From Acinetobacter nectaris CIP 110549 (GTDB taxonomy: Bacteria > Pseudomonadota > Gammaproteobacteria > Pseudomonadales > Moraxellaceae): a stretch of 64,000 nucleotides of DNA. Below the pieces are notes generated by a model. The model saw only the letters and a list, made by a program, of their open reading frames with translations, did not search any database and was not told the origin of the DNA. The stretch is from NCBI RefSeq assembly GCF_000488215.1, contig NZ_KI530712.1:1-64000 (forward strand). The letters are read 5' to 3'. Both the position numbers and the translations under genes were made by a program. Shown one piece after another: positions 1 through 64,000 of this stretch (positions are counted from its first letter, which is position 1; the number at the start of each line of letters is the position of its first letter).

Positions 1-398
1 GCTTCTAATGCTTCTTGCTGTTTAGCTTCAGCCGCTTTCTGTTTGGCCTCAGCATCAGCTTTGAGCGCTTGCTGTTTAGCCTCAGCTGCTTTTTCTTTAA
101 CTTGTTCAGCAGCGAGAAGTTGGTTCAAATTAGGCTGTGGCAACGGTGGCGTATTGGGTTTTGATTCAGGTAGTGGTGTAGGTTGAGCCTGTGGAGAGGG
201 TTGGCTCTCTTTATTATTACTAGTGTCTGCAATCTGATCAGCGCTGACTAAATATGTTGTTAATTCTTTTTTAGGTTTAGGTGGTGGTGTTGTACCAAAA
301 TAGAGCAGAGCAATAAGAGCAACCGCATGTACACCAAGTGTAAATCCGATTGCTTTAGCTTTTTGCTGATCAAATGGCTGTTTATCAAATTTTTTCAT
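1..398 (-). CDS. tolA: TolA, N-terminal part (cut by window edge)
   Basis: TolA links the inner-membrane TolQR motor to Pal and the outer membrane. About 132 residues are visible from the ATG at 398. They comprise a short basic cytoplasmic start, one hydrophobic segment (about residues 13-30), a proline/lysine-rich linker with a PPPKPKK stretch, and the beginning of an Ala/Lys/Glu/Gln-rich helical domain that runs off the window. The C-terminal Pal/TolB-binding domain is not visible. The gene follows tolR by 11 bp in the same direction, as expected in a tolQRA operon. Assignment rests on architecture and context. Confidence 0.85.
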   Translation of the reverse strand, partial: MKKFDKQPFDQQKAKAIGFTLGVHAVALIALLYFGTTPPPKPKKELTTYLVSADQIADTSNNKESQPSPQAQPTPLPESKPNTPPLPQPNLNQLLAAEQVKEKAAEAKQQALKADAEAKQKAAEAKQQEALE

Positions 399-409
399 AT
401 TACTTTAGA

Positions 410-859
410 TTACTTAGCAGGGTCGGTAAGTAGGCCAACTTGAGTCAAGCCTGCATCTTGTAAATTTGCCATAAGAACAACAACTTCACCATAAGGTCGA
501 GACTGTGTACCATTAATGAGTACACTAAGTTCTTGCTGGTTATCTTGAGCATGCTGTTGTGCTTCAGACAATGTTTGCTTTAGTTCATCTAAAGACATCT
601 TTTCATCTTTATGTTCATGATAACGGAGTAAGTAGTTACCGCTTGCATCTAAGGTAACAATTGCAGGCGTATCTTTAGACTGAAATGGTGAGCTTTTTGC
701 TTTAGGAAGATCAACCTTTAAACTGCTAGAGATCATTGGCGCAGTTACCATAAAAATCACGAGTAAAACGAGCATTACATCAATATATGGCACTACATTC
801 ATATCGCTTTTTAACGGCTTTTTGATGCGTCCAAAACGCCCACTACGCTGTATTGCCAT
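410..859 (-). CDS. tolR: TolR, proton-channel subunit of the Tol-Pal motor
   Basis: 149-residue ExbD/TolR family protein. A basic N-terminus is followed by one membrane helix (about residues 20-42) with the family's membrane aspartate in the YIDVMLVLLVIFMV segment, then a periplasmic domain. It forms the proton-driven stator with TolQ and energises TolA. The ATG at 859 (MAIQRSGRF) was chosen because it starts just after the tolQ stop. A longer upstream reading would overlap tolQ and has no family resemblance. Confidence 0.93.
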   Translation of the reverse strand: MAIQRSGRFGRIKKPLKSDMNVVPYIDVMLVLLVIFMVTAPMISSSLKVDLPKAKSSPFQSKDTPAIVTLDASGNYLLRYHEHKDEKMSLDELKQTLSEAQQHAQDNQQELSVLINGTQSRPYGEVVVLMANLQDAGLTQVGLLTDPAK

Positions 860-860
860 T

Positions 861-1562
861 TTATTCAGACTCCTGAGAAGAGCCCATAGATTGACGTTGT
901 AGTAATGCAACCATTTCTTCAGCAAATAATGCACGGTCTGAGTAAACAGCTTCACTTTTTGCAGTAAAGTGGTTGAAAGCGAGTACAGCAGGAATCGCAG
1001 CAAATAAACCAATTGCTGTTGCAATCAGTGCCTCAGCAATACCCGGTGCAACGGTTGCTAATGTAACTTGCTCAACACCTGCAAGCCCAATAAAAGCATT
1101 CATGATGCCCCAAACTGTACCAAATAGACCAACATATGGCGCAACAGAACCAATACTTGCTAGACCATTTAAACCCGACTCAAGCGTACCTTGGTCACGA
1201 CTTAAACCGACACGTAGAATTCTTTCTGTACCATCTATTTTTTGTTGGATTGATGCCTGACGTTTTTTAAGTTTTAAATACTCTGAGTAGCCTTCATAAA
1301 AAATATCTTCTAATCCACGGCGTTCTGAGTTGAGCTGTGCATTATTATAAAGCGTATTTGTTTCTGCGCCTGACCAAAACATTTTTTGGAAGTGGTCATC
1401 CTGACGCGTCGCTTTTTTAAAGCCCATAGATAGTTTAGCAATAACATACCAACTATATATTGAGGCAAGAAAAAGTAAAAGCATGACCAGTTGTACAACA
1501 GGACTTGCTTGTGAAATTAAATTGGTTATATGCAGTGTTGTTTCTACGTTTTGAGTGGTCAT
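861..1562 (-). CDS. tolQ: TolQ, Tol-Pal motor subunit
   Basis: 233-residue MotA/TolQ/ExbB family protein. One N-terminal membrane helix (about residues 20-45) is followed by a cytoplasmic region and then two helices in the second half that hold the conserved GTVWGIMNAF and PGIAEALIATAIGLFAAIPAV blocks. It builds the inner-membrane proton channel with TolR. tolR follows after a 1-bp gap and ybgC lies 20 bp upstream in the same direction. Length and motifs fit the family. Confidence 0.95.
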   Translation of the reverse strand: MTTQNVETTLHITNLISQASPVVQLVMLLLFLASIYSWYVIAKLSMGFKKATRQDDHFQKMFWSGAETNTLYNNAQLNSERRGLEDIFYEGYSEYLKLKKRQASIQQKIDGTERILRVGLSRDQGTLESGLNGLASIGSVAPYVGLFGTVWGIMNAFIGLAGVEQVTLATVAPGIAEALIATAIGLFAAIPAVLAFNHFTAKSEAVYSDRALFAEEMVALLQRQSMGSSQESE

Positions 1563-1582
1563 ATCTAAAAAGCCATTGGTGC

Positions 1583-1990
1583 CTAATTTTGTTCCATTTC
1601 TTTTTTAAGCAATGAACTAATTTCTTCAGGGAGTCGACGTGGCAGCATATTTGCATTTAAGCATGCCAACTCAACTTCACCCGTTGCAAGCAAGATTTCA
1701 CCACGATAAATATTCTGTTGCAATATAAAAGATGCGGCTTTACAAGAAATAACACGAGCAGTTACAGTAATGAGGTCGTCCATTAAAATTGGGCGTAAAT
1801 ATTTTAGACTAATTCCACGTACAACAAAATTATAGTCTTTCTGGTGCCAATAATGATCTATGCCAGATGCACGTAACCATTCTGTGCGTGTTCTTTCCAT
1901 ATATCGAATATGATTTGCATGATAAACAATACCGCCTGCATCTGTATCTTCAATATAAACACGAATTTTAAATTCAAAATGGCTAGCCAT
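1583..1990 (-). CDS. ybgC: YbgC-type acyl-CoA thioesterase of the tol operon
   Basis: 135-residue hot-dog-fold thioesterase. The signature near residues 12-25 (YIEDTDAGGIVYHANH) contains the catalytic Asp of the YbgC/4-hydroxybenzoyl-CoA thioesterase family. In other bacteria YbgC hydrolyses acyl-CoAs and is often the first gene of the tol-pal operon, as here. An AGGG ribosome site precedes the ATG. The physiological substrate cannot be read from sequence. Confidence 0.92.
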   Translation of the reverse strand: MASHFEFKIRVYIEDTDAGGIVYHANHIRYMERTRTEWLRASGIDHYWHQKDYNFVVRGISLKYLRPILMDDLITVTARVISCKAASFILQQNIYRGEILLATGEVELACLNANMLPRRLPEEISSLLKKEMEQN

Positions 1991-2565
1991 GAAAAGTTCC
2001 CTATACAGCAGATTTAGATTAAGTATTTGAAAAATAATTCAAATAAATATAGTTGGTTAGCGAAATGTCCCTGCTTGTATTGCCAGTATTTTAATCTTGT
2101 CGGCTGAAGCAGAAAGCATGTGGGGTTATATATGTAGTCTGGCGAATAAAAGATACATATGTATATACTTTATTGGTGGGGAATTTTAACAGAATCCATT
2201 GAGTGGAACATGGCACAAGATATCAATATCTATTGATGATGAGATGATGTCTAGTCACTTTCCTTGGTTGTAATAATGATGTTTGGGGTTTCTGTTCAAA
2301 AATATGAGATATATAAATTTTACAAAAATATTTATAAATATGATTAATAAATGGCAGTTACTTTCTTAGATTATGCAATAACAAAAAAGTTAGATGCTTT
2401 TAGGTTGTGTATACGTAGTCATTTAAAATTTCAATTGACTCAAAGTCATATTTATTTATCTGAGAAATGGGAATGAAAATCCGATCTTTAAATAAACCTC
2501 TCTAGGAAGTTTTTTGAAAGTTTAATACCGCCATGAACAATAGTCATAACGGTATGATTTTAAAT
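1991..2565. other. 575-bp intergenic region between ybgC and ruvB
   Basis: AT-rich, with no convincing open reading frame on either strand. It must hold the promoter of the ybgC-tolQRA operon (minus strand, near 2000-2100), but I see no clean -35/-10 pair. A weak inverted repeat (ATACCG/CGGTAT, about 2526-2557) downstream of ruvB could terminate minus-strand transcription, although it lacks a strong T tract. Nothing else was recognised. Confidence 0.5.
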
Positions 2566-3576
2566 TTAGGATGATTTTGGGTCTTCAGGAGGTGTAAGAC
2601 CAAATTGCAAATAAGATTGTGTTGTAGCAATTCGCCCACGAGCGGTACGCATTACATAACCTTGCTGTATAAGATAGGGTTCAATAACATCTTCTAATGT
2701 ACCGCTGTCTTCTGCCATAGCAGCTGCAAGTGCTTCTACACCTGCAGGGCCACCATCAAAACGTTCTAAAAGCATGGTTAGATAACGGCGGTCTAAAGTA
2801 TCTAACCCCGATTTATCTACATTTAACATATCTAATGCACGTTGAGCCATTTCTTGAGTGATTTCGCCTGTTCCCTTAACTTGGGCATAATCGCGTACTC
2901 GGCGTAGTAAACGGTTTGCAATACGAGGTGTACCACGAGCACGGCGTGCAATTTCTTGCGCACCGCTGCTTGTAATACCAACATCCATTAGGCGAGAGGA
3001 GCGCTCAACAATATATGTGAGGTCTTCAACTGAATAAAACTCTAGGCGTTGAACAATACCAAAACGATCACGTAGTGGCGAGGTGAGTAACCCTGCACGT
3101 GTTGTTGCAGCAACGAGAGTAAATGGAGGTAAATCAAGTTTAATAGAGCGCGCAGCAGGCCCTTCACCAATCATAATATCTAATTGGTAGTCTTCCATTG
3201 CAGGGTAGAGTATCTCTTCAATCACAGGTGAGAGGCGGTGAATCTCATCAATAAATAAAACATCACCTTCCTCTAAATTTGTGAGTAAAGCAGCAAGATC
3301 GCCAGCACGCTCTAAGACAGGCCCAGAGGTAGATTTTAGACTTCCACTCATTTCACGGGCAATAATATTGGCAAGAGTTGTTTTTCCCAAACCGGGAGGG
3401 CCAAAAATGAGAGTATGGTCTAGTGCTTCACCACGACCGCGTGCAGCACCAATAAAAATTTCCATTTGCTCACGTACAATGGGCTGACCAATATAGTCGC
3501 TTAACGTGGCAGGTCGAATGGCACGGTCAATTTGATCTTCAGGTTTTTCATTCCCGTTAATGAGTCTGTCTTGCAT
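2566..3576 (-). CDS. ruvB: RuvB, Holliday-junction branch-migration ATPase
   Basis: 336-residue AAA+ motor that drives RuvA-bound Holliday junctions. Visible motifs are Walker [10 protein letters not shown] (about residues 58-66), Walker B with DEIHR, the sensor region ATTRAGLLT, an arginine-finger segment SPLRDRFG, and the C-terminal winged-helix domain ending in a Thr/Pro-rich tail. It lies 3 bp behind ruvA. ruvC is not adjacent in this window. Confidence 0.97.
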
Positions 3577-3579
3577 AAC

Positions 3580-4188
3580 TTATGATTTCATCATTGATTT
3601 AAGTGCAGCACGAATAATGTCTGCAACTTCTGTATGTTGATCTTTTACACTTGCCACGACTTTTTTAGCTTCTTGAGGTTTGTAACCTAAAGATAGTAGA
3701 GCAGCTTCGGCTTCAGCAACGGCTGAGTTGACCGACTGTTGTAAGGGCATCGTTGTATTATTTGAGTGATGGGGCGCATCTTGCTGTAAAGCTTTTATAC
3801 GATCTCTTAACTCAATGAGTAAACGCTCAGCTGTTTTTTTGCCCACACCTGGTACTTTAACGAGCGTGTTAATATCATCATTTTCAATGGTTTGAATAAG
3901 TAAATCTGCACTAAGAGTAGAAAGTATACCAAGTGCCATTTTAGGGCCAACACCATTGACTTTAAGTAATGTTCTAAAGAAAGTTTTTTCCCGTAAATCT
4001 AAAAAACCATACAGAAGCTGAGCATCTTCTCTCACGGTAAGGTGTGTCCATAAGGTAACTTTTTGACCCTTTTGTAATTGGCAGAAGGTAGAAAGCGGTG
4101 TATCTATTTCATAACCGATTCCATTCACATTTAAGATCACGGTAGGTGCCTCTAATGCGAGGACCTCACCAATAAGGCAACCAATCAT
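3580..4188 (-). CDS. ruvA: RuvA, Holliday-junction binding protein
   Basis: 202-residue protein of normal family length. The N-terminal OB-fold begins MIGCLIGEV. Paired helix-hairpin-helix motifs are visible (VNGVGPKMAL and VPGVGKKTAERLL, roughly residues 70-125). A flexible linker and a C-terminal domain III that contacts RuvB follow. It is the first gene of a ruvAB pair and lies 9 bp after the dGTPase gene in the same direction. Confidence 0.96.
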   Translation of the reverse strand: MIGCLIGEVLALEAPTVILNVNGIGYEIDTPLSTFCQLQKGQKVTLWTHLTVREDAQLLYGFLDLREKTFFRTLLKVNGVGPKMALGILSTLSADLLIQTIENDDINTLVKVPGVGKKTAERLLIELRDRIKALQQDAPHHSNNTTMPLQQSVNSAVAEAEAALLSLGYKPQEAKKVVASVKDQHTEVADIIRAALKSMMKS

Positions 4189-4197
4189 TTAGTTTTC

Positions 4198-5526
4198 CTA
4201 TGAAGTAAATGCAGGGCGATGACCCTGTAGTATTTGTGCAAGATGATATGCCTGATGATCGGAGAATTTACCAACAATGTCGAGAACTTGCATAATATTT
4301 TGGTAATGATTGTCCCCAAAATGAACACCAGATTGTTCTAGCATAAGCATAAGCTTGCGGTCTTTATAGTTTGTCGATTTATTTGGCATAGTCAGTGGCA
4401 TAAATGCATCTAAAATATGCTGTAAACTCATGTGAGCAATCACTTCTAAATCAATTTTTTGGCGATGACCGAAAATCTTTTGTCTTGCAAGGTTCTTTGC
4501 TTCTTCAATACCGGCTGAAATATCTGTTGGGCAGTATTGTAGTAATGTCCCTTGCAATTGCCCCATAAGAATTGTTGTTTGGTGACGTGAAAAAGCATTT
4601 GTTACTTCTTCTACAAGTCTTTTCATTGCGCGGCCACGTAACGCAGCAATCTTTTGTTGCCATGTTGTCCAAGGTAAAGACAATTCATTTGGAATGCCGT
4701 AGTCGGCAATCAGTTTTATAAAAATAGGTTCAACTTCTTCATACGTTAAAATATTTAAGCTAATTGCATCCTCAAGATCAATCAGTGCATAGCAAATATC
4801 GTCCGCTGCTTCTAAAAGATAAGTGAGTGGATGGCGACAATAATGATATTCACCAAGCTCAATGAGTCCTAATCGGTTTGCAATTTCAGCAAGAATATTT
4901 TTCTCACTTTGATAACAACCAAATTTGGCACGATTTTGTGCAGATTCATTTTCTTGAATCGGTTTGGAAAGCCAAGGATATTTTAGATAAGCACCAAGTG
5001 TCGCAGCAGTTAGACGCATGCCACCATCTTCGGGATGATGGTCTACCCGAGTGAGTAGGCGTAAACCTTGTGCATTGCCTTCAAACTGTCGTACATCAGC
5101 AGACTCTTCAGGAGAAAGTGCATCAAGAAAATTGTTTTGAGCTGCCGTATCAAACCACTCTCGAATCGCATATTCACCTGCATGTCCAAAGGGAGGGTTT
5201 CCAATGTCATGTGCTAAACAAGCTGCTTGAATAATTGCACCAAGATCAGCAGGTGAAATCCAAGAGGGTAGATTATCTTTAATTTTTTCGGCAGCTAGCA
5301 TTCCTAAAGAGCGACCAACGCATGAAACTTCTAAAGAATGTGTTAGTCGAGTATGTACACCGTCATGTTGTGTGAGTGGGTGAACTTGCGTTTTACGGTT
5401 CAGTTGTCTAAAGCTTTGCGAAAATATGATTCGGTCATAGTCTTTATGGAATGGGCTTCGACCAAGTTCGTTTTGATTTTTTTTACTTCCTAAACGGGTC
5501 GCTGAAAGTAGTTCTAACCAGCGCAT
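4198..5526 (-). CDS. dgt: Deoxyguanosinetriphosphate triphosphohydrolase-like HD protein
   Basis: About 442-residue dGTPase-family protein that hydrolyses dGTP or other dNTPs to nucleoside and tripolyphosphate. HD-domain metal ligands are visible: H in RLTHSLEVS, the HD pair in CLAHDIGNPPFGH, and D in EAADDICYAL. The N-terminal segment SPFHKDYDRIIFSQSFRQLNRKTQV is the family hallmark. The start MRWLELLS at 5526 is preferred; an in-frame ATG three codons upstream (5535) is possible. Substrate preference is unknown. Confidence 0.9.
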   Translation of the reverse strand: MRWLELLSATRLGSKKNQNELGRSPFHKDYDRIIFSQSFRQLNRKTQVHPLTQHDGVHTRLTHSLEVSCVGRSLGMLAAEKIKDNLPSWISPADLGAIIQAACLAHDIGNPPFGHAGEYAIREWFDTAAQNNFLDALSPEESADVRQFEGNAQGLRLLTRVDHHPEDGGMRLTAATLGAYLKYPWLSKPIQENESAQNRAKFGCYQSEKNILAEIANRLGLIELGEYHYCRHPLTYLLEAADDICYALIDLEDAISLNILTYEEVEPIFIKLIADYGIPNELSLPWTTWQQKIAALRGRAMKRLVEEVTNAFSRHQTTILMGQLQGTLLQYCPTDISAGIEEAKNLARQKIFGHRQKIDLEVIAHMSLQHILDAFMPLTMPNKSTNYKDRKLMLMLEQSGVHFGDNHYQNIMQVLDIVGKFSDHQAYHLAQILQGHRPAFTS

Positions 5527-5729
5527 TTCTTTCATTCGTCATAGAATCAATTGTTGGATTTCATCCATCATGCCAAAAAAAGTATCGATTCTCTAGTCAC
5601 ATACGTCAAAGGTTGTCGTTTCATTTGTGATTGAATGGTAATTTTTACATGATATGTTTGCATTTCGATCATTCAAAAAGCACGCTACAATAAAGTAGAT
5701 AATTTATTATTATAAGTAGGGCAAGAAAG

Positions 5730-6431
5730 ATGTCTCGTCATTCTCATCATGAAGAAAACCACTATACAGAGCGTTCGGGATGGTTGCGTGCTGCGGTACT
5801 TGGCGCAAATGATGGCATTATTTCCGTAACGAGTTTAGTTGTGGGCATTTCTGCAAGTGGGGCAGCAGTAAATACACTTTTGATTACGTGTATTGCAGGT
5901 GTTATTTCAGGGGCGGTCTCTATGGCAGCAGGTGAATTTATTTCTGTGAAATCTCAACAAGATATTGAAGATGCGGATCTAAGAATGGAAGCCAAGAGTT
6001 TAGATTTATCGCCTGATTTAGAGTTGTTGGAATTAACTAAAATTTATATTCATCGTGGTTTGGATAAAGAATTGGCTTTTGAAGTTGCTAAACAGCTTAC
6101 AGAGCACAATGCACTTGCTGCCCATGCAAGAGATGAAATAGGTATTAATGAAGAAACAGCAGCACAGCCATTTCTTGCAGCTTTTTCATCTGCAATTTCT
6201 TTTGCTTTAGGTGGTTTATGTCCATTATTGGCTATCTTATTGTTGCCAAGAGATCACCTTGAATATGGAATTATTCTTGTTGGTGTAGTTTCGCTGGGTG
6301 TACTTGGCATTGTTTCAAGTTATGCAGGGGGGAGTAACATGATTAAAGGGGCTATCCGCATCATGTTGTGGGGTATTGTTGCGATGGCATTTACATTTTG
6401 GATTGGTTCTTTATTTAATGTTTCTGTTTAG
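5730..6431 (+). CDS. VIT1/CCC1-family membrane transporter
   Basis: 233-residue integral membrane protein of the vacuolar iron transporter family. The N-terminal signature is AAVLGANDGIISVTSLVVG, and the SMAAGEFISVKSQQD block lies about residues 68-85. About five hydrophobic segments are visible, with a charged central insert rich in Glu/His that resembles the metal-binding domain of the family. The probable role is Fe(II)/Mn(II) transport across the inner membrane. It is a single gene preceded by an AGGG ribosome site. Metal specificity is not evident. Confidence 0.88.
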   Translation: MSRHSHHEENHYTERSGWLRAAVLGANDGIISVTSLVVGISASGAAVNTLLITCIAGVISGAVSMAAGEFISVKSQQDIEDADLRMEAKSLDLSPDLELLELTKIYIHRGLDKELAFEVAKQLTEHNALAAHARDEIGINEETAAQPFLAAFSSAISFALGGLCPLLAILLLPRDHLEYGIILVGVVSLGVLGIVSSYAGGSNMIKGAIRIMLWGIVAMAFTFWIGSLFNVSV

Positions 6432-6600
6432 TCTAAGTTTTTGAAAAATATTTAATTATTTGGATGATACTGTAGTTTTATTTAAAATTGATCAAAAAAT
6501 GTGTTAATATTTTGTATATACATTTTTAAGCCATTCGCTTGTGTTTTATTCACTTTAACGAATTTGAGTTGTATTTTTAGCAGAATACAGAATATTTTTT

Positions 6601-8073
6601 ATGAAAACTGCAACAGAACATCCTACTGAAGTAGGACTTGATGATATTAATATTGTTGAGACGAAAAAGACCAAAAAAGCAATTACTGCTGCTGCCTTAG
6701 GTAATACCATTGAGTGGTTTGACTTTGGTGTGTATGGCTATGTCGCATATGTATTAGGAAAAGTCTTTTTTCCTAATACATCTCCAAGTCTTCAGCTCAT
6801 AGCAACATTAGCAACATTTTCTGTACCATTTATTTTTAGGCCGCTTGGTGGCATTATTTTTGGTGTGTTGGGCGATAAATATGGTCGTAAGCATATTCTC
6901 GCAATTACGATTATTATGATGACTTTAAGTACGGCGGCCATTGGTTTGATACCGACGTATGCAACGATTGGTATTTGGGCACCAATTTTATTGTTAATTT
7001 TAAAAGTTCTACAAGGGGTTTCAACAGGTGGGGAGTACTCAGGTGCTGCAACATTTGTATCTGAATATTCGCCAGACCGCAAACGTGGCTTCTTGGTAAG
7101 TTGGCTAGATTTTGGTTCAATCGCAGGCTTCCTTTTGGGTGCAGGTTCAGTTTCTCTTATTAGTTATATTATTGGCGAGCAGAATTTTGCAGATTGGGGT
7201 TGGCGTATTCCATTTTTAATTGCATTGCCATTAGGCGCAATTGGTCTTTATTTACGTCATGCAGTAGAAGAAACGCCTGCGTATAAAAAAGCGGCTGAAA
7301 GTGAAGAAAAACGTATTTCGTTTAAAGAAATTATAACGCATCATCGTAGAAGTTTATTGGTTTGTGTTGGTATAACCATTACAACTGGTGTTGTATACTA
7401 TATGCTCTTAACTTATCTACCGAGTTATCTTACACATAATTTGCATTATCCAAGTGGAAAAAGTGAACTGCTGTCGATTGGCTTAATGGTTTTAATGCTA
7501 TTTTTTCAGTTATTGGTTGGTTGGCTAAGTGACAAAATTGGGCGTCGTCCATTTATTTTTGCAAGTAGCTTCATACAAATTGTACTCGCATATCCTGTTT
7601 TTATGCTGCTAACGTCTGGCGTTGAATCACTTATTATTTTGGGTATGGTGATTTTGGCATTGGCGGTGAATATGCTGCTTGGAATTATGGCTGCAACACT
7701 TCCTGCATTATTTCCAACTGAAATTCGTTATTCTGCCTTGGCAACATCGTATAATCTTTCAATTGTTTTTGTGGGGTTAACCCCGACTGTTTTAGCAATG
7801 TTGGTTGAATATACAGGGAACTTGATGATTCCTGCATATTATTTAATGGCTTTCGGTGTTATAGGTGTTGTTACTGCCATTTATTTTAAAGAAACAGCAA
7901 ATAAACCACTTTATGGTACAGCACCAATTGCTGAAGATCGTGCCGAAGCAATAGAGCTACTTGATGTGTTGCATGAGAATATTGAAGAGAAGGTTCAAAG
8001 AATTGATATTCAGATGGATGAGCTTAGTCATAAACGTGCAAAACTTGTGAAACAGCACCCCCATTTAAATTAA
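6601..8073 (+). CDS. MFS transporter, ProP-like (metabolite:H+ symporter family), copy 1
   Basis: 490-residue major facilitator with 12 predicted membrane segments. It has the MHS-family N-terminal block GNTIEWFDFGVYGY, the loop-2 motif GDKYGRKHIL and its C-half counterpart SDKIGRRPF. The C-terminal tail (about residues 455-490) is a charged heptad-like helix ending KLVKQHPHLN, similar in kind to the osmosensing coiled coil of ProP. It may import proline, betaine or a related compatible solute. It forms a tandem pair with the gene at 8349. Substrate remains inferred. Confidence 0.85.
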   Translation: MKTATEHPTEVGLDDINIVETKKTKKAITAAALGNTIEWFDFGVYGYVAYVLGKVFFPNTSPSLQLIATLATFSVPFIFRPLGGIIFGVLGDKYGRKHILAITIIMMTLSTAAIGLIPTYATIGIWAPILLLILKVLQGVSTGGEYSGAATFVSEYSPDRKRGFLVSWLDFGSIAGFLLGAGSVSLISYIIGEQNFADWGWRIPFLIALPLGAIGLYLRHAVEETPAYKKAAESEEKRISFKEIITHHRRSLLVCVGITITTGVVYYMLLTYLPSYLTHNLHYPSGKSELLSIGLMVLMLFFQLLVGWLSDKIGRRPFIFASSFIQIVLAYPVFMLLTSGVESLIILGMVILALAVNMLLGIMAATLPALFPTEIRYSALATSYNLSIVFVGLTPTVLAMLVEYTGNLMIPAYYLMAFGVIGVVTAIYFKETANKPLYGTAPIAEDRAEAIELLDVLHENIEEKVQRIDIQMDELSHKRAKLVKQHPHLN

Positions 8074-8094
8074 GTAATTTACATGTCATTATTT

Positions 8095-8126
8095 GGGCAT
8101 AAAACTTTAGTTTTATGCCCATTTTT
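8095..8126 (+). terminator. Rho-independent terminator after first MFS gene
   Basis: Perfect GGGCATAAAAC/GTTTTATGCCC stem with a four-base loop, followed by ATTTTT. It separates the two MFS transporter genes, so the second likely has its own promoter in 8130-8348. Confidence 0.85.
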
Positions 8127-8348
8127 CTATTAATTTAATACCTAAAAGCATGTATTTTAATATTTGGTAAAATATTATTTTTAATATAATTATTTGATTT
8201 TAAATGAAATAAGTTTGTTTCTTTAGAGTGGTTTAGGGTTTGTTGTATTTTTGTGTTAGAGTCTGCGCCCACATATTAGCTTAATGCTTATCACAAAGTG
8301 ATTTGAGCGACGTAAGAGTTATCTTTCTAATTCAATACAGGGTGTTTA

Positions 8349-9821
8349 ATGCAAACAGCAACTGATAAAAGTAATGAAGTGGGGCTCGATGATATCAATA
8401 TTGTCGAAAGTGCCAAAACAAAAAAAGCAATTACAGCAGCCGCTTTAGGTAATACCATTGAATGGTTTGACTTTGGTGTGTATGGCTATGTCGCATATGT
8501 ATTAGGAAAAGTCTTTTTTCCTAATACATCTCCAAGCCTTCAGCTTATTGCAACGCTTGCAGCGTTTTCTATTCCTTTCGTATTCCGTCCTATAGGCGGT
8601 ATTATCTTTGGTTTCTTGGGTGATAAATATGGTCGTAAGCATATTCTTGCAATTACGATCATGATTATGACGTTAAGTACCTGCGGTATTGGTCTGATCC
8701 CAAGCTATGAAAGTATTGGTATTTGGGCACCTATTTTATTGCTGATTGTAAAAATTGCACAGGGTATATCTGTTGGTGGTGAATATGCAGGTGCAGCAAT
8801 TTTTGTTGCAGAATATTCTCCAGACCGCAAACGTGGATTTATGGCGAGCTGGTTAGACTTTGGCTCAATTGCAGGCTTCTTAATTGGTGCGGGCACAGTA
8901 TCATTTATTAGTTCAATGGTAGGTGAGCATAGCTTTGCTGAATGGGGATGGCGCATTCCATTTCTACTTTCTTTACCATTGGGTTTAGTGGGAATGTATT
9001 TGCGTAATGCATTAGAGGAAACACCTGCATATAAAAAAGCAACTGAAAATGCAGAAAAGAAAATTCCTTTTAGGGAAGTACTTACCACACACAAACGCAG
9101 TCTTTGGGTATGTGTGGGTATTGTTGTAAGTACAGATGTTGTTTATTACATGCTACTGACGTATTTGCCAAGTTACTTTACGCATAACTTGCATTACCCA
9201 AGTAATCGTGGAGAAATGGTGACCATTGGTGTCATGTTTGGCATGCTGTTTTTACAACTCTTTATTGGTTGGTTGAGCGATAAGGTTGGTCGCCGTCCAT
9301 TTATTTTTGCAGGTAGTCTTTCACTTATATTCTTGTCGTATCCTGCATTTATGCTCATGACATCTGGCGTTGAGTCTTTAATGTTTGCAGGACTCTTCAT
9401 TTTGGCGCTTTCTGTAAATATGTTATTGGGTATTATGGCTGCGACTATTCCTGCATTATTCCCAACCGATATCCGTTATTCTGCACTTGCTGCTGCATTT
9501 AATATCTCAATTGTATTTGCAGGTTTAACGCCGACTGTGACAGCTGCACTTGTAGAAAATACAGGCAATCTCATGATTCCTGCTTATTATCTTATTGTTT
9601 TTGGTTTTGTTGGTTTAATCACTGCATTTTATTTTAAAGAAACTGCAAATAAGCCATTATATGGTACTGCGCCAATTGCAGAAGACCATCAAGAAGCGAA
9701 AGAGCTTTTAGAAGTTTTTCATGAAAACATTGAAGAAAAAGTTCAAAAAATTGATGAAAAAATGGATGAGCTGAGCCAAAAGCGTGAGAAGTTAGTCAGT
9801 CAGCATCCTGAATTAAAATAG
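8349..9821 (+). CDS. MFS transporter, ProP-like, copy 2 (tandem paralogue)
   Basis: 490 residues, exactly the length of the preceding gene and collinear with it. It has the same GNTIEWFDFGVYGY block, GDKYGRKHIL and SDKVGRRPF loops, and a C-terminal coiled-coil-like tail (KIDEKMDELSQKREKLVSQHPELK). Identity to copy 1 is high throughout, but codon usage differs except for one 74-bp block that is identical at the DNA level. A separate terminator lies between the genes, suggesting independent regulation. Likely a proton-coupled uptake system for a compatible solute; substrate not determinable. Confidence 0.85.
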   Translation: MQTATDKSNEVGLDDINIVESAKTKKAITAAALGNTIEWFDFGVYGYVAYVLGKVFFPNTSPSLQLIATLAAFSIPFVFRPIGGIIFGFLGDKYGRKHILAITIMIMTLSTCGIGLIPSYESIGIWAPILLLIVKIAQGISVGGEYAGAAIFVAEYSPDRKRGFMASWLDFGSIAGFLIGAGTVSFISSMVGEHSFAEWGWRIPFLLSLPLGLVGMYLRNALEETPAYKKATENAEKKIPFREVLTTHKRSLWVCVGIVVSTDVVYYMLLTYLPSYFTHNLHYPSNRGEMVTIGVMFGMLFLQLFIGWLSDKVGRRPFIFAGSLSLIFLSYPAFMLMTSGVESLMFAGLFILALSVNMLLGIMAATIPALFPTDIRYSALAAAFNISIVFAGLTPTVTAALVENTGNLMIPAYYLIVFGFVGLITAFYFKETANKPLYGTAPIAEDHQEAKELLEVFHENIEEKVQKIDEKMDELSQKREKLVSQHPELK

Positions 9822-9845
9822 TTTATTTTTTAAATAAATATTTTG

Positions 9846-9881
9846 ACCGATCTCATTTAAAAATAGGTGAGGTCGGTTTTT
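9846..9881 (+). terminator. Terminator after second MFS gene
   Basis: ACCGATCTC pairs with GAGGTCGGT (one G-U pair), followed by a T tract. It lies about 25 bp after the stop codon. Confidence 0.75.
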
Positions 9882-10053
9882 ATTTGGTTGTAAATTAAGA
9901 TTATCTTTATTAATTTTAACAATTTTTTCATATATCTTTTCGATTATGCTTGTTTGAACTAGCTCAATAGACGAATAAGCAGTATTATAGACGCTCTTCT
10001 CAAAGTCACATTGCGGTAAGGTGTTAAGACTTACCCGTGGAGCCAAAATCAAC

Positions 10054-13000
10054 ATGTTTATCGTGGCCGGTGCGGTAGCACATTCTACTTTCAAAAAAAC
10101 TCAACTATTATCACGTTTATCGTCTCTTAGTTCTGTTCAATCAATCGAAAGCCAGTGGGTTTATCTGTTTGATCAAGCGCTCAACGAACAAGAATTACAA
10201 GCAGCTCAACAGTTATTGAATGATGGTTCAAGTTTTGAACTTCACCAAGCTGCAAGTGATGAAGTACAAATTTTAGTAACACCACGTGTGGGTACAATTT
10301 CACCTTGGTCGTCTAAAGCTGTCGATATTTTTAAAAACTGTAATACGCCTGTTCATCGTGTTGAACGCGGTATTTTGTATACGCTAAAAGGTGTAAATAC
10401 TGTAAGCGATGCGGTAAAAGCAATTTTACATGATCGTATGACTGAAAATGTATTTAGTCAGGTAAATGATGCACATGTATTATTTAGCGAAACTTCGCCA
10501 AAACCACTAAATACGATTGATGTCCTTGGTCAAGGAAAGTCTGCACTTGTTCAAGCAAACCAAGAGTTTGGTTTTGCACTTTCTGAAGAAGAAATTGACT
10601 ATTTAGTGGAAGCGTTCACTCAGTTACAACGCAATCCAAATGACATCGAGTTAATGATGTTTGCTCAAGCAAACTCAGAGCACTGCCGTCATAAAATATT
10701 TAATGCAGAATGGACAATCGATGGTGAAAAACAACCATTGTCATTGTTCAAAATGATTAAAAATACATATAAAGAATCTCCAAATGATGTGTTGTCTGCA
10801 TATAAAGATAATGCATCGGTAATTGTAGGCTATGACACCATGCGTTTTTATCCGAAACCGGATGAAAATGGTCATCATGTCTATAAATATAAGAGTCAAG
10901 CCGCTCATATTTTAATGAAGGTGGAAACACATAATCACCCAACTGCAATTTCTCCATTTGCAGGTGCTGCAACAGGTTCAGGCGGTGAAATCCGTGATGA
11001 AGGTGCAACAGGTCGTGGTGGTAAACCAAAAGCAGGTTTAACAGGCTTTACTGTATCTAACTTAAATATTCCCGGTTTTGAACAGCCATGGGAAGAGCAG
11101 TATGGCAAACCATCTCGTATGGCATCACCACTGCAAATTATGATTGATGGCCCACTGGGTGGTGCTGCATTCAATAATGAATTTGGTCGTCCCAACCTAA
11201 ATGGTTATTTCCGTACCTTTGAACAAAATGTAAATGGCGACGTGAAAGGTTTCCATAAGCCAATTATGATTGCAGGTGGTTACGGTAATATCCGTCCAGA
11301 TCATGTGGAAAAAGATCCAATCCAACCGGGTGATTTACTCATTGTGTTGGGTGGCCCTGCGATGTTGATTGGTCTAGGTGGCGGTGCTGCATCATCTGTA
11401 GATAGCGGTACAATGGGTGAAAGCTTAGACTTTGCTTCTGTACAGCGTGAAAACCCAGAAATGGAACGCCGTTGCCAAGAAGTTATTGATACTTGCTGGC
11501 GTTTAGAAAATGAAAACCCAATTGTTTCTGTACATGATGTGGGTGCAGGTGGTGTTTCGAATGCAATGCCTGAGCTTGTGAATGATCATGAGTTAGGTGC
11601 TGTATTAAACTTACGTAAAATTCCATCTTTAGAGCCGGGTATGTCTCCAATGGAGATATGGTCAAATGAAGCACAAGAACGTTATGTTTTGGCGATTCGT
11701 CCAAGCTCTTTAGCTGAATTTGAAGCAATTTGTGAGCGTGAACGCTGTCCATTTGCTGTGTTGGGTGAAGCCACTGAAGCACGTCATTTAACTGTAGAAG
11801 ATCCATTATTTGAAAATAATGCGGTAGATATGCCAATGCAAGTGATGCTTGGTGGTACACCGCGTATGCAACGTAGTTACGAAACGACTGAACGTGTTGG
11901 TAATGCTTTTGATACTGCAAAAATTGATCTTAAAGATGCAATTTTCCGTGTATTAAAAAATCCAACTGTTGCTTCAAAATCGTTCCTAATTACGATTGGT
12001 GACCGTTCTATTACAGGTATGGTTGCAAGAGATCAGCTTGTTGGTCGTTGGCAGGTGCCTGTAGCAGATGCTGCGGTAACAACAACCAGTTTAGAAGGTT
12101 ATACAGGTGAAGCGATGGCAATGGGTGAGCGTCCACCTGTCGCATTGTTAAATCCTGCTGCATCGGCACGTTTGGCAGTTGCAGAAGCAATTACCAATAT
12201 TGCATCGGCAGATATTGAGCAGTTAGCAGATATTAAACTTTCTGCAAACTGGATGGCTGCTGCAGGTCAAGAAGGTGAAGATCAAGCCTTATTTGAAGCA
12301 GTAAAAACCATTGGTATGGAAATTTGCCCTGCGTTAGGTATTGCGATTCCTGTAGGTAAAGACTCATTGTCTATGCGTACGACATGGCAGGATGAGGGTG
12401 AAGACAAGTCTGTAACATCGCCAATGTCATTGGTGATTACTGCATTTGCACCTGTAAATGATGTACGTAAAACGCTAACACCTGAGCTTAAAGCGATTGA
12501 GGATACTGTACTTGTACGTATTGATCTTTCTAAAGGTCAGCACCGTATGGGTGGTTCGATTCTTGCGCAAGTTTATAAAGCAATGGGTACAACTGCGCCA
12601 GATGTAGACAGTTTTGATGATCTAAAAGCATTCTTTGCTTTAATCCAAGACTGGAATACACGTGGATTGATTCAGGCTTACCATGACATTGGTGATGGTG
12701 GTTTACTTGCAACTGTAAGCGAAATGATGTTTACAGCACGTCTAGGTGTAAACTTAGAAGCACTATCTGTAGATAGCTTGTTCTCTGAAGAAATTGGTGC
12801 AGTAGTTCAATTAAAAGCGTCTGATTGGAAAGCTTTAGCGACTGAAATTGCCGAATCTCCATTAAAAGATGCGATTGAAGTTGTGGGTCAAGTCAACACA
12901 TCTGATGCATTGACTGTAAATGGTCTTATATTGAGCCGTACAGAGTTACAGCAAGCATGGTCTGAAGTATCTCATCAGATCCAACGCTTACGTGATAATG

Positions 13001-13887
13001 CAGAAACAGCTGATCAGGAATATGCATTAATTGCAGATCAAGCACATAAAGGCTTAATTGCAGAACCAACGTTCGATTTAAATGAAGAAGTTGAAGCGCC
13101 ATTCTTGAACTTACGTCGTCCAAATATGGCGATTTTACGTGAACAAGGCGTGAATGGTCATATTGAGATGGCAGCAGCTTTTGATAAAGTTGGCTTTAAT
13201 ACAGTTGACGTGCACATGAGTGATCTGCTTGCAGGCAGAATTAGCTTAGAAGACTTTGAAGGTCTAGTTGCATGTGGCGGTTTCTCATATGGTGACGTAC
13301 TTGGTGCAGGCGGTGGCTGGGCGAAGTCTGTTTTATTTAATGAAAAACTGCGTGACCAATTTGAACGTTTCTTTAACCGTAATGAAACCTTTAGCTTAGG
13401 TATTTGTAATGGTTGTCAGATGTTATCGCAACTTGCACCGCTTATTCCGGGTGCAGAAGCATGGCCTCGTTTCCATCGCAATACCAGTGAAGTATTTGAA
13501 GCACGTAGCATTAACGTGAAAATAGAAAAATCTAAGTCTGTATTATTACAAGATATGGAAGGTTCTATTTTACCAATTGCTGTTGCACATGGTGAAGGTC
13601 GAGTAGTTGCGCCTGAGCAAACAATTGCGAATTTAAATGCGAATGATCAAGTGATCTTACGTTATGTAGATAGCCATGGTCAGCCAACGCAGCAGTATCC
13701 AATGAATCCAAATGGTTCGCCTGAAGCAATTGGTGGTGTAACATCTACAGATGGTCGTGCAACGATTATGATGCCTCACCCAGAGCGTAACTTCCGTGCA
13801 CTACAGCATTCTTGGTCGCCTGAGTCTTGGGATAAAGATGGTGCTTGGTTACGTATGTTCCGTAATGCACGTAAATTTATTGGTTAA
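10054..13887 (+). CDS. purL: Phosphoribosylformylglycinamidine synthase PurL (large form)
   Basis: About 1277-residue single-chain FGAM synthase, the fourth step of purine synthesis (FGAR + Gln + ATP to FGAM). It has an N-terminal PurS-like domain, two AIRS-type ATP-binding halves (for example [13 protein letters not shown] near residue 300 and [10 protein letters not shown] near 770), and a C-terminal class I glutaminase domain. That domain has the nucleophile in [10 protein letters not shown] and the His/Glu pair in MPHPERNFR. The ATG at 10054 (MFIVAGA) has a GGAG 11 bp upstream and matches the family start; an in-frame GTG at 10021 is less likely. Monocistronic. Confidence 0.97.
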
Positions 13888-13906
13888 TTTCTAAGAATAC
13901 CTTGCT

Positions 13907-13935
13907 AAAAGCATACCTTCGGGTATGCTTTTTTT
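13907..13935 (+). terminator. purL terminator
   Basis: GCATACC-ttcg-GGTATGC hairpin with an extra-stable TTCG loop, flanked by an A run and seven T residues. Confidence 0.92.
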
Positions 13936-13960
13936 ATATCGACAATAAAGTATAAACAGT

Positions 13961-14557
13961 ATGATAAAACTATATACCACTGCGCTTTCAGGACACGGAC
14001 ATCGTGTAGAGCAGCTCTTGAAATTATTGGAGCTTGATTACGAAAAAATAGATGCACCACATGAAGTACGAATAACGACAGAATTTTTGAAGATTAACCC
14101 ACTTGGGCAAATTCCTATACTCATTGATAATGAAGTCGTTTTAAGTGATAGCAATACAATCTTGTTATATCTCGTACAAAAGTATGATCGTGTCTGTACG
14201 TGGTACGCAAAGGATATAATAGGACAAGCAGAAATTCATATGTGGTTATTTATTGCATCGGGTGAAATTGCATTTGGCCCAGCATTAGCAAGAAGAACTA
14301 AGTTGTTGAATGGTGATGCAAGCTTAGAAGAAGCACAGGCACGTGCACATAAAATTTTAACCTTTATAAATAATCATTTGAAAAAGTATACTTGGCTTGC
14401 ACTTGATAAAATCACAATTGCCGATTTGGCTTGTTATCCTTATATTGCTGTCGCAGATGAGGGTGGTATTTCCTTAGATGGGTATGAATATGTAAAGCGT
14501 TGGATTAAACAGGTTGAAGAAATACAAGGTATTTCACCTATGCCAAGAATAAAATAG
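13961..14557 (+). CDS. Glutathione S-transferase family protein
   Basis: 198-residue protein. The N-terminal thioredoxin-like domain (MIKLYTTALSGHGHRVEQLLKLL, with the NPLGQIPIL and SDSNTILLYL glutathione-binding blocks) is followed by an all-helical C-terminal domain with the TIADLACYPYIAV segment. Such proteins conjugate glutathione to electrophiles or reduce peroxides in the cytoplasm. The gene is single, 25 bp after the purL terminator and upstream of the sohB-like gene. Substrate class unknown. Confidence 0.88.
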   Translation: MIKLYTTALSGHGHRVEQLLKLLELDYEKIDAPHEVRITTEFLKINPLGQIPILIDNEVVLSDSNTILLYLVQKYDRVCTWYAKDIIGQAEIHMWLFIASGEIAFGPALARRTKLLNGDASLEEAQARAHKILTFINNHLKKYTWLALDKITIADLACYPYIAVADEGGISLDGYEYVKRWIKQVEEIQGISPMPRIK

Positions 14558-14677
14558 TAGGCTACTTATTATTGGCTCAAAGTGTAGTAGTTGCGTACAT
14601 TCAAAGAGAGAAATATTGATTTTCTTTATAAAGCCCTCATATTATGGAATATATTCATAAAATTATTCGGGGAATGT

Positions 14678-15631
14678 ATGTTATTCCAACTGCCTAAATT
14701 ACCAGCAGAAATTCATATAACGCATTTAAATGCACGTTTAAATGAGCAAAAGAAAAAACTTACTTCACAAGGAAGTAGTACAAAATTTTCGATAGGCAGT
14801 TTAGTTAAAGCAACCAAAGCACGTAAAAAGTCTAAAGATAAAGTCTATATTATTGACTTTAAAGGTGATGTTCAGGCTTCCGCTGTCGCAAATTTACGTG
14901 AAGAAGTGACACTGATTATTGCAGCAGCGGATGCTAGCAAAGATAAAGTGGTGATTCGTTTAGAAAGTCCAGGTGGTATGGTACATGGGTATGGTCTCGC
15001 AGCAGCACAAATTGTTCGTTTAAGAGATGCAGGCTTTTATGTAACGATCTGTGTTGATAAAGTTGCTGCAAGTGGTGGCTATATGATGGCGTGTATTGCC
15101 AATCAAGTGATTGCTGCACCATTTGCAATTTTAGGTTCTATTGGTGTTGTTGCACAAGTACCAAACTTTAACCGTCTTCTAAAAGAGCATAATGTTGACT
15201 TTGAACTGTATACAGCTGGTCAGTACAAGCGTACGGTCACGATGTTTGGTGAAAATACAGATGAAGGTAAAGCAAAGTTTGAAGAAGAATTGCAGCAGAC
15301 ACATCAGTTATTTAAACACTTTGTTGAAAAATACAGACCTCAACTGAATGTAGAGCAAGTTGCGACAGGTGAGCATTGGTATGGTGAGGATGCTGTAGAG
15401 CTAAACTTAGCAGATCAATTACATACTTCAGATCAAGTCATTTTAGACTTAATTCATGAAAATGATGTGTATTTGATTAGCACACGCCGTAAACCAACAG
15501 TGGGTGAGAAGTTAGGTCTACAAGCAGCCCAAATCGCAGATCATGTCGTACCAACAGTACTAGATAAGTTGACGCAATATGCAACAAAGGCAAGTCAGTC
15601 ATTGGTGCAGTTTAAAGACCCGAAAGCATAA
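14678..15631 (+). CDS. sohB: SohB-like peptidase (S49 family)
   Basis: About 317-residue S49 peptidase. It has the VYIIDFKGDVQAS entry strand, the RLESPGGMVHGYG block, and the catalytic serine in VDKVAASGGYMMACIANQVIA. A lysine in the YKRT segment further on fits the Ser-Lys dyad. The start at 14678 (MLFQLPKLP) follows a GGGGAA ribosome site; longer in-frame readings add residues without family likeness. The N-terminus lacks the obvious membrane helices of E. coli SohB, so location at the membrane is uncertain. It ends just before a bidirectional terminator. Confidence 0.85.
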   Translation: MLFQLPKLPAEIHITHLNARLNEQKKKLTSQGSSTKFSIGSLVKATKARKKSKDKVYIIDFKGDVQASAVANLREEVTLIIAAADASKDKVVIRLESPGGMVHGYGLAAAQIVRLRDAGFYVTICVDKVAASGGYMMACIANQVIAAPFAILGSIGVVAQVPNFNRLLKEHNVDFELYTAGQYKRTVTMFGENTDEGKAKFEEELQQTHQLFKHFVEKYRPQLNVEQVATGEHWYGEDAVELNLADQLHTSDQVILDLIHENDVYLISTRRKPTVGEKLGLQAAQIADHVVPTVLDKLTQYATKASQSLVQFKDPKA

Positions 15632-15632
15632 T

Positions 15633-15659
15633 AAAAAAGCCAGCAGTTGCTGGCTTTTT
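15633..15659. terminator. Bidirectional terminator between sohB and the HAD phosphatase gene
   Basis: GCCAGCA/TGCTGGC stem with A6 on one side and T5 on the other. It serves the two convergent genes. Confidence 0.9.
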
Positions 15660-15672
15660 ATTTAAAACAATA

Positions 15673-16458
15673 TTATTTTTTGAGTGGTTCATCCCACGCT
15701 TTTAAAGTATCTTTACTCCAAGCACCATAACTAGAGTTTGGTAAAACAATCCAGTCATGTCCAAAATGGTGTTGGTTCTTGAGAACACCTTGTTCGCGCT
15801 CAGCTTTACTTTGTTTGCTTGTAAAGTCACTTGAGAAGTCAGGTAAACTATCGCCAAGAAGCATAATAATATTATAATCTTTAGCAATTTTCTCGCGACG
15901 CTGTTGTTTTGGTGAGTCATAAAGTAAGACATTATCCATGCTTACTTGCGGTAGTTTTAATTCTTTTAATGTCGCAACTGTCGATGCTTTATGTTCTTGT
16001 GTACGATCAGAAACATAGAAAATTTTAATGCCGCGCTCATTTAAGAAGTTGAAGAAAGCAAGGCTACCTGGCATAAGTGTTGGATGACCATTTACTTCCC
16101 AGTCATTCCAAGTGTCCCAAGTTCTCCAGTCATGACATTGTTCTGTATCACGTACAAGTAAAGCACTATTGTCGAGTACAGTTTCATCTAAATCTGTAAC
16201 AACAGCAATATTTTTTGCATTTGGATGTTGTTGTAAATATTGTTGAATGCGTAGCGTTGCAAGCTCATAGCTTTGAAGTTGTAGCGCATGAATCTCAGCA
16301 GATTGCTGTTGGTATTTTAGCCCCATGACGTATTGTTGCATTTCTGCACATTTATTATTGCTTGCAGCAGGTGTTTCTGCGGCATGTACTGCTGTGCCTA
16401 AAAATGCAGTAAGTAATAAAGGTAATATTTTTTTGGTTGCTTTAAGTCGAATAGACAC
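15673..16458 (-). CDS. HAD-family acid phosphatase (class B/C, e(P4)-like), exported
   Basis: 261 residues. A signal peptide (basic start, hydrophobic core, cleavage near AVHAAE about residue 27) is followed by a haloacid-dehalogenase fold. Motif I is DLDETVLDN, motif II lies around YVSDR, and the third and fourth motifs fit the MLLGDSLPDFS segment. This type dephosphorylates nucleotides in the periplasm or at the outer membrane, for instance in NAD or nucleoside scavenging. No clear lipobox cysteine follows the hydrophobic core, so it is probably soluble periplasmic. Confidence 0.85.
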   Translation of the reverse strand: MSIRLKATKKILPLLLTAFLGTAVHAAETPAASNNKCAEMQQYVMGLKYQQQSAEIHALQLQSYELATLRIQQYLQQHPNAKNIAVVTDLDETVLDNSALLVRDTEQCHDWRTWDTWNDWEVNGHPTLMPGSLAFFNFLNERGIKIFYVSDRTQEHKASTVATLKELKLPQVSMDNVLLYDSPKQQRREKIAKDYNIIMLLGDSLPDFSSDFTSKQSKAEREQGVLKNQHHFGHDWIVLPNSSYGAWSKDTLKAWDEPLKK

Positions 16459-16535
16459 TTAAATCTCCAGAGTTCAGGTTTTTATATAAAAAATAAGCCC
16501 AGAAACTTCTGAGCTTATTAAAGAATAATCTATAA

Positions 16536-17783
16536 TTATTCCAAGAATTTGACAATTGTACCTGATTTTACTTTTCTGCCAAGATCGTTCGCATCCCAGT
16601 TAGTGAGACGAATACAACCATGTGAGGCTGTTTTAGATACTAAAGATGGATAAGGTGTACCATGTATACCAAATGATTTTTTACTTAATCCAATCCAAAT
16701 ATTACCTACAGGTGCATTTGGACCAGGCGGTAAAGAAAGAGGTTTTAGGTTGTTGCCTTGAACAAAGTTACTTGGCGAGTAGCTATACCAAGGGTTTGGA
16801 GTTACACCAACTACTTTATAACTACCTGTTGGAGATGGTGTGTCAGAGCTACCGATAGTGGCAGGGAATGAACCAACCATTTGGTTTTGTGCATTAAATA
16901 GATACAGTTGTTTAGCGCCTTTATGAGCAACAATTAAGTGAATGTTTTCAGGTAAATTGTTGCGAACACTTGTGACAATAATTTTTTGTCCAAGCTGGTT
17001 AAAATTCGCTTTTGGATTGAGTTGCTTTAAGAAACCTTCATCCATATGGAATTTTTCACCAAGCATTTCAGGTACGCTTGTATAGTATAAACCTTTCATT
17101 TTTGCTTGTAGTGCATAGTCATGCGGAATTTCTTTCGCATAAGGCCCTTTCAAGTCATCTTCTGAAATAGTGTATTCTATATATGCAGGCTTATCTCCTT
17201 GAGAGGAAAGCAATGCATTCCATGTATCTTCATCTAATACACCAGTTGGCTGAATGCCATGCATTTGCTGAAAAGAAGCAATCGCTTTTAGGGTGTTTTT
17301 ACCACTAGAACCATCAATTGCACCTGGTGAAGCATGTGCATTATTGAGCATCACTTGTGCGCGTGCGTAGATTGGAAATTGACCTTTGCCAATATGACTA
17401 TACCATTCAACATTATTGAGGTTTTCTAAAGTCCATGCCGTTTTGGAGAACTTAGTTGCCGATTTTGTTGTTGACTTGTCAGGTGTATTATCAATATTTT
17501 TAACAGTCTTCGCGACGTCATTTAAGTTGTTTTGTTCTTGTGTAGTAATTTGAGCTTCAGAAGCACTTACAACATCAGAAGCAGAAGTATCAGCAGCGCC
17601 AGCCATAATCTCAGATGCACTTTTATTATCTAAAGACAGTGGATCGATTGGATCTGTTGCTGCAGGCGTTGAAGCAACTTGTTCAGATGTGCCCGTTGCC
17701 GATTGCGCTACATCAGAAGCGGCAAAAGCAGTATTGATCATCAAGTAGCTTAAACTCACAGCGAGTAATGAGCGAACAAACAT
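16536..17783 (-). CDS. L,D-transpeptidase with peptidoglycan-binding domain (YkuD family)
   Basis: 415 residues from the ATG at 17783 (MFVRSLLAVSLS), which gives a good signal peptide ending TAFAA and has an AAGG ribosome site. A Ser/Thr/Ala-rich spacer is followed by a PG_binding_1 domain (about residues 130-195), a segment resembling LysM-type spacing, and a YkuD domain with the catalytic motif GIHGTPY...SHGCIRLTN. It likely crosslinks peptidoglycan in the periplasm through 3-3 bonds or attaches amino acids or proteins to stem peptides. It is not evidently co-transcribed with its neighbours. Confidence 0.9.
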   Translation of the reverse strand: MFVRSLLAVSLSYLMINTAFAASDVAQSATGTSEQVASTPAATDPIDPLSLDNKSASEIMAGAADTSASDVVSASEAQITTQEQNNLNDVAKTVKNIDNTPDKSTTKSATKFSKTAWTLENLNNVEWYSHIGKGQFPIYARAQVMLNNAHASPGAIDGSSGKNTLKAIASFQQMHGIQPTGVLDEDTWNALLSSQGDKPAYIEYTISEDDLKGPYAKEIPHDYALQAKMKGLYYTSVPEMLGEKFHMDEGFLKQLNPKANFNQLGQKIIVTSVRNNLPENIHLIVAHKGAKQLYLFNAQNQMVGSFPATIGSSDTPSPTGSYKVVGVTPNPWYSYSPSNFVQGNNLKPLSLPPGPNAPVGNIWIGLSKKSFGIHGTPYPSLVSKTASHGCIRLTNWDANDLGRKVKSGTIVKFLE

Positions 17784-17927
17784 TGTGGTAAACCTTAGAA
17801 TTATATTGTTGTAAAACGTGCTCAGTATTACAGAATTTAATATTTTGTGCATTAATTATTTCGTACATGTATAGTTTCAATAGTCATCATCGGCAGGCTC
17901 GGTTATCTTATGTAGATACTTTTTTGC

Positions 17928-17933
17928 TATAAT
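17928..17933 (+). promoter_or_regulatory. Extended -10 promoter element of hemE
   Basis: TATAAT preceded by TGC (extended -10), with transcription start expected near 17940, about 25 bp before the hemE ATG. No strong -35 is visible, which is usual for extended -10 promoters. Confidence 0.55.
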
Positions 17934-17964
17934 ACATTGAAATAATTAAATGATTGGGAAAGGC

Positions 17965-19035
17965 ATGACGACTTTAAAAAATGATCGTTTTCTGCGTGCA
18001 TTATTACGTGAATCTGTTGATACAACACCTATTTGGATGATGCGTCAGGCTGGTCGTTATTTACCTGAATATCGTGAGACACGAGCAAAAGCGGGTGACT
18101 TTTTATCTTTATGTCGAAATACTGAGTTTGCTTGTGAGGTGACTTTACAGCCATTACGTCGTTATGATTTAGATGCAGCAATTTTATTTTCAGATATTTT
18201 AACAGTTCCTGATGCATTGGGTTTAGGATTGTATTTTGAAACAGGTGAGGGACCAAAATTTAAAAAAACGATTCGTACAGAACAAGATATTCAAAACTTA
18301 CCAAAAATTAATGTCAATACAGATTTAGACTATGTCATGAATGCAGTTACGGCAATCCGTTCCGCATTGGGTGGAAGTGTGCCTTTAATTGGTTTTTCGG
18401 GTAGCCCTTGGACACTTGCAACTTATATGATTGAAGGTGGTTCAAGTAAGGATTATCGTTTTACTAAAGAAATGCTTTATAAAACACCAGAGCTTTTGCA
18501 TGCATTGCTAGATCATTTGGCAGATGCTGTCATTGATTATTTAAATGCACAAATCGAAGCAGGTGCACAAGCGGTTCAAATTTTTGATAGTTGGGGTGGT
18601 GCATTAGCACATCGTGAATATATCGACTTTTCACTCAATTACATGAAGAAAATCGTGAATGGTTTGACCCGTGAAAAAGATGGTCGCCGTATTCCTGTGA
18701 TTCTATTTACGAAAGGCGGTGGTCAGTGGCTAGATGTCATGTTAGATAAGGGGGCAGATGCTTTTGGTTTAGATTGGACAACACGTTTAGATGAAGCTCG
18801 TAAACTTGTGAATGGTCGTGCAGCATTACAAGGTAATTTAGATCCTGCAACCCTATATGGGTCAAATCAGACTATTGAGAAAGCAGTTAAAGCAATGCTT
18901 GACGATGCTTATGCCAATGGTGAAAAAACGGGATATGTGGCAAATTTAGGGCATGGTATTACCCAATGGGTTAATCCCGATATGCCAAAAATATTTGTAG
19001 ATACAGTACATGAATATAGTGCGAAGTATCTTTGA
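17965..19035 (+). CDS. hemE: Uroporphyrinogen decarboxylase
   Basis: 356 residues. HemE decarboxylates the four acetate side chains of uroporphyrinogen III to give coproporphyrinogen III in haem synthesis. The N-terminal signature [16 protein letters not shown], the active-site Asp region in [12 protein letters not shown] and the [17 protein letters not shown] block are all present. The ATG at 17965 ([13 protein letters not shown]) fits the family; an ATG five codons upstream is also in frame. A terminator follows directly. Confidence 0.97.
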
Positions 19036-19051
19036 TAAAATAGAAGTTATT

Positions 19052-19083
19052 AAAAAAGGATAAGTGAAAACTTATCCTTTTTT
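19052..19083. terminator. Bidirectional terminator between hemE and folE
   Basis: AGGATAAGT/ACTTATCCT stem with A and T runs on the two sides, between convergent genes. Confidence 0.9.
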
Positions 19084-19099
19084 GTTTCTAAGGCATATT

Positions 19100-19654
19100 T
19101 TAATAGCTTTCAGGAACAGCACTTAAAAACTCACGACGAGTTTCTGTATTTGTTTTGAACTCACCGACAAATGAAACCGTTCTGGTTGTTGAGCTTTGTT
19201 TACCAACACCACGCATCATCATACACATATGTGCAGAGTCGATGACCACAGCAACACCACGTGCACCTGTAATGTTCTCAATCGCTTCAGCGATTTGTTG
19301 TGTGAGGTTTTCTTGAATTTGTAAGCGACGCGCAAACATTTCAGTAATACGTGCAAACTTTGAGAGACCTAATACATGACCTTCAGGTAAGTATGCAATA
19401 TGCACACGACCATAAAAAGGCAGTAAATGGTGTTCACATAAAGAATAAAATTCAATATTTTTGACTAAAACCATTTCACGGTTATCTGATGGGAAAACCG
19501 CGTCATTGGTAACTTCTTCGAGTGTTTTATTGTAGCCTGACGTCAAATACGAAAATGCTTTTGCGGCACGAAGAGGGGTATCTTTGAGACCTGGACGTTC
19601 AAGGTCTTCACCAACGGCTTCAAGAATATTTTCGTAGGATTGCTGCATAGACAT
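19100..19654 (-). CDS. folE: GTP cyclohydrolase I
   Basis: 184-residue FolE1 enzyme that converts GTP to 7,8-dihydroneopterin triphosphate (folate synthesis). The zinc and catalytic block [22 protein letters not shown] and the downstream [10 protein letters not shown] segment, which supplies the second zinc cysteine, are complete. Length is normal for the bacterial type. Confidence 0.95.
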
Positions 19655-19738
19655 AACAGGTGTTCACTTACACAAATTGAGCAAGGGCAGTATTGTAGCA
19701 GAAAATTATCTTTCTAAAAGATTTAATCTTCATGTCAA

Positions 19739-20455
19739 TTACTGCTGTTGGTATTTTGGGTTTTTCTCTGCACGTTTTAGCAGAACTAATACAGCACCTG
19801 TACCACCTTGGTTTTCAGGGGCACTTACAAAAGCGAGTACATCTCGATGCTGTCGAAGCCAACCATTGACATAGGTTTTTAAGATTGCTTCAGGCCCTTT
19901 ACCATGCACAATTTTTACCACATTCTGATTTTCATCTTTTGCCATTTGAACGATTTGCAAGACCGCTTGGCGTGCTTCCTCTACAGTACAGCCATGTAAA
20001 TCGACTGCTTCAAACCAGCGTATTTTGCCCATTTTTAGGTCTTCAAATATACGGTGTTGTAATGTTGCAATACGATAACTGAGAGTTTGTTGACTCCCTA
20101 CAGGATTGAGGGCAGCTTGTGTATCTGAGAGCTCTGCATGATCTTGGGTTGCATCCCCTTCGGCAGCAACTCGTTTTGCTAAAATCTGTGCATTTATTTT
20201 CTTTGTTTTGGGCTTAGCAATAGAAGCAATATTGGCAGGATCTAATTTTTTTACACCCTGCACAGCCTGTTTAAATAAAGCAGTTGCATCTTCCTCTTGT
20301 GTTTTGTTTTCTTCTTGAGAAGAGGTAGTAATAGACGTCTCTTTTTTTATAGAAGTGTCTTGAGCTGAGTTGGTATGAGGGTGTTGAATTTGCTTGCGAA
20401 ATTGTTTTAAAAGACTCTGCTGTTCTTTTGAAAGAAAACTATCTGAATTACTCAT
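19739..20455 (-). CDS. Smr-domain protein
   Basis: 238 residues. The first half is low-complexity and charged with no recognised domain. The C-terminal half is an Smr domain: VDLHGCTVEEARQAVLQ, then KIVHGKGPEAILKTYV and a GGTGAVLVLLKR ending (about residues 145-235). Smr domains are putative endonucleases acting on nicks, branched DNA or stalled-ribosome mRNA. It is transcribed in the same direction as folE and trpGDC but is separated from trpC by a terminator. Confidence 0.88.
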   Translation of the reverse strand: MSNSDSFLSKEQQSLLKQFRKQIQHPHTNSAQDTSIKKETSITTSSQEENKTQEEDATALFKQAVQGVKKLDPANIASIAKPKTKKINAQILAKRVAAEGDATQDHAELSDTQAALNPVGSQQTLSYRIATLQHRIFEDLKMGKIRWFEAVDLHGCTVEEARQAVLQIVQMAKDENQNVVKIVHGKGPEAILKTYVNGWLRQHRDVLAFVSAPENQGGTGAVLVLLKRAEKNPKYQQQ

Positions 20456-20495
20456 AGTTAATCATGCTCAATAACAAATGAAAAAAGAAGACTGA

Positions 20496-20523
20496 AATAA
20501 AAAGGCAGTCTATAGACTGCCTT
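20496..20523 (-). terminator. trpGDC operon terminator
   Basis: A 22-bp perfect palindrome (20502-20523, arms around CTATAG) followed on the minus strand by T5. It lies 18 bp after the trpC stop. Confidence 0.88.
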
Positions 20524-20540
20524 ATTTTATACAGTAATGA

Positions 20541-21344
20541 TTATATAAGAGAAGGTATGCCAAACAAATCATAAAATGCTTGTTGAGGGTTTTCCTGCTT
20601 CATAAAGCTTTCACCAACGAGAAAGTGGTGAATATGATGCTTTTGCATTTTAGCCACATCTTTTGGTGTTGCGATGCCACTTTCTGTAATCAGCATGCGT
20701 TCAGCAGGCAACAGCTCTTTGAGGCGAATAGAGTTTTTTAGATCAACTTTAAACGTTTTAAGATCACGATTATTGACCCCAAGTAAACATTTTTCATTCA
20801 GTTTTAATGCACGTTCAAGCTCATATTCATTATGAACTTCAACGAGTACATCTAAACCATATTCGAAAGCTGTTTTTGACATTTCTTCAAGTTGTTGATC
20901 TGACAAACATGCAACAATGAGTAAAATACAATCGGCATGCAAAGCACGCGCCTCAACCACATTATATGGGTCGATCAGAAAGTCTTTTCTCAGAGCGGGT
21001 AGGTTACAGTTTTGTCTCGCAAGGTGAATATTTTCATCTGCACCCTGAAAAAAGTCTTGGTCAGTCAGTACAGATAAACATGCTGCACCTGCTTGCTCAT
21101 ATTGCTGGGCAATTTCAGCAGGGTCAAAATCTTCACGTATAATGCCTTTTGATGGTGAAGCTTTTTTAATTTCAGCAATAACCCCAGGTGTTTTACGATG
21201 TAATGCTTCTGAGAATGAACGAATTGGGCTAGCATTTTTGGTAAGTTGTTCTAAGTCGTATAAGGTGTGCTGCTTACGACGTATAGCAAGTTCTTCAACT
21301 TTACGGTCGATGATCTTACCTAAAATAGTATTGGCGATATCCAT
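20541..21344 (-). CDS. trpC: Indole-3-glycerol-phosphate synthase
   Basis: About 267 residues. A TIM barrel with the IGPS motifs AEIKKASPSKGIIRE (catalytic lysines), the ALRKDFLIDPYNV loop and LGVNNRDLKTF. It closes the indole ring in tryptophan synthesis. It is monofunctional, with no TrpF domain. The start MDIANTILGKI at 21344 lies 4 bp after trpD; upstream in-frame codons overlap trpD. Confidence 0.95.
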   Translation of the reverse strand: MDIANTILGKIIDRKVEELAIRRKQHTLYDLEQLTKNASPIRSFSEALHRKTPGVIAEIKKASPSKGIIREDFDPAEIAQQYEQAGAACLSVLTDQDFFQGADENIHLARQNCNLPALRKDFLIDPYNVVEARALHADCILLIVACLSDQQLEEMSKTAFEYGLDVLVEVHNEYELERALKLNEKCLLGVNNRDLKTFKVDLKNSIRLKELLPAERMLITESGIATPKDVAKMQKHHIHHFLVGESFMKQENPQQAFYDLFGIPSLI

Positions 21345-21348
21345 AAGC

Positions 21349-22404
21349 TTACTCAGTTGTTGGATCAACAAGTTTTAAAGTTTTTGTATATTCGGCAAAT
21401 ACACTCAGTTTCTCAAGAGCTTGTCCACCGTCGATAATGTCTTGCGCAAAAGCCACACCTTGAGCATAGTCTTTTGCAAGTCCTGCAACATAAATACCAG
21501 CGCCTGCATTGAGTGCAATGATATCTGCTGCTTTGTGACCTATCTCAGATTTTTTACGTCCAAGTGCATCTTTAATGAGTTTAAGACTATCCTGTGAGCT
21601 CTCTACACTTAAACCATTCAACGCCTGTGCTTGAATGCCTACATGCTCGGGGTGGATTTGCCAAGTTGTTACTTCACCATTTTTAAGTTCAGCAACAGTT
21701 GTTTTTGTTGCAAGGCTAATTTCATCTAAACCATCTTGTGAGTGTACAACCATGACATGTATTGCACCAAGATTTTTTAGCACTTCAGCAATAGGTACAC
21801 ATAACTCTTCAGAGAAAACACCTACAACCAAGCGTTGTACACCAGCAGGGTTGGTAAGTGGCCCTAAAAGATTAAATATAGTGCGAATGCCTAACTCTTT
21901 ACGAGGGGCAATCGCATATTTCATTGCTTTGTGATGGTTAGGTGCAAATAAAAAGCCGATTCCCATTTCATTTAAACAGCGCTCGGTTTGAGAAATGGAT
22001 AAGTCTAAGTGAATCCCTGCTTTTTCAAGTAAATCTGAAGAGCCTGAGTTGCTTGAAACACCTCTGTTTCCATGTTTAGCAACGGTTGCACTCGCCGATG
22101 ATATGACAAAGCTCGCTGCTGTAGAGACATTAAAAAGATTTTGTCCATCACCACCTGTGCCGACAATATCGACAAGGTGCTCTGTGTGCTCAGGTTTAAC
22201 ATGAATTGCAAGTTCACGCATGACCTGAGCTGCTGCAGTAATTTCTTCGATGGTTTCACCTTTTAAGCGTAAACCCATCAGAAACGCCCCAATTTGTGCA
22301 TTGGTCGTTTCACCTTGCATAATGCTATACATCACATCTTTCATTTGAGGTTCAGTCAAATGGATGTTTTTTGTCATGTTTTTTATAGCTTGTTGAATAT
22401 TCAT
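21349..22404 (-). CDS. trpD: Anthranilate phosphoribosyltransferase
   Basis: 351 residues. Key motifs are the PRPP-binding DIVGTGGDGQNLFNVST, KHGNRGVSSNSGSSDLLE and the FNLLGPLTNPA block. It transfers phosphoribose to anthranilate. It is 4 bp from trpG upstream and 4 bp from trpC downstream, a tight G-D-C operon as known in Acinetobacter, where trpE lies elsewhere. Confidence 0.96.
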   Translation of the reverse strand: MNIQQAIKNMTKNIHLTEPQMKDVMYSIMQGETTNAQIGAFLMGLRLKGETIEEITAAAQVMRELAIHVKPEHTEHLVDIVGTGGDGQNLFNVSTAASFVISSASATVAKHGNRGVSSNSGSSDLLEKAGIHLDLSISQTERCLNEMGIGFLFAPNHHKAMKYAIAPRKELGIRTIFNLLGPLTNPAGVQRLVVGVFSEELCVPIAEVLKNLGAIHVMVVHSQDGLDEISLATKTTVAELKNGEVTTWQIHPEHVGIQAQALNGLSVESSQDSLKLIKDALGRKKSEIGHKAADIIALNAGAGIYVAGLAKDYAQGVAFAQDIIDGGQALEKLSVFAEYTKTLKLVDPTTE

Positions 22405-22408
22405 AATT

Positions 22409-22993
22409 TCATTTGTATGTATCTAAAAAGTTCTTGAAAATTTTATGTCCATGTTGGCTTAGAATAGATTCTGGATGAAATTGAACACCTTCTATAGGAA
22501 GTGTTTTGTGTTTTACACCCATTATTTCTTCTATTGAGCCATCAGGTTGGTTTGTCCAACAAGTAACTTCTAGACATTCAGGAAGAGTATCTTGATCTAT
22601 GACAAGTGAATGGTAGCGTGTTGCGGTAAAAGGTGAAGGTAAATGAGAAAAGATACCAACATCTTTATGGTACATTTCTGACAATCTACCGTGCATCACT
22701 GTTTTCGCTCTAACAGTATTGCCACCAAATGCTTGCCCAATACTTTGATGTCCTAAACAAACACCAAGTATTGGAATTTTTCCAGCAAAGTGCTGAATGG
22801 CTGCAATTGAAATACCTGCCTCGGTTGGAGAGCATGGCCCAGGACCAATGACAAGGTATTGAGGTTGCCATCGTTCGATATCCTCTAATGATACTTGGTC
22901 ATTGCGAACAACTTTAACCTCTTGGTTTAACTCGCCAAAGTATTGGACGATGTTATAGGTAAAGCTATCGTAGTTATCAATCATTAGAAGCAT
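22409..22993 (-). CDS. trpG: Anthranilate synthase glutaminase subunit
   Basis: 194-residue class I glutamine amidotransferase: [15 protein letters not shown] start, oxyanion GPGPCSP, nucleophile in [17 protein letters not shown] and the His-Glu pair in [10 protein letters not shown]. It supplies ammonia to TrpE; it could also serve aminodeoxychorismate synthase, but the adjoining trpD and trpC favour the trp name. Its upstream side is the prophage junction, so its promoter lies at or across the attachment region. Confidence 0.95.
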
Positions 22994-23043
22994 CTTGGAT
23001 TCAACCTTTTGAAAATTAGCTGATTTTTTTATTTAAGTGATTT

Positions 23044-23067
23044 TGTTACTCACAATGTTACTCACAA
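23044..23067. repeat. Perfect tandem 12-bp repeat at the prophage left boundary
   Basis: TGTTACTCACAA occurs twice head to tail, between trpG and the first prophage gene. Position suggests either part of attL or integrase/excisionase arm-type sites. On the minus strand the second unit offers a TTGTGA that could be a -35 for trpG (with ATAAAA 17 bp on). The matching attR is outside the window. Confidence 0.6.
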
Positions 23068-23096
23068 AAATAAAAGTCTAGCTTTTTGTATGCAAA

Positions 23097-23118
23097 TAAA
23101 AAGCCACTTTAAGTGGCT
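23097..23118 (-). terminator. Terminator of the prophage leftward operon
   Basis: AGCCAC/GTGGCT hairpin followed on the minus strand by T5. The stop codon of the excisionase-like gene lies inside the stem. It would stop pL transcripts before they enter the trp region. Confidence 0.75.
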
Positions 23119-23390
23119 ACTTTATCAGAATTTAGTTGACTTGTAACAACATCATTAACATATGAGCTTAGATAATAGTTGTGTCTACCATCTTTTTCGG
23201 GTTTCTTGATATATCCTTTTTTAATACGATCATATAGAGTAACCTCTGACCAATTCATACGTCTTGCAAACTCTTTCATCGAAATGCGACTCTCATTTCT
23301 TTGGCTTATCTGTCTTTTTAATTCCTGCATTTCAAGATAAATCATTTCGAGCATATCTTTATCTCTTGATGTTCTAATTGTGCCCATCAT
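23109..23390 (-). CDS. HTH DNA-binding protein, probable excisionase
   Basis: 93 residues. After a helical N-terminus comes a MerR/excisionase-like winged helix: MKEFARRMNWSEVTLYDRIKKGYIKKPEKDGRHNYY (about residues 37-72). Basic residues line the recognition helix and wing. It is the last gene of the leftward operon, next to the attachment region, the usual place for a recombination directionality factor. In the circular phage genome it would lie beside int. Xis identity is inferred from position and fold; a regulatory HTH protein is the alternative. Confidence 0.6.
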   Translation of the reverse strand: MMGTIRTSRDKDMLEMIYLEMQELKRQISQRNESRISMKEFARRMNWSEVTLYDRIKKGYIKKPEKDGRHNYYLSSYVNDVVTSQLNSDKVAT

Positions 23391-23395
23391 TCACC

Positions 23396-23608
23396 TCACG
23401 CATACCGATAACTAACGTCATTACATTTCTTCACCCAAGGCTTGAAGCGTTGCTTGTAACAGTCTTTGCAATTCGCCTCCAAGCTACAGGTACCATCTTT
23501 TTTAATACGACCAGTGCCATAGAAAAACTCTTTCGTAGCAGGGAAGTACTCACCACAGTGAATACATTGTTTTTCTGTACCGATTTCTGTTTGGATGTAT
23601 TTAGCCAT
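23396..23608 (-). CDS. Small zinc-ribbon phage protein
   Basis: 70 residues from the ATG at 23608, which has a GGAGA ribosome site. Two CxxC knuckles (CIHC near residue 15, CKDC near 48) form a likely zinc ribbon. A basic C-terminus (KQRFKPWVKKC) suggests nucleic-acid binding. It belongs to the leftward early operon. Function unknown; similar small zinc proteins are common in phage early regions. Confidence 0.65.
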   Translation of the reverse strand: MAKYIQTEIGTEKQCIHCGEYFPATKEFFYGTGRIKKDGTCSLEANCKDCYKQRFKPWVKKCNDVSYRYA

Positions 23609-23931
23609 GATCTTTCTCCACTGCTTCGACAAATGACTCATATAGGCTGTAAGGAAGATAGGGTTCGCCTTCATGGTATTTGTGTGCATGCAAGACCATG
23701 TTTTCACTTAATTTACGCGGCATTAAAACAAACTCACCACTTTCAAGTTTTTCGAGCTTTTGTTTTAGCTTGGTGATTTCGGCTTGGGCTAGTGCTGCAC
23801 GATTTCTCCAAGAAAACCATTCGGATGCCGTTCTATCGCTAACATATTCAAGACCTCTTTTAGCAATATTACCCCCCCATAGAGGATTCCCACGATTCAA
23901 ACGCTTCACGTTCTTTATTTAAATCAATCAT
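23601..23931 (-). pseudogene. Early phage protein interrupted at a G7 tract (frameshifted)
   Basis: The natural start is the ATG at 23931 (MIDLNKEREAFESWESSM), preceded by AGGAG. That frame meets a stop right after a run of seven G residues (23872-23878). If the run were six G, it would continue into the long frame that reads GGNIAKRGLEYVSDRTASEW and so on to 23601, giving about 109 residues with a short helical TKLKQKLEKLE segment. The gene therefore looks split by one extra G. It may be inactive, phase-variable, or a sequencing slip. The intact family looks like an Acinetobacter prophage hypothetical protein. Confidence 0.65.
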
Positions 23932-23942
23932 TTCCAAATCTC

Positions 23943-24467
23943 CTAGAACGGCAAATCGTCTAAACTATCAAGATGTGGCGATACGCCATATCCTTGTGGC
24001 TGTTGTCCAATTGCTTGATTAGAACTTTGATTACCTTGCTGTTGCTGTTGTCCATTTCGGCTGTAACCGTTATAGCTAGGTGCTTGAGCCTGTTGTCCAT
24101 TTGCTTGATAGTTGTTCTGCTGACCATCTTGACGCTGACTATCAAGCATCTGCATTTGATCGCCCCGAACCTCAGTCGTGTATTGCGTCTGACCATTTTG
24201 ATCAGTCCATTGACGAGTACGAAGAGAACCTTCAATGTAGACCTTTGAACCTTTACGCAAATACTGCTGTGCGATTTCACCAGGGCGATTGTTTAGAACA
24301 ACTCTATGCCATTCAGTATTCTCTTTACGCTCACCAGTGTTTTTATCCGTCCAAGATTCACTGGTTGCGATAGAGAACTGAGTGATAGAGCCACCATTTG
24401 GAAATGTTTTGGTTTCAGGGTCTTTGCCTAACGTCCCGACAAGAATTACTTTATTTACGCCACGCAT
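23943..24467 (-). CDS. ssb: Single-stranded DNA-binding protein (prophage)
   Basis: 174 residues. N-terminal OB fold ([60 protein letters not shown]), then a Gln/Asn/Gly-rich linker (about residues 112-160), and the canonical acidic tip DSLDDLPF that recruits partner proteins. It protects ssDNA during phage replication and recombination. It sits downstream of the exonuclease and ERF genes, forming a recombination module. The chromosomal ssb is not in this window. Confidence 0.93.
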
Positions 24468-24469
24468 TT

Positions 24470-24820
24470 TTATTCTTCCTCGTCTTCATAGTTGCGTTGA
24501 AAACACTTAATTTTCACATCGTCAGGTGCTTCTATTACTAAACGTGGTTGAAAACCATTACGATATTCTTGAGGCTCAATTTTCATAACCCATTTAGGAA
24601 AATCCAAGTCAATATATTCAGGGTCATAATTAGCAACGCCAATCATCCAAGTTCCGCTATTATTTGGACAGTGATGACCAGTTACGACAATGGCCTCACT
24701 ACCACTTTGCACAAGCCATTCGATAGGTCTTCCACTTGCACAGTTGTCATAATCATCATGAAAATGATTTGTTTCACCGAACGTGTCATCTGAGTGGCCT
24801 TCAAAAATTAATTTAATCAA
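24470..24820 (-). CDS. Hypothetical phage protein
   Basis: About 116 residues if started at the TTG at 24820, which has GGGAG about 9 bp upstream; a GTG six codons earlier (24838) is in frame but lacks a ribosome site. Acidic, no signal peptide or membrane helix. It contains a [14 protein letters not shown] segment and a [12 protein letters not shown] stretch whose Cys/His residues might bind metal. Its stop is 2 bp from the ssb start. No family recognised. Confidence 0.55.
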
Positions 24821-24824
24821 TTTA

Positions 24825-25157
24825 TTATTCTCCCGCACTGCTTGGTAAATCAGCTTTATATGCTGTTTTTATAATTTCGCTGTCATCACAGTATTTGCAA
24901 TCTCTAGCCCAGAGAGAGTATTTTTCATGCTCATAAGCATAATCATAGTCGTAACGCTTCCAGTCACCGTATTCATGTGAGTTCTCAGCACAATCCATGC
25001 GTCTAGCATCGTAAGTCACTGACACTTCTGCATTTACAATAATCTGTTTTTTACAAGCGCCACACTCAAGCTCATTGTCTTCACCTTCAATCTCCCAGAG
25101 ATCTGAAACACAATCATCGTCTTTCGCACCGCAGTATGGGCATTCAATATCAGTCAT
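24825..25157 (-). CDS. Zinc-ribbon phage protein
   Basis: 110 residues from the ATG at 25157 (MTDIECPYCGAKDDDC). Two knuckles, CPYC and CGAC, and a third pair, CKYC, near residue 92 suggest one or two zinc sites. The middle is rich in Asp, Tyr and Glu. It overlaps the gene before it by 8 bp, typical of packed phage operons. Function unknown. Confidence 0.6.
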   Translation of the reverse strand: MTDIECPYCGAKDDDCVSDLWEIEGEDNELECGACKKQIIVNAEVSVTYDARRMDCAENSHEYGDWKRYDYDYAYEHEKYSLWARDCKYCDDSEIIKTAYKADLPSSAGE

Positions 25158-25332
25158 TCTGTTCACCATTTATAACGTAATGCACACCGATTTGATTTTG
25201 AGTTGACTCTTCAACTAACTTTTTGAAGTAACCCATCGCTGTTCCAAGTGTTTCTTCAGTACAAGCACCTGGGCGTTTTACTAGAATGTCGATTGCATCG
25301 AGCAGTTGCCTTTTTTCATGTACTTCCATCAT
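25150..25332 (-). CDS. Hypothetical phage protein
   Basis: About 60 residues from the ATG at 25332, chosen because it overlaps the stop of the preceding small zinc protein in an ATGA arrangement. Helical, with an AIDILVKRPG segment; no known domain. Part of the leftward early operon between the exonuclease and the zinc-ribbon gene. Confidence 0.5.
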   Translation of the reverse strand: MMEVHEKRQLLDAIDILVKRPGACTEETLGTAMGYFKKLVEESTQNQIGVHYVINGEQND

Positions 25333-25433
25333 CTTCTTATTCCAAAAACAATATATGTATAGCAAGCGACACATCGACCTTTCGTATCTGCTTGCATGAG
25401 TTGCTTACAGTGGAAGCAGTATTCACGCTGCAT
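25329..25433 (-). CDS. 34-residue zinc-finger miniprotein
   Basis: Short reading frame starting MQREYCFHCKQLM at 25433 and ending by ATGA overlap with the next gene. Two exact CxxC pairs (CFHC, CVAC) are spaced as in a zinc ribbon. It starts inside the end of the exonuclease gene (11-bp overlap). The double overlap and the zinc knuckles support a real gene despite its size. Function unknown. Confidence 0.55.
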   Translation of the reverse strand: MQREYCFHCKQLMQADTKGRCVACYTYIVFGIRR

Positions 25434-26082
25434 GTTTTTTCTTGCTCAATTCCTGACTAAGCTCTGCATAGTATTTTTGGCAAAGCGGTATTTTCTGTTT
25501 GATCTTTTCAATCATGCTTTCATCACGTTTGATGGTGACAGTCGTTAATCGTTCATCTAATGGAATTGCTTCAACCATGTGAACGAGTTGATCAATGTCA
25601 TCCCAATCATTTAAAAGCTCAGCAGGGCAAGGGAATAACCAAAAATCAACATGAGCTACTTCACAGTCGTAAAGCCACATATAGCCTTGCATTTGCCAGT
25701 CATAACCAGCTTTTTTAACTTTCTCTAAAGCTTCATCTTCAAAGAATGGGTGAGAGCCAATATCCCAAGTGCACTTTGTATCAATGATCAATTTTCGCTT
25801 TTGATCTAGCACATCACACTCACCAGTAATGAGTTCGTTTTGAACACGGCCAACATGCTTTTGATATTTACGAAAGCGCATATTTCCTGAAAGTTGAATT
25901 GCTTGATCTTCTAAGCTATTACCTTTGATGGTGTACTTATTTCCAGTAAATGAACGAAAGCCGAATTGATCTTCTTTCACTATGCTACGGATAGATGATT
26001 TAGCCTTATCACTAAGCACTGCATCTTTTTTCTTAGGCTCACCGATTAGATCGGCAAGCCCTGAGCATCTGAATAGTTTCAT
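25423..26082 (-). CDS. PD-(D/E)XK phage exonuclease (recombination)
   Basis: 219 residues. The nuclease core lies around residues 105-135: an acidic residue in ITGECDVLDQ, then LIIDTKCTW giving the D-X-K signature, with a preceding E/Q-rich helix (GNSLEDQAIQL). It probably resects double-stranded DNA ends so that the ERF annealing protein encoded immediately upstream can pair strands, as in lambda Exo/Beta. The 4-bp overlap with the ERF gene supports co-function. Confidence 0.75.
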   Translation of the reverse strand: MKLFRCSGLADLIGEPKKKDAVLSDKAKSSIRSIVKEDQFGFRSFTGNKYTIKGNSLEDQAIQLSGNMRFRKYQKHVGRVQNELITGECDVLDQKRKLIIDTKCTWDIGSHPFFEDEALEKVKKAGYDWQMQGYMWLYDCEVAHVDFWLFPCPAELLNDWDDIDQLVHMVEAIPLDERLTTVTIKRDESMIEKIKQKIPLCQKYYAELSQELSKKKHAA

Positions 26083-26780
26083 AGCGCTTCCACCTGAGCT
26101 TTTTGTTCATCGGTAAGCGTGTATTCACTAAGTAAGTCATCTTTGGTTATTTCCTTAGATCTAATCGCATCCAATGCATTGTTAAATCGTGCAGGTTTGA
26201 TCTTAGGTCGGATTGTTTTAGCATTAGCTGTAAATCCATCATTGTCATCACCAGTTGCAATATTTAGGAGAGAGCAAATGGAGTAACGTTTTCCATAAGT
26301 AATGGTTGAGCCTACTTGTTGAACAGAGCTTTTTGCACCTGAGTTATCAAGCGGTAAAATTAGTTCGTTATGTGCTGAGTGACCATCACGATGACGTAAA
26401 ATACAAAATATTTTAATCTGACTTGCATTTTCCTGTTTATGCTGGAAACTGACAGAAAATCCATATGTAGCTAATATTGGGCGAACAATTTCAATGATTG
26501 AGCCGAGCGAAGCATACTTAACAGAAAACTCACTGCCTGATTTTGTCTGAATTTTAGACTCAGAAGATTTTGCAATCACAGGGATTTCATTCGACATCAT
26601 TGCAAAGTCACGGTTAAATGCCATTTCTGCTTGTTTCGCTAAAACACGCTCTTGCATATCAAGCATTTTTTCAATGACAGCCATATCAGGATTAGCACTT
26701 GATAAAACTTTCTCAACGAGCCCAAAAAGTTGATTCTCTTGAGAAGCTATAGGTTTTTGAATTTCTACTGGTGCATTCAT
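26079..26780 (-). CDS. ERF-family single-strand annealing protein
   Basis: About 233 residues. The ERF signature is present: KYASLGSIIEIVRPILATYGFSV and VQQVGSTITYGKRYSICSLLNIATGDDNDG (about residues 85-190). ERF proteins anneal ssDNA and promote phage recombination and circularisation. A helical N-terminus precedes the domain, and the C-terminus is a short acidic helix-rich extension. Start at the second of two adjacent ATGs (26780) or the first (26783). Forms a module with the exonuclease and SSB. Confidence 0.88.
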   Translation of the reverse strand: MNAPVEIQKPIASQENQLFGLVEKVLSSANPDMAVIEKMLDMQERVLAKQAEMAFNRDFAMMSNEIPVIAKSSESKIQTKSGSEFSVKYASLGSIIEIVRPILATYGFSVSFQHKQENASQIKIFCILRHRDGHSAHNELILPLDNSGAKSSVQQVGSTITYGKRYSICSLLNIATGDDNDGFTANAKTIRPKIKPARFNNALDAIRSKEITKDDLLSEYTLTDEQKAQVEAL

Positions 26781-26802
26781 CATATTCTCCCGAAGGCAGC
26801 AA

Positions 26803-27207
26803 TTAAGCTGCCCACTCCATAAGTTCTTCTACTTTTCGTTCTTCAAAATAGCTTTCAAGAAAATCATTAATTACTTTCTCTTGCTTATCTGTCAGACCAA
26901 TCGACATACCTTCTACTGCATAACAATCAACAACTTGTTCAACACGAGCAGGGGTGTGTGTATCAACAACAAGAGAGTCGAAATCCACATCAGTCTCATT
27001 TTGAGGATCGTTTGTTTTGTTCCAAGCCACAAAGCTAGAGCTGTCTTTAGCTTCGATAACTAAAGCGATGAAATCATCAGGAGTGTTTGGCTTAACAAGA
27101 GAGAAATAAACTTTGTTGCCGTCTACTTGGATTTCTTCAGCATCAACTTCCATTTCTTGAAATACAGGAAGGTAAAGATGTTCAAAGTTCGAGTTCATAA
27201 CATTCAT
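26803..27207 (-). CDS. Hypothetical acidic phage protein
   Basis: 134 residues, strongly acidic, predicted alpha/beta with no membrane segment or signal peptide. The start overlaps the stop of the preceding small membrane protein (TAATG), with GGAG upstream. Second gene of the pL operon. Acidic early proteins are often inhibitors or DNA mimics, but I see nothing that establishes this. Confidence 0.55.
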   Translation of the reverse strand: MNVMNSNFEHLYLPVFQEMEVDAEEIQVDGNKVYFSLVKPNTPDDFIALVIEAKDSSSFVAWNKTNDPQNETDVDFDSLVVDTHTPARVEQVVDCYAVEGMSIGLTDKQEKVINDFLESYFEERKVEELMEWAA

Positions 27208-27368
27208 TAGAAATTCACTCCTAAAAACACAGCGATAGAAACCAAAATAGAGAAGGCGGTTAGAGTTTTAGCATCCTCAATCAGACGCTTTTTAAATAAC
27301 TTCTTGTTTTGACTGCGGATTAGCTTTTTAACTAATCCTTGTTGATTTGCTAGATTGTTCTGTTGCAT
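27207..27368 (-). CDS. Small membrane protein, first gene of the pL operon
   Basis: 53 residues from the ATG at 27368, preceded by GAGG. A basic, Gln/Lys-rich N-terminal half (KKLIRSQNKKLFKKRL) is followed by one C-terminal membrane helix (TAFSILVSIAVFLGV). It is the first product made from pL after induction or infection. Position recalls lambda N or kil, but sequence does not identify it. Confidence 0.55.
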   Translation of the reverse strand: MQQNNLANQQGLVKKLIRSQNKKLFKKRLIEDAKTLTAFSILVSIAVFLGVNF

Positions 27369-27387
27369 AATTACCTCGTTCCGATGG

Positions 27388-27424
27388 AAAGCCCGTGTTT
27401 GATTTCGACTTCTGCGCGGGCTTT
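27388..27424 (-). promoter_or_regulatory. Hairpin in the pL transcript leader
   Basis: Perfect 8-bp arms AAAGCCCG/CGGGCTTT, about 15 nt into the pL transcript and 20 bp before its first start codon. It could be an attenuator or an antitermination element. It has a T5 run only in the rightward direction. Confidence 0.4.
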
Positions 27425-27444
27425 TTGTTGTCTTGGTGATTATT

Positions 27445-27472
27445 AGTTTACCAAAGGAAACTTTTAAGTCAA
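27445..27472 (-). promoter_or_regulatory. pL, leftward early promoter
   Basis: Minus-strand TTGACT (27467-27472) and TAAACT (27445-27450) with a 16-bp spacer. The operator at 27446-27461 covers the -10 and spacer, so repressor binding would block polymerase. Start is expected near 27438. Confidence 0.75.
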
Positions 27473-27516
27473 GTAAAAGTTTATTTAGGGAAACAGTTAT
27501 TTTCACTTAGGGAAAC
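27446..27516. promoter_or_regulatory. Left operator cluster (three 16-bp repressor sites)
   Basis: GTTTACCAAAGGAAAC at 27446-27461, GTTTATTTAGGGAAAC at 27479-27494 and TTTCACTTAGGGAAAC at 27501-27516. All match the inverted-repeat pattern GTTTA(C/T)-N4-GGAAAC that recurs three times at the right operator. The first overlaps pL. Cooperative CI binding across the cluster is likely. Confidence 0.8.
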
Positions 27517-27535
27517 TTTTTAATGGTGTACTAAT

Positions 27536-27561
27536 AAAAAAGCCCTGCATATTGCAGGGCT
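27536..27561 (-). terminator. Terminator of the cI transcript
   Basis: AGCCCTGC/GCAGGGCT hairpin followed on the minus strand by five or six T. It isolates the cI and secreted-protein unit from pL just beyond. Confidence 0.88.
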
Positions 27562-27581
27562 TGGCTGAGGATTTATAGTAT

Positions 27582-28064
27582 TTAAGGGATTATTTTTTGC
27601 GTCTGTAAGTCGTATCTTATTATATTGTCGCCAGTAACATCAGCACCAAAATCATTTTTGGAGGTATATTTTAAATATACTTCAAGTATTGATCTGTCAA
27701 AAGTAACTAAAGATTCTCTCGGCACAAATGAATACTCATTTTTCAGATCAAGTTTTGTCATGATACTAGTGAGGTGGATGTACTGGCTAACTGTTTCTTT
27801 CGTGGCATGTATATTTATTGTTGATTCTAAAATTTTTACTAACGTATTAACCTTAACAGGATTGTCATTTCCATCTTTAGCCTCAATAACAAGTAGTTGA
27901 TTATTTTCTAGCGGAGCCGTATTCGATTGATTGCTTTCTTTGATTTTTTTCCATGTACCATTTGAATTTAGTTGAATCATTTCTCCATGTGAATTTTTTA
28001 CAATTTCTGCATGTAGTGAAAATGAAAGAATCAAGAATGGTAATAAAGTTATATATTTATTCAT
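27582..28064 (-). CDS. Secreted protein of unknown function, co-oriented with cI
   Basis: 160 residues with a clear signal peptide (MNKYITLLPFLILSFSLHAE, cleavage after HA). After it, a segment EMIQLNSNGTWKKI resembles the short beta module found in several exported Acinetobacter proteins; the rest has no family I recognise. It lies 34 bp behind the repressor gene with no terminator between, so it is likely made in the lysogen, the position of lambda rexAB. A cell-envelope role in lysogeny (for example exclusion) is plausible but unproven. Confidence 0.6.
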   Translation of the reverse strand: MNKYITLLPFLILSFSLHAEIVKNSHGEMIQLNSNGTWKKIKESNQSNTAPLENNQLLVIEAKDGNDNPVKVNTLVKILESTINIHATKETVSQYIHLTSIMTKLDLKNEYSFVPRESLVTFDRSILEVYLKYTSKNDFGADVTGDNIIRYDLQTQKIIP

Positions 28065-28098
28065 AGTATTACAAAATCTTATAATTTAAATTAAAATA

Positions 28099-28797
28099 TT
28101 ACCAAGTATCAACTGATGTAACTTGCCAAATCCAGCCAACAATTTCAAACTGCTGATCTAATATCTCTTGAGCTGTAAGCCTTATTTCAGGGAACTCTAC
28201 GGCATTATCAGAAACAACTCGAATGCCGCCCATAGGCAAGTTATATAAGCGCTTAATCATAAGCAACCCGCCATGACAGATTGCAAAAACTTTACCATCT
28301 TTAATGACCTTTTTACCCATATCAACATGGACGGTATCTCCATCCTTGATAGTTGGAGACATAGACTCCCCAGATGCTCTTGCTGCGAATGTTTCACTAT
28401 GTTGTATGCCCAAATTACGCAAAGTTAATTTTGCTAATCTCAGCTTGCTTGTCTGATTAGCCATAGCTTCGCCAACTGATCCATGTCCGCATGCAAAACT
28501 AAAATTATCGAAATAAGGAATTTCAACTTCATCATCATCTAAAGGGGTATTTTCATCCCATACCTCTATGGATTGGTTCTCAATAAATTTAATTGAGTCT
28601 CCACCTGAGATTATCCAATCTGAAGTTGTCTGAAGTGCCTTTGCTAAGGCAGGTAAAACATCAGCACTTGGGGTATTTACCCCTGAAACCCATTTGGAAA
28701 CGGTACCTTTTGAAAGACCTGTTGCTTTAACTAGATCAGTTTGCTTAAGGCTGAGATCTTTCATCCGACGAATAATTCTGTCGCTAATTTCACTCAT
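28099..28797 (-). CDS. CI-type phage repressor (HTH plus S24 peptidase)
   Basis: 232 residues. N-terminal HTH_3 domain (LSLKQTDLVKATGLSKGTVSKWVSGVNTPS, about residues 14-45). A linker contains the probable autocleavage dipeptide Cys-Gly in FACGHGS. The C-terminal LexA/S24 domain has the catalytic Ser in ASGESMSPTI and the Lys in LLMIKRL. It should hold the lytic promoters silent and be cleaved on RecA activation, making the prophage SOS-inducible. Divergent from the cro-like gene, with three operators between. Confidence 0.92.
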   Translation of the reverse strand: MSEISDRIIRRMKDLSLKQTDLVKATGLSKGTVSKWVSGVNTPSADVLPALAKALQTTSDWIISGGDSIKFIENQSIEVWDENTPLDDDEVEIPYFDNFSFACGHGSVGEAMANQTSKLRLAKLTLRNLGIQHSETFAARASGESMSPTIKDGDTVHVDMGKKVIKDGKVFAICHGGLLMIKRLYNLPMGGIRVVSDNAVEFPEIRLTAQEILDQQFEIVGWIWQVTSVDTW

Positions 28798-28818
28798 GAC
28801 GAAATCCTTTTAATGTAT

Positions 28819-28900
28819 GTTTCCAATGGTAAACATATTGATTGATATTTGAAGAAACTTATGGTTTACTATAGGAAACTATTAGTTTATCGAGGGAAAC
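28819..28900. promoter_or_regulatory. Right operator cluster (three 16-bp repressor sites) with pR/pRM
   Basis: GTTTCCAATGGTAAAC at 28819-28834, GTTTACTATAGGAAAC at 28864-28879 and GTTTATCGAGGGAAAC at 28885-28900. The last ends exactly at the cro-like ATG and contains its GAGGG ribosome site. pR probably uses a -10 overlapping the middle operator (TTTACT or TACTAT near 28865-28872) with TTGATA at 28842-28847. Exact promoter spacing is uncertain. Confidence 0.78.
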
Positions 28901-29089
28901 ATGACCGTAGATGATTTGAAGCATCATTACGGTGTCAAAAATGATTATGAAGTTGCTCAAATCATAAAAAAGACACGTGGTGCGATTAGTAAGTGGCGAG
29001 CAAAGGGTATTCCAACAAGCACCCAAGCAATTCTACAAATCCAAACCAATGGCGCATTAAAAGCCGATTTAGACCAAAGCGCAGCCTAG
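28901..29089 (+). CDS. Cro-like repressor
   Basis: 62 residues with one helix-turn-helix: KNDYEVAQIIKKTRGAISKWRAKGIPTSTQAILQIQ. The layout (short N-terminus, HTH, no dimerisation tail) fits the Cro/YdaS-like regulators encoded divergently from cI. It should bind the same GTTTAC-type operators and shut pRM. Its start codon directly adjoins the third right operator. Confidence 0.78.
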   Translation: MTVDDLKHHYGVKNDYEVAQIIKKTRGAISKWRAKGIPTSTQAILQIQTNGALKADLDQSAA

Positions 29090-29097
29090 GAACACCC

Positions 29098-29385
29098 ATG
29101 AAAAGTCGCAGCAAAATCACAAAAGAGATCGTTCGGACGAAGAAGAAGACTGTTTGTATGCCAACACACCTGCCTGAAGATGTTGCGTTGCATATTGCGC
29201 AAGAAGCATATGAGCGTGGTTGGTCAAACAGTGGATATTTACGTTGGTTAGCCATGGAGGATATGGATCGTTGTGAAGATGGCAAGAATCTTATGGCAGA
29301 AGTATCGGGAATACCTAGAGAACGATTCGATTTGTTCGAACAAACAAAACAATCCGTACGAAACGAACGCAATAAAAAAGCCTGA
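29098..29385 (+). CDS. Early phage protein in the cII position
   Basis: 95 residues from the ATG at 29098 (AGGA ribosome site). A basic N-terminus (MKSRSKITKEIVRTKKKT) precedes a compact helical core (LPEDVALHIAQEAYERGWSNSGYLRWLAMEDM). The core could be ribbon-helix-helix-like, but I do not recognise a family. It lies 8 bp after cro and just before a terminator, the place of cII in lambda. A regulatory role is inferred from position only. Confidence 0.55.
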   Translation: MKSRSKITKEIVRTKKKTVCMPTHLPEDVALHIAQEAYERGWSNSGYLRWLAMEDMDRCEDGKNLMAEVSGIPRERFDLFEQTKQSVRNERNKKA

Positions 29386-29405
29386 TCGTCGAGTATCAGG
29401 CTTTT
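29380..29405. terminator. Bidirectional terminator (tR1-like)
   Basis: GCCTGAT/ATCAGGC stem, T4 on the plus side and A6 before it (so T6 for leftward transcripts). It would limit pR transcription before the antirepressor-like and replication genes. Confidence 0.8.
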
Positions 29406-29434
29406 AGGTTCAAAAACTAGTAGGAAGATGAACG

Positions 29435-30079
29435 ATGAATATGTTAACAGAATTTCAAAAAAATGCAAAAACAATGAGTACGCGCTTAATTTCTGAATTA
29501 ACGGAAAAGCGCCATCCTGATGTTAAGCGTGATGTTGAGAATATGCTCTCGCAACTGGATTTAGATGTGAGCAGTTTTGCTCATATCTATATTGATACTC
29601 AAAACCGCAAACAAACTGAATATTTGTTAGATGAAGATTTAACAATGACTCTAGTTACTGGTTATAACGTGGTTTTACGCAATCGAGTTATTAAACGCTG
29701 GAAAGAACTAGAAAATCAACAACAACTCCCACAGTCATTTGCTGAAGCACTTCAACTCGCAGCAGATCAAGCGAAGCAACTTGAATTGCAAGCACCCAAA
29801 GTTAATTTCTACGACAAATTAGCAGACCGAACTACCTTAATGAACGCAACTCAAGTCGCTCAAAAAATCAGTATGTCTGCTCAGAAGCTCAATAAGATTT
29901 TAGACACACTCAATGTCTACAGCCATGCCGTGAAGCGTGGTCGTGTGTTTAAGCAATGGTTCATAGATCAAGGCTATGGAGAGCTGAAAGAGACAGATTT
30001 GGGCTACTCACAAGCGATGTTCACGACAAAGGGTGAGCAATGGGTATTTGAGCAACTAACGAGTGAGGGCATTATTTAA
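29435..30079 (+). CDS. Rha/KilAC-type phage antirepressor-like protein
   Basis: 214 residues. The N-terminal part resembles Rha regulatory proteins (MSTRLISELTEKRHPDVKRDVENML with the TEYLLDEDLTMTLVTGYN block). The C-terminal part (about residues 125-212) is a KilAC/ANT-like domain: LMNATQVAQKISMSAQKLNKIL and QGYGELKETDLGYSQAMFTTKGEQWV. Such proteins bind DNA or repressors and shift the lytic decision. The next gene starts at its stop codon (TAATG). Confidence 0.78.
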   Translation: MNMLTEFQKNAKTMSTRLISELTEKRHPDVKRDVENMLSQLDLDVSSFAHIYIDTQNRKQTEYLLDEDLTMTLVTGYNVVLRNRVIKRWKELENQQQLPQSFAEALQLAADQAKQLELQAPKVNFYDKLADRTTLMNATQVAQKISMSAQKLNKILDTLNVYSHAVKRGRVFKQWFIDQGYGELKETDLGYSQAMFTTKGEQWVFEQLTSEGII

Positions 30080-30954
30080 TGAGTTCAATGAACATTCAAC
30101 TAATGACACTTGTTGATACACTCAATGAGCGTCCTATCGCATTCAATAAGCACTATGTAGACCTCGGCTGTGGCATCACAGGTGCACTAATGTTGTCTCA
30201 ACTGGTGTATTGGACAAAGAAGACAAATAACGCCAATGGGTGGATTTACAAGACAGGTGTGGAGTGGACTGAAGAAACAGGTTTAACGCGTCGTGAGCAG
30301 GAAACAGCACGTAATAAACTTAAAGAATTAGGCTTTATCACAGAGCATAAACACGGTGTTCCATGTAAGGTTTTCTTCAAGGTTGAATACGAAGTTTTAT
30401 ACCAAGCATTGATCAATCTTGCACAAGAAAAACCATGTGCAAAACGTACAAACAAGAATGCACAAAACAGCCAATCTAGTTTGCACGAAACCGACAAGCA
30501 AGTTTGCACGAAAGCGCCAAACTGTGATGGCGGAATCCGCCAAACTAATACAGAGATTACTACAGAGAATACAACAGAGATTACTACAGATATTAAGAGC
30601 GTAAGACACACACGCAAAAAACAACCTGCAAAATTCTCATTTGAAAACGAGCTTATGAAACTTGGAGCAAATGAGCGTTACACATCTGAGTTCATGGAAG
30701 TACGAAAAGCGAAACGTGCAGTCGATTCAGAAACCGCATTTAAGCGTTTTATCTCTGAACAACAAAAATCAGGTAAGTCGCTTGATGAAGTCCTAGAACT
30801 CTGCATTGTGAACTCTTGGAAAAGTTTTAATGCGTCATGGAATCAACCACCAGCTGCTAAACAACAACCCGAAGCACCTAAAAGACGTTTTGGGAATCAC
30901 TTCATTGATCAACAGCCAAAGCCAATGAGAGACGTTGGAGGCTACCATGAGTAA
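30079..30954 (+). CDS. Phage replication initiation protein, O-like
   Basis: 291 residues. N-terminal winged-helix region (IAFNKHYVDLGCGITGALMLSQLVYW...TGLTRREQETARNKLKELGFI). A Thr/Asn/Gln-rich variable linker follows at about residues 130-185, and a C-terminal helical domain begins KFSFENELMKLG. This is the layout of phage replisome organisers; the linker often overlaps the phage origin. It overlaps the following gene by 8 bp. Confidence 0.7.
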   Translation: MSSMNIQLMTLVDTLNERPIAFNKHYVDLGCGITGALMLSQLVYWTKKTNNANGWIYKTGVEWTEETGLTRREQETARNKLKELGFITEHKHGVPCKVFFKVEYEVLYQALINLAQEKPCAKRTNKNAQNSQSSLHETDKQVCTKAPNCDGGIRQTNTEITTENTTEITTDIKSVRHTRKKQPAKFSFENELMKLGANERYTSEFMEVRKAKRAVDSETAFKRFISEQQKSGKSLDEVLELCIVNSWKSFNASWNQPPAAKQQPEAPKRRFGNHFIDQQPKPMRDVGGYHE

Positions 30955-31543
30955 CATTTCAAACCTGACTCAAGATGTTGGCCAAAACTTCCCAACTAAG
31001 CTTGCAGATCAAATCTTAGGTGAAATTGAAAGCCTACACGGTGATGACTTCAATAAAAAATATGCCCAGATGAAACAGAGCGAGCTTCTGAGCCTAACTT
31101 GTCGTGTTCTTGATGGTCTTACACCAAACGACATAAAACGTGGCTTAAAACGCCTCTATGAAGAAAAGTGGTGTCCTAAACTTCCTGAGTTTAAATCTTG
31201 GTGCTTACAAGCATCGGATTGGTGGACTGCTGAACATGCTTGGGCAAAGGCAATGCAGTTTGAAGCTGATAAGTCTGTGAAGATTACAACACTAACCAAA
31301 GTCGTTCTTGATGAGGTGCGTCACATCATGGACAACGAGGGGCAAAAATCAGCACATTTTGCATTTCGAGATATTTATCAGGATTACCTTGCAAAAGCTA
31401 AGCAGAAAGGGAAGTTGCAAGAGTTTTATGTCCCTCAAAAAATGGCTCAGTTAGGGCATTCAGAAAGCAACCGCAAAGGTGTTCCGTGCCCAGCGCATTT
31501 AATGAATCAGATCCGCAGTGTGGGTAAACGAGGTGTTGTATGA
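30947..31543 (+). CDS. Phage replication protein, P-like
   Basis: 198 residues from the ATG at 30947, preceded by GGAGG. The central segment (LTCRVLDGLTPNDIKRGLKRLYEEKWCPKLPEFKSWCLQ) matches the style of replication protein P / helicase-loader domains. Directly downstream of the O-like gene, so the pair likely recruits the host DnaB helicase. Family call is moderate. Confidence 0.6.
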   Translation: MSNISNLTQDVGQNFPTKLADQILGEIESLHGDDFNKKYAQMKQSELLSLTCRVLDGLTPNDIKRGLKRLYEEKWCPKLPEFKSWCLQASDWWTAEHAWAKAMQFEADKSVKITTLTKVVLDEVRHIMDNEGQKSAHFAFRDIYQDYLAKAKQKGKLQEFYVPQKMAQLGHSESNRKGVPCPAHLMNQIRSVGKRGVV

Positions 31544-31719
31544 AAGCAGTAGATTTTATCCAGTCACATGGAATTGCAAGAGCAACTAGAATTGTTAAAG
31601 CAGCACCGCAGTGGGCAGTTTATTACGATGCAGAGAAGCGTTGTTATGACGATATACGTTGTGAAAGTAGCGTTTCACTAACTGAGCTTGAGGAAGTGTT
31701 AGTGGGGTGTGGGGAATGA
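31540..31719 (+). CDS. Small phage hypothetical protein
   Basis: 59 residues (MKAVDFIQSHGIARATRIVKAA...), joined by ATGA overlaps to the gene before and after. The start MKAVDFIQ.HG with a WAVYYDAEKRCYDDIRC middle resembles short Acinetobacter phage proteins of unknown role. No domain recognised. The coupled overlaps make a real gene likely. Confidence 0.65.
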   Translation: MKAVDFIQSHGIARATRIVKAAPQWAVYYDAEKRCYDDIRCESSVSLTELEEVLVGCGE

Positions 31720-32336
31720 AAATTCTAATAGCATGTGAAATGTCTGGAACTGTTAGGGATGCATTTATTGCTTTGGGTCACGATGCTATTTCTTGCGATA
31801 TACAAGATACCCAATCTCCTGGTCCGCACTACAAGGGAGATATTCGAGATCTACTTGATTATCCATTCGACATGATGATTGCACATCCACCTTGTACACA
31901 CATTGCCGTAAGTGGTGCTGCTTGGTTTAAAGAAAAAGCATTTGATGGTCGTCAACATGCTGCAGCAAGCTTTTTCATGATGCTTGCCAAGTCAAACATC
32001 CCAAGAGTTTGTATCGAAAATCCTGTTTGCATCATGTCGAGCTTATGGAGAAAGCCTGATCAAATCATTCAACCATGGCAATTTGGTGATGAAGCTCAAA
32101 AAACAACATGCCTATGGTTAAAAGGTTTGCCAAAACTAACGCCAACAAAGATTGTGGATAAGGGTGAAATGGTGACTTTTGCAAGTGGTAAAAGGATGGC
32201 GAAATGGTATGCGGATGCAAGAGGAAGTTCTGAGCGCTCAAATATAAGAAGTAAGACCTTTCAGGGGATAGCTGATGCAATGGCAATGCAGTGGGGTGGA
32301 GATAGTCAGCAGGATTTATTTGGAGCTAGTGCATGA
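31716..32336 (+). CDS. Phage DNA cytosine methyltransferase-like protein
   Basis: 206 residues from the ATG at 31716 (MKILIACEMSGTVRDAF), which overlaps the previous stop (ATGA); a GTG at 31707 is in frame. An N-terminal AdoMet-type start, the catalytic PPC motif in MIAHPPCTHIAVSGA (about residues 56-70) and an ENP motif in VCIENPVCI fit C5-cytosine methyltransferases, shortened in the target-recognition region. No restriction partner is adjacent, so it may protect phage DNA or modify host sites. Recognition sequence unknown. Confidence 0.72.
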   Translation: MKILIACEMSGTVRDAFIALGHDAISCDIQDTQSPGPHYKGDIRDLLDYPFDMMIAHPPCTHIAVSGAAWFKEKAFDGRQHAAASFFMMLAKSNIPRVCIENPVCIMSSLWRKPDQIIQPWQFGDEAQKTTCLWLKGLPKLTPTKIVDKGEMVTFASGKRMAKWYADARGSSERSNIRSKTFQGIADAMAMQWGGDSQQDLFGASA

Positions 32337-32617
32337 AAGCGAATGAGTTTATAAAAAAAGCTGGGTTGAATGAAGTAAAGCGTCTTTTAAGCACAGCAAC
32401 AGTTGCTAACGATAATCAGGTCGGGGTTATCCCTTATAACCCTTTTATTGGCATACCAATTGATATTGGCGAACTAAAACGCCTGATTGAGTCGTATGAG
32501 TTGGTTGGTTCTTTTGGTGGTTTAGAGCATGCCAAATGCTTCTTAGCTGAAAATATTCCTTGTGCAGATTCAGGTGTTTTGAATAAAGCCATAGCTGATG
32601 TGGAGAGCTGTCAATGA
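32333..32617 (+). CDS. Phage hypothetical protein
   Basis: 94 residues, mostly helical (MKANEFIKKAGLNEVKRLL; LKRLIESYELVGSFGGLEHAKCFLA). No domain recognised. ATGA overlaps with the methyltransferase gene before and the next gene after show tight translational coupling within the early operon. Confidence 0.6.
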   Translation: MKANEFIKKAGLNEVKRLLSTATVANDNQVGVIPYNPFIGIPIDIGELKRLIESYELVGSFGGLEHAKCFLAENIPCADSGVLNKAIADVESCQ

Positions 32618-33066
32618 GTTTAGATAATTTGTTAACTACATTGGCTGATCTTGTGCCAAAAAATGTTCCTGAAATTGAAGTGCTGCCAATTACCAATTTC
32701 AAAGTGGGTGACGAAGTCTTAATTATATGGGTTGCAGAAAAAGAAGTTTGGACAGTTTTAGCTTTGTGCAGTGATGGTTATGTTGATATTCGATGCAAGA
32801 CTTCAAAGGCTGCAATGAGCATTCCACTTGAACAGCTTAGATTAGCTAGTCTGCTTCTAAATAAGTTTAAAAAAGGTGACTTGATTGTAGTAATGGATGG
32901 TTTGTATCAGGAAATTTTTACAATTACAAAAGAATCTAACGATGGATTTGTAATTGAGCATGAATCAGATGCGTTTGGGGTACAGGCTTATTCTATTGAA
33001 TACCCATACTCTGATATTCGCCATGCAACCCCCGAAGAAATCAAAGCAGGGAAGCGGTTGCCATGA
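32614..33066 (+). CDS. Phage hypothetical protein with beta-barrel-like repeats
   Basis: 150 residues. Two similar stretches (FKVGDEVLIIWVAEKEVWTVLAL near 30 and FKKGDLIVVMDGLYQEIFTITKE near 88) suggest tandem small beta-barrel (KOW or SH3-like) modules. The C-terminus ends IRHATPEEIKAGKRLP, a tail shared by many Acinetobacter phage proteins. Function unknown. Coupled by a 4-bp overlap upstream. Confidence 0.6.
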   Translation: MSLDNLLTTLADLVPKNVPEIEVLPITNFKVGDEVLIIWVAEKEVWTVLALCSDGYVDIRCKTSKAAMSIPLEQLRLASLLLNKFKKGDLIVVMDGLYQEIFTITKESNDGFVIEHESDAFGVQAYSIEYPYSDIRHATPEEIKAGKRLP

Positions 33067-33104
33067 ATAAACATGACCAAATAGCAAACAAGGAGGCAAT
33101 TTAA
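33063..33104 (+). CDS. Possible 13-residue coupling peptide
   Basis: ATG at 33063 overlaps the previous stop and its own stop overlaps the next start (TAATG). Its interior carries the AAGGAGG ribosome site of the next gene. It may serve only to couple translation; no function is implied for the peptide. Confidence 0.3.
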   Translation: MNKHDQIANKEAI

Positions 33105-33250
33105 TGCCTACTTTCTTTGCAGTAATGCTTTTCTTATTCATGACGAGCTGTAAACCACAAACGAATATAGAAATTATGTTTTATGTCTTGGTTGTAGCAA
33201 TTTTAGTTGGAGGTATCGTTGCACTAAAAATATGGGGGCACGATGCGTAG
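33104..33250 (+). CDS. Small phage membrane protein (48 residues)
   Basis: The AAGGAGG ribosome site at 33090-33096 precedes the ATG. The N-terminal hydrophobic stretch MPTFFAVMLFLFMTSC could be a lipoprotein signal (Cys at 16), and a second hydrophobic helix (IMFYVLVVAILVGGIVALKIW) spans the C-terminal half. It overlaps the start of the VRR-NUC gene by 8 bp. Function unknown. Confidence 0.5.
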   Translation: MPTFFAVMLFLFMTSCKPQTNIEIMFYVLVVAILVGGIVALKIWGHDA

Positions 33251-33527
33251 AGCTGCCAAAGTCGATGCCAATCAAACAGAGATTGTTCAGGCATTACGTC
33301 AGATCGGGTGCACAGTAGAACACTTGCACTCGGTGGGTCGAGGTTGTCCCGATTTGTTGTGTGGATTTCGGAACAATAACTACCTACTCGAAGTGAAGGA
33401 TGGAAGTAAGCCAAAATCAAGTAGAAAGCTAACACCTGATCAGGTGATATGGCATGAAACATGGCGAGGTCGGGTTTACGTGGTTGAGAGTGTAGATCAA
33501 GCAATAACAGTAATACAAAAAGGATAA
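33243..33527 (+). CDS. VRR-NUC domain nuclease
   Basis: 94 residues forming one VRR-NUC fold: an N-terminal helix (VDANQTEIVQALRQIGCTV), then the nuclease core GCPDLLCGFRNNNYLLEVKDG with the D...E-x-K catalytic residues, and a Q/W-containing region (TPDQVIWHETW). Stand-alone phage VRR-NUC proteins act as structure-specific endonucleases, often resolving branched DNA before packaging. It may replace a RuvC/Rap-type resolvase here. It lies 9 bp before Q. Confidence 0.85.
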   Translation: MRRAAKVDANQTEIVQALRQIGCTVEHLHSVGRGCPDLLCGFRNNNYLLEVKDGSKPKSSRKLTPDQVIWHETWRGRVYVVESVDQAITVIQKG

Positions 33528-33536
33528 GGGTTAGAG

Positions 33537-34034
33537 ATGAACGCAGTTGCTGAACGACATATTATGCAGGTAATGGATTGGTCTAAGTACAGTCTAGAAG
33601 AGTGGTTATATCAGTTTGGAGCATGGCAATATTCAAGTTCAGGCACTTGTGGGAAAAGTATCAATCCAATTGCTGTAGCTATGGATCAGGCTGTAGTTAA
33701 ACGTAAGAAGTTTAAACTGGGCGTTAAAAAGCAAAGACAAGTTATTGCAGACTATATGGTCAGTGATCTGGATACTCCTAAGCCTAGAAGAAGTAAGTTT
33801 GAATGTAATATTACTGATGATGAAGCAAGAGCAGTACAGCATTTAATTTTAGATATGCAGGGTAAGTCTGAAATATTAGATGAATGGTTAGATGCTGTGA
33901 TTGATCGTTATTTTTATGGGAATTCATGGTCAGAAATTGCAGTCGATAAAACTGTAAATGATGCTAGACAAGATGTTAAGTGTGGTTTGGCCGCTTTACA
34001 TGTTCGTCATCCATTTATCCCATTCAGTAGTTGA
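33537..34034 (+). CDS. Q-type late antitermination protein
   Basis: 165 residues. The N-terminal half has LEEWLYQFGAWQYSS; the C-terminal half has a KFECNITDDEARAVQHLILDM helix and a HTH-like DRYFYGNSWSEIAVDKTVNDARQDVKCGLAAL, the pattern of phage antitermination protein Q relatives. It is the last gene of the early operon, and a strong promoter begins at its stop codon, exactly the lambda Q-pR' layout. It should let polymerase read through the many hairpins of the late operon. Confidence 0.78.
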   Translation: MNAVAERHIMQVMDWSKYSLEEWLYQFGAWQYSSSGTCGKSINPIAVAMDQAVVKRKKFKLGVKKQRQVIADYMVSDLDTPKPRRSKFECNITDDEARAVQHLILDMQGKSEILDEWLDAVIDRYFYGNSWSEIAVDKTVNDARQDVKCGLAALHVRHPFIPFSS

Positions 34035-34070
34035 CCTTGCGCAAGGCAACTGCTATATTTGTGCTATAGT
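34031..34070 (+). promoter_or_regulatory. pR'-like late promoter with pause-like -10 element
   Basis: TTGACC (34031-34036, overlapping the Q stop codon), 17-bp spacer, TATATT (34054-34059). A second -10-like hexamer TATAGT at 34065-34070 covers the expected start site, where lambdoid pR' promoters carry the sigma-dependent pause at which Q loads. Confidence 0.7.
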
Positions 34071-34157
34071 GAACGAAGTTATAGTAATTCACTAAGGCTT
34101 TAGATAGTCATTCCCAAAATACTCGTCTTTTACTCATTTTAGGCGAGCGAGTTTATA

Positions 34158-34189
34158 GGCTAGATCGATCATGTGGCTAGCCTTTTTTT
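34158..34189 (+). terminator. tR'-like terminator
   Basis: GGCTAG/CTAGCC arms separated by a 13-nt loop and followed by T7, about 95 bp downstream of the late promoter start. Without Q a short RNA of about 120 nt would be made, as with lambda 6S RNA. Confidence 0.75.
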
Positions 34190-34190
34190 A

Positions 34191-34760
34191 TGCGCGTGTT
34201 TTATCAGTTTAGCCGTAAAACCCCGTCCTTTAGGTCGGGGAGGATGTCAAGAATGAGTACGTTGAAGTTATTCCAATAATTTAAATATCGTATTATAATT
34301 TCCACTAAGATGGTCGTATTATTAATTATACTTAGTGGTTTAATTGGGTTGCGATCATCTACTCCGTTTTGGCTTGGATATCCAAGCGCCTGAAAAGGTT
34401 GCACCGTGATTTAGCAGTGGGCGGAGAACAAATAGGCTCACTTTATGTGGGCTTTTTTATTGCCTGTAGATTTACCACCTACAGAACATGCCATCGAGTA
34501 AAACCCCGAACTAGGGTTATTGGTATGCCCACCTTAATGAATCGAAAGCAAGTAAAGTTAGCCATGCATGTAGGGCGGATGTGATTGTGAGTAGCGGTGT
34601 ATTAGCAGTGGCCGAGCTAATATGTCGAAATATAAGGCCACCAAGTTATTTGAATAAAGGTACAGTTTACTATTCCATCTTAGACAGTTATCCCAGCCTT
34701 GAATTATTGCTGTGTTTTACGTTATAAATTATTGATAAGAACAAATAGAAGAGTGTTTAA
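34191..34760 (+). other. Structured non-coding leader between Q and the first late gene
   Basis: No convincing gene. It holds many paired elements: the CCCCG hairpin at 34221-34240, an 8-bp stem CCACTAAG/CTTAGTGG (34302-34309 with 34331-34338), a 16-bp perfect palindrome at 34372-34387, an outer CTCCG/CGGAG stem (34362-34366 with 34422-34426), and a hairpin plus T6 at 34436-34458. A 23-nt unit around TTAGCAGTGG occurs at 34404-34426 and again at 34594-34616. It may be a large structured RNA or Q-dependent leader. A weak frame starting TTG at 34369 crosses these structures and was not called. Confidence 0.5.
34216..34250 (+). mobile_element. IS200/IS605-type right-end-like hairpin (no transposase)
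   Basis: Run of A, then CCCCG-TCCTTTAGGT-CGGGG, then AGGATGTCAA. This is very like the 3' end of IS605/IS1341-type elements, where it forms the end hairpin and the end of the TnpB guide RNA. No tnpA or tnpB reading frame is present nearby, so it is either a solo remnant or a chance look-alike within the late leader. Confidence 0.35.
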
Positions 34761-34979
34761 ATGACAGCGAACGATATCATGTTTTTAGCGTTAGTCGATG
34801 GTGGGATAGCTTCAGTATTTTTAGCTCCATTCTTCTTATTACTTGCTGTTATAGCGTATTTCAAACGAAAGAAAAGTAATAAGTGGAATAAAGCATTTAG
34901 AATCTTTTTATTTTGTGTGGTTGTTTTTGGGATATATGCAGTCCTCTTTGCCTCATTTATTCATGAATTACAAAAATAA
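34761..34979 (+). CDS. Small two-helix membrane protein, first late gene
   Basis: 72 residues, two hydrophobic segments (about residues 16-33 and 48-66) joined by a basic loop FKRKKSNKWNKAF. It is the first open gene after the structured late leader. Size and topology would fit a holin-like or superinfection-exclusion protein, but the holin of the lysis cassette is elsewhere (61831). Function unknown. Confidence 0.5.
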   Translation: MTANDIMFLALVDGGIASVFLAPFFLLLAVIAYFKRKKSNKWNKAFRIFLFCVVVFGIYAVLFASFIHELQK

Positions 34980-35077
34980 CTAATAAGTTATCTAGTCGAT
35001 AGCGTAGACATTCAACTAAGAAGTATTTCTTCTGTGTTTAACTATTCATAAATACCAAACAGTTCGTTTTACCATAC

Positions 35078-35116
35078 CCTGCAAGCCTCTTAACAATGCT
35101 CAAATCGCGGGGTTTT
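35078..35116 (+). terminator. Hairpin with T6 in the late leader
   Basis: CCCTGC/GCGGGG arms (one G-U pair) with a long loop, followed by T6. One of the series of intercistronic hairpins in the late operon. Confidence 0.5.
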
Positions 35117-35252
35117 TTATGATATGACCTACTATAGCAATCGCTATCATGCAAAGTATGATCAAAACGAGTAGAGAAATGGATCTACGCCATATATAGG
35201 TCCATATAAAATCGATTAGATCAATAATAAGGTCGATAAGAATACTGAGCAT
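35100..35252 (-). CDS. Possible 50-residue hydrophobic protein, antisense to the late leader
   Basis: Starts MLSILIDLIIDLIDFIW at 35252 and ends before the T tract of the hairpin at 35078-35116. Almost wholly hydrophobic, with one basic break (WRRS) and a KNPAI end. No good ribosome site. Size and composition recall type I toxins or small phage membrane peptides, but it may be non-coding. Confidence 0.3.
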   Translation of the reverse strand: MLSILIDLIIDLIDFIWTYIWRRSISLLVLIILCMIAIAIVGHIIKNPAI

Positions 35253-35285
35253 TTTGATTACAAATTATTTGTTTTCAAAACTATA

Positions 35286-35314
35286 CCGCATACAGAAATG
35301 TTGTGCGGTTTTTT
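35286..35314 (+). terminator. Hairpin with T6 before the small basic gene
   Basis: CCGCA/TGCGG stem followed by TTTTTTATTGCC. Same module type as at 34436 and 48634. Confidence 0.55.
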
Positions 35315-35349
35315 ATTGCCGACAATTTCTCCTACATAGAGTTAAAACA

Positions 35350-35571
35350 ATGCGTAAAAGTTTATTTATGAGTCGATTATCTTTGGCTTGCTCAATGATC
35401 GTGGAAAGTTTTGGCCGATTAGGAAGATCGATGGCTGCTGGGTATTCAATGCCATCACCAAGTCCAGTCTTTTTAAACTCTCGATTTTTCCATAAACCAA
35501 ATAAGCCAAGCTTCAACCGTATTGGTCAAAAGAAACGTCGTCTATATGCACGTCGACTAGGAAAACATTAA
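35350..35571 (+). CDS. Small basic phage protein
   Basis: 73 residues from the ATG at 35350. Ser/Arg-rich start (MRKSLFMSRLSLACSMIVESF) and a very basic C-terminus (KKRRLYARRLGKH). No domain recognised; the charge suggests nucleic-acid or membrane-surface binding. The upstream in-frame region crosses a hairpin terminator, so the later ATG is preferred. Confidence 0.5.
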   Translation: MRKSLFMSRLSLACSMIVESFGRLGRSMAAGYSMPSPSPVFLNSRFFHKPNKPSFNRIGQKKRRLYARRLGKH

Positions 35572-35588
35572 TAAATAAAGGAGTGCTT

Positions 35589-35762
35589 ATGAACATCATA
35601 GAAGCACGTAAGCACTTAAAAAAATACCAAGCAGAACTCAACAAGTACCAAAGCTTATCTCGTGAATTAATGGGCTATGACGATTTAATTCATACAGACA
35701 AGAAGATTACCTATTTCAAGAAGTGCATAGCGAACATTAGAGAACAGATCAATGCTCACTAA
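35589..35762 (+). CDS. Small coiled-coil-like phage protein
   Basis: 57 residues (MNIIEARKHLKKYQAELNKYQ...), with heptad-like Leu/Tyr spacing and high charge. AAGGAG lies just upstream of the ATG at 35589. It overlaps the next possible start. Function unknown. Confidence 0.55.
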   Translation: MNIIEARKHLKKYQAELNKYQSLSRELMGYDDLIHTDKKITYFKKCIANIREQINAH

Positions 35763-35823
35763 GATACTCAGCATATTCGCATTCTTCATGCAGTTTTTTA
35801 AACCCCAACAAAAGGAAGTCATC

Positions 35824-36039
35824 ATGACTAATTTAGAGCAACAACCACAAACAGCACAACCAACAACTGAGCAATCTACAGAAAGCACAATTACAACTAT
35901 TGCAACAGAAGCAGAAGGTGTAATCAAAAAAGGTGTTGAAGATTTAGAAAAAGCTTACAGCTTCATCCAACATGGTGTTGATCTGCTAGGTCCCGATGCT
36001 AAGTCTGAACTCTTAACACTTGCGATTAAGTTTCTTTAA
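35824..36039 (+). CDS. Small acidic phage protein
   Basis: 71 residues from the ATG at 35824, which has AAGGA at good spacing. An in-frame ATG at 35752 would add a hydrophobic N-terminus (MLTKILSIFAFFMQFF) and overlap the previous gene, so a membrane-anchored form cannot be excluded. Gln/Thr-rich N-terminus, helical C-terminus (VEDLEKAYSFIQHGVDLLG). Function unknown. Confidence 0.5.
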   Translation: MTNLEQQPQTAQPTTEQSTESTITTIATEAEGVIKKGVEDLEKAYSFIQHGVDLLGPDAKSELLTLAIKFL

Positions 36040-36064
36040 TCCAACAGCTCAAGGACGAGCAACT

Positions 36065-36340
36065 ATGCGAAGTAATCAACGTTTAAACGCGGTTAGATCA
36101 TTGCCTTGTGTGAAGTGTGGTAGTCCTTACTCTCAAGCAGCACATAGTAATTTTACTGAGCATGGGAAAGGTCGAGGCATTAAGGCCAGTGATGAATACA
36201 CGATACCGCTTTGCCATAAGTGCCATTATGAGTTCGACACGTACTCAAGTATGAAACGTGATGAGTCGAAGTTGTGGTTTGAGCAGATGCTGGCTAAGAC
36301 GAATCGGATGTTATCGATGAACGAGACAGAAATATTCTAG
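36065..36340 (+). CDS. HNH-type nuclease-like protein
   Basis: 91 residues. CVKCG and CHKCHYEFD zinc-binding pairs flank a central region with AAHSNFTEHGKGRGIKASDEYTIPLC, the ordered Cys/His pattern of HNH or recombination-nuclease proteins of the Ref/DUF968 kind. Encoded just upstream of the NinB-like and terminase genes, the usual place for phage HNH packaging nucleases and recombination functions. AAGGA precedes the ATG. Confidence 0.68.
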   Translation: MRSNQRLNAVRSLPCVKCGSPYSQAAHSNFTEHGKGRGIKASDEYTIPLCHKCHYEFDTYSSMKRDESKLWFEQMLAKTNRMLSMNETEIF

Positions 36341-36386
36341 TCCGAAATTTGTAGTTTTATGGGTAACTAAACGTGGGGAAATGACG

Positions 36387-36875
36387 ATGGATCTAAAACA
36401 AACATTCGTCATTAAGTCTCATACTGATCAGTTACGAGTTCAAGACTGCTTAAGCAGAAATAGAGAAGAAGCTTTAGAAAATAAGACACCTCTCATTGTT
36501 AAGATATCAACTAAACAAGAAGATCGAAGTGCAGCGCAAAATAGACTGTACTGGAAATGGCTCAATGAGTGGTCTAAACATATTGGATCGGATAAAGACT
36601 CAGAGCATTTCTATTTTAAGAAGAAATTTCTCATAGGGATATATAACCGAGATGATGCTGAATTTGCTGAGATGTGCCAAGCGATAAAGCAGCTTAAAAA
36701 TAATGAGCAGGAAGAGTACGAAGCAATAGCTCAGCATGTTATTCGTATGACCAGTACAACGAAAGCGACAGTGGCTCAAATGAGCGAGTACTTAAATAAC
36801 ATTCATGATTTTTGTGTATTGCAGGGGAAGTATTTAGAAGCACCTGATGATTTGCGTTGGGCGGTTGATTATTAA
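36387..36875 (+). CDS. NinB-like recombination mediator
   Basis: 162 residues. The segment KTPLIVKISTKQEDRSAAQNRLYWKWLNEWSKHIG is the hallmark of NinB/Orf family proteins, which bind SSB-coated ssDNA and aid phage recombination. The rest is helical and ends LEAPDDLRWAVDY. The ATG at 36387 has GGGG at normal spacing; 36381 is an alternative. Here a nin-type gene lies after the late promoter rather than before Q. Confidence 0.75.
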   Translation: MDLKQTFVIKSHTDQLRVQDCLSRNREEALENKTPLIVKISTKQEDRSAAQNRLYWKWLNEWSKHIGSDKDSEHFYFKKKFLIGIYNRDDAEFAEMCQAIKQLKNNEQEEYEAIAQHVIRMTSTTKATVAQMSEYLNNIHDFCVLQGKYLEAPDDLRWAVDY

Positions 36876-36921
36876 ATCCAAATAAGTTATTTATGATTTA
36901 TCAGTACTATTGAGACTACCA

Positions 36922-37146
36922 ATGCCAACTACTCAACAAAAAGAAGCTTTAGAGAATACAGTTAGAAAATTATATAAAGTTGAACCTAAAGAATATTATG
37001 TAAATTATGGTATACAAAAGGGTACCGAAACAGCAGAAGTCATATGGTACGGAGGTGGAGTACCGTCAGAGTTTGAATGGGAGAAAAATAACTATGATCC
37101 GGACCCATCATATGTATGGGCTCTAGTGAGAGATTATAGAGACTAA
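36922..37146 (+). CDS. Hypothetical phage protein
   Basis: 74 residues (MPTTQQKEALENTVRKLYKVEPKEYYV...). Acidic and Tyr/Trp-rich C-terminus (PDPSYVWALVRDYRD). No domain recognised. An in-frame TTG at 36910 would lengthen it by four codons. Confidence 0.5.
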   Translation: MPTTQQKEALENTVRKLYKVEPKEYYVNYGIQKGTETAEVIWYGGGVPSEFEWEKNNYDPDPSYVWALVRDYRD

Positions 37147-37154
37147 AGACACAG

Positions 37155-37174
37155 CCACCTTCGGGTGGTTTTTT
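37155..37174 (+). terminator. Intercistronic hairpin before terminase
   Basis: CCACC-ttcg-GGTGG with T6, 20 bp before the small-terminase gene. Readthrough would need Q. Confidence 0.75.
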
Positions 37175-37194
37175 AATACCTACAGGATATAAAC

Positions 37195-37662
37195 ATGACG
37201 GAGTTAAAATTAACTCCGAAGCAAGAACAATTTTGCCAACTCTATATTGAATTGGGGAACGCTTCGGAGGCGTATCGACAAGCCTACGATGCGGATTCAA
37301 TGAGTGAGGGCACAGTAAATACCAAAGCAAGTGAATTGCTCAAGAACGGTAAGATTACGGTAAGGTTGAAGCAAATAAGAACACATCACCAAGTAAGACA
37401 TAACATCACAGTTGATATGCTACTTGATGAATTAGAACAAGCTCGACTTGCCGCTAAAGGTGATGAAACACGCAGACCCCAAGCTAATGTGATGATTGCA
37501 GCAACAATGGGAAAAGCTAAAATACTTGGCTTAGATCGAATTTCAAGATTAGTTGCTAAAAAGCATGAATTAGAGATTGCTAAAATCGAAGCAGAAAACA
37601 ATGAAGATGGCGACAATACAGTTCAGATAAACATTGTTAGGGTGGGGAAAGATGCAAATTGA
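37195..37662 (+). CDS. Terminase small subunit
   Basis: 155 residues of the Terminase_2 type: LTPKQEQFCQLYIELGNASEAYRQAY at the start (DNA-binding helices), then VNTKASELLKNGKITVRLKQIR and a long helix with charged residues for oligomerisation. It recognises the packaging site and feeds DNA to the large subunit, whose gene overlaps by 11 bp. Confidence 0.9.
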   Translation: MTELKLTPKQEQFCQLYIELGNASEAYRQAYDADSMSEGTVNTKASELLKNGKITVRLKQIRTHHQVRHNITVDMLLDELEQARLAAKGDETRRPQANVMIAATMGKAKILGLDRISRLVAKKHELEIAKIEAENNEDGDNTVQINIVRVGKDAN

Positions 37663-38902
37663 CTTCACGCTTACCGCTCCACAAGATGACTTTGTATTTA
37701 GTACAGCACAATATCCCTTATTTGTTGGTGGTTTTGGTGCAGGGAAATCAGAAAGTCTATTCAAGCGCCTGATTATACAAAAGTTGACTTATCCCAAACT
37801 CAACCAAGGCTATTTTGCACCGACACATGACCTTATTCGATTGATTGCATTTCCACGTATCTCTGAATTGCTTAGAGAATGCGGACTTAGTTTTAAGTTG
37901 AACAAGGCTGAAAAGGTTTTTTATATTGCTGGGTATGGCGAAATTGTTTGTCGCAGTATGGAAAATGCCGACTCGATTGTAGGTTTTGAAATTGCAGATG
38001 CTGTCATTGATGAGCTAGATACTTTAAAAACTGAACATGCTCAGAATGCATGGAACAAGATTATTGCTCGATGCCGTCAACGTAAGCCGAATAAGATTGC
38101 AAATACCTGTGCAGTGGGAACAACACCTGAAGGTTTTAGATTCTGTTATGAACGCTGGGAAAAGAAAGCCAGTAGCAAATATGTACTTTATAGAGCACCA
38201 ACGCGATCTAATCCATATTTACCCGAAAGTTATATTGAGGGTTTAAGAGAATCCTATCCACCACAGTTGCTAGATGCTTATTTAGAAGGGCGTTTTGTCA
38301 ATTTAACGAGTGGTGCTGTTTATCCTGAGTTTAATCGTACATTGAATCACAGTGATGTCAGTATTGTTGATAAAGAGCCATTGCATATCGGCATGGACTT
38401 CAACGTTTTAAAAATGGCAGCAGTAGTTTTTGTGGTTCGTGATGGTTTGCCTTACGTGGTAGATGAATTGGTTAATGTCCGGGATACGCCTGCAATGGCT
38501 GAGTTAATCAAAACAAGATATCCCAATCATCATATTACGATTTATCCAGATGCGGCAGGGCAAGCGAAATCATCTAAGAACAGTAGTGAATCTGACCACA
38601 GCATTTTAAGACAAGCAGGCTTCTCATTGGTTGTTGATGGTACAAACCCTGCAATTAAGGACAGATTGAATGCATGTAATGCCATGATCCTTAATGCTCA
38701 AGGCGAACGACGATTATTTGTAAATACGGATAAGTGTCCAAATCTTACAGAGGCATTAGAACAACAGGCGTATGACAAGCATGGTATGCCTGATAAAGAA
38801 GGCGGTTTTGATCATGCCTTAGATGCGTTTGGTTATTACGTTGTTAAACGATTCCCGATTGTTAAGAAAACGGTTCAAGTGCCTGTCAGATTCTCATTTT
38901 AG
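37652..38902 (+). CDS. Terminase large subunit
   Basis: About 416 residues from the ATG at 37652 (MQIDFTLTAPQ). The packaging ATPase region carries GGFGAGKSES as the phosphate-binding loop (about residues 27-36) and DAVIDELDTL as the Walker B region. The nuclease domain starts around HIGMDFNVLKMAAVVFV, with further acidic residues in YPDAAG and FDHALDAFGY. It translocates DNA into proheads and cuts it. Confidence 0.92.
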   Translation: MQIDFTLTAPQDDFVFSTAQYPLFVGGFGAGKSESLFKRLIIQKLTYPKLNQGYFAPTHDLIRLIAFPRISELLRECGLSFKLNKAEKVFYIAGYGEIVCRSMENADSIVGFEIADAVIDELDTLKTEHAQNAWNKIIARCRQRKPNKIANTCAVGTTPEGFRFCYERWEKKASSKYVLYRAPTRSNPYLPESYIEGLRESYPPQLLDAYLEGRFVNLTSGAVYPEFNRTLNHSDVSIVDKEPLHIGMDFNVLKMAAVVFVVRDGLPYVVDELVNVRDTPAMAELIKTRYPNHHITIYPDAAGQAKSSKNSSESDHSILRQAGFSLVVDGTNPAIKDRLNACNAMILNAQGERRLFVNTDKCPNLTEALEQQAYDKHGMPDKEGGFDHALDAFGYYVVKRFPIVKKTVQVPVRFSF

Positions 38903-38911
38903 GTTTTTATT

Positions 38912-40375
38912 ATGGCTAATTATGAATTTCAAAGACCTGAGTATGTTGAGGCTCAGGCAGCATGGACTTTGGTTAGAGACTGTGTGAAAGGGTCTAAAGC
39001 GATTAAGGCACAAGGTATAATTTATCTGCCTATGCCCAATCCTGATGATAAAAGCGATCGAAACGAAGCTAGATACTATGCACTGCTTAAACGAGCAATG
39101 TTCTTAAACGTCACAGCACGTACGAAAGTTGGTTTGATTGGTGCGGTTTTTCGTAAGACAGCAGAAGTTAGTTTGCCCGATGAAATATCGTATCTGCAAG
39201 ACAATGCAAGTGGTAATGGGCAACAGCTAGAACAACTTGCAAAGCGTAGCGTGGGTGAGGTTTTAGAGTCAGGTCGAGCAGGGATATTTACAGACTATGC
39301 AACGATTGATACATCGAACATTATTAATACTGTAAAAGCTGCAACAGATGGGCAAAAAGCATATATGCATCTGTATATCGCGGATAACATTATTAACTGG
39401 CGTGAAGATGTAATTAACGGTGTGAGCTGTCTTGTTCTTGTTGTGCTTCAGGAGAATTATACGGATGTCGCAGACGATGGGTTTACATTTACAACTCAGC
39501 TTCAGTATCGGGCTTTAACGCTAGAAAATGGTGTGTATCGACATAGATTGTTTCGTAATGGTGAAACCATTGTGGATTCTATACCTGCCGATTATAACGG
39601 TAAGCCATTTGATCACATTCCATTTCATTTTATTGGCTCTGAAGATAATGACTCTACGATTGATAAAGCACCTTTAGAGGACTTGGCAGAAGTAAATATT
39701 CTGCATTATGGGAACAGTGCCACAGTTGAAGAATCAGGTTTTATTTCATCACAGCCGACATTGTTTTTTACCACTGATATTGCACAAGATGAATTTGAGA
39801 AATGGAATCCAAATGGTATCCAGGTCGGATCTACATCAGGCTATTCACTAGGTAAACAAGGGCAAGCTAATCTTGTTCAAGCAGAAGAATCACAGCTTGC
39901 TTTAAAGCTCATGGAGCAAAAAGAAAGCCAAATGTTAATGATTGGTGCTCGTATTGTTCAAGGTGCAGGGCAAGCAGAAACAGCCGAAGCCGTTCGCATT
40001 CGTTATTCAAGTGATAATTCAATATTAGGTACAGTTGCAGGGAATGTATCTGATGCAATCAAAAATGCGATTATTGATGCGCTGCTTTACATGAAAGGCG
40101 ATAGTAATGCAGATGATGTGACGTACTGGCTGAATCAAGAGTTCTTTCCTGAAACAATGGCTGCACAAGATATCTTGGCACAAATTCAGTTGTGGCAAAA
40201 AGGCATTATTGCAAAGTCAGACATTAGAACAAGTTTGCGACAAGCAGATTTACTTGATGCTGATCGAAGTGATGATGAAATTGATACTGAGCTTCAAGAT
40301 GAACCACCGATTCAGGGTGATGCACTAGGAAGCTTAAACGCAAATCAAGGTGTATCAAATGGCACAGGTGAATGA
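38912..40375 (+). CDS. Portal protein (DUF4055 type)
   Basis: 487 residues. Typical DUF4055 portal features: WTLVRDCVKGSKAIKAQG near the start, YYALLKRAMFLNVTARTKVGLIGAVFRK, and VGEVLESGRAGIFTDY. The C-terminal part is acidic. The portal forms the dodecameric DNA channel at one capsid vertex. Located directly after terL, as expected. Confidence 0.88.
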   Translation: MANYEFQRPEYVEAQAAWTLVRDCVKGSKAIKAQGIIYLPMPNPDDKSDRNEARYYALLKRAMFLNVTARTKVGLIGAVFRKTAEVSLPDEISYLQDNASGNGQQLEQLAKRSVGEVLESGRAGIFTDYATIDTSNIINTVKAATDGQKAYMHLYIADNIINWREDVINGVSCLVLVVLQENYTDVADDGFTFTTQLQYRALTLENGVYRHRLFRNGETIVDSIPADYNGKPFDHIPFHFIGSEDNDSTIDKAPLEDLAEVNILHYGNSATVEESGFISSQPTLFFTTDIAQDEFEKWNPNGIQVGSTSGYSLGKQGQANLVQAEESQLALKLMEQKESQMLMIGARIVQGAGQAETAEAVRIRYSSDNSILGTVAGNVSDAIKNAIIDALLYMKGDSNADDVTYWLNQEFFPETMAAQDILAQIQLWQKGIIAKSDIRTSLRQADLLDADRSDDEIDTELQDEPPIQGDALGSLNANQGVSNGTGE

Positions 40376-41378
40376 TGCAGTTACTCGCCATCAGGTCCAT
40401 ATTCTGAGATATGGGAATGGTTTGTTTAAAGACCTCGTTCCATATCTAGAAAAAGCCATTAAAGCGGCTAAATTAGCTCTTTTTGACTTTGGTGATGGTT
40501 ATTCACAAGAGTTAAGATTAAAACAGCTACAAGACGATTTGAATGCAATCTACAAAGAGATGCATGATCGTGGGATTGATTTGTTTTCAGATTTTGCGAA
40601 TTACGAAGCATCTTTTAATGAAAAGCTACTTAACCAGGAAACAAAACCTGATGTTGGTGTTCAATCAGCGAATGTAGATGATATTGCGACAAGACCACTC
40701 AAGCTTGAGGTTGGTCAAGGTACACAAAGCATCAATATCACAGGCGCATTGCAATCTTTAGGGATTAAGCAGTCAGCCGATATTATTTCTGAAATACATT
40801 TAGGCAGTGCAAATGATGAGAATATCAATGATATTGCCAAACGTATTAATGATGGTGTTACGAAATACAAGCAACAGCTACAGTCAGTCGCATTAACACT
40901 TACCAATCATGTAGCGACTGAAGCACGATTAGACACGTTCAAAGCCAATAGCGATATTTTAGATGGTTGGCGTTGGGTATCGACACTCGACAGTCGAACC
41001 TCAGCAATATGCCAAGCAAGAGATCAAGAAATATTGCCCTTAGATTCACCCATCAAACCACCAGCACATTATCGTTGTAGATCGACATTGGTTCCTGTGA
41101 TTAAAAAACAGTATGCAGTTGATGTTGATTTTAAACGCCCTGCGGTTGGAGTAGATGGAACACAGCAAGTCAGTGCAAAGACTTCATATCAAGATTGGCT
41201 GGCAAAACAGCCGTCATCATTTCAGAAAGATGTATTAGGGCCTACACGTGCAAAGTTATTCAAAGATGGGAATCTGACACTGGATAAGTTTATTGATAGT
41301 GACGGTAATACGCTGACACTTGATGAGCTTAAACAAAAAGAGCCTCAAGCATTTAAACGTGCAGGGCTTGCCAACTAA
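40359..41378 (+). CDS. Phage head morphogenesis / minor capsid protein (gp7-like)
   Basis: 339 residues from the ATG at 40359 with AAGGTG upstream; overlaps the portal gene end by 17 bp. The C-terminal half holds the Mu F / SPP1 gp7-type signature WVSTLDSRTSAICQARDQ...PPAHYRCRSTLVPV. Family members attach to the portal and assist head assembly. The N-terminus is helical. Confidence 0.85.
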   Translation: MAQVNDAVTRHQVHILRYGNGLFKDLVPYLEKAIKAAKLALFDFGDGYSQELRLKQLQDDLNAIYKEMHDRGIDLFSDFANYEASFNEKLLNQETKPDVGVQSANVDDIATRPLKLEVGQGTQSINITGALQSLGIKQSADIISEIHLGSANDENINDIAKRINDGVTKYKQQLQSVALTLTNHVATEARLDTFKANSDILDGWRWVSTLDSRTSAICQARDQEILPLDSPIKPPAHYRCRSTLVPVIKKQYAVDVDFKRPAVGVDGTQQVSAKTSYQDWLAKQPSSFQKDVLGPTRAKLFKDGNLTLDKFIDSDGNTLTLDELKQKEPQAFKRAGLAN

Positions 41379-41396
41379 TTTAAACAAAGAAATACG

Positions 41397-41419
41397 CCAC
41401 CTTTCGAGGTGGTTTTTTT
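41397..41419 (+). terminator. Intercistronic hairpin before the scaffold gene
   Basis: CCACCT-ttcg-AGGTGG, T7, then ATGCCTG. Confidence 0.8.
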
Positions 41420-41458
41420 ATGCCTGATGGTCGGGTACAAAATTACTTGGAGTAAATC

Positions 41459-42139
41459 ATGAAATACAAAATCAATGCTGAAGAATTTGCTGCACTTTCT
41501 GAGGAGCTTAAAAAACTCTACGAACAAAGCGGTGAAGAATATGTTCTGAAGGTAGATGGTCTACCGCAGCAAGAAGATGTTGCAGAGCTTAAAGCAAGTC
41601 ATCAAAAGTTACTTGATGAAAAGAAAGCTGAAGCAGAAAAGCGTCGTCTTGCAGAAGAACAGGCTCGAAAAGAAGCGGAAGAACGCGCAAAAAAACAGGG
41701 TGATTTTGAGCAGCTTTCCAAATCTTATGAGCAAAAGCTTCAAGAGCAAGAATCTAAATACCAAGCATTGATTCAAAAAAATGAACAGCGAGAGATTCAA
41801 GCGACAGCCAATCGTATTGCAGGAAAAATTGCTGATGGCCCTAACGCTGAAATCATTTCTGAATTTATCTCAAAACGCCTCAAAGTTTCCGAGGGCGTGG
41901 TGCGTGTTACAGACGATGCAGGGACATTAACCATTAGTTCAGAAGATCAGCTTGCCGATGAGTTTAAAAGCAATCCTCGTTATGCCTCATTGGTGCGCGG
42001 AAGTCTTGCTACAGGCGGTGGTGCGACAGGTTCAAATGGCACGACAAATAAACCATTCAAAGAAATGAATGACGAAGAACGTACTCAACTTTACAAACAA
42101 AACCCTGAAAAATTCAATCAATTAGTAAAAGGTGCTTAA
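41459..42139 (+). CDS. Capsid scaffold-like coiled-coil protein
   Basis: 226 residues. Residues about 45-115 are a highly charged coiled coil (KAEAEKRRLAEEQARKEAEERAKKQG...). A Gly-rich linker near 185-200 and an acidic C-terminus follow. It ends 3 bp before the major capsid gene. Size, charge and position fit a phage scaffolding protein that chaperones capsid assembly. Confidence 0.8.
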   Translation: MKYKINAEEFAALSEELKKLYEQSGEEYVLKVDGLPQQEDVAELKASHQKLLDEKKAEAEKRRLAEEQARKEAEERAKKQGDFEQLSKSYEQKLQEQESKYQALIQKNEQREIQATANRIAGKIADGPNAEIISEFISKRLKVSEGVVRVTDDAGTLTISSEDQLADEFKSNPRYASLVRGSLATGGGATGSNGTTNKPFKEMNDEERTQLYKQNPEKFNQLVKGA

Positions 42140-42142
42140 TCC

Positions 42143-43162
42143 ATGGCAATTAATACAATCGACTCGATCATCACAGGTAAACTTCCTGTTCTTGCATCGT
42201 ATTTAACAGAAGATCCAGTTGAGAAAACAGCGTTTTTCCAATCAGGTATCCTAACAGCAACACCTTATGCACAAGAAATTGCATCAGGCCCATCATCAAT
42301 TGCAGAAATCCCATACTGGAAACCAATTGATGCAAGCCAAGAGCCAAACTACTCAAATGATGTAGCAACTGACATTGCACAAACAAAAGCTGTGCAAACA
42401 GATGAAATGTTTTGCCGTGTTGCTTATCTTAACGATGGTTTTGGACAAGCAGATTTAACAGTCGAGCTTACTTCGAAAAACCCTCTACAGTCTATCGCTT
42501 CACGTTTAGATGATTATTGGCAGCGTCAGATTTCAAAGCGTCTCATTGCAACAACGCTCGGTATTAAAGCTGAAAATGTGTTAAATGGTGCTAGCGATAT
42601 GATTATCACTGCGCCAAAAGGTTTTGAAGCTGGTGCATTTATTGATGCGACACAAACACTAGGTGATGCATTGGGTACAGGTACGCTTGCTGGTATCGGT
42701 GTACATTCTTATGTGTATGGTCAAATGCGTAAAGAAGGTCTAATCGACTTTATTCGTGATAATGACAACAACACGCTTTTTGCAACTTACCAAGGTTCAC
42801 GAATCATTGTTGATGATGGAATGACTGTAACAGGTCAGGGTGCAGATCGTGTATTTACAAGTGTACTCTTTGGTAGTGGATCAATTGGTTATGGTGATGG
42901 TTCTCCAGAGAATCCATTGGAATACCAACGTGACGCATCCGCAGGTAATGGTGGTGGTATTGAGAAGCTTTGGACACGTAAAACGGTCTTAATCCATCCA
43001 CTTGGTTATTCATTCACTTCAAATACGATCAGCGGTAATGGCTCATCTGATAATGGCAAAAAATCTGCATCATTATCTGACTTAGCACTTGCTGCGAACT
43101 GGCAACGTAAATATGAGCGCAAGCTTGTTCCATTGGCGTTCTTAGAAACGAAAGTTGCTTAA
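42143..43162 (+). CDS. Major capsid protein
   Basis: 339 residues. It has the layout of the phage major coat family: N-terminal arm (IDSIITGKLPVLASYL), IPYWKPIDASQEPNYSND, RVAYLNDGFGQADLTVELTSKNPLQSIASRLDDYWQR helix, and a C-terminal ANWQRKYERKLVPLAFLETKV. The fold is presumably HK97-like. It follows the scaffold gene and is followed by a hairpin, consistent with high expression. Confidence 0.9.
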   Translation: MAINTIDSIITGKLPVLASYLTEDPVEKTAFFQSGILTATPYAQEIASGPSSIAEIPYWKPIDASQEPNYSNDVATDIAQTKAVQTDEMFCRVAYLNDGFGQADLTVELTSKNPLQSIASRLDDYWQRQISKRLIATTLGIKAENVLNGASDMIITAPKGFEAGAFIDATQTLGDALGTGTLAGIGVHSYVYGQMRKEGLIDFIRDNDNNTLFATYQGSRIIVDDGMTVTGQGADRVFTSVLFGSGSIGYGDGSPENPLEYQRDASAGNGGGIEKLWTRKTVLIHPLGYSFTSNTISGNGSSDNGKKSASLSDLALAANWQRKYERKLVPLAFLETKVA

Positions 43163-43170
43163 ATTTTTAT

Positions 43171-43195
43171 GCCTCACATGATGTGGGGCTTTTTT
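43171..43195 (+). terminator. Hairpin after the major capsid gene
   Basis: GCCTCAC/GTGGGGC stem (one G-U), T6, then ATGGGAG ribosome site of the next small gene. Confidence 0.75.
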
Positions 43196-43210
43196 ATGGG
43201 AGTAAATATC

Positions 43211-43318
43211 ATGGCTAAGGGGCTACCTCATTCTACGGCTGATTTACAGGCACAGATCGATATACTCAAAGCGCAAGTTGCTGCACTTCAAGCAGCACAA
43301 ACGAAGCCTTCAGCATGA
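43211..43318 (+). CDS. 35-residue helical phage protein
   Basis: MAKGLPHSTADLQAQIDIL... with a short heptad helix (LQAQIDILKAQVAALQAA). GGGAG lies upstream of the ATG. The stop overlaps the next start by ATGA. Perhaps a capsid-associated or oligomerising peptide; function unknown. Confidence 0.55.
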   Translation: MAKGLPHSTADLQAQIDILKAQVAALQAAQTKPSA

Positions 43319-43473
43319 GAAATAATGTAATTAAAGAACAGGTTCGCATTGAGCCTGTTTTATCCAATAAAGCACAGGCAGGGTTAGAGAATAATGACGA
43401 CCTTCATCACAAGCGACCAAGTGGACGAAGTTCTCGGGAGCAGTTGGGCAAGCGACCAAGCAACAAAAAATAA
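43315..43473 (+). CDS. 52-residue basic phage protein overlapping the connector gene
   Basis: Begins at the ATGA overlap with the previous small gene (MRNNVIKEQVRIEPVL) and runs 80 bp into the connector gene in another frame. The C-terminus, which is antisense-constrained by that overlap, is basic (KRPSGRSSREQLGKRPSNKK). Could be genuine or only provide translational coupling. Confidence 0.4.
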   Translation: MRNNVIKEQVRIEPVLSNKAQAGLENNDDLHHKRPSGRSSREQLGKRPSNKK

Positions 43474-43789
43474 GGCAGTCCTGAAAGCTAATGCATACAT
43501 GACAAGTTTGCGTCTTGCGAACTTTGATCCAAAAAATATTCCTCAAGATATGATCAATGCAGGTGCTTACATTGCATCGGTAGCAAGTAGTGGACAGCTA
43601 TTTGCACAAAAAGAAAATTCAGGTGTTGTGCTATCAAGCATGGTGAAAGCGGATGGTGTTGAAACAACGGAAACATACGCCGGCATTAATACAGAAAACG
43701 AAAGCCTATTGCCTGATGATTTGCAGTTCGCCCTTGCGTTACTTTCTAGTTATAGATCAAATCCACTCGCATTTAATGTATTTCGGTGA
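43394..43789 (+). CDS. Head-tail connector protein
   Basis: 131 residues, all-helical: FITSDQVDEVLGSSWASDQATKNKAVLKANAYMTSL start, then an IPQDMINAGAYIASVASSGQLF helix and C-terminal ALALLSSYRSNPL. Matches the small adaptor proteins that sit below the portal. Located directly after the capsid cluster, before another connector. Confidence 0.7.
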   Translation: MTTFITSDQVDEVLGSSWASDQATKNKAVLKANAYMTSLRLANFDPKNIPQDMINAGAYIASVASSGQLFAQKENSGVVLSSMVKADGVETTETYAGINTENESLLPDDLQFALALLSSYRSNPLAFNVFR

Positions 43790-43794
43790 TTGAT

Positions 43795-44169
43795 ATGGGC
43801 ATTCGAGATAAGGTTCAAAGTCGGTTAGGTAAGGCATTTAATACCAAGCTGTCAGATGCAGTGGATACCTTTACCTGTTCAAAAGTGACTTACTCAGGCA
43901 AATACAATCCTGTCACTGAGCAATATGAAGGTGAGCAAACCGTGACGTATCAAGGCCGTGGGGTGTTATTTGGCTCGTATCAAAAAGACCTAGTAAAGCC
44001 GAGTGATTATCAGGCTGATGATGCAAAGGCTACAGTTCTGCAGAATGAAGTTACGGCAGAACCTCAAATAAACGATGTTTGGGTAACTAGTAAGGGTAAT
44101 TTTAAGATTATTAATATTGGTGCCGACCCAACGGATAGTATTTGGAAAGTTCAGTTAAGGAGAGCGTAG
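43795..44169 (+). CDS. Head-tail joining / stopper-like protein
   Basis: About 124 residues from the ATG at 43795 (MGIRDKVQSRLGKAF) with GGTGA upstream. Beta-rich: TFTCSKVTYSGKYNPVTEQYEGEQTVTYQGRGVLFGSY, then AEPQINDVWVTSKGNFKIINIG. This fold and order suit a head-completion (stopper) protein. Confidence 0.65.
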   Translation: MGIRDKVQSRLGKAFNTKLSDAVDTFTCSKVTYSGKYNPVTEQYEGEQTVTYQGRGVLFGSYQKDLVKPSDYQADDAKATVLQNEVTAEPQINDVWVTSKGNFKIINIGADPTDSIWKVQLRRA

Positions 44170-44427
44170 ATGTTATATATTGATGATATGGATTTAATCC
44201 AAGAGGCAACCAATAAAGATGGTGTAGAGCATGTACGTGTTATGTCTAAAGCTCAAATTAAACAAATATTTCTTGATGGCCATGAAGTCACACACGTTTA
44301 TTATGCCGATAGTCTCAAAGGTGTATTAATTAAACATAAGCTAACAGTAGATGGAAGAATGTTGGCTGTAGATGGCAAGCCAATTAATGAAATTCTCTTT
44401 GGCAAAGTAAAAATTGTTTATGGGTAA
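44170..44427 (+). CDS. Hypothetical phage protein in the connector cluster
   Basis: 85 residues starting immediately after the previous stop. Beta-rich sequence (VTHVYYADSLKGVLIKHKLTVDGRMLAVDGKPINEILFGKVKIVYG). No known domain. Possibly a small accessory head-tail protein; it may also be an inserted gene, since classical clusters go straight to the HK97-gp10-like gene. Confidence 0.55.
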   Translation: MLYIDDMDLIQEATNKDGVEHVRVMSKAQIKQIFLDGHEVTHVYYADSLKGVLIKHKLTVDGRMLAVDGKPINEILFGKVKIVYG

Positions 44428-44453
44428 TTTTTTAGCTACTTTGGGAGATATTC

Positions 44454-44873
44454 ATGGGCTGGACATTAAATCCTAGTGAATTTTCAAAGATGATCGAATC
44501 TGATCTCACTGAAAGACAACGAGCTATTGCCTTAACTGCTTTGACAGGAATTGTTTCCCAATCACCTGTAGATAAGGGTGTATTTCGTGGCTCTCATAAT
44601 CTGAGTATTGGACAACCTGATTATAACTATAATCCGAATAATGCCGATAAGACTGGACAAGCGACTATCTCGAAAGGGATTTCTAAGCTTAATGGTCTTG
44701 TGCCATTTACCACGGTATATATTCAAACCAATGCACCACAGGCAATGAAAATTGAATACGGTACATTCACTGAAAAGCCTGAAACGGTTAAAACGATTAA
44801 TGGTTACTCAAAGCAAGCACCCAAAGGCTTATATAGTCTTACATTCCAACTCGTACAAGAGAAATATAAATGA
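44454..44873 (+). CDS. HK97 gp10-like tail completion protein
   Basis: 139 residues. WTLNPSEFSKMIESDLTERQRAIALTALTGIVSQSPVDKGVFRGSHNLSIG is the gp10/tail-completion pattern (a helix plus SPVDTG-like loop), with IEYGTF and YSLTFQLV motifs near the end. It joins head and tail. Overlaps the next gene by 4 bp. Confidence 0.8.
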   Translation: MGWTLNPSEFSKMIESDLTERQRAIALTALTGIVSQSPVDKGVFRGSHNLSIGQPDYNYNPNNADKTGQATISKGISKLNGLVPFTTVYIQTNAPQAMKIEYGTFTEKPETVKTINGYSKQAPKGLYSLTFQLVQEKYK

Positions 44874-45265
44874 TGACACTCACACAGGCTCATACCGCTT
44901 TACTTGAGCGTGTGAGTCAATTCACTGGTATAGATCAAAGTCGTATCTTATACCCACAAAGCAAACAGCCATTTACAGTTCCAGCAAGCGGTCTGTGGTG
45001 TTCGGTTGATATTCTTGCAAGTCAATCGCTGATTAGTGGTATTGCTGATAGCCCTCAGACACGCAGAACATCAATCATTCAAATTACATGCTATGCACGA
45101 CCCAATACAGGGTTAAATGCGCTAAATAGTTTAGTGGATGCTTGGCTAAGTCATTTGGAATATTACCAAATAGAGCAACTCGAATGCCTAAATGGTGAAG
45201 TCGTACAAGATGAGAATACTGATTTCGTCATGCGATATATTCGGGTGCCTTATCGTATTAACTAA
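44870..45265 (+). CDS. Tail terminator-like protein (DUF4128 type)
   Basis: 131 residues: MMTLTQAHTALLERVSQFTGIDQSRILYPQSKQPFTVPASGLWCSVDIL, then TSIIQITCYARPNTGLNALNSLVDAWLSHL. This alpha/beta pattern is that of lambda gpU-like or DUF4128 tail terminator proteins that cap the tail tube. Last gene before the inserted antirepressor module. Confidence 0.7.
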   Translation: MMTLTQAHTALLERVSQFTGIDQSRILYPQSKQPFTVPASGLWCSVDILASQSLISGIADSPQTRRTSIIQITCYARPNTGLNALNSLVDAWLSHLEYYQIEQLECLNGEVVQDENTDFVMRYIRVPYRIN

Positions 45266-45340
45266 ACTTTTAGTTGTATAAGTGAGTTTTACAACTAGAA
45301 CTGCTCGAATAAAACTTGACAGAAATACATAATCTTTTTT

Positions 45341-45479
45341 GCGAAGCCAACCTAACAAGTTGGCTTTTTTAGTGCCTGTAAAAAGGCATTCACCACTGGC
45401 TAGGCTGATCCCCGAACAGAAGATGGTCCTTTGACTGCTCATTTTATCTTCTTGCCAGTGTTCTTTTTTAATGAGCAGT
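45341..45479 (+). ncRNA. C4-like antisense/leader RNA upstream of the antirepressor gene
   Basis: Two short segments recur as complements further on, in interleaved order: CACTGGC (45394-45400) with GCCAGTG (45454-45460), and ACTGCTCATT (45434-45443) with AATGAGCAGT (45470-45479). The last ends next to the GGAG ribosome site of the antirepressor gene. The upstream part also folds into GCCAAC/GTTGGC (45346-45364, with T6) and TGCCT/AGGCA hairpins. This matches the logic of phage P1/P7 C4 RNA, where an antisense RNA processed from the same transcript pairs near the ant ribosome site. The alternative is an H-type pseudoknot in cis. Boundaries are approximate. Confidence 0.6.
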
Positions 45480-45492
45480 TGGAGCATAAAAA

Positions 45493-46035
45493 ATGAATGC
45501 AAAATCAAATTACACACCAATGATAGTACCATTCCATAGTGCTGAATTATTGATTATTGAATACAATGGACAGCCATATACACCGATGAAACCAATCGTT
45601 GAAGGTATGGGTTTAGCGTGGCAATCTCAGCATGAAAAGCTGAAAAATAGGTTCAACTCAACTATCACGGAAATCATGATGGTTGCTCAAGATGGTAAGC
45701 AACGACTAATGACATGCTTACCATTGAAAAAATTATTCGGTTGGATGATGACTATAAGCCCAAATAAGGTTAAGCCAGAATTAAAAGATACCATTATCAA
45801 GTATCAGAACGAATGTGATGATGTTTTGTGGGACTATTGGACAGGTAAATTAAATGCACAAAGAAAGGCATTTGATGAATTTAATAAAATTGAATTTGAT
45901 GACAAATTATCCAAAGCTAAAGCTACTGTCTCTAGCTTAGGTATGCACGCCCGAAAACGCGAAAAGAAAATTAATGAAAAAAGACGAGATAATTGGCTAA
46001 GAATAAATGTTGGTCTTTTAGATTTAGGGGATTGA
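45493..46035 (+). CDS. P22-type phage antirepressor
   Basis: 180 residues. The P22_AR_N domain fills the first two thirds: YTPMIVPFHSAELLIIEYNGQPYTPMKPIVEGMGLAWQSQHEKL and CLPLKKLFGWMMTISPNKVKPELKDTIIKYQNECDDVLWDYWTGK. A charged helical C-terminus follows, with no KilAC or other C-terminal domain seen. Antirepressors inactivate CI-type repressors. It lies inside the late tail operon, between tail terminator and tail tube genes, where it has no structural role. The leader suggests antisense control. Confidence 0.85.
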   Translation: MNAKSNYTPMIVPFHSAELLIIEYNGQPYTPMKPIVEGMGLAWQSQHEKLKNRFNSTITEIMMVAQDGKQRLMTCLPLKKLFGWMMTISPNKVKPELKDTIIKYQNECDDVLWDYWTGKLNAQRKAFDEFNKIEFDDKLSKAKATVSSLGMHARKREKKINEKRRDNWLRINVGLLDLGD

Positions 46036-46039
46036 TACC

Positions 46040-46363
46040 ATGTCAGATATTGATAAAGATGACGAATATATAGATATACGTCAAGAGCTTGAAATTATGA
46101 CTCACGCTGAGCTTGTTGCAGAGGTAATTTCTCGGATCAAAGATCAACGAAAAATGCTTGTCGATAATTGGCACGAAAACAAAAAATTAAAACAAGAAGT
46201 GCAGGATAGTCGCAAATTCATAACTGATACAGCAGACCAAATTCAAAAATGGGAAGATGATGTCGCCCTAGTGATTGCGAAAGGTCTTTACTGGAAAAGA
46301 TCATTCTACTTCCTCTTATTTCTAGTCAGTATCATGTTTATTCTTACACTCAATCAACGTTAA
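46040..46363 (+). CDS. Coiled-coil protein with C-terminal membrane helix
   Basis: 107 residues. Acidic N-terminus (MSDIDKDDEYIDIRQELEIM), central coiled coil (about residues 30-72), and one C-terminal membrane helix (SFYFLLFLVSIMFILTL). It starts 4 bp after the antirepressor, so the two probably form one inserted module. A tail-anchored inner-membrane protein of unknown function; exclusion or signalling roles are possible. Confidence 0.6.
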   Translation: MSDIDKDDEYIDIRQELEIMTHAELVAEVISRIKDQRKMLVDNWHENKKLKQEVQDSRKFITDTADQIQKWEDDVALVIAKGLYWKRSFYFLLFLVSIMFILTLNQR

Positions 46364-46395
46364 ACCCTCACACCGTCGGTGTTTAATTTTATCTA

Positions 46396-46417
46396 CCACC
46401 ACTCAGGTGGTTTTTTT
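46396..46417 (+). terminator. Hairpin before the tail tube gene
   Basis: CCACC-actca-GGTGG with T7. A weaker CACC/GGTG hairpin with a T-rich tail lies just upstream (about 46369-46390), so the inserted antirepressor module is closed by two hairpins. Confidence 0.75.
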
Positions 46418-46439
46418 ACATCTAAAAAAGGAGTAAGCC

Positions 46440-47369
46440 ATGTCTAGTGGTGCTCGTATTAAACTTTATTACTGTGCTGAAGATACACCAGGCACAACCC
46501 CAAGCACACCAGTTTGGAAAACCGTACGTCGTGTTAATGATGGTCTGACTGAGAACGTCACCACTGCAAAATCTGATAGTGTTGTCGATACACGCTTTCG
46601 TCAAGGTGGTATGGCCACTGAATCAGAAATTACAGGTACGTTAGAAGTCGAATTGTCTGTACTTCTATTTGATGATTTCTTATCAGCCGTTGCAATGAAC
46701 GATTGGAACAATGATGTGCTGAATTTTGGTGGTAATACACGTAAGACATTCACATTCGTCAAAGTCTTTGATGATATTGGTCAGGTCTTTATTTACCGTG
46801 GTGTGCGCTTCAATCAAGCAACACTCAGTATTCAAACCACAGGTAAGATTTCAACAAAGTTCAACTTGATGGGTACTGACTTTGAACGTGCCTCAGCAAA
46901 TCCTGTAACCAACCCTCAACCTGTCGCTGATTCTGTCATCGTATCTGCTCTAAATGTAGGTGCATTGACTGTAAATGGTCAGAGTGTTGTTGGTACAGCT
47001 TGTCTGCAATCTGCCGAATTGACCGTTAATAACAACCTTGAAGCAATCCGTTGTATTGGTAATCAGAAACTATCTGCTCAAACGTATTTAGAAAAGATGG
47101 TCGATATTACATTGAATACATCGTATTCATTCTCTGCTCAGTCAGCGACTTATATCGACTACATCAAAACCCGTGCAACGATGCCAGTACACTTTGAAAT
47201 TGCAGATCCAAAAGGGAACAAGTACGCCTTTGACTTCCCACAGCTTGAGGTTGCAGAAGCCAATCACCCTGATGGTGGTGCAGAAGATATGATTAACGTC
47301 AGCATCAACTATAACCATATCAAAGTGTCACCAACCATCACACGTACGTTAGCTAAAACAGGAGGTTAA
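46440..47369 (+). CDS. Major tail (tube) protein
   Basis: 309 residues. Phage tail tube family: SSGARIKLYYCAEDTPGTTPSTPVWKTVRRVNDGLTENVTTAKSDSVVDTRF at the N-terminus, EITGTLEVELSVLLFDDFLSAV, and a C-terminal GGAEDMINVSINYNHIKVSPTIT. Forms the stacked hexameric rings of the non-contractile tail. Followed 3 bp later by the tail chaperone genes. Confidence 0.88.
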   Translation: MSSGARIKLYYCAEDTPGTTPSTPVWKTVRRVNDGLTENVTTAKSDSVVDTRFRQGGMATESEITGTLEVELSVLLFDDFLSAVAMNDWNNDVLNFGGNTRKTFTFVKVFDDIGQVFIYRGVRFNQATLSIQTTGKISTKFNLMGTDFERASANPVTNPQPVADSVIVSALNVGALTVNGQSVVGTACLQSAELTVNNNLEAIRCIGNQKLSAQTYLEKMVDITLNTSYSFSAQSATYIDYIKTRATMPVHFEIADPKGNKYAFDFPQLEVAEANHPDGGAEDMINVSINYNHIKVSPTITRTLAKTGG

Positions 47370-47372
47370 TAC

Positions 47373-47816
47373 ATGCTGATTAAGATTGAACAACCGCCTA
47401 AAGCTGAGTTCTCACAAGTTTGGTGTGATTATAAAGATGGGGTTCGACTGCTCATTGCTAGTTCAAATAAGCCATCATTTAACCGTGCACTTGAGCTGAA
47501 TAACATGCAAGCCGAACAAGAGCTGCAAGGTGCAAAAGCAATTACAGATGATACAGCAGAAGGCTCTAAGTTAGCCTTTAATCGTGCAATCTCTCATTTG
47601 TTGCTTGGTTGGACTGGTATTGATGCAGAGCCGAACAAGCCGTTTGAATACAGTGCTAAAAATGCTGAGATTCTCTGCACACAAACGCAAGAGTCATTAG
47701 AGATAGCGACCTTTGTTATCAATAAAGCATTTGAACTTGAAAAGGATCGTACAACCAAGCTGGCTGAAGAAGTGGGAAAGTCCTCAGACTCTACGAGCAA
47801 CGAAAGTACGGAATAA
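47373..47816 (+). CDS. Tail assembly chaperone (gpG equivalent)
   Basis: 147 residues: alpha-helical with an acidic C-terminus (EEVGKSSDSTSNESTE). It lies between tail tube and tape measure genes, where the lambda G gene lies, and has a GGAGG ribosome site. A slippery heptamer near its end lets a fraction of ribosomes shift into the downstream frame to make a G-T fusion. The chaperone coats the tape measure protein during tail assembly. Confidence 0.82.
   Translation: MLIKIEQPPKAEFSQVWCDYKDGVRLLIASSNKPSFNRALELNNMQAEQELQGAKAITDDTAEGSKLAFNRAISHLLLGWTGIDAEPNKPFEYSAKNAEILCTQTQESLEIATFVINKAFELEKDRTTKLAEEVGKSSDSTSNESTE
47774..47780 (+). promoter_or_regulatory. Programmed -1 frameshift site GGGAAAG
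   Basis: In the zero frame it reads G GGA AAG, the same heptamer lambda uses in G/T. After a -1 slip the next codon starts at 47780, in the frame that runs open to 48088. That downstream frame has no good start codon of its own. Confidence 0.85.
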
Positions 47817-48088
47817 CGACTGAGCATCAGAGAAAACAACGTGAGGCTTTGGGGCTTAAAGCTCCTGAGCCAATCAAGCCAAGTTTTACCGCATCTTATA
47901 TTTTAGGTGCGTTTAACATTATTTCTCGTTCACGTCGTTATATCGAAGCAATACCTCTTGATCTATCACTACAAGATATTCAGGCGTACTTTCAGGTATA
48001 TGGCTGTGATATTGAAACAGTGGTATTTGTAGAGAGTATCTTTGCCTTAGATGATAAGTTTTTGAAAGATGCGAGGACTGCTAAATAG
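47780..48088 (+). CDS. Tail assembly chaperone T extension (expressed as G-T fusion)
   Basis: The -1 frame after the slip gives about 102 residues (VLRLYEQRKYGITTEHQRKQREALGLKAPEPIKPSF...SYILGAFNIISRSRRYIEAIPLDLSLQDIQ). The full G-T product would be about 238 residues, 136 of them shared with G. The only starts within this frame are weak (TTG at 47849), so frameshifting is the likely route. The T part binds tape measure or tail tube in lambda. Confidence 0.82.
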   Translation, partial: VLRLYEQRKYGITTEHQRKQREALGLKAPEPIKPSFTASYILGAFNIISRSRRYIEAIPLDLSLQDIQAYFQVYGCDIETVVFVESIFALDDKFLKDARTAK

Positions 48089-48140
48089 TGGTCTTCAGTC
48101 TTAAAATGCCTTATATTTGCTTTAATAATTAGGAGTGAAT

Positions 48141-48617
48141 ATGAAAAAAATAATTTTAGGGTGTTTAATTTCTCTTACGGTTAGTAGTGCTTTCGCTGAA
48201 AGATTCCATGCAGAAGATTACTCAAAAGTCTTAGAAAATCTTAGTGGGGATAAAGCACAAATATTTGAAAAATCTAAACAGTGGGTAGCTCAAAACTTTA
48301 ATTCATCAAAAGATGTATTGCAGTATGAGAACAAAGATCAAGGGAGATTGATTGTAAAAGGGACAACCTCTCCTAAATGTGATAGTCAGGTAGGAAAACT
48401 GGAGTGCTATGGTTATTCTCAAGCTCACATCGGATTCACTCTAACTATAGACATACAAGACCACAGAGCAAGATTACTTTTTCAGAATATGAATTATGCA
48501 CTACACAATAATGTGCCTCTTGATGACCCTATTACAGATAGATTAGTCAAAAATCGTTTTAATGACGTTATAGATAGTTTTCAGGCACAGGAGTCTGGAG
48601 TATCTGATAAATGGTAA
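48141..48617 (+). CDS. Exported DUF4468-like protein inserted in the tail operon
   Basis: 158 residues from the ATG at 48141 (AGGAG upstream). Signal peptide MKKIILGCLISLTVSSAFAE, then a TBP-like-fold region: FEKSKQWVAQNFNSSKDVLQYENKDQGRLIVKGTTS and FTLTIDIQDHRARLLFQNM, the pattern of DUF4468. Two cysteines (SPKCDSQVGKLECYG) could form a disulfide. It is periplasmic or outer-membrane facing, hence not a tail part. It is followed by its own hairpin. Likely a lysogenic-conversion gene. Confidence 0.65.
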   Translation: MKKIILGCLISLTVSSAFAERFHAEDYSKVLENLSGDKAQIFEKSKQWVAQNFNSSKDVLQYENKDQGRLIVKGTTSPKCDSQVGKLECYGYSQAHIGFTLTIDIQDHRARLLFQNMNYALHNNVPLDDPITDRLVKNRFNDVIDSFQAQESGVSDKW

Positions 48618-48633
48618 TTTAAACTTAAATTTA

Positions 48634-48659
48634 ACCCGCTTTTACAGCGGGTTTTTTTA
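48634..48659 (+). terminator. Hairpin before the tape measure gene
   Basis: ACCCGC/GCGGGT stem, T7, then ATTGCCTG. Confidence 0.85.
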
Positions 48660-48682
48660 TTGCCTGAAATTTGGAGAAAACT

Positions 48683-51600
48683 ATGGCAGAAGCTCAAAGT
48701 CGCTTAGTTATTGAGATTAGCTCAGACAATGCCAAAAAGAATGCAGAAGCATTAGACTCAGCATTAAAAGGTGTAGATAAAAGTGGCAACGATGCAAGTA
48801 ACTCGATTAAGAGCTTCGGTGAGAATGCCAATAAATCAAGCCAAGGTATTACTGCTCTTACTGCATCTGCAAAAAAGCTCGCAGTGGTTATGGGTGGTTA
48901 TCTCTCTATATCTGAAGCTATTCAAAAATCAGATGTGTATACAGGATTACAAAACAGACTAAAGCTTGTAACGAAAAGTCAGTCTGAGCTAAATCAGGCA
49001 ATGACTGATACATTTAAAATTGCTCAGAATACACATCAATCTTGGGAAAGTGCAGCTCAGGTATATCAAGGCTTTGCAAATAATGCAAAAGTGCTTGGTC
49101 TAACGATGCAACATACAGCACAAATTACCGAGACCGTATCTAAAGCGATTGCGATTAGTGGATCTAGTGCAATGGCATCTGAAGCAGCATTGGTTCAGTT
49201 TAACCAAGCCTTATCAGCAGGTGCATTGCGTGGTGAAGATTTAAACTCTGTTCTTGAACAGGCTCCTGGACTTGCAAAAGCTATTGCTCAAGGTATGGGA
49301 ATTACAGTTGGTCAGCTACGTACAGTTGCGGCAACTGGTGCAATTACTTCCGAAGCAATCGTTAAAGCACTTGATAAATCTAAAGCATCTGTAGATCAAC
49401 TTTTTGCTAAGACATCACCAACGCTCGGTCAATCATTTACTGTACTAAGTAATGAAGTCACAAAGTTTGTAGGTGAAACAGGTAAGGCAAGCGGTAGTGC
49501 AAAAGCACTCGCAGATGGTATTCAATTTATTGCAACCAATTTCAATACGTTTGCTACGCTTGGCATATCTGCGCTTATGGGCATGATTACGGCACAAATC
49601 GTTAAGCAAACCATTGCTATAGGCACAAGCATTATTACGTGGAATGCTGAAACACGTGCTGTACTTGCAAATAACGCGGCAAAAATGACAGCCCTTACAG
49701 TTGGGCGCTCATTAATAGGTGTATTTGGTGGCCCTGTAGGTTTAGGTGTAACGGTTGCAGGTGCAGCAGCAGCTTATCTTTTGATGAGAGATAACACCAA
49801 TCAGTCAACTCAAGCACTGATAGAAAACTCTAAATATGCACAACAGACCACAGCAGATTTACTTAAACTACAAGGTGCACAAAAGAGAGGTGCACAAGAG
49901 GATTTAGGTAAGACTTACGGTGATTTGGCTAAAAAGATGAAAGAGCTGTCTGGTCAGTACAATGCTCAAGTTATTGATATTCAGAACAGCAATAAAGAAA
50001 ACTATCAGGTTGTTGAAATATCTAACAAGGTTCGACAAGGCATTATTAGCAAAGGTGAAGCTTTAAGAGAATTAAATAAGATTCCAACAGTTACACCTGA
50101 TCAAATTGAGAAGTTGAGTGATTTATATGACCAGTACACTGATACAAGCAAAACGCTTCTAGATGTTAAAGGTAAACTAGATTCGTTAAAAACAGGTATT
50201 GATCAAAGCTCTGACGCAGCACGACAAGCAGCTGCAAACCAAGAAATGTATAACCAAAAAATACGTGACTTGAAGAAGCTAACAGATACTCAGAATCTAA
50301 AAACTCAATATCAGTTAAATACTGAAAAGTTAAATGGTGGCACTGAACGTGGCGCTCGTTATGTGGAATTTATTGTAAAGTGGCGTGAAGATAATAAGAT
50401 TCCGTTTAACCAAAATTTAACGAAAGAGCAAAAGAAAATTTCTGATGATCAATTTAATCTTCAGGATAAATTAAAAGATACTCAGGAAGATAATGCCAGA
50501 GCTGCTAAAGAACTAACAAAAGAGAAAGAGCGTCAAGCCGTTCTTGATCTTAGTGCAAATGAGCAACTTGCTCGAGGCTATCAAATCTATCAAGCTTTTT
50601 TAAAAGCTGGCTTAGGAAAAAACCAAGCACTTGCAATGGCTGCACAAGTTGGTCGTGAGAATGACTTTAATGACAAATACTTGTTTGGTTCTCATATTGA
50701 TGCGAATAACAAAAAAACAAATGTTGGCATGTTTTCGTATCAAGGAGATAGAGCAACTGATCTTATACGTGAATTACGCTCAAAAGACCTATTGAATGAT
50801 GATGGCACGATTAAAAACAACCAGAGTGCTATTGATGCACAAGCAAAATTTGCAATCCGTGAAATCACAACAAATGGTTCATATAAGCAGACTAAGAATG
50901 CTCTAACTAATGAATCATTGAGCCAATCTGAATTGTCTAAGATTATTGGAACCAATTACGTTAGATGGGATTATAACGGCAATAGAATTGGTGCGAGTAA
51001 GGCAGAAGGTGCGAAAGCAAAGGAGCAAAACTATCGAGATCAGTTAGCCAATATAGTTAATAAAAATGGTGATTCAAGTGATCTTGACATTAGTAAGCTT
51101 GGTGCAGATGAAGATAAGCTTTATGAAATTAAACTCCAACTTGCTGAAAAGTTCTACACCAAAGATCAAAAGTTGCAGCAAGACCATGACAAAGAGCTTC
51201 GTGATATACGTCTAACTTATACAGGATCTGAACAAGCAGAAAAGTTAAAGCAATCTGAGTCACAGTTTCAGAATCAGAAAAAGCTAAATGATCTGCAATT
51301 TGAGCAATCTGTAAATGGTTGGTCTTGGGTTGGTGAGCAGAAAATCACTAAAGATGCTGAAGTCAAAAAAGCTGTTATTGACTCAACAATTGACTTAACT
51401 GATAAGCAAAAAGAGCTTGCCAAGAAAGGTATTGATGATCAGGCGAATTATGAAATTAATGCTTTTAGAAAGACTCAAGCTTTAAAAGTTCAGGATTTGC
51501 AGACTAAGATTAATCAGCAGCTTGGGAAAGCACAGTCGGAATCTATAGAAGCTCAAGCTAAAGTTAGAGGTGTTATGTCACCTAGTGCTTTGGCTACATG

Positions 51601-52489
51601 GCAACTTCAAAACCAATATAGTGGTGAGTTAAGTACAGCTTTTGATGATCATGATAAAAATGTTCGTGATATTAATAAAACCAATGAAAAAGGTGATTAT
51701 GAACTTACAGATGCAAAAGAACGTCAAAAACTATTACTTCAAGCACACGATACATATGAAGCTCAGAAGCTTGCTATTACCCAAAAATATGCAAATCAAG
51801 CAGAAGAGCTGAAAGTCACTCAAACGCAAAACCAATTGCAGTTATACAGTCAACTTACTAGCCAAGCATCAGAAGTTTGGGGGTCAATGACTGACATGGT
51901 TAAGCAGGCACGAGGTGAAAACTCAAGAGAATACAAGGCTATGTTCCTGATGCAAAAAGCAATGGCAATTGGTCAACAGATTATTAATACCGAGTTGGCA
52001 GCAGGGGCAACTACTGCGCAAACAGGTATTTTTGGTATACCAGCAGCTACAGCAATTCGTGCGATGGGTTATGCATCGGTTGGACTTATTGCCGCCCAGA
52101 CCATAGCGGGCTTCTCAAACGGTGGTTACACTGGTGATGGTGGTGTGTTTGAACCTGCAGGTGTGGTGCATAAAGGTGAGGTTGTGTTCTCACAAGCAGA
52201 TATTGCTCGACTTGGTGGTGTATCTGCGGTTGAGGGTATCCGAAAGGGTATTCGTGGTTATTCTGATGGTGGTGTCGTTGGTGGCGCTTCTAGCTCAATT
52301 TCGAGTCAGTTGAGTAGCAATAGTCAATCACAAGGTGATGTGAATATCTCTGTGAGTGTAGCTGATTCAGGGGTGACAACATCAGGGGCAAGTACAGATA
52401 ACCAAAAACAACTCGGGCAGATGATTGGAAATGCAGTGCGTACAGTAATTCGGCAAGAACAACGACAAGGAGGGCTACTGAGTAAATAA
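48683..52489 (+). CDS. Tail tape measure protein with embedded lysozyme-like domain
   Basis: 1268 residues from the ATG at 48683 (GGAG upstream). N-terminal tape-measure domain (about residues 70-290: LKLVTKSQSELNQAMTDTFKIAQNT, GEDLNSVLEQAPGLAKAIAQGMG), hydrophobic segments around 290-370, long coiled coils, and a domain near 645-760 with NQALAMAAQVGRENDFN and NVGMFSYQGDRA that resembles the phage tail lysozyme fold. The C-terminal part has AAGATTAQTGIFGIPAATAIRAMGYA and GGYTGDGGVFEPAGVVHKGEVVF. It sets tail length and may open peptidoglycan on injection. Confidence 0.92.
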   Translation: MAEAQSRLVIEISSDNAKKNAEALDSALKGVDKSGNDASNSIKSFGENANKSSQGITALTASAKKLAVVMGGYLSISEAIQKSDVYTGLQNRLKLVTKSQSELNQAMTDTFKIAQNTHQSWESAAQVYQGFANNAKVLGLTMQHTAQITETVSKAIAISGSSAMASEAALVQFNQALSAGALRGEDLNSVLEQAPGLAKAIAQGMGITVGQLRTVAATGAITSEAIVKALDKSKASVDQLFAKTSPTLGQSFTVLSNEVTKFVGETGKASGSAKALADGIQFIATNFNTFATLGISALMGMITAQIVKQTIAIGTSIITWNAETRAVLANNAAKMTALTVGRSLIGVFGGPVGLGVTVAGAAAAYLLMRDNTNQSTQALIENSKYAQQTTADLLKLQGAQKRGAQEDLGKTYGDLAKKMKELSGQYNAQVIDIQNSNKENYQVVEISNKVRQGIISKGEALRELNKIPTVTPDQIEKLSDLYDQYTDTSKTLLDVKGKLDSLKTGIDQSSDAARQAAANQEMYNQKIRDLKKLTDTQNLKTQYQLNTEKLNGGTERGARYVEFIVKWREDNKIPFNQNLTKEQKKISDDQFNLQDKLKDTQEDNARAAKELTKEKERQAVLDLSANEQLARGYQIYQAFLKAGLGKNQALAMAAQVGRENDFNDKYLFGSHIDANNKKTNVGMFSYQGDRATDLIRELRSKDLLNDDGTIKNNQSAIDAQAKFAIREITTNGSYKQTKNALTNESLSQSELSKIIGTNYVRWDYNGNRIGASKAEGAKAKEQNYRDQLANIVNKNGDSSDLDISKLGADEDKLYEIKLQLAEKFYTKDQKLQQDHDKELRDIRLTYTGSEQAEKLKQSESQFQNQKKLNDLQFEQSVNGWSWVGEQKITKDAEVKKAVIDSTIDLTDKQKELAKKGIDDQANYEINAFRKTQALKVQDLQTKINQQLGKAQSESIEAQAKVRGVMSPSALATWQLQNQYSGELSTAFDDHDKNVRDINKTNEKGDYELTDAKERQKLLLQAHDTYEAQKLAITQKYANQAEELKVTQTQNQLQLYSQLTSQASEVWGSMTDMVKQARGENSREYKAMFLMQKAMAIGQQIINTELAAGATTAQTGIFGIPAATAIRAMGYASVGLIAAQTIAGFSNGGYTGDGGVFEPAGVVHKGEVVFSQADIARLGGVSAVEGIRKGIRGYSDGGVVGGASSSISSQLSSNSQSQGDVNISVSVADSGVTTSGASTDNQKQLGQMIGNAVRTVIRQEQRQGGLLSK

Positions 52490-52491
52490 CT

Positions 52492-52830
52492 ATGAGCGAC
52501 AGACAATTCACATTCAAGTCTGATTTAGACGGCAACTCAAATACCCAAACCTTTAATGTGGCTTCAAATATTTTCGGTGATGGATATGAGCAACATGCAT
52601 CTATTGGATTGAACAATAAAAAAGGGCAGTGGAATTATCAAAGAACGGCTTTGAAAGATGAAATTATCGCGATTAAGGCATTCTTTGATGATCATCAAGG
52701 GGCAGATTCATTTCTATGGGAATCACCACTTGATGGCACTGTTCGAGTTAAAACAGATACGAGTTACACACCAACATGCTTAGGCGGTAGTGCGTGGCGA
52801 ATCTCAACCACATTTAAACAGCAGTTTTAA
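52492..52830 (+). CDS. Minor tail protein, lambda M-like
   Basis: 112 residues. FKSDLDGNSNTQTFNVASNIFGDGYEQHASIGLNNKKGQWNY and DHQGADSFLWESPL...CLGGSAWRISTTFKQQF fit the phage minor tail M family, a tail-tip component. It starts 2 bp after the tape measure stop. In lambda, L follows M directly; here another gene intervenes. Confidence 0.82.
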   Translation: MSDRQFTFKSDLDGNSNTQTFNVASNIFGDGYEQHASIGLNNKKGQWNYQRTALKDEIIAIKAFFDDHQGADSFLWESPLDGTVRVKTDTSYTPTCLGGSAWRISTTFKQQF

Positions 52831-52846
52831 AATCAAATCAATCAAT

Positions 52847-52867
52847 GCACCGAAAGGTGCTTTTTTT
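52847..52867 (+). terminator. Hairpin after the M-like gene
   Basis: GCACC-gaaa-GGTGC, T7. Confidence 0.8.
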
Positions 52868-52889
52868 ATGTCAAAAATTTGGAGTCGAT

Positions 52890-53924
52890 ATGACGAAGCA
52901 AACCGTAAATATTGGGAATAATGCAAACGATGGTTCAGGTGATCCTGCACGAACTGCATTTACGAAGATTAATCAGACCATGAGTGAAATTTATAGCACT
53001 CTTGGCGATGGAAATAATTTGTATGGTATTGGCACTACTGCAAACCAAATTATGCAAGTGGGTGCATTTGGAATTGGTTCAGGTGATGAGCAATTTGGAG
53101 TTATACCAATTTCAGGTTTTAATTCAGATGCATCAAACAAATATGTCCTACTCATGAAAAATGAAAGTGGTGCAAAAGATGCGCGGTTAATTCGTGGAAC
53201 GGTTTACTTAGAGCGTGGTGAAAGTTATGCAGTAAATCAGGTTGTCGCTGTTGATGTTTATATGTCTAGAGCATATTTGGACATACAGTATACTTTTGGG
53301 TCAGTATGTTCAAATGTGGGAGACTTAAATCTTGTTACGGTTACCTATAATGGACAAAGTTATTATGCATTAAAGTTTTATTCAAATGCTTTTGGTCGAA
53401 GATTCTTTGTGGGTACACGACACAATCCGAGCAATGATATTTTTATTGTCGCACCATCGGATATTTCTAATGAAGCAGTAATTACAAAAATTGGTCCAGT
53501 AAGAACAGGTACAAATACAACAGTCGATGGTAATGGTTATTTAAAGCCATCTTCACCTGTTGTTCGTTTGTATGCCAATAGCATTGAACTCATTAATGAA
53601 GCAAATGGTAAAGGAATTACCTTTGAAAAACTTGCTGTGGGTAACTATCTCGTTAAAAACACCACAGGTTTGCGTGATGATGGTTGGTACATTGAAACAC
53701 CACGCGACAATAATGGGAATGTCTTAGTCTTTGTTGAATACACGCAGCTAGACAATAAGGATATTTCAGTTAAAACCTATAAAAAGAAATTTGATATTGA
53801 TACCGCATCTATTGTTGCTGACCATGATAACCCAATGGATATTCCTCAAGATCGTTGGATTGATTTACGATTTAATGATTATCCAGTCACAGAACAGCAA
53901 CCAACACCTGAAGCCACTTCTTAA
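52890..53924 (+). CDS. Tail-fibre-like protein between M and L
   Basis: 344 residues from the ATG at 52890 (GGAG upstream). The N-terminus VNIGNNANDGSGDPARTAFTKINQTMSEIYSTLG is a motif shared by many tail-fibre and spike proteins. The remainder is beta-rich with no catalytic signature and no collagen-like repeats. Flanked by hairpin/T-tract modules on both sides, like a self-contained insertion. It could be an accessory receptor-binding or decoration protein of the tail tip; function is inferred. Confidence 0.6.
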   Translation: MTKQTVNIGNNANDGSGDPARTAFTKINQTMSEIYSTLGDGNNLYGIGTTANQIMQVGAFGIGSGDEQFGVIPISGFNSDASNKYVLLMKNESGAKDARLIRGTVYLERGESYAVNQVVAVDVYMSRAYLDIQYTFGSVCSNVGDLNLVTVTYNGQSYYALKFYSNAFGRRFFVGTRHNPSNDIFIVAPSDISNEAVITKIGPVRTGTNTTVDGNGYLKPSSPVVRLYANSIELINEANGKGITFEKLAVGNYLVKNTTGLRDDGWYIETPRDNNGNVLVFVEYTQLDNKDISVKTYKKKFDIDTASIVADHDNPMDIPQDRWIDLRFNDYPVTEQQPTPEATS

Positions 53925-53940
53925 ACGAGTGGCTTTTTTT
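53912..53940 (+). terminator. Hairpin before the L-like gene
   Basis: AGCCACT/AGTGGCT stem around the stop codon of the fibre-like gene, T7, then ATGGGAG. Confidence 0.82.
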
Positions 53941-53953
53941 ATGGGAGTCAATC

Positions 53954-54760
53954 ATGTCTTTAGCTTCTGATGTACAAAAGCTCTATGTTGATGGGCTGAT
54001 TACACTGTTTGAATTAGATGCTACCAATTTGGGTGCAGGAGTACTACGGTTTCATGGCCATATTTCTTATCAGGATTGGCAACGTATCTATGCAACAGTA
54101 GACCATACCAATATCACTGCCGATTCCACCACATTACATGCAGATAAGGTTTTTGATACTGGTACTGAGCAAGTGTGGTATCGCAATATCATTTTTAATG
54201 GCCAAACTTATGAGCCGATGGCCCTACAAGTTGATGGCTTAGAAATGAGTTCAACAGGTAAAGCCTCTACACCAACTTTAACTATGGCCAATAACATCAA
54301 TGGTGTACAGGGTGCAGTTTCTGCCTATTGTTTAAAGTTTCAAGATTTTGTCGGTGCAAAGCTCAAAGTCATTCGTACATTTGCGAAATACTTAGACAGT
54401 GAAAACTTTAGTCAGAGCAACCCTAGTGCCGATGTGAATGAATCCAAAACACAAGTGTGGTACATCGAGCAAAAGACCTCTGAAAACATTCAAACTGTGG
54501 CATTTGAGCTGTCTAACCCGATTGATTTTGAAGGCTTAAAAATCCCTGTAAGGAACATTACAGGTTATTGCCAATGGGCGATTGACGGTTATCGCGGTGA
54601 GCAGTGCCAATACACAGGGATGCAGTATTTTACTGATAAGAATGAGCCAACGACTGACCCAAGCCAAGACAGTTGTATCGGCAATTTAAAGGCATGTAAT
54701 TCGAGAAACAATCAAGCCAATTTTGGTGGTTTCCCTGCCTCAAGCCTGATAGGAAAGTAA
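53954..54760 (+). CDS. Minor tail protein, lambda L-like (Fe-S cluster type)
   Basis: 268 residues. LFELDATNLGAGVLRFHG start and a C-terminal domain with four cysteines (GYCQW, EQCQY, DSCIG, KACNS). In lambda gpL the equivalent C-terminal cysteines bind an iron-sulfur cluster. It forms the tail-tip hub with J. The next gene starts 2 bp on. Confidence 0.88.
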   Translation: MSLASDVQKLYVDGLITLFELDATNLGAGVLRFHGHISYQDWQRIYATVDHTNITADSTTLHADKVFDTGTEQVWYRNIIFNGQTYEPMALQVDGLEMSSTGKASTPTLTMANNINGVQGAVSAYCLKFQDFVGAKLKVIRTFAKYLDSENFSQSNPSADVNESKTQVWYIEQKTSENIQTVAFELSNPIDFEGLKIPVRNITGYCQWAIDGYRGEQCQYTGMQYFTDKNEPTTDPSQDSCIGNLKACNSRNNQANFGGFPASSLIGK

Positions 54761-54761
54761 T

Positions 54762-55520
54762 ATGAATATTTCTGAAAGTCTGAGACAGCAAATCATTGTG
54801 GCAAGTCGTGATGCTTATCCTGAAGAAATGTGCGGTGTGGTCATCAGTGGTGAGTTTATTCGTTTGGATAATGTCTCTAAACGTCCACAAGAACACTTTG
54901 AAATGGATCCAAAAGGTTTGGCAAGACTAGAAGATCAAGGTGAGATTGAAGCCTATGTACATAGTCATCCTGATGGTACTGCAATCGCTTCAGCACTGGA
55001 TAAGCATCAGATCGAACAGCACGGTAAGACTTGGTTGATCTGTGCCTATCCAGAAGTCGACATTCAAGCACATGCGCCATGTGGATATCAAGCACCGCTT
55101 GTTGGTCGTTTATACCATCATGGTTGGCAAGACTGTTATGCACTGATTCGTGATTTTTACAGTCGTGAGATGGGGGTTGAACTCTTGGATTTTGAACGTG
55201 ATGATCGTTGGTGGGAAGCTAAAGACCACGCCTCACTGTATATGGAAAATTACGCCAAGACAGGTTTTATTGAAGTGAGTGAGCCACAATATGGTGATGT
55301 GCTGCTATGTAATGTCGGACGTACAGAGCACCCAAATCACGCACTGATATGGCTTGGCGATCAGTGGCAATTAAAGAGTGAAGTGACTGAGCCATGTCAT
55401 GGCAATACCTTGTTTCTACATCACCCATATAACCAAAGTTCAAAGCGTGAAATCTATGGGCCGAATTGGTTAGAGCGAACTGTAAAAGTGCTACGTCATA
55501 AAGAGGTGATGCATGTATAA
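54762..55520 (+). CDS. Tail assembly protein K (JAB/MPN plus NlpC/P60)
   Basis: 252 residues. N-terminal JAB metalloprotease-like domain with E...HSHPDGTAIASALD (about residues 65-85). C-terminal NlpC/P60 domain with the catalytic Cys in WQDCYALIRDFY (about 125) and His in EHPNHALIWLG. Works in tail-tip maturation and peptidoglycan cleavage. Overlaps the I-like gene by 8 bp. Confidence 0.92.
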   Translation: MNISESLRQQIIVASRDAYPEEMCGVVISGEFIRLDNVSKRPQEHFEMDPKGLARLEDQGEIEAYVHSHPDGTAIASALDKHQIEQHGKTWLICAYPEVDIQAHAPCGYQAPLVGRLYHHGWQDCYALIRDFYSREMGVELLDFERDDRWWEAKDHASLYMENYAKTGFIEVSEPQYGDVLLCNVGRTEHPNHALIWLGDQWQLKSEVTEPCHGNTLFLHHPYNQSSKREIYGPNWLERTVKVLRHKEVMHV

Positions 55521-56082
55521 GACTATTCGCTTTCATGGCGTGTTACGTGAGAAGTTCGGTAAAGAATGGCGTTTGCAAGTAGACTCGGTTCAAGAGGGTA
55601 TGCGTTTACTTGCGGTGCAGATTCAAGGGCTTGAACAGTTCTTTTTAAATGCACATAAGAAGGGTTTACGTTTTGCAGTCTTTATTGATAAGCGTAAAAC
55701 TTTGGCTGAAGAAGAACTCGGTATGCAGAACAATGCCGAACTGATTCGGATTGTGCCGATTGTCGAAGGTGCAGGGGGTGCATTACAAACTGTACTCGGT
55801 GCAATCATGATCGGTGTCGGTGTATTCACGTTTGGTACAGGTACAGCCGTGGGTATGGCGTTGATCGGTGCAGGGGCAGGCATGGCCATTGGTGGTGTAA
55901 CTTCCATGCTAATGCCAAAAGTGAATGCTTCAGACGCCAATGATGCAAATAAATCTAACTATGGCTTTGGCTCTGCTGTCACCACAGTTGCTCAAGGGAA
56001 TCCAGTACCGATTCTGTATGGCCAACGCGAAGTGGGTGGCTTTGTGATTAGTGCAGGGCAATATCCTGAAGATATGTTGTAA
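55513..56082 (+). CDS. Tail assembly protein I
   Basis: 189 residues. N-terminal ubiquitin-like beta-grasp region (KTIRFHGVLREKFGKEWRLQV), a central Gly/Ala-rich hydrophobic stretch (about residues 88-135), and the C-terminal NPVPILYGQREVGGFVISAG shared with lambda I. Required for J incorporation into the tail tip. Confidence 0.88.
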   Translation: MYKTIRFHGVLREKFGKEWRLQVDSVQEGMRLLAVQIQGLEQFFLNAHKKGLRFAVFIDKRKTLAEEELGMQNNAELIRIVPIVEGAGGALQTVLGAIMIGVGVFTFGTGTAVGMALIGAGAGMAIGGVTSMLMPKVNASDANDANKSNYGFGSAVTTVAQGNPVPILYGQREVGGFVISAGQYPEDML

Positions 56083-56102
56083 ATAAATACATGAAATGAT
56101 TG

Positions 56103-56123
56103 GGCGCATAGAGCGCCTTTTTT
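56103..56123 (+). terminator. Hairpin before the J gene
   Basis: GGCGC/GCGCC stem, T6. In-frame codons upstream of the J start run through this hairpin, supporting the later ATG. Confidence 0.75.
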
Positions 56124-56137
56124 ATTGGGAAAATTCA

Positions 56138-59100
56138 ATGAAAGTACAAGGTGCTAAAGCAGGATCAGGCAGTACACGTCAAGCAGTGGTTGCTAGTGAT
56201 TCCGCGCAATCAAAAACCTATATTAAATATTTGCTTGGTCTTTGTGAAGGTGAAGTAGAAGGTTTGGCTAATGGTTTACAGTCGATCTTTTTATCAGATA
56301 CACCTTTGCAAGACAGCAAGGGAAATGATAACTATAAGAATGTGACAGCTGACTTTAGACCGGGCACCAATGATCAAACCTATATTGAGGGATTTCCTGA
56401 AACCTCAAACGATATTGAAGCAGGGGTAGAGTTAAAAACAAATCCTTGGATTCGTTCAATTACCAATCTAGATATTAATGCAGTGCGTGTGCGTTTACGT
56501 TGGGGTGCACTCAGAACGACCAATGCCAGTAATGGTGATGTGACTGGTGTCACCATCCAATATGCAATTGATATATCCACGGATGGTGGTCCTTATGTTG
56601 AAATGCTCAATACGCAAGTCAGCGATAAAACCTCATCTAACTATGAACGTGCACATCGTATTGATCTGCCCAAATCAACCAGTGGTTGGAATGTACGTGT
56701 TAGACGAATTACGCCCCCGGCAAATTCAGACTATGTGACTGATCAAATGTATGTCGCATCGTATGCAGAAGTGATTGATGCGAAGTTTCGTTACCCGAAT
56801 ACTGCATTGCTAGGTCTACAGTACGATGCACAGAACTTCTCAAGTGTGGCGCAAGTTTCAGCAGAAGTGAAGGGCTTAAAGATTCGGGTGCCAAGCAATT
56901 ATGATCCTGTCAAACGGACGTACACAGGCATTTGGGATGGCTCATTTCAGCGCGTGTATTCAAACAATCCAGCATGGATTTACTTTGATTTATGTACTGC
57001 CAAACGTTATGGTCTTGGTGAGCGTATTACAGACCAAATGCTAGATAAGGCAAGCTTATATCGCTTGGGCCAATACTGTGATGAAATGGTCAGTGATGGC
57101 CAAGGTGGTCTTGAGCCACGCTTTACTTGTAATGTGTATATTCAATCTGCCGAAGATGCTTATTCTATTCTCAGCAAATTGGCAGGGGTATTTCGTGCTA
57201 TTAGCTATTGGGATGGTGATGCGATTATCTGTGATGCGGATATCCCACAAGATGTATTCTTTAACTACACCAATGCCAATGTGATTGACGGTAAGTTTGA
57301 ATATTCAGGCACACGTGCACGAGATCGTCATACCGTGGCGAAAGTAGCGTGGTCTAATCCGGACAATCGTTATAAAACAGAATATGAAGTGATTCGTGAT
57401 GAAAATGCGATTGCTAAAAATGGTATTAACAGTGTTGATATTGAAGCATGGGGTTGTACGAGTCGAGCGCAAGCACAACGTGCAGGTCATTGGGCGTTAA
57501 AATCTGAACAGCTCGAAACGCAAACTGTCAATTTCAAAGTCGGTTTAGACGGTCACATTCCTGTACCAGGTAAAGTGATTGCCGTGGCAGACAATGATTA
57601 TGCAGGTCGGTTTATCGGTGGGCGAATTAAAGCCATTGCAAATGATTGGCGTGTTCTAACGCTTGATCGTCAAGTAACTGCACTTGCAGGTGATACCATT
57701 CAAATTAACAGTGAGAAAGGTCAGTCGGTCAAAGCTGTAATTGCCAGTGTCAATGGTGCACAAGTCACGCTTAGACAAGCGGTTGATCAGGGAACAATCG
57801 CTGCACAAAACGTATGGAGTATTGACTCAAGTATTCTTGCAACACGTAAGTTTCGTGTGTTGACTGTTAAACAAGATGAAGAGCATCAGTTCTCAATATC
57901 AGCCCTTGAGTACAATGCAGATAAGTATGATGCGATTGACAATGGGGCGTATGTAGATACCACGGCACCGGTATCTATTGTGAATCCGAATACACAAGCT
58001 GCGGTACAAAATGTTCAAGTGTCATCGTATGACCAAGTACAACAAGGGATTAATGTTGCCACCATGGTGATTGCTTGGGACAAAGCTGACTATGCGGTGA
58101 AGTATCTTGTTGAATGGAAAAAAGATGATGGCTCTTGGATTAAGATGCCACTGACAGGAAATACTTCAGTTGAAGTACCTGGTGTGTATGCTGGTAATTA
58201 CATGGCACGAATTACTGCATATTCAGCATTTGATGCTGCATCGTTGGCAACTACTTCAATTCTGACTGCAATTTCAGGCAAGCAAGGGAAACCACCAAAG
58301 CTGGCATATCTTCAAGCGACAGGCACGATGTTTGGTATGAAGCTGAATTGGGGCTTTCCAAATGTGGGAGCACTCGATACGGCTTATACAGAAATCCAAT
58401 ATTCGAGCACATCCAATGGGGCAAATGTTCAATCTTTGGGTTCGTATGCCTATCCAACCACAAGTACACAACAGCAAGGACTATCAGGAAATTTAACCCT
58501 TTGGTATCGTGCACGCTTAATTGATCGGATTGGTAATACAGGTGATTGGTCAGATTGGGTGAGTGGCACATCAACGGCTCAAACGGCTGATATTTTAAAT
58601 GCGTTGTCAGGTCAAATTACCGATTCACAGCTTGATAAAGATTTGAAAGCCAAGATTGATAAAATTGACACCGTGGCAGGCTTGAATGGTGATGTGGGCA
58701 ACATCATCAATAAAGTGAATGAGGTACAGCAAACAGCAGACAGTGCTTTATCTAAAGCACAGCAAGAGGCACAGGATCGTGCAACTGCAATTAGTAATGT
58801 GCAGAGCTCAATTGATCAAGAAGCTAAAGACCGGGTAAGTGCGGTACAAAATCTACAAACTGCTGTTAGCAAAGAAGTATCAGATCGTATTACTGCAATC
58901 AGTAGTTTGAATGACGGTATGACACAAGAAACGAATGCTCGAAAAGATGCAGATCAAAGTATTGTAAATACGGTCAATACCAACAAAGCCAGTACAGATC
59001 AAAGTATTGCTGCGGTGCAAAGTGCTGTAAATGTGGTGAGTACAGCACAATCAGCAACGGCAACAAAATTAGATGGTGTATATGCGCGAGTTGTGCCAAT

Positions 59101-61405
59101 TACAGCCGATTCAACATCTTTAACTGCGGATAGTACCAGCAATACTGCTTCATCTTGGAGTATTCAATCTGCAGTTGTTGATGCAGATAACGCCCTTGGC
59201 CAACGTATTGATGTTGTGACCGCGAATGTAGCGAATAACAGTGCATTGATCCAATCTGAACAAATAGCACGTGTAAATGCAGACACCGCATTAGCCACAC
59301 GTATTGATACGCTGACAACCACAGTGAATGGCAATACGGCATTAGTGACTGCTGAAGCAAAAGCAAGAAGTGATGCAGATAGTGCTTTAACGCAACAGGT
59401 GAATAGTGCTCAAAGTACAGCAGATAATGCAAAATCATTAATTACTACGGAAGCCAATACACGTGCTTCAGCTGATAGCGCCTTGTCTAGCCGTATTGAC
59501 AGTATGTCTGTAAATGTTGATGCCAATAAATCACTGATTCAATCAGAGCAAAATGTACGTGCAAGTGCCGATTCAGCACTGGGTCAGCGTATTGATACAA
59601 TTGCGACCAGTACCAGCGATAATGCATCTGCTATTCAACAGGAGGCTAAGGCGCGAAGTGATGCAAATACGACACTGACACAGCAAATCAATACAGCACA
59701 AAGCACAGCAGACAATGCCAATTCGTTGATTACGAGTGAATCAAACACACGTGCAAGTGCTGATAATGCTTTAAGCCAACGTATTGATACGATATCTGCC
59801 AAAGCAGATGGTAACGCCTCTGCAATTGTGCAAGAGCAAACCACACGTGCGGATGCAGATTCAGCCAATGCCAAGGCCCTAAGTGATTATAAATCACAAA
59901 ATGACAGTGCTGTGGCAGGGGCAACACAGTCGATCAATACCTTAACCACACAGCAAAAAGCACAGTCTGAGAAGTTAGATGGTGTATATGCGAAAGTGAC
60001 ACCGCTTACTGCTGATTCAACAACACTCACAGCAGACAGTACGAGTAATCAAGCATCAAGCTGGAGTATTCAATCTGCTCAAGCGGATGCAGATAGTGCA
60101 CTCGGTCAACGTATTGATGTGACACAAGCAAGTGTGGCCAACAATGCTGCATTGATTCAATCTGAACAAACTGCACGTGTGAATGCGGATAGTGCACTCA
60201 GTCAGCAAATCACCACACTGCAAGCCCAAGTTGGCTCAAATACATCTTCAATTCAACAGGAGGCAAAAGCTCGATCTGATGCAGATACAGCACAGTCAAC
60301 TTTGATCAATACTGTACAGTCTGCAACGGCAAATGCACAAAGCACAGCAAATGATGCATTGAATAAAGCAAATGCTGCCAACAGCAATATTGCAACTGTG
60401 CAAACCAAAGTTGATACAGTGACTTCGGCACAGAATGCAACAGCAAATCAAGTTAATACGATTCAAACCACTGTTGGTAATAACACAGCATCAATTCAAG
60501 CACAGCAAACGTCTATTGATGGTTTGACTGCAAGGGCAAGTTTAAAGCTTGAATCTGGCAATGTGATTGGTGGTGTAAGTGTTGAAAACAACAGCAAAAC
60601 TGTGGATGCAATTTGGCGTGCCAATACATTTGCAATTGCGCCACCTGCAACCGCTGATGATCAAACGCCAGCATATGCTTTTGTATATCAATCGACATCA
60701 ACAACTTTGGCCAATGGTACGGTTGTACCCAAAGGTTTGTATCTAGACAGTGCTTATATTTCTCAAATTGATGCAAGCAAAATCAATGTTGATAGTCTAA
60801 GTGCAATTAGTGCGAATCTTGGCAGTATTAAAGTGGGTAGTGCAAACATTGCTGATTTAAGTGTGGATACACTCAAAATTAAAGATCGTGCGATTACATC
60901 TCCATTTAGTGCAGTCATGACAGATAACTATTCGTTTAATTCGCAAGGTGCAAACAACAGTAGTGCCAACTATGACCAAACATTTACCTATGATCTATAC
61001 GGCTTATCCAATATTAATGTTGGAAGCTATGTCACCATTTTCTTTCGAGCAGAATGTAAGGCTGTTTTAGACTTTGGAAGTGGCTCATCATATATGTCTA
61101 GTGACAATATCCCTGAAAACTTCCTTGCGGATATTCTAATTAATGATCAGTTAGTTATGACTTATACATCAGAATCTGAAGGCTATTTAGCATCTGTTGT
61201 TAATAATGATGGAACAAGCCTTGTTTCACAGACGAAGTTTGTACTCAGTCTAAGGAACATGCAGATGTCGGGTACTCAACTGAATAATGTTAATGAAAAA
61301 GGAGCATTAAAAGTAAGGATTTATAGAAAAGATACAAATAGAGGTGGCTCACTAACATGCTTCATGAAGCGTGTAGAAGTGAATGTGACGGAGTTTAAGA
61401 AATAA
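56138..61405 (+). CDS. Host-specificity / tail-tip protein J with long repeat stalk
   Basis: 1755 residues from the ATG at 56138 (MKVQGAKAGSG, GGGA upstream). N-terminal two fifths match lambda J (YIKYLLGLCEGEVEGLANGLQSIFLSDTPLQ; WIYFDLCTAKRYGLGERI; RAQAQRAGHWALKSE). A fibronectin-like region lies about 640-800. From about 860 to 1480 it is a long helical/trimeric stalk of degenerate repeats rich in ARSDADSAL, AQSTADNA and IQSEQ. A distinct C-terminal region (about 1480-1755) is probably the receptor-binding tip. It sets host range. Confidence 0.95.
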   Translation: MKVQGAKAGSGSTRQAVVASDSAQSKTYIKYLLGLCEGEVEGLANGLQSIFLSDTPLQDSKGNDNYKNVTADFRPGTNDQTYIEGFPETSNDIEAGVELKTNPWIRSITNLDINAVRVRLRWGALRTTNASNGDVTGVTIQYAIDISTDGGPYVEMLNTQVSDKTSSNYERAHRIDLPKSTSGWNVRVRRITPPANSDYVTDQMYVASYAEVIDAKFRYPNTALLGLQYDAQNFSSVAQVSAEVKGLKIRVPSNYDPVKRTYTGIWDGSFQRVYSNNPAWIYFDLCTAKRYGLGERITDQMLDKASLYRLGQYCDEMVSDGQGGLEPRFTCNVYIQSAEDAYSILSKLAGVFRAISYWDGDAIICDADIPQDVFFNYTNANVIDGKFEYSGTRARDRHTVAKVAWSNPDNRYKTEYEVIRDENAIAKNGINSVDIEAWGCTSRAQAQRAGHWALKSEQLETQTVNFKVGLDGHIPVPGKVIAVADNDYAGRFIGGRIKAIANDWRVLTLDRQVTALAGDTIQINSEKGQSVKAVIASVNGAQVTLRQAVDQGTIAAQNVWSIDSSILATRKFRVLTVKQDEEHQFSISALEYNADKYDAIDNGAYVDTTAPVSIVNPNTQAAVQNVQVSSYDQVQQGINVATMVIAWDKADYAVKYLVEWKKDDGSWIKMPLTGNTSVEVPGVYAGNYMARITAYSAFDAASLATTSILTAISGKQGKPPKLAYLQATGTMFGMKLNWGFPNVGALDTAYTEIQYSSTSNGANVQSLGSYAYPTTSTQQQGLSGNLTLWYRARLIDRIGNTGDWSDWVSGTSTAQTADILNALSGQITDSQLDKDLKAKIDKIDTVAGLNGDVGNIINKVNEVQQTADSALSKAQQEAQDRATAISNVQSSIDQEAKDRVSAVQNLQTAVSKEVSDRITAISSLNDGMTQETNARKDADQSIVNTVNTNKASTDQSIAAVQSAVNVVSTAQSATATKLDGVYARVVPITADSTSLTADSTSNTASSWSIQSAVVDADNALGQRIDVVTANVANNSALIQSEQIARVNADTALATRIDTLTTTVNGNTALVTAEAKARSDADSALTQQVNSAQSTADNAKSLITTEANTRASADSALSSRIDSMSVNVDANKSLIQSEQNVRASADSALGQRIDTIATSTSDNASAIQQEAKARSDANTTLTQQINTAQSTADNANSLITSESNTRASADNALSQRIDTISAKADGNASAIVQEQTTRADADSANAKALSDYKSQNDSAVAGATQSINTLTTQQKAQSEKLDGVYAKVTPLTADSTTLTADSTSNQASSWSIQSAQADADSALGQRIDVTQASVANNAALIQSEQTARVNADSALSQQITTLQAQVGSNTSSIQQEAKARSDADTAQSTLINTVQSATANAQSTANDALNKANAANSNIATVQTKVDTVTSAQNATANQVNTIQTTVGNNTASIQAQQTSIDGLTARASLKLESGNVIGGVSVENNSKTVDAIWRANTFAIAPPATADDQTPAYAFVYQSTSTTLANGTVVPKGLYLDSAYISQIDASKINVDSLSAISANLGSIKVGSANIADLSVDTLKIKDRAITSPFSAVMTDNYSFNSQGANNSSANYDQTFTYDLYGLSNINVGSYVTIFFRAECKAVLDFGSGSSYMSSDNIPENFLADILINDQLVMTYTSESEGYLASVVNNDGTSLVSQTKFVLSLRNMQMSGTQLNNVNEKGALKVRIYRKDTNRGGSLTCFMKRVEVNVTEFKK
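59069..60206 (+). repeat. Internal duplication in the J stalk
   Basis: A block starting LDGVYA(R/K)V and running through ADSTSLTADSTSN, SSWSIQSA and LIQSEQ occurs at about 59069-59300 and 59975-60206, 906 bp (302 codons) apart, in frame. Shorter degenerate repeats fill the space between and on either side. Confidence 0.85.
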
Positions 61406-61596
61406 TGAATCAATATCTCGTGATTGATAAGCATTCTATGAAAGCACAGTCAGTGATTATGGTGAGTGTTGTACCAAAGGAAAATCCAGATGTACTTTTT
61501 ATAGAAAAACCGCAGGATTTTAATATCCAATTTATTCACAACGACTACTCTTTCAAAGATGGTCAAATTATCGAAACGCCCAAGGAGGCAACATGA
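61405..61596 (+). CDS. Small phage protein after J
   Basis: 63 residues (MNQYLVIDKHSMKAQSVIMVSVV...), beta-rich and soluble. Starts within the J stop (TAATG). The ending FKDGQIIETPKEAT is like the N-terminal part of tail-fibre assembly or associated proteins, but too short for a firm call. Confidence 0.5.
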   Translation: MNQYLVIDKHSMKAQSVIMVSVVPKENPDVLFIEKPQDFNIQFIHNDYSFKDGQIIETPKEAT

Positions 61597-61715
61597 AGTA
61601 TCTCAGCATTATTGCGATTGTATTGTGTATGACGGCATGTACCACAACACAGAATGTATCTGATCCAACACATGGCAAAGGAGGCTTAATTAAAGATGAT
61701 CCGAATGGACCTTAA
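61593..61715 (+). CDS. Small lipoprotein
   Basis: 40 residues. Signal sequence MKYLSIIAIVLCMTAC with lipobox-like MTAC (Cys at 16), then a short polar tail ending DDPNGP. Starts by ATGA overlap with the previous gene, GGAGG upstream. A mature peptide of 25 residues anchored in a membrane; perhaps a superinfection-exclusion or lysis-associated lipoprotein. Function unknown. Confidence 0.6.
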   Translation: MKYLSIIAIVLCMTACTTTQNVSDPTHGKGGLIKDDPNGP

Positions 61716-61731
61716 TTAGAGAAATATAAAT

Positions 61732-61752
61732 ACCGCATTTAGCGGTTTTTTT
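61732..61752 (+). terminator. Hairpin before the lysis cassette (first)
   Basis: ACCGC/GCGGT stem, T7, then ATGCCC. Confidence 0.75.
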
Positions 61753-61770
61753 ATGCCCAAAATTTAAGAA

Positions 61771-61795
61771 AGCACTCAAATAGGGTGCTTTTTTT
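61771..61795 (+). terminator. Hairpin before the lysis cassette (second)
   Basis: AGCACTC/GGGTGCT stem (one G-U), T7. Two consecutive hairpins separate the tail genes from the holin. Confidence 0.78.
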
Positions 61796-61830
61796 ATACC
61801 TAAAAATGAATAACTACACTAGAGGGAAAA

Positions 61831-62139
61831 ATGGCGGATAAGCAACAGATTGTGGATACGGCAAACACGGTATTTACAAATAAGACCACAGTCGCAGGGG
61901 GAATAACAACAACAGGTGCAAGTCTTGTTTCAGCAATTGCACAACTGGATATTGTGGCAAAGATCGGTATCTCAATCGCATTATTAAGTCTCTCTTTTAC
62001 CGTTTTTAGCTTCTTGATGAACTGGTATTACAAATACAAAGAAGATCAATACAAGCGAAATCAAGACCGAAGAGCAGAGGAGTTACATCAACTTGAATTA
62101 CTAAAAAAGAAGGCAGAACTCAATGAATACAAGAAATAA
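61831..62139 (+). CDS. Holin-like protein
   Basis: 102 residues. Two hydrophobic segments: TTVAGGITTTGASLVSAIAQL (weak, Gly/Ala/Thr-rich) and IVAKIGISIALLSLSFTVFSFLMNWYY. A very basic and charged C-terminus follows. Topology fits a two-helix holin or pinholin; the weak first helix recalls the externalising helix of pinholins. It overlaps the endolysin gene by 17 bp and times lysis. Confidence 0.8.
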   Translation: MADKQQIVDTANTVFTNKTTVAGGITTTGASLVSAIAQLDIVAKIGISIALLSLSFTVFSFLMNWYYKYKEDQYKRNQDRRAEELHQLELLKKKAELNEYKK

Positions 62140-62635
62140 AGTCGCTATTGCATTGCTGACCGCATCAAGTGCACTGTTCTACGGTGTACGAACTGATGAG
62201 GGGTTTACCTCCAAACCTGTTCGTCCAACCCAAGGCGATGTCCCAACTATTGGTCACGGTACCACGGTCTATCCAAACGGCAAAACAGTCACGATGCACG
62301 ACCAGTCCATCTCAAGACAAACTGCCGACTACTATTTAAAAGACCATATCTCAAAAGTAGAGAAGCAATTCAAGCACTCAATTCCACACGTAAAACTCGC
62401 TCAAAGTGAGTATGACGCTTACATCGATTTCGTGTACCAATTCGGTATTGGCACTTTCAATCAATCTTCAATGAGAACCAACTTACTTCAAGGAAATTAC
62501 GTCCAAGCCTGTAAAGCACTTCTGAAATATAAATACACAGCAGGGCGTGACTGTTCAATCCGTTCAAATAACTGCTATGGCGTGTATGTACGTCAAAACA
62601 ACCGTTATGAGAAATGCATGGAGGCAAACCAATGA
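62123..62635 (+). CDS. Endolysin, GH24 lysozyme with SAR-type N-terminus
   Basis: 170 residues. The N-terminal VAIALLTASSALFYGVR is a weakly hydrophobic, Ala-rich membrane segment typical of signal-arrest-release endolysins. The catalytic region has Glu in RTDEGF and then GDVPTIGHGT, the E-(8)-D/C-T spacing of GH24 lysozymes. Cys residues downstream (VQACKALLK, GRDCSIRSNNC, EKC) may form the activating or stabilising disulfides. Cleaves peptidoglycan once released. Confidence 0.9.
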   Translation: MNTRNKVAIALLTASSALFYGVRTDEGFTSKPVRPTQGDVPTIGHGTTVYPNGKTVTMHDQSISRQTADYYLKDHISKVEKQFKHSIPHVKLAQSEYDAYIDFVYQFGIGTFNQSSMRTNLLQGNYVQACKALLKYKYTAGRDCSIRSNNCYGVYVRQNNRYEKCMEANQ

Positions 62636-63105
62636 CCTATCTATTACTGGCCCTGAAATACTGGCGAGAGTGCTTCATTGCATTACTCGCTTTTTTAATC
62701 CTGTGCTTACTTATGATTTTGAATCACAAAGATGAAGTGATCGAAAAACAGAAGCAAGAGCATATCACTTATGTGCAAACGCAAACTGAGCTCAACTTAA
62801 AAGCTCAGGTCGCAGCACGTGAAAAAGAGAAAGAATATCAAAATCAAATCATTCTAGCCGAGAGGAATTACAGTGAAAAAATTAAACAAATCTCACATGA
62901 TGCTCGCATTGCTGAGTCTCATGCTAACAGCTTGTCAAAGCAACTTGCCACAGCAAACAAGCGTTTGCCCACAGTTACCCGAGAAGCCGAAACACAATAT
63001 GCCCAAAAGCTCTCAAACGTATTCGATCAATGCGTCACAGAATATCGAAAAATGGCAGAAAGAGCTGATGGACACGAAGCTGATGCTAGGCGATTAGTAT
63101 ATTAA
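62632..63105 (+). CDS. Rz-like inner-membrane spanin
   Basis: 157 residues from the ATG at 62632 (GGAGG upstream, overlap with endolysin stop). One N-terminal membrane helix (CFIALLAFLILCLLMIL), then a long charged coiled coil through the periplasm (about residues 38-120). This is the i-spanin layout. The gene fully contains the Rz1-like frame. Its last 20 bp overlap the end of the convergent HEPN-like gene. Confidence 0.85.
   Translation: MTYLLLALKYWRECFIALLAFLILCLLMILNHKDEVIEKQKQEHITYVQTQTELNLKAQVAAREKEKEYQNQIILAERNYSEKIKQISHDARIAESHANSLSKQLATANKRLPTVTREAETQYAQKLSNVFDQCVTEYRKMAERADGHEADARRLVY
62873..63097 (+). CDS. Rz1-like outer-membrane lipoprotein spanin, nested in Rz
   Basis: 74 residues in the +1 frame inside Rz. 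Lipoprotein signal ending SLMLTAC (Cys at 21) followed by a Pro/Gln-rich chain (QLPEKPKHNMP), the typical o-spanin composition. GAGG lies upstream of the ATG. Together with Rz it would fuse inner and outer membranes at the last step of lysis. Confidence 0.85.
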   Translation: MKKLNKSHMMLALLSLMLTACQSNLPQQTSVCPQLPEKPKHNMPKSSQTYSINASQNIEKWQKELMDTKLMLGD

Positions 63106-63763
63106 AAATTTTTCTAACTAAATTGTAATATTCATTAGTAATCCATTCGATAAAAAAAATGGTTTGCTTAATATGAGACTTGATTGGCTTATCTTCAACT
63201 AGTTTTAGAATAACTTTTTCTGAAAACTTATAAGTATTTGTACGAATAGCATAGGTATTATTATGCACTAGAGCATTTCTAAAAAAAATTAGTCCATGCC
63301 ATAAGTTACTAGACTCTTGGCTAATAATATTTTCTTTCTCAAGTTCTTTTACTATGTTTCGTAGGGTGCTATATCGATCTATCCTCTCTGCTATGACAGG
63401 TAGTTTTTTGGTTAAAATATCTTTTAGACAATACTCGAGTGCTGACATAATATTAATAAAACTATTAGTAAATAATCGTATTATTTCAATCTCAAAATCA
63501 TTTTTTAACCTAGCTTGATTGCTGCTGGATTCTAAGTTGAGTTGATTTTGAAAATTATTGCTACGATACTCTTTTCTATAGAATGTTAATAACCTATGGT
63601 CTCTACAGATTATTTTTTGAGCAATATCAAGGAAAAATAAAAACAAGTCTTTATCTTCTATGCTAATTTCTTTAATTAAAGCCTTTTGTAAAAAATTAAT
63701 TTTTTCTTGTAAAAGTAAGTTTGCATTCTCAGGTGATTCATCAAAAGGTATATTTTTATGCAT
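63086..63763 (-). CDS. HEPN-like protein coupled to the integrase gene
   Basis: 225 residues from the ATG at 63763, which shares its A with the integrase stop (TGATG); GTG at 63772 is in frame but less likely. All-helical, Ile/Leu/Asn-rich and AT-richer than its neighbours. A central helix (NSFINIMSALEYCLKDIL) is followed by GLIFFRNALVHNNTYAI, with RNALVH fitting the R-x4-H signature of HEPN ribonucleases found in defence, abortive-infection and toxin systems. No antitoxin gene is adjacent. Role in exclusion of other phages is inferred. Confidence 0.6.
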   Translation of the reverse strand: MHKNIPFDESPENANLLLQEKINFLQKALIKEISIEDKDLFLFFLDIAQKIICRDHRLLTFYRKEYRSNNFQNQLNLESSSNQARLKNDFEIEIIRLFTNSFINIMSALEYCLKDILTKKLPVIAERIDRYSTLRNIVKELEKENIISQESSNLWHGLIFFRNALVHNNTYAIRTNTYKFSEKVILKLVEDKPIKSHIKQTIFFIEWITNEYYNLVRKIFNILIA

Positions 63764-64000
63764 CACTTCCACCCATCAACCATATCAGCCCAATCCTGTA
63801 GCATCTTTCGTCTATCATCTAAATACTGGGCGTGGTTATATGTTTCTCGAACAACATTTTTATCTACATGCGCTAACTGTAACTCAATCCAATCACTAGG
63901 GTACTTTGCATCATGGAGAAAGGTTGATGCTGTTGCTCTAAAGTCATGGCAAGTTAATTCAGCCAATCCCATCTTATCCAATGCGGAATTGATCGTTGTC
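63763..64000 (-). CDS. Tyrosine integrase, C-terminal part (cut by window edge)
   Basis: 78 residues visible, enough for the catalytic C-terminus. HDFRATASTFLHD gives the H-x-x-R pair, LQLAHVDKN the second His (LAH in place of the commoner LGH), and VRETYNHAQY the tyrosine nucleophile. It integrates the prophage. Its 5' end faces the unseen right attachment site, and the HEPN-like gene follows it directly. Confidence 0.93.
   Translation of the reverse strand, partial: TTINSALDKMGLAELTCHDFRATASTFLHDAKYPSDWIELQLAHVDKNVVRETYNHAQYLDDRRKMLQDWADMVDGWK

Follow-up and report, generated by a model that had tools for sequence, protein, structure and literature searches.

In the available part of PMC12197685, the phage RNAs C4 and sar are described as repressing the translation of the antirepressor gene ant. 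The CI RNA of phage P4 acts on termination by pairing with the sites seqA and seqC, and IsrK is terminated upstream of its antirepressor gene, with partial read-through, and activates the antirepressor (both according to the accessible sections of PMC4825925). In a Salmonella prophage, a further antisense RNA, distinct from these, plays a part in superinfection exclusion (PMC7067206, in extract), and in A. baumannii the Group 1 RNAs, which are of C4 type, reach high expression (PMC5320573, in extract). Rfam places C4 (RF01695) in one clan with its targets, c4-a1b1. RNAs of the C4 family are cut out of a longer transcript by RNase P. A further Rfam family, int-alpA (RF02996), presumably lies between integrase and alpA genes, as its name implies; in the extract of PMC12370729 it is named in a table and in one sentence. 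A literature search on int-alpA found no described function and no paper naming RF02996; the founding paper, which may propose a function, fell outside this search. Among the best-ranked papers on small or antisense RNAs with antirepressors, judged by title and the start of the abstract, none dealt with the element described below.

This element lies in a prophage of Acinetobacter nectaris, within a 64-kb stretch of DNA that was analysed as a whole (the window). Its upstream neighbour is a tail terminator gene (PHROGs) ending at 45265, and the antirepressor gene that it precedes is followed by a 107-aa ORF and a tail tube gene (Table 1). From 5′ to 3′, the element consists of P1, CTAG, P2, CGAA, P3 with a 19-nt apical loop and a T-run, directly after which the first base of the target (45470) is found; the Shine-Dalgarno sequence GGAG lies 8 nt 5′ of the antirepressor ATG. 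A preliminary description of this DNA had rightly recognized the ORF as a P22-type antirepressor, as is borne out by a Pfam match to P22_AR_N of 163.3 bits against a cut-off of 30.7. It had also pointed to two pairs of complementary segments, A with A′ and B with B′, and both proved exact, i.e. CACTGGC (45394-45400) with 45454-45460, and ACTGCTCATT (45434-45443), which is the reverse complement of 45470-45479. Its interpretation of both pairs as antisense contacts holds for B, which is part of the antisense loop, but not for A and A′, which close the hairpin of the RNA as its basal stem and belong to its terminator-like end. Similarly, B′ was thought to abut the ribosome site; pairing does take place there, yet it extends to 15 contiguous base pairs including three G-U pairs (CTTTGACTGCTCATT, 45429-45443, with AATGAGCAGTTGGAG, 45470-45484) and thus covers the GGAG instead of merely abutting it.

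Table 1. Features of the antirepressor leader region, in window coordinates.
Feature	Position	Strand	Basis
T1, terminator-like hairpin (AAGCCAAC/GTTGGCTT) and T-run	45344-45370	+	own scan
P0, small hairpin GCCT...AGGC between T1 and the RNA	45374-45387	+	by eye
Predicted antisense RNA, three-way-junction hairpin ending in a T-run	45393-45469	+	covariance model
P1 closing stem, 5′ arm (segment A), CACTGGC	45394-45400	+	covariation; exact reverse complement of 45454-45460
P2, short hairpin; then CGAA at 45413-45416	45403-45413	+	alignment
P3 stem, 5′ arm	45418-45425	+	alignment
Antisense stretch in the P3 apical loop, including segment B	45429-45443	+	loop-leader pairing
P3 stem, 3′ arm	45445-45452	+	alignment
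P1 closing stem, 3′ arm (segment A′)	45454-45460	+	covariation; exact complement
T-run TTCTTTTTT, terminator-like end (T2)	45461-45469	+	read from sequence
Target in the leader, including Shine-Dalgarno GGAG (45481-45484)	45470-45484	+	pairing, comparison
Antirepressor gene, 180 aa, P22_AR_N	45493-46035	+	ORF list, Pfam

T1 is situated about 22 nt upstream of the antisense-RNA element, and both hairpins are missing from the standard terminator scan upstream of ant. Hairpins of the GCCTG..CAGGC type like P0 recur in relatives (by eye). A T-run followed by TGCCTG is a recurrent motif found at four places in the window (45365, 41413, 48652 and 34453, all +), with six overlapping matches against 0.21 expected. 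The promoter scan listed no sigma-70-like promoter on the + strand between 44600 and the element; TTGACA at 45316-45321, for which no fitting second hexamer was seen by eye, was discarded as a candidate. A palindrome, AGTTGTA-N11-TACAACT at 45272-45296, was noticed by eye here and in locus L002 and could be an operator. Elsewhere in the prophage, the gene at 33537-34031 gives a weak match to a Q-type antiterminator (27.6 bits, cut-off 26), so that late transcription could pass both hairpins. The window further contains a second antirepressor-like gene upstream (29435-30079, +) with Rha plus KilAC/ANT domains, as well as two Rfam RNAs upstream of the terminase and late genes, namely Pseudomonadales-1 at 34463-34622 (+, 98.4 bits) and abiF at 35077-35113 (+, 54.5 bits).

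The B pairing attains a score of 32, whereas none of 200 leaders shuffled by mononucleotide scored above 23. An arrangement of a 7-nt inverted pair, a T-rich tail and a 10-nt inner match to the next 38 nt occurs only once in the 64-kb window, at 45394 on the + strand, with none on the - strand and none in 40 simulated 64-kb strands (order-1 Markov). Folding energy was rejected as proof of an RNA, as the z score of the 78-nt RNA is -1.17 (25 of 200 shuffles as good); for the 235-nt leader it is -2.91 (1 of 200). The case rests on comparison, not on energy. When the loop was matched to both strands of the window, one other place also scored 32, on the - strand at about 47440-47460 (+ coordinates), opposite the tail chaperone gene 47373-47816. 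The coding strand of this gene carries at 47443-47457 the word TTCGACTGCTCATTG, which is nearly a class I loop word (see below); the longer exact word CGACTGCTCATTGCTAG occurs, among the fetched loci, only in two copies of the same prophage, and a blastn search in phages gave no match. This loop-like word is either a decoy or a coincidence. In the minimum-energy fold, an extra copy of ACTGCTC, at 45300, is also able to pair with the target, and some 7-nt loop word is present within 170 nt upstream in 7 of the 38 elements introduced below, window included. Since four different words are involved, no rule was read into these copies.

Relatives occur in the genus. A covariance model made from 10 sequences identified 36 places in 31 of 175 genus genomes (E ≤ 0.01), source genome included. 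From 40 model matches, L147 (= L002) and L048 (= L047) were dropped, giving 38 elements with 34 distinct loop-plus-leader pairs. Their downstream proteins carry AntA (16), Rha (9), P22_AR_N (8) and KilA-N (4) domains, and in addition ORF11CD3 (14), P63C (4) and KilAC (1), while the PHROGs names are mostly those of anti-repressors and Rha-like regulators. Unrelated antirepressor families thus follow the same RNA. Searches by blastn with the leader revealed the element without a P22-type gene in five Acinetobacter phage records, Ab105-2phi and Gln among them. In these two and in Acinetobacter phage TRS1, the gene behind the element is Rha, and tail genes adjoin; on an Acinetobacter plasmid the element precedes an antirepressor. 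Hence, contrary to the preliminary description, the location of an antirepressor among tail genes is not unusual, all the more as Salmonella phage Oslo harbors arc-like and ant genes between the genes for the major tail protein and the tape measure. A terminator-like hairpin was detected by our own scan within 110 nt upstream of 36 of the 38 elements, at a distance of 17-23 nt in 34 and of 64-65 nt in two of them. Another model, R1, applied to 36 sources, gave matches with E ≤ 0.01 only in the window, L127 and L132, and none at the 30 antirepressor loci outside this group among these sources. At one antirepressor locus, L061, the leader contains at about 2916-2990 an unrelated long hairpin (AGAGCCTG...CAGGCTCT) with a T-rich tail and no Rfam match, which is perhaps an independent leader device.

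The elements display three loop classes, each with matching targets. Class I loops, such as ACTGCTCATT or ACTATTCATT, face targets of 13-18 bp that reach into or over the Shine-Dalgarno sequence, with the exceptions of L158 (9 bp) and of L155 and L156 (none). Class II loops contain CATGTTC or CATATTC; their matches span 9-11 bp and are located either immediately behind the T-run or at the start codon, and the first of these sites is positioned upstream of the Shine-Dalgarno sequence, not over it. The class III loop (L167, L173) is CTACCGTC. For 30 of the 34 distinct pairs, the real leader is equalled by no more than 1.5% of 200 shuffled ones; the remaining four, L155 (90.5%), L156 (42.5%), L166 (5%) and L167 (14.5%), are devoid of clear leader complementarity. 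Six further elements gave values of 0 to 2.7%. Orphans with no clear target nevertheless keep the loop word, as seen for L155, L156 and L166 and for one type found in three contigs (L233, L273, L278). Loops fit their own leaders better than those of other elements: over all 34 pairs, orphans included, the mean score is 26.65 against 19.25 after permutation, within class I (22 pairs) 29.82 against 26.53 and within class II (11 pairs) 21.27 against 18.77, with none of 2000 permutations as high in any of the three cases. Duplexes across classes are weaker, with mean energies of -20.6 (own) versus -10.0 kcal/mol (cross-class) for class I and -11.5 versus -6.0 kcal/mol for class II.

Covariation was assessed in alignments of only those elements that have a target, i.e. 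A4 (class I, 21 rows) and A5 (class II, 10 rows). L155, L156, L166 and class III L167 were left out, as were the repeats L128, L144 and L146; L152 was kept even though it repeats the pair of L150, L149 is the window itself, and row L132 of A5, shifted by one column in P3, was left so. The T-run region is T-rich in the rows of both alignments (by eye). In class I, 96.0% of cells are paired, eight pairs are changed on both sides and the covariation score is 0.212, each value being reached by none of 500 shuffles. The changes on both sides affect 5 of 7 pairs in P1, 1 of 3 in P2, 0 of 8 in P3 and 2 of 14 in the loop-target helix, and sliding the partners lowers pairing from 96.0% to 36-54% of cells. 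In class II, the loop-target helix is 100% paired, with one of eight pairs changed on both sides, in two rows; such changes also occur in 3 of 6 P3 pairs and in 0 of 6 P1 pairs, and 16 of 500 shuffles reach this count of pairs changed on both sides. Further pair types are no more numerous than in shuffles (61 of 500 as high for class I, 458 of 500 for class II). At the start-codon site of class II, 98.7% of cells are paired and covariation is weak (12 of 500 shuffles as high for the score, 172 of 500 for pairs changed). The preliminary description had proposed to look for covariation in related prophages, and compensatory changes do occur there, both in the stems and in the loop-target helix. 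As the alignment rows are related, independent events are fewer than the cell counts, and the existence of three loop classes with matching targets is the stronger argument.

Comparison of sequences establishes the anatomy of the element, its covariation, the specificity of cognate pairing and the link to several unrelated antirepressor families. On these grounds we consider it likely that a compact antisense RNA, about 77 nt long, is encoded here and silences translation of the antirepressor by loop-leader pairing. The RNA (45393-45469) would share its strand with the antirepressor gene and lie immediately ahead of it. Transcripts ending at its T-run would yield a free hairpin displaying the antisense loop, while those that read through would carry the matching target over the Shine-Dalgarno sequence of the antirepressor. 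Pairing of loop and target would then block ribosome loading and thereby switch the antirepressor off, which the RNA probably keeps silent until needed. Release would require an excess of target over RNA, or the mismatched target of a phage with another loop class. The RNA is presumably made, and we infer that it acts in trans, as C4 does, from the T-run, the orphans that keep their loop, and the analogy with C4. It would also repress translation, and the loop classes would represent immunity groups.

Loop and target are part of one transcript, and the first base of the target falls inside the T-run or right behind it in the aligned A4 and A5 sequences (by eye). This would also suit a switch acting exclusively in cis, in which the P3 loop of a read-through mRNA folds back into a pseudoknot that hides the Shine-Dalgarno sequence, with no free RNA involved. 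Such a switch seems rather unlikely, given that the hairpin ends in a T-run, that orphans keep the loop without a clear target, and that the class II loop matches a second site at the start codon, of weak covariation, that would be needless for a single contact in cis. The two tandem terminator-like hairpins and the weakly matching Q-type antiterminator gene (27.6 bits, cut-off 26) could instead be taken as signs of transcription control, i.e. loop-leader pairing that alters termination at T1 or T2 and not ribosome loading, for which pairing of the P4 CI RNA with seqA and seqC sets a precedent (PMC4825925, accessible sections). The class I duplex, however, reaches into or over the Shine-Dalgarno sequence and thus points to translation, so that regulation of termination appears quite unlikely. 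Finally, the low folding z score of -1.17 and the other place in the window that equals the leader in pairing with the loop would be expected of an ordinary terminator between tail genes with a fortuitous complementarity to the leader. This is scarcely credible, as none of 2000 permutations attained the level of cognate pairing in any of the sets tested, and the slid-partner controls drop from 96.0% to 36-54% of paired cells; the comparative data already contradict it.

Silencing by a free antisense RNA, the reading preferred here, may extend far beyond Acinetobacter. Of 369 genomes of the class, 39 contain RF02996 matches. From 51 places, 30 int-alpA loci were taken, of which L185, L191, L194 and L201 were left out, as the element was not found there by the script. 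For the 26 others, parsed roughly and with stem bases included in some loops, the fit of loop and own leader is 14.96 compared with 13.41 when permuted (0 of 2000 as high). At least 120 viral stretches carry the core motif CTAGGCTGATCNCCGAA, and among the matches listed, the hairpin forms at 66 of 80 motif places versus 140 of 3200 random positions. After removal of 12 repeats and 2 loops shorter than 5 nt, these 66 parsed hairpins gave 52 distinct pairs among the matches listed, with a fit of 14.85 against 11.03 permuted (0 of 2000). Seven of the 52 belong to the own group of the window; without them, the values for the remaining 45 pairs among the matches listed are 13.67 and 11.02 (0 of 2000).

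Many leaders, moreover, offer the loop two separate sites. Among the viral matches listed, this applies to 49 of 52 leaders (permuted 20.6, maximum 30) and, at a stricter threshold, to 24 of 52 (permuted 4.5, maximum 10). If the own group is excluded from these listed matches, the counts are 43 of 45 (permuted mean 18.4, maximum 27) and 18 of 45 (mean 2.4, maximum 8), respectively. Two sites were likewise present in 24 of 26 leaders of the int-alpA genome set (permuted maximum 24) and, at the higher threshold, in 21 of 26 (maximum 16). In the Acinetobacter set the lower threshold is not informative (34 of 34; permuted mean 31.5, maximum 34) and the higher one gives a modest excess (30 of 34; mean 21.2, maximum 28). 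The 50 genes behind the viral hairpins among the matches listed are diverse, including Rha (4), AntA (3), DUF6387 (3), HNH_3 (2), recombination endonuclease VII (2) and VapE-like (2) genes, with no family matched by more than four of these 50. Six of 13 viral loci scanned passed the Rfam int-alpA model. Cronobacter phage ES2 (L131) contains at about 2000-2095 the core motif and a hairpin without a T-run (by eye) ahead of an HNH endonuclease gene; its loop TTTCGTCG faces CGACGA and GACGA in the leader, and Rfam gives no int-alpA match for it.

On balance, these data incline us to regard int-alpA-like hairpins as a single, very large class of antisense RNAs of phages and satellites that follow a common three-way-junction design. 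In this class, the loop would pair with two repeated sites in the leader, the first immediately behind the hairpin and the second at the Shine-Dalgarno sequence or start codon. The gene that follows would vary, from antirepressors to HNH or recombination endonucleases, helicases and genes of unknown kind. Changes in the loop would go together with changes in the target, creating new specificities, and thus immunity groups, by the swap of a short word, and target-less orphans may guard the lysogen against other phages. The findings point to a likely function for int-alpA, an Rfam family for which we found none described. They also suggest that RNA silencing of antirepressors, known from C4 of P1/P7 and sar of P22, is common across phages, and that the silencing RNA travels as a module before unrelated antirepressors. 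Because pairing between the loops of one class and the leaders of another is poor, sequence data could reveal the immunity groups of phages.

How does the element relate to the families named at the outset? The preliminary description had called it C4-like. The antisense logic, directed against an antirepressor leader and co-evolved with it, is indeed shared, but the suggested check with the Rfam C4 model (RF01695) gave no match at E ≤ 10 for 45200-45560. Two positive controls did score, namely the phage P4 immunity region (74.9 bits), where the match is what we take to be the CI RNA, and a separate C4-type locus in the own genome (C1:1066698-1066785, L134; 64.3 bits), in whose 3-kb surroundings no antirepressor was recognized by eye among the ORFs. 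Membership in C4 was therefore rejected. The nearest Rfam family is int-alpA, which the window copy matches over model positions 1-71 with 26.2 bits, below the gathering cut-off of 35.8. Among 28 relatives scanned (9 element-bearing loci plus 19), four exceed this cut-off (L047, L163, L141, L157) and nine fall below it (L127, L050, L130, L150, L162, L159, L161, L145, L139); the window's own copy, L149, included with the 19, was not listed there at E ≤ 0.1. When the own genome was searched with RF02996, nothing matched at E ≤ 10 either. Since cmscan applied directly to the leader yields the 26.2 bits, this miss was taken as a presumable loss in the search's first look.

As with C4 of P1 and P7, the small structured RNA predicted here is encoded ahead of an antirepressor gene, in the same orientation, and can pair with the leader of this gene, its loop matching the ribosome site. 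It differs in its 7-bp closing stem with adjacent T-run and in its single antisense loop, as C4 has both a′ and b′ (PMC5320573, in extract). No second antisense loop of this type was found besides that of P3, and the same P2 variants occur with both loop classes (by eye), which means that P2 does not set the target. The P4 CI RNA is similarly an antisense RNA of phage immunity whose own transcript contains sites complementary to it, but acts on transcription termination (both PMC4825925, accessible sections), and its region matches the C4 model, unlike the window element. P22 sar and Gifsy-1 IsrK are also small prophage RNAs controlling an antirepressor, although IsrK, in the accessible account, activates translation, in contrast to the silencing proposed here. 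The A. baumannii Group 1 sRNAs are phage-derived and C4-like and come from Acinetobacter too, yet they are assigned to the C4 motif (PMC5320573, in extract). With int-alpA, the element has in common the closing stem, CTAG, the short P2, CGAA, P3 with its variable loop and the T-run. It differs from this family in its place between tail genes and before an antirepressor, its neighbours being the tail terminator gene and the antirepressor and not integrase and alpA, and in class I loops and targets that are longer than those of the int-alpA loci compared. While a certified member of neither family, the element is a relative of int-alpA working like C4.
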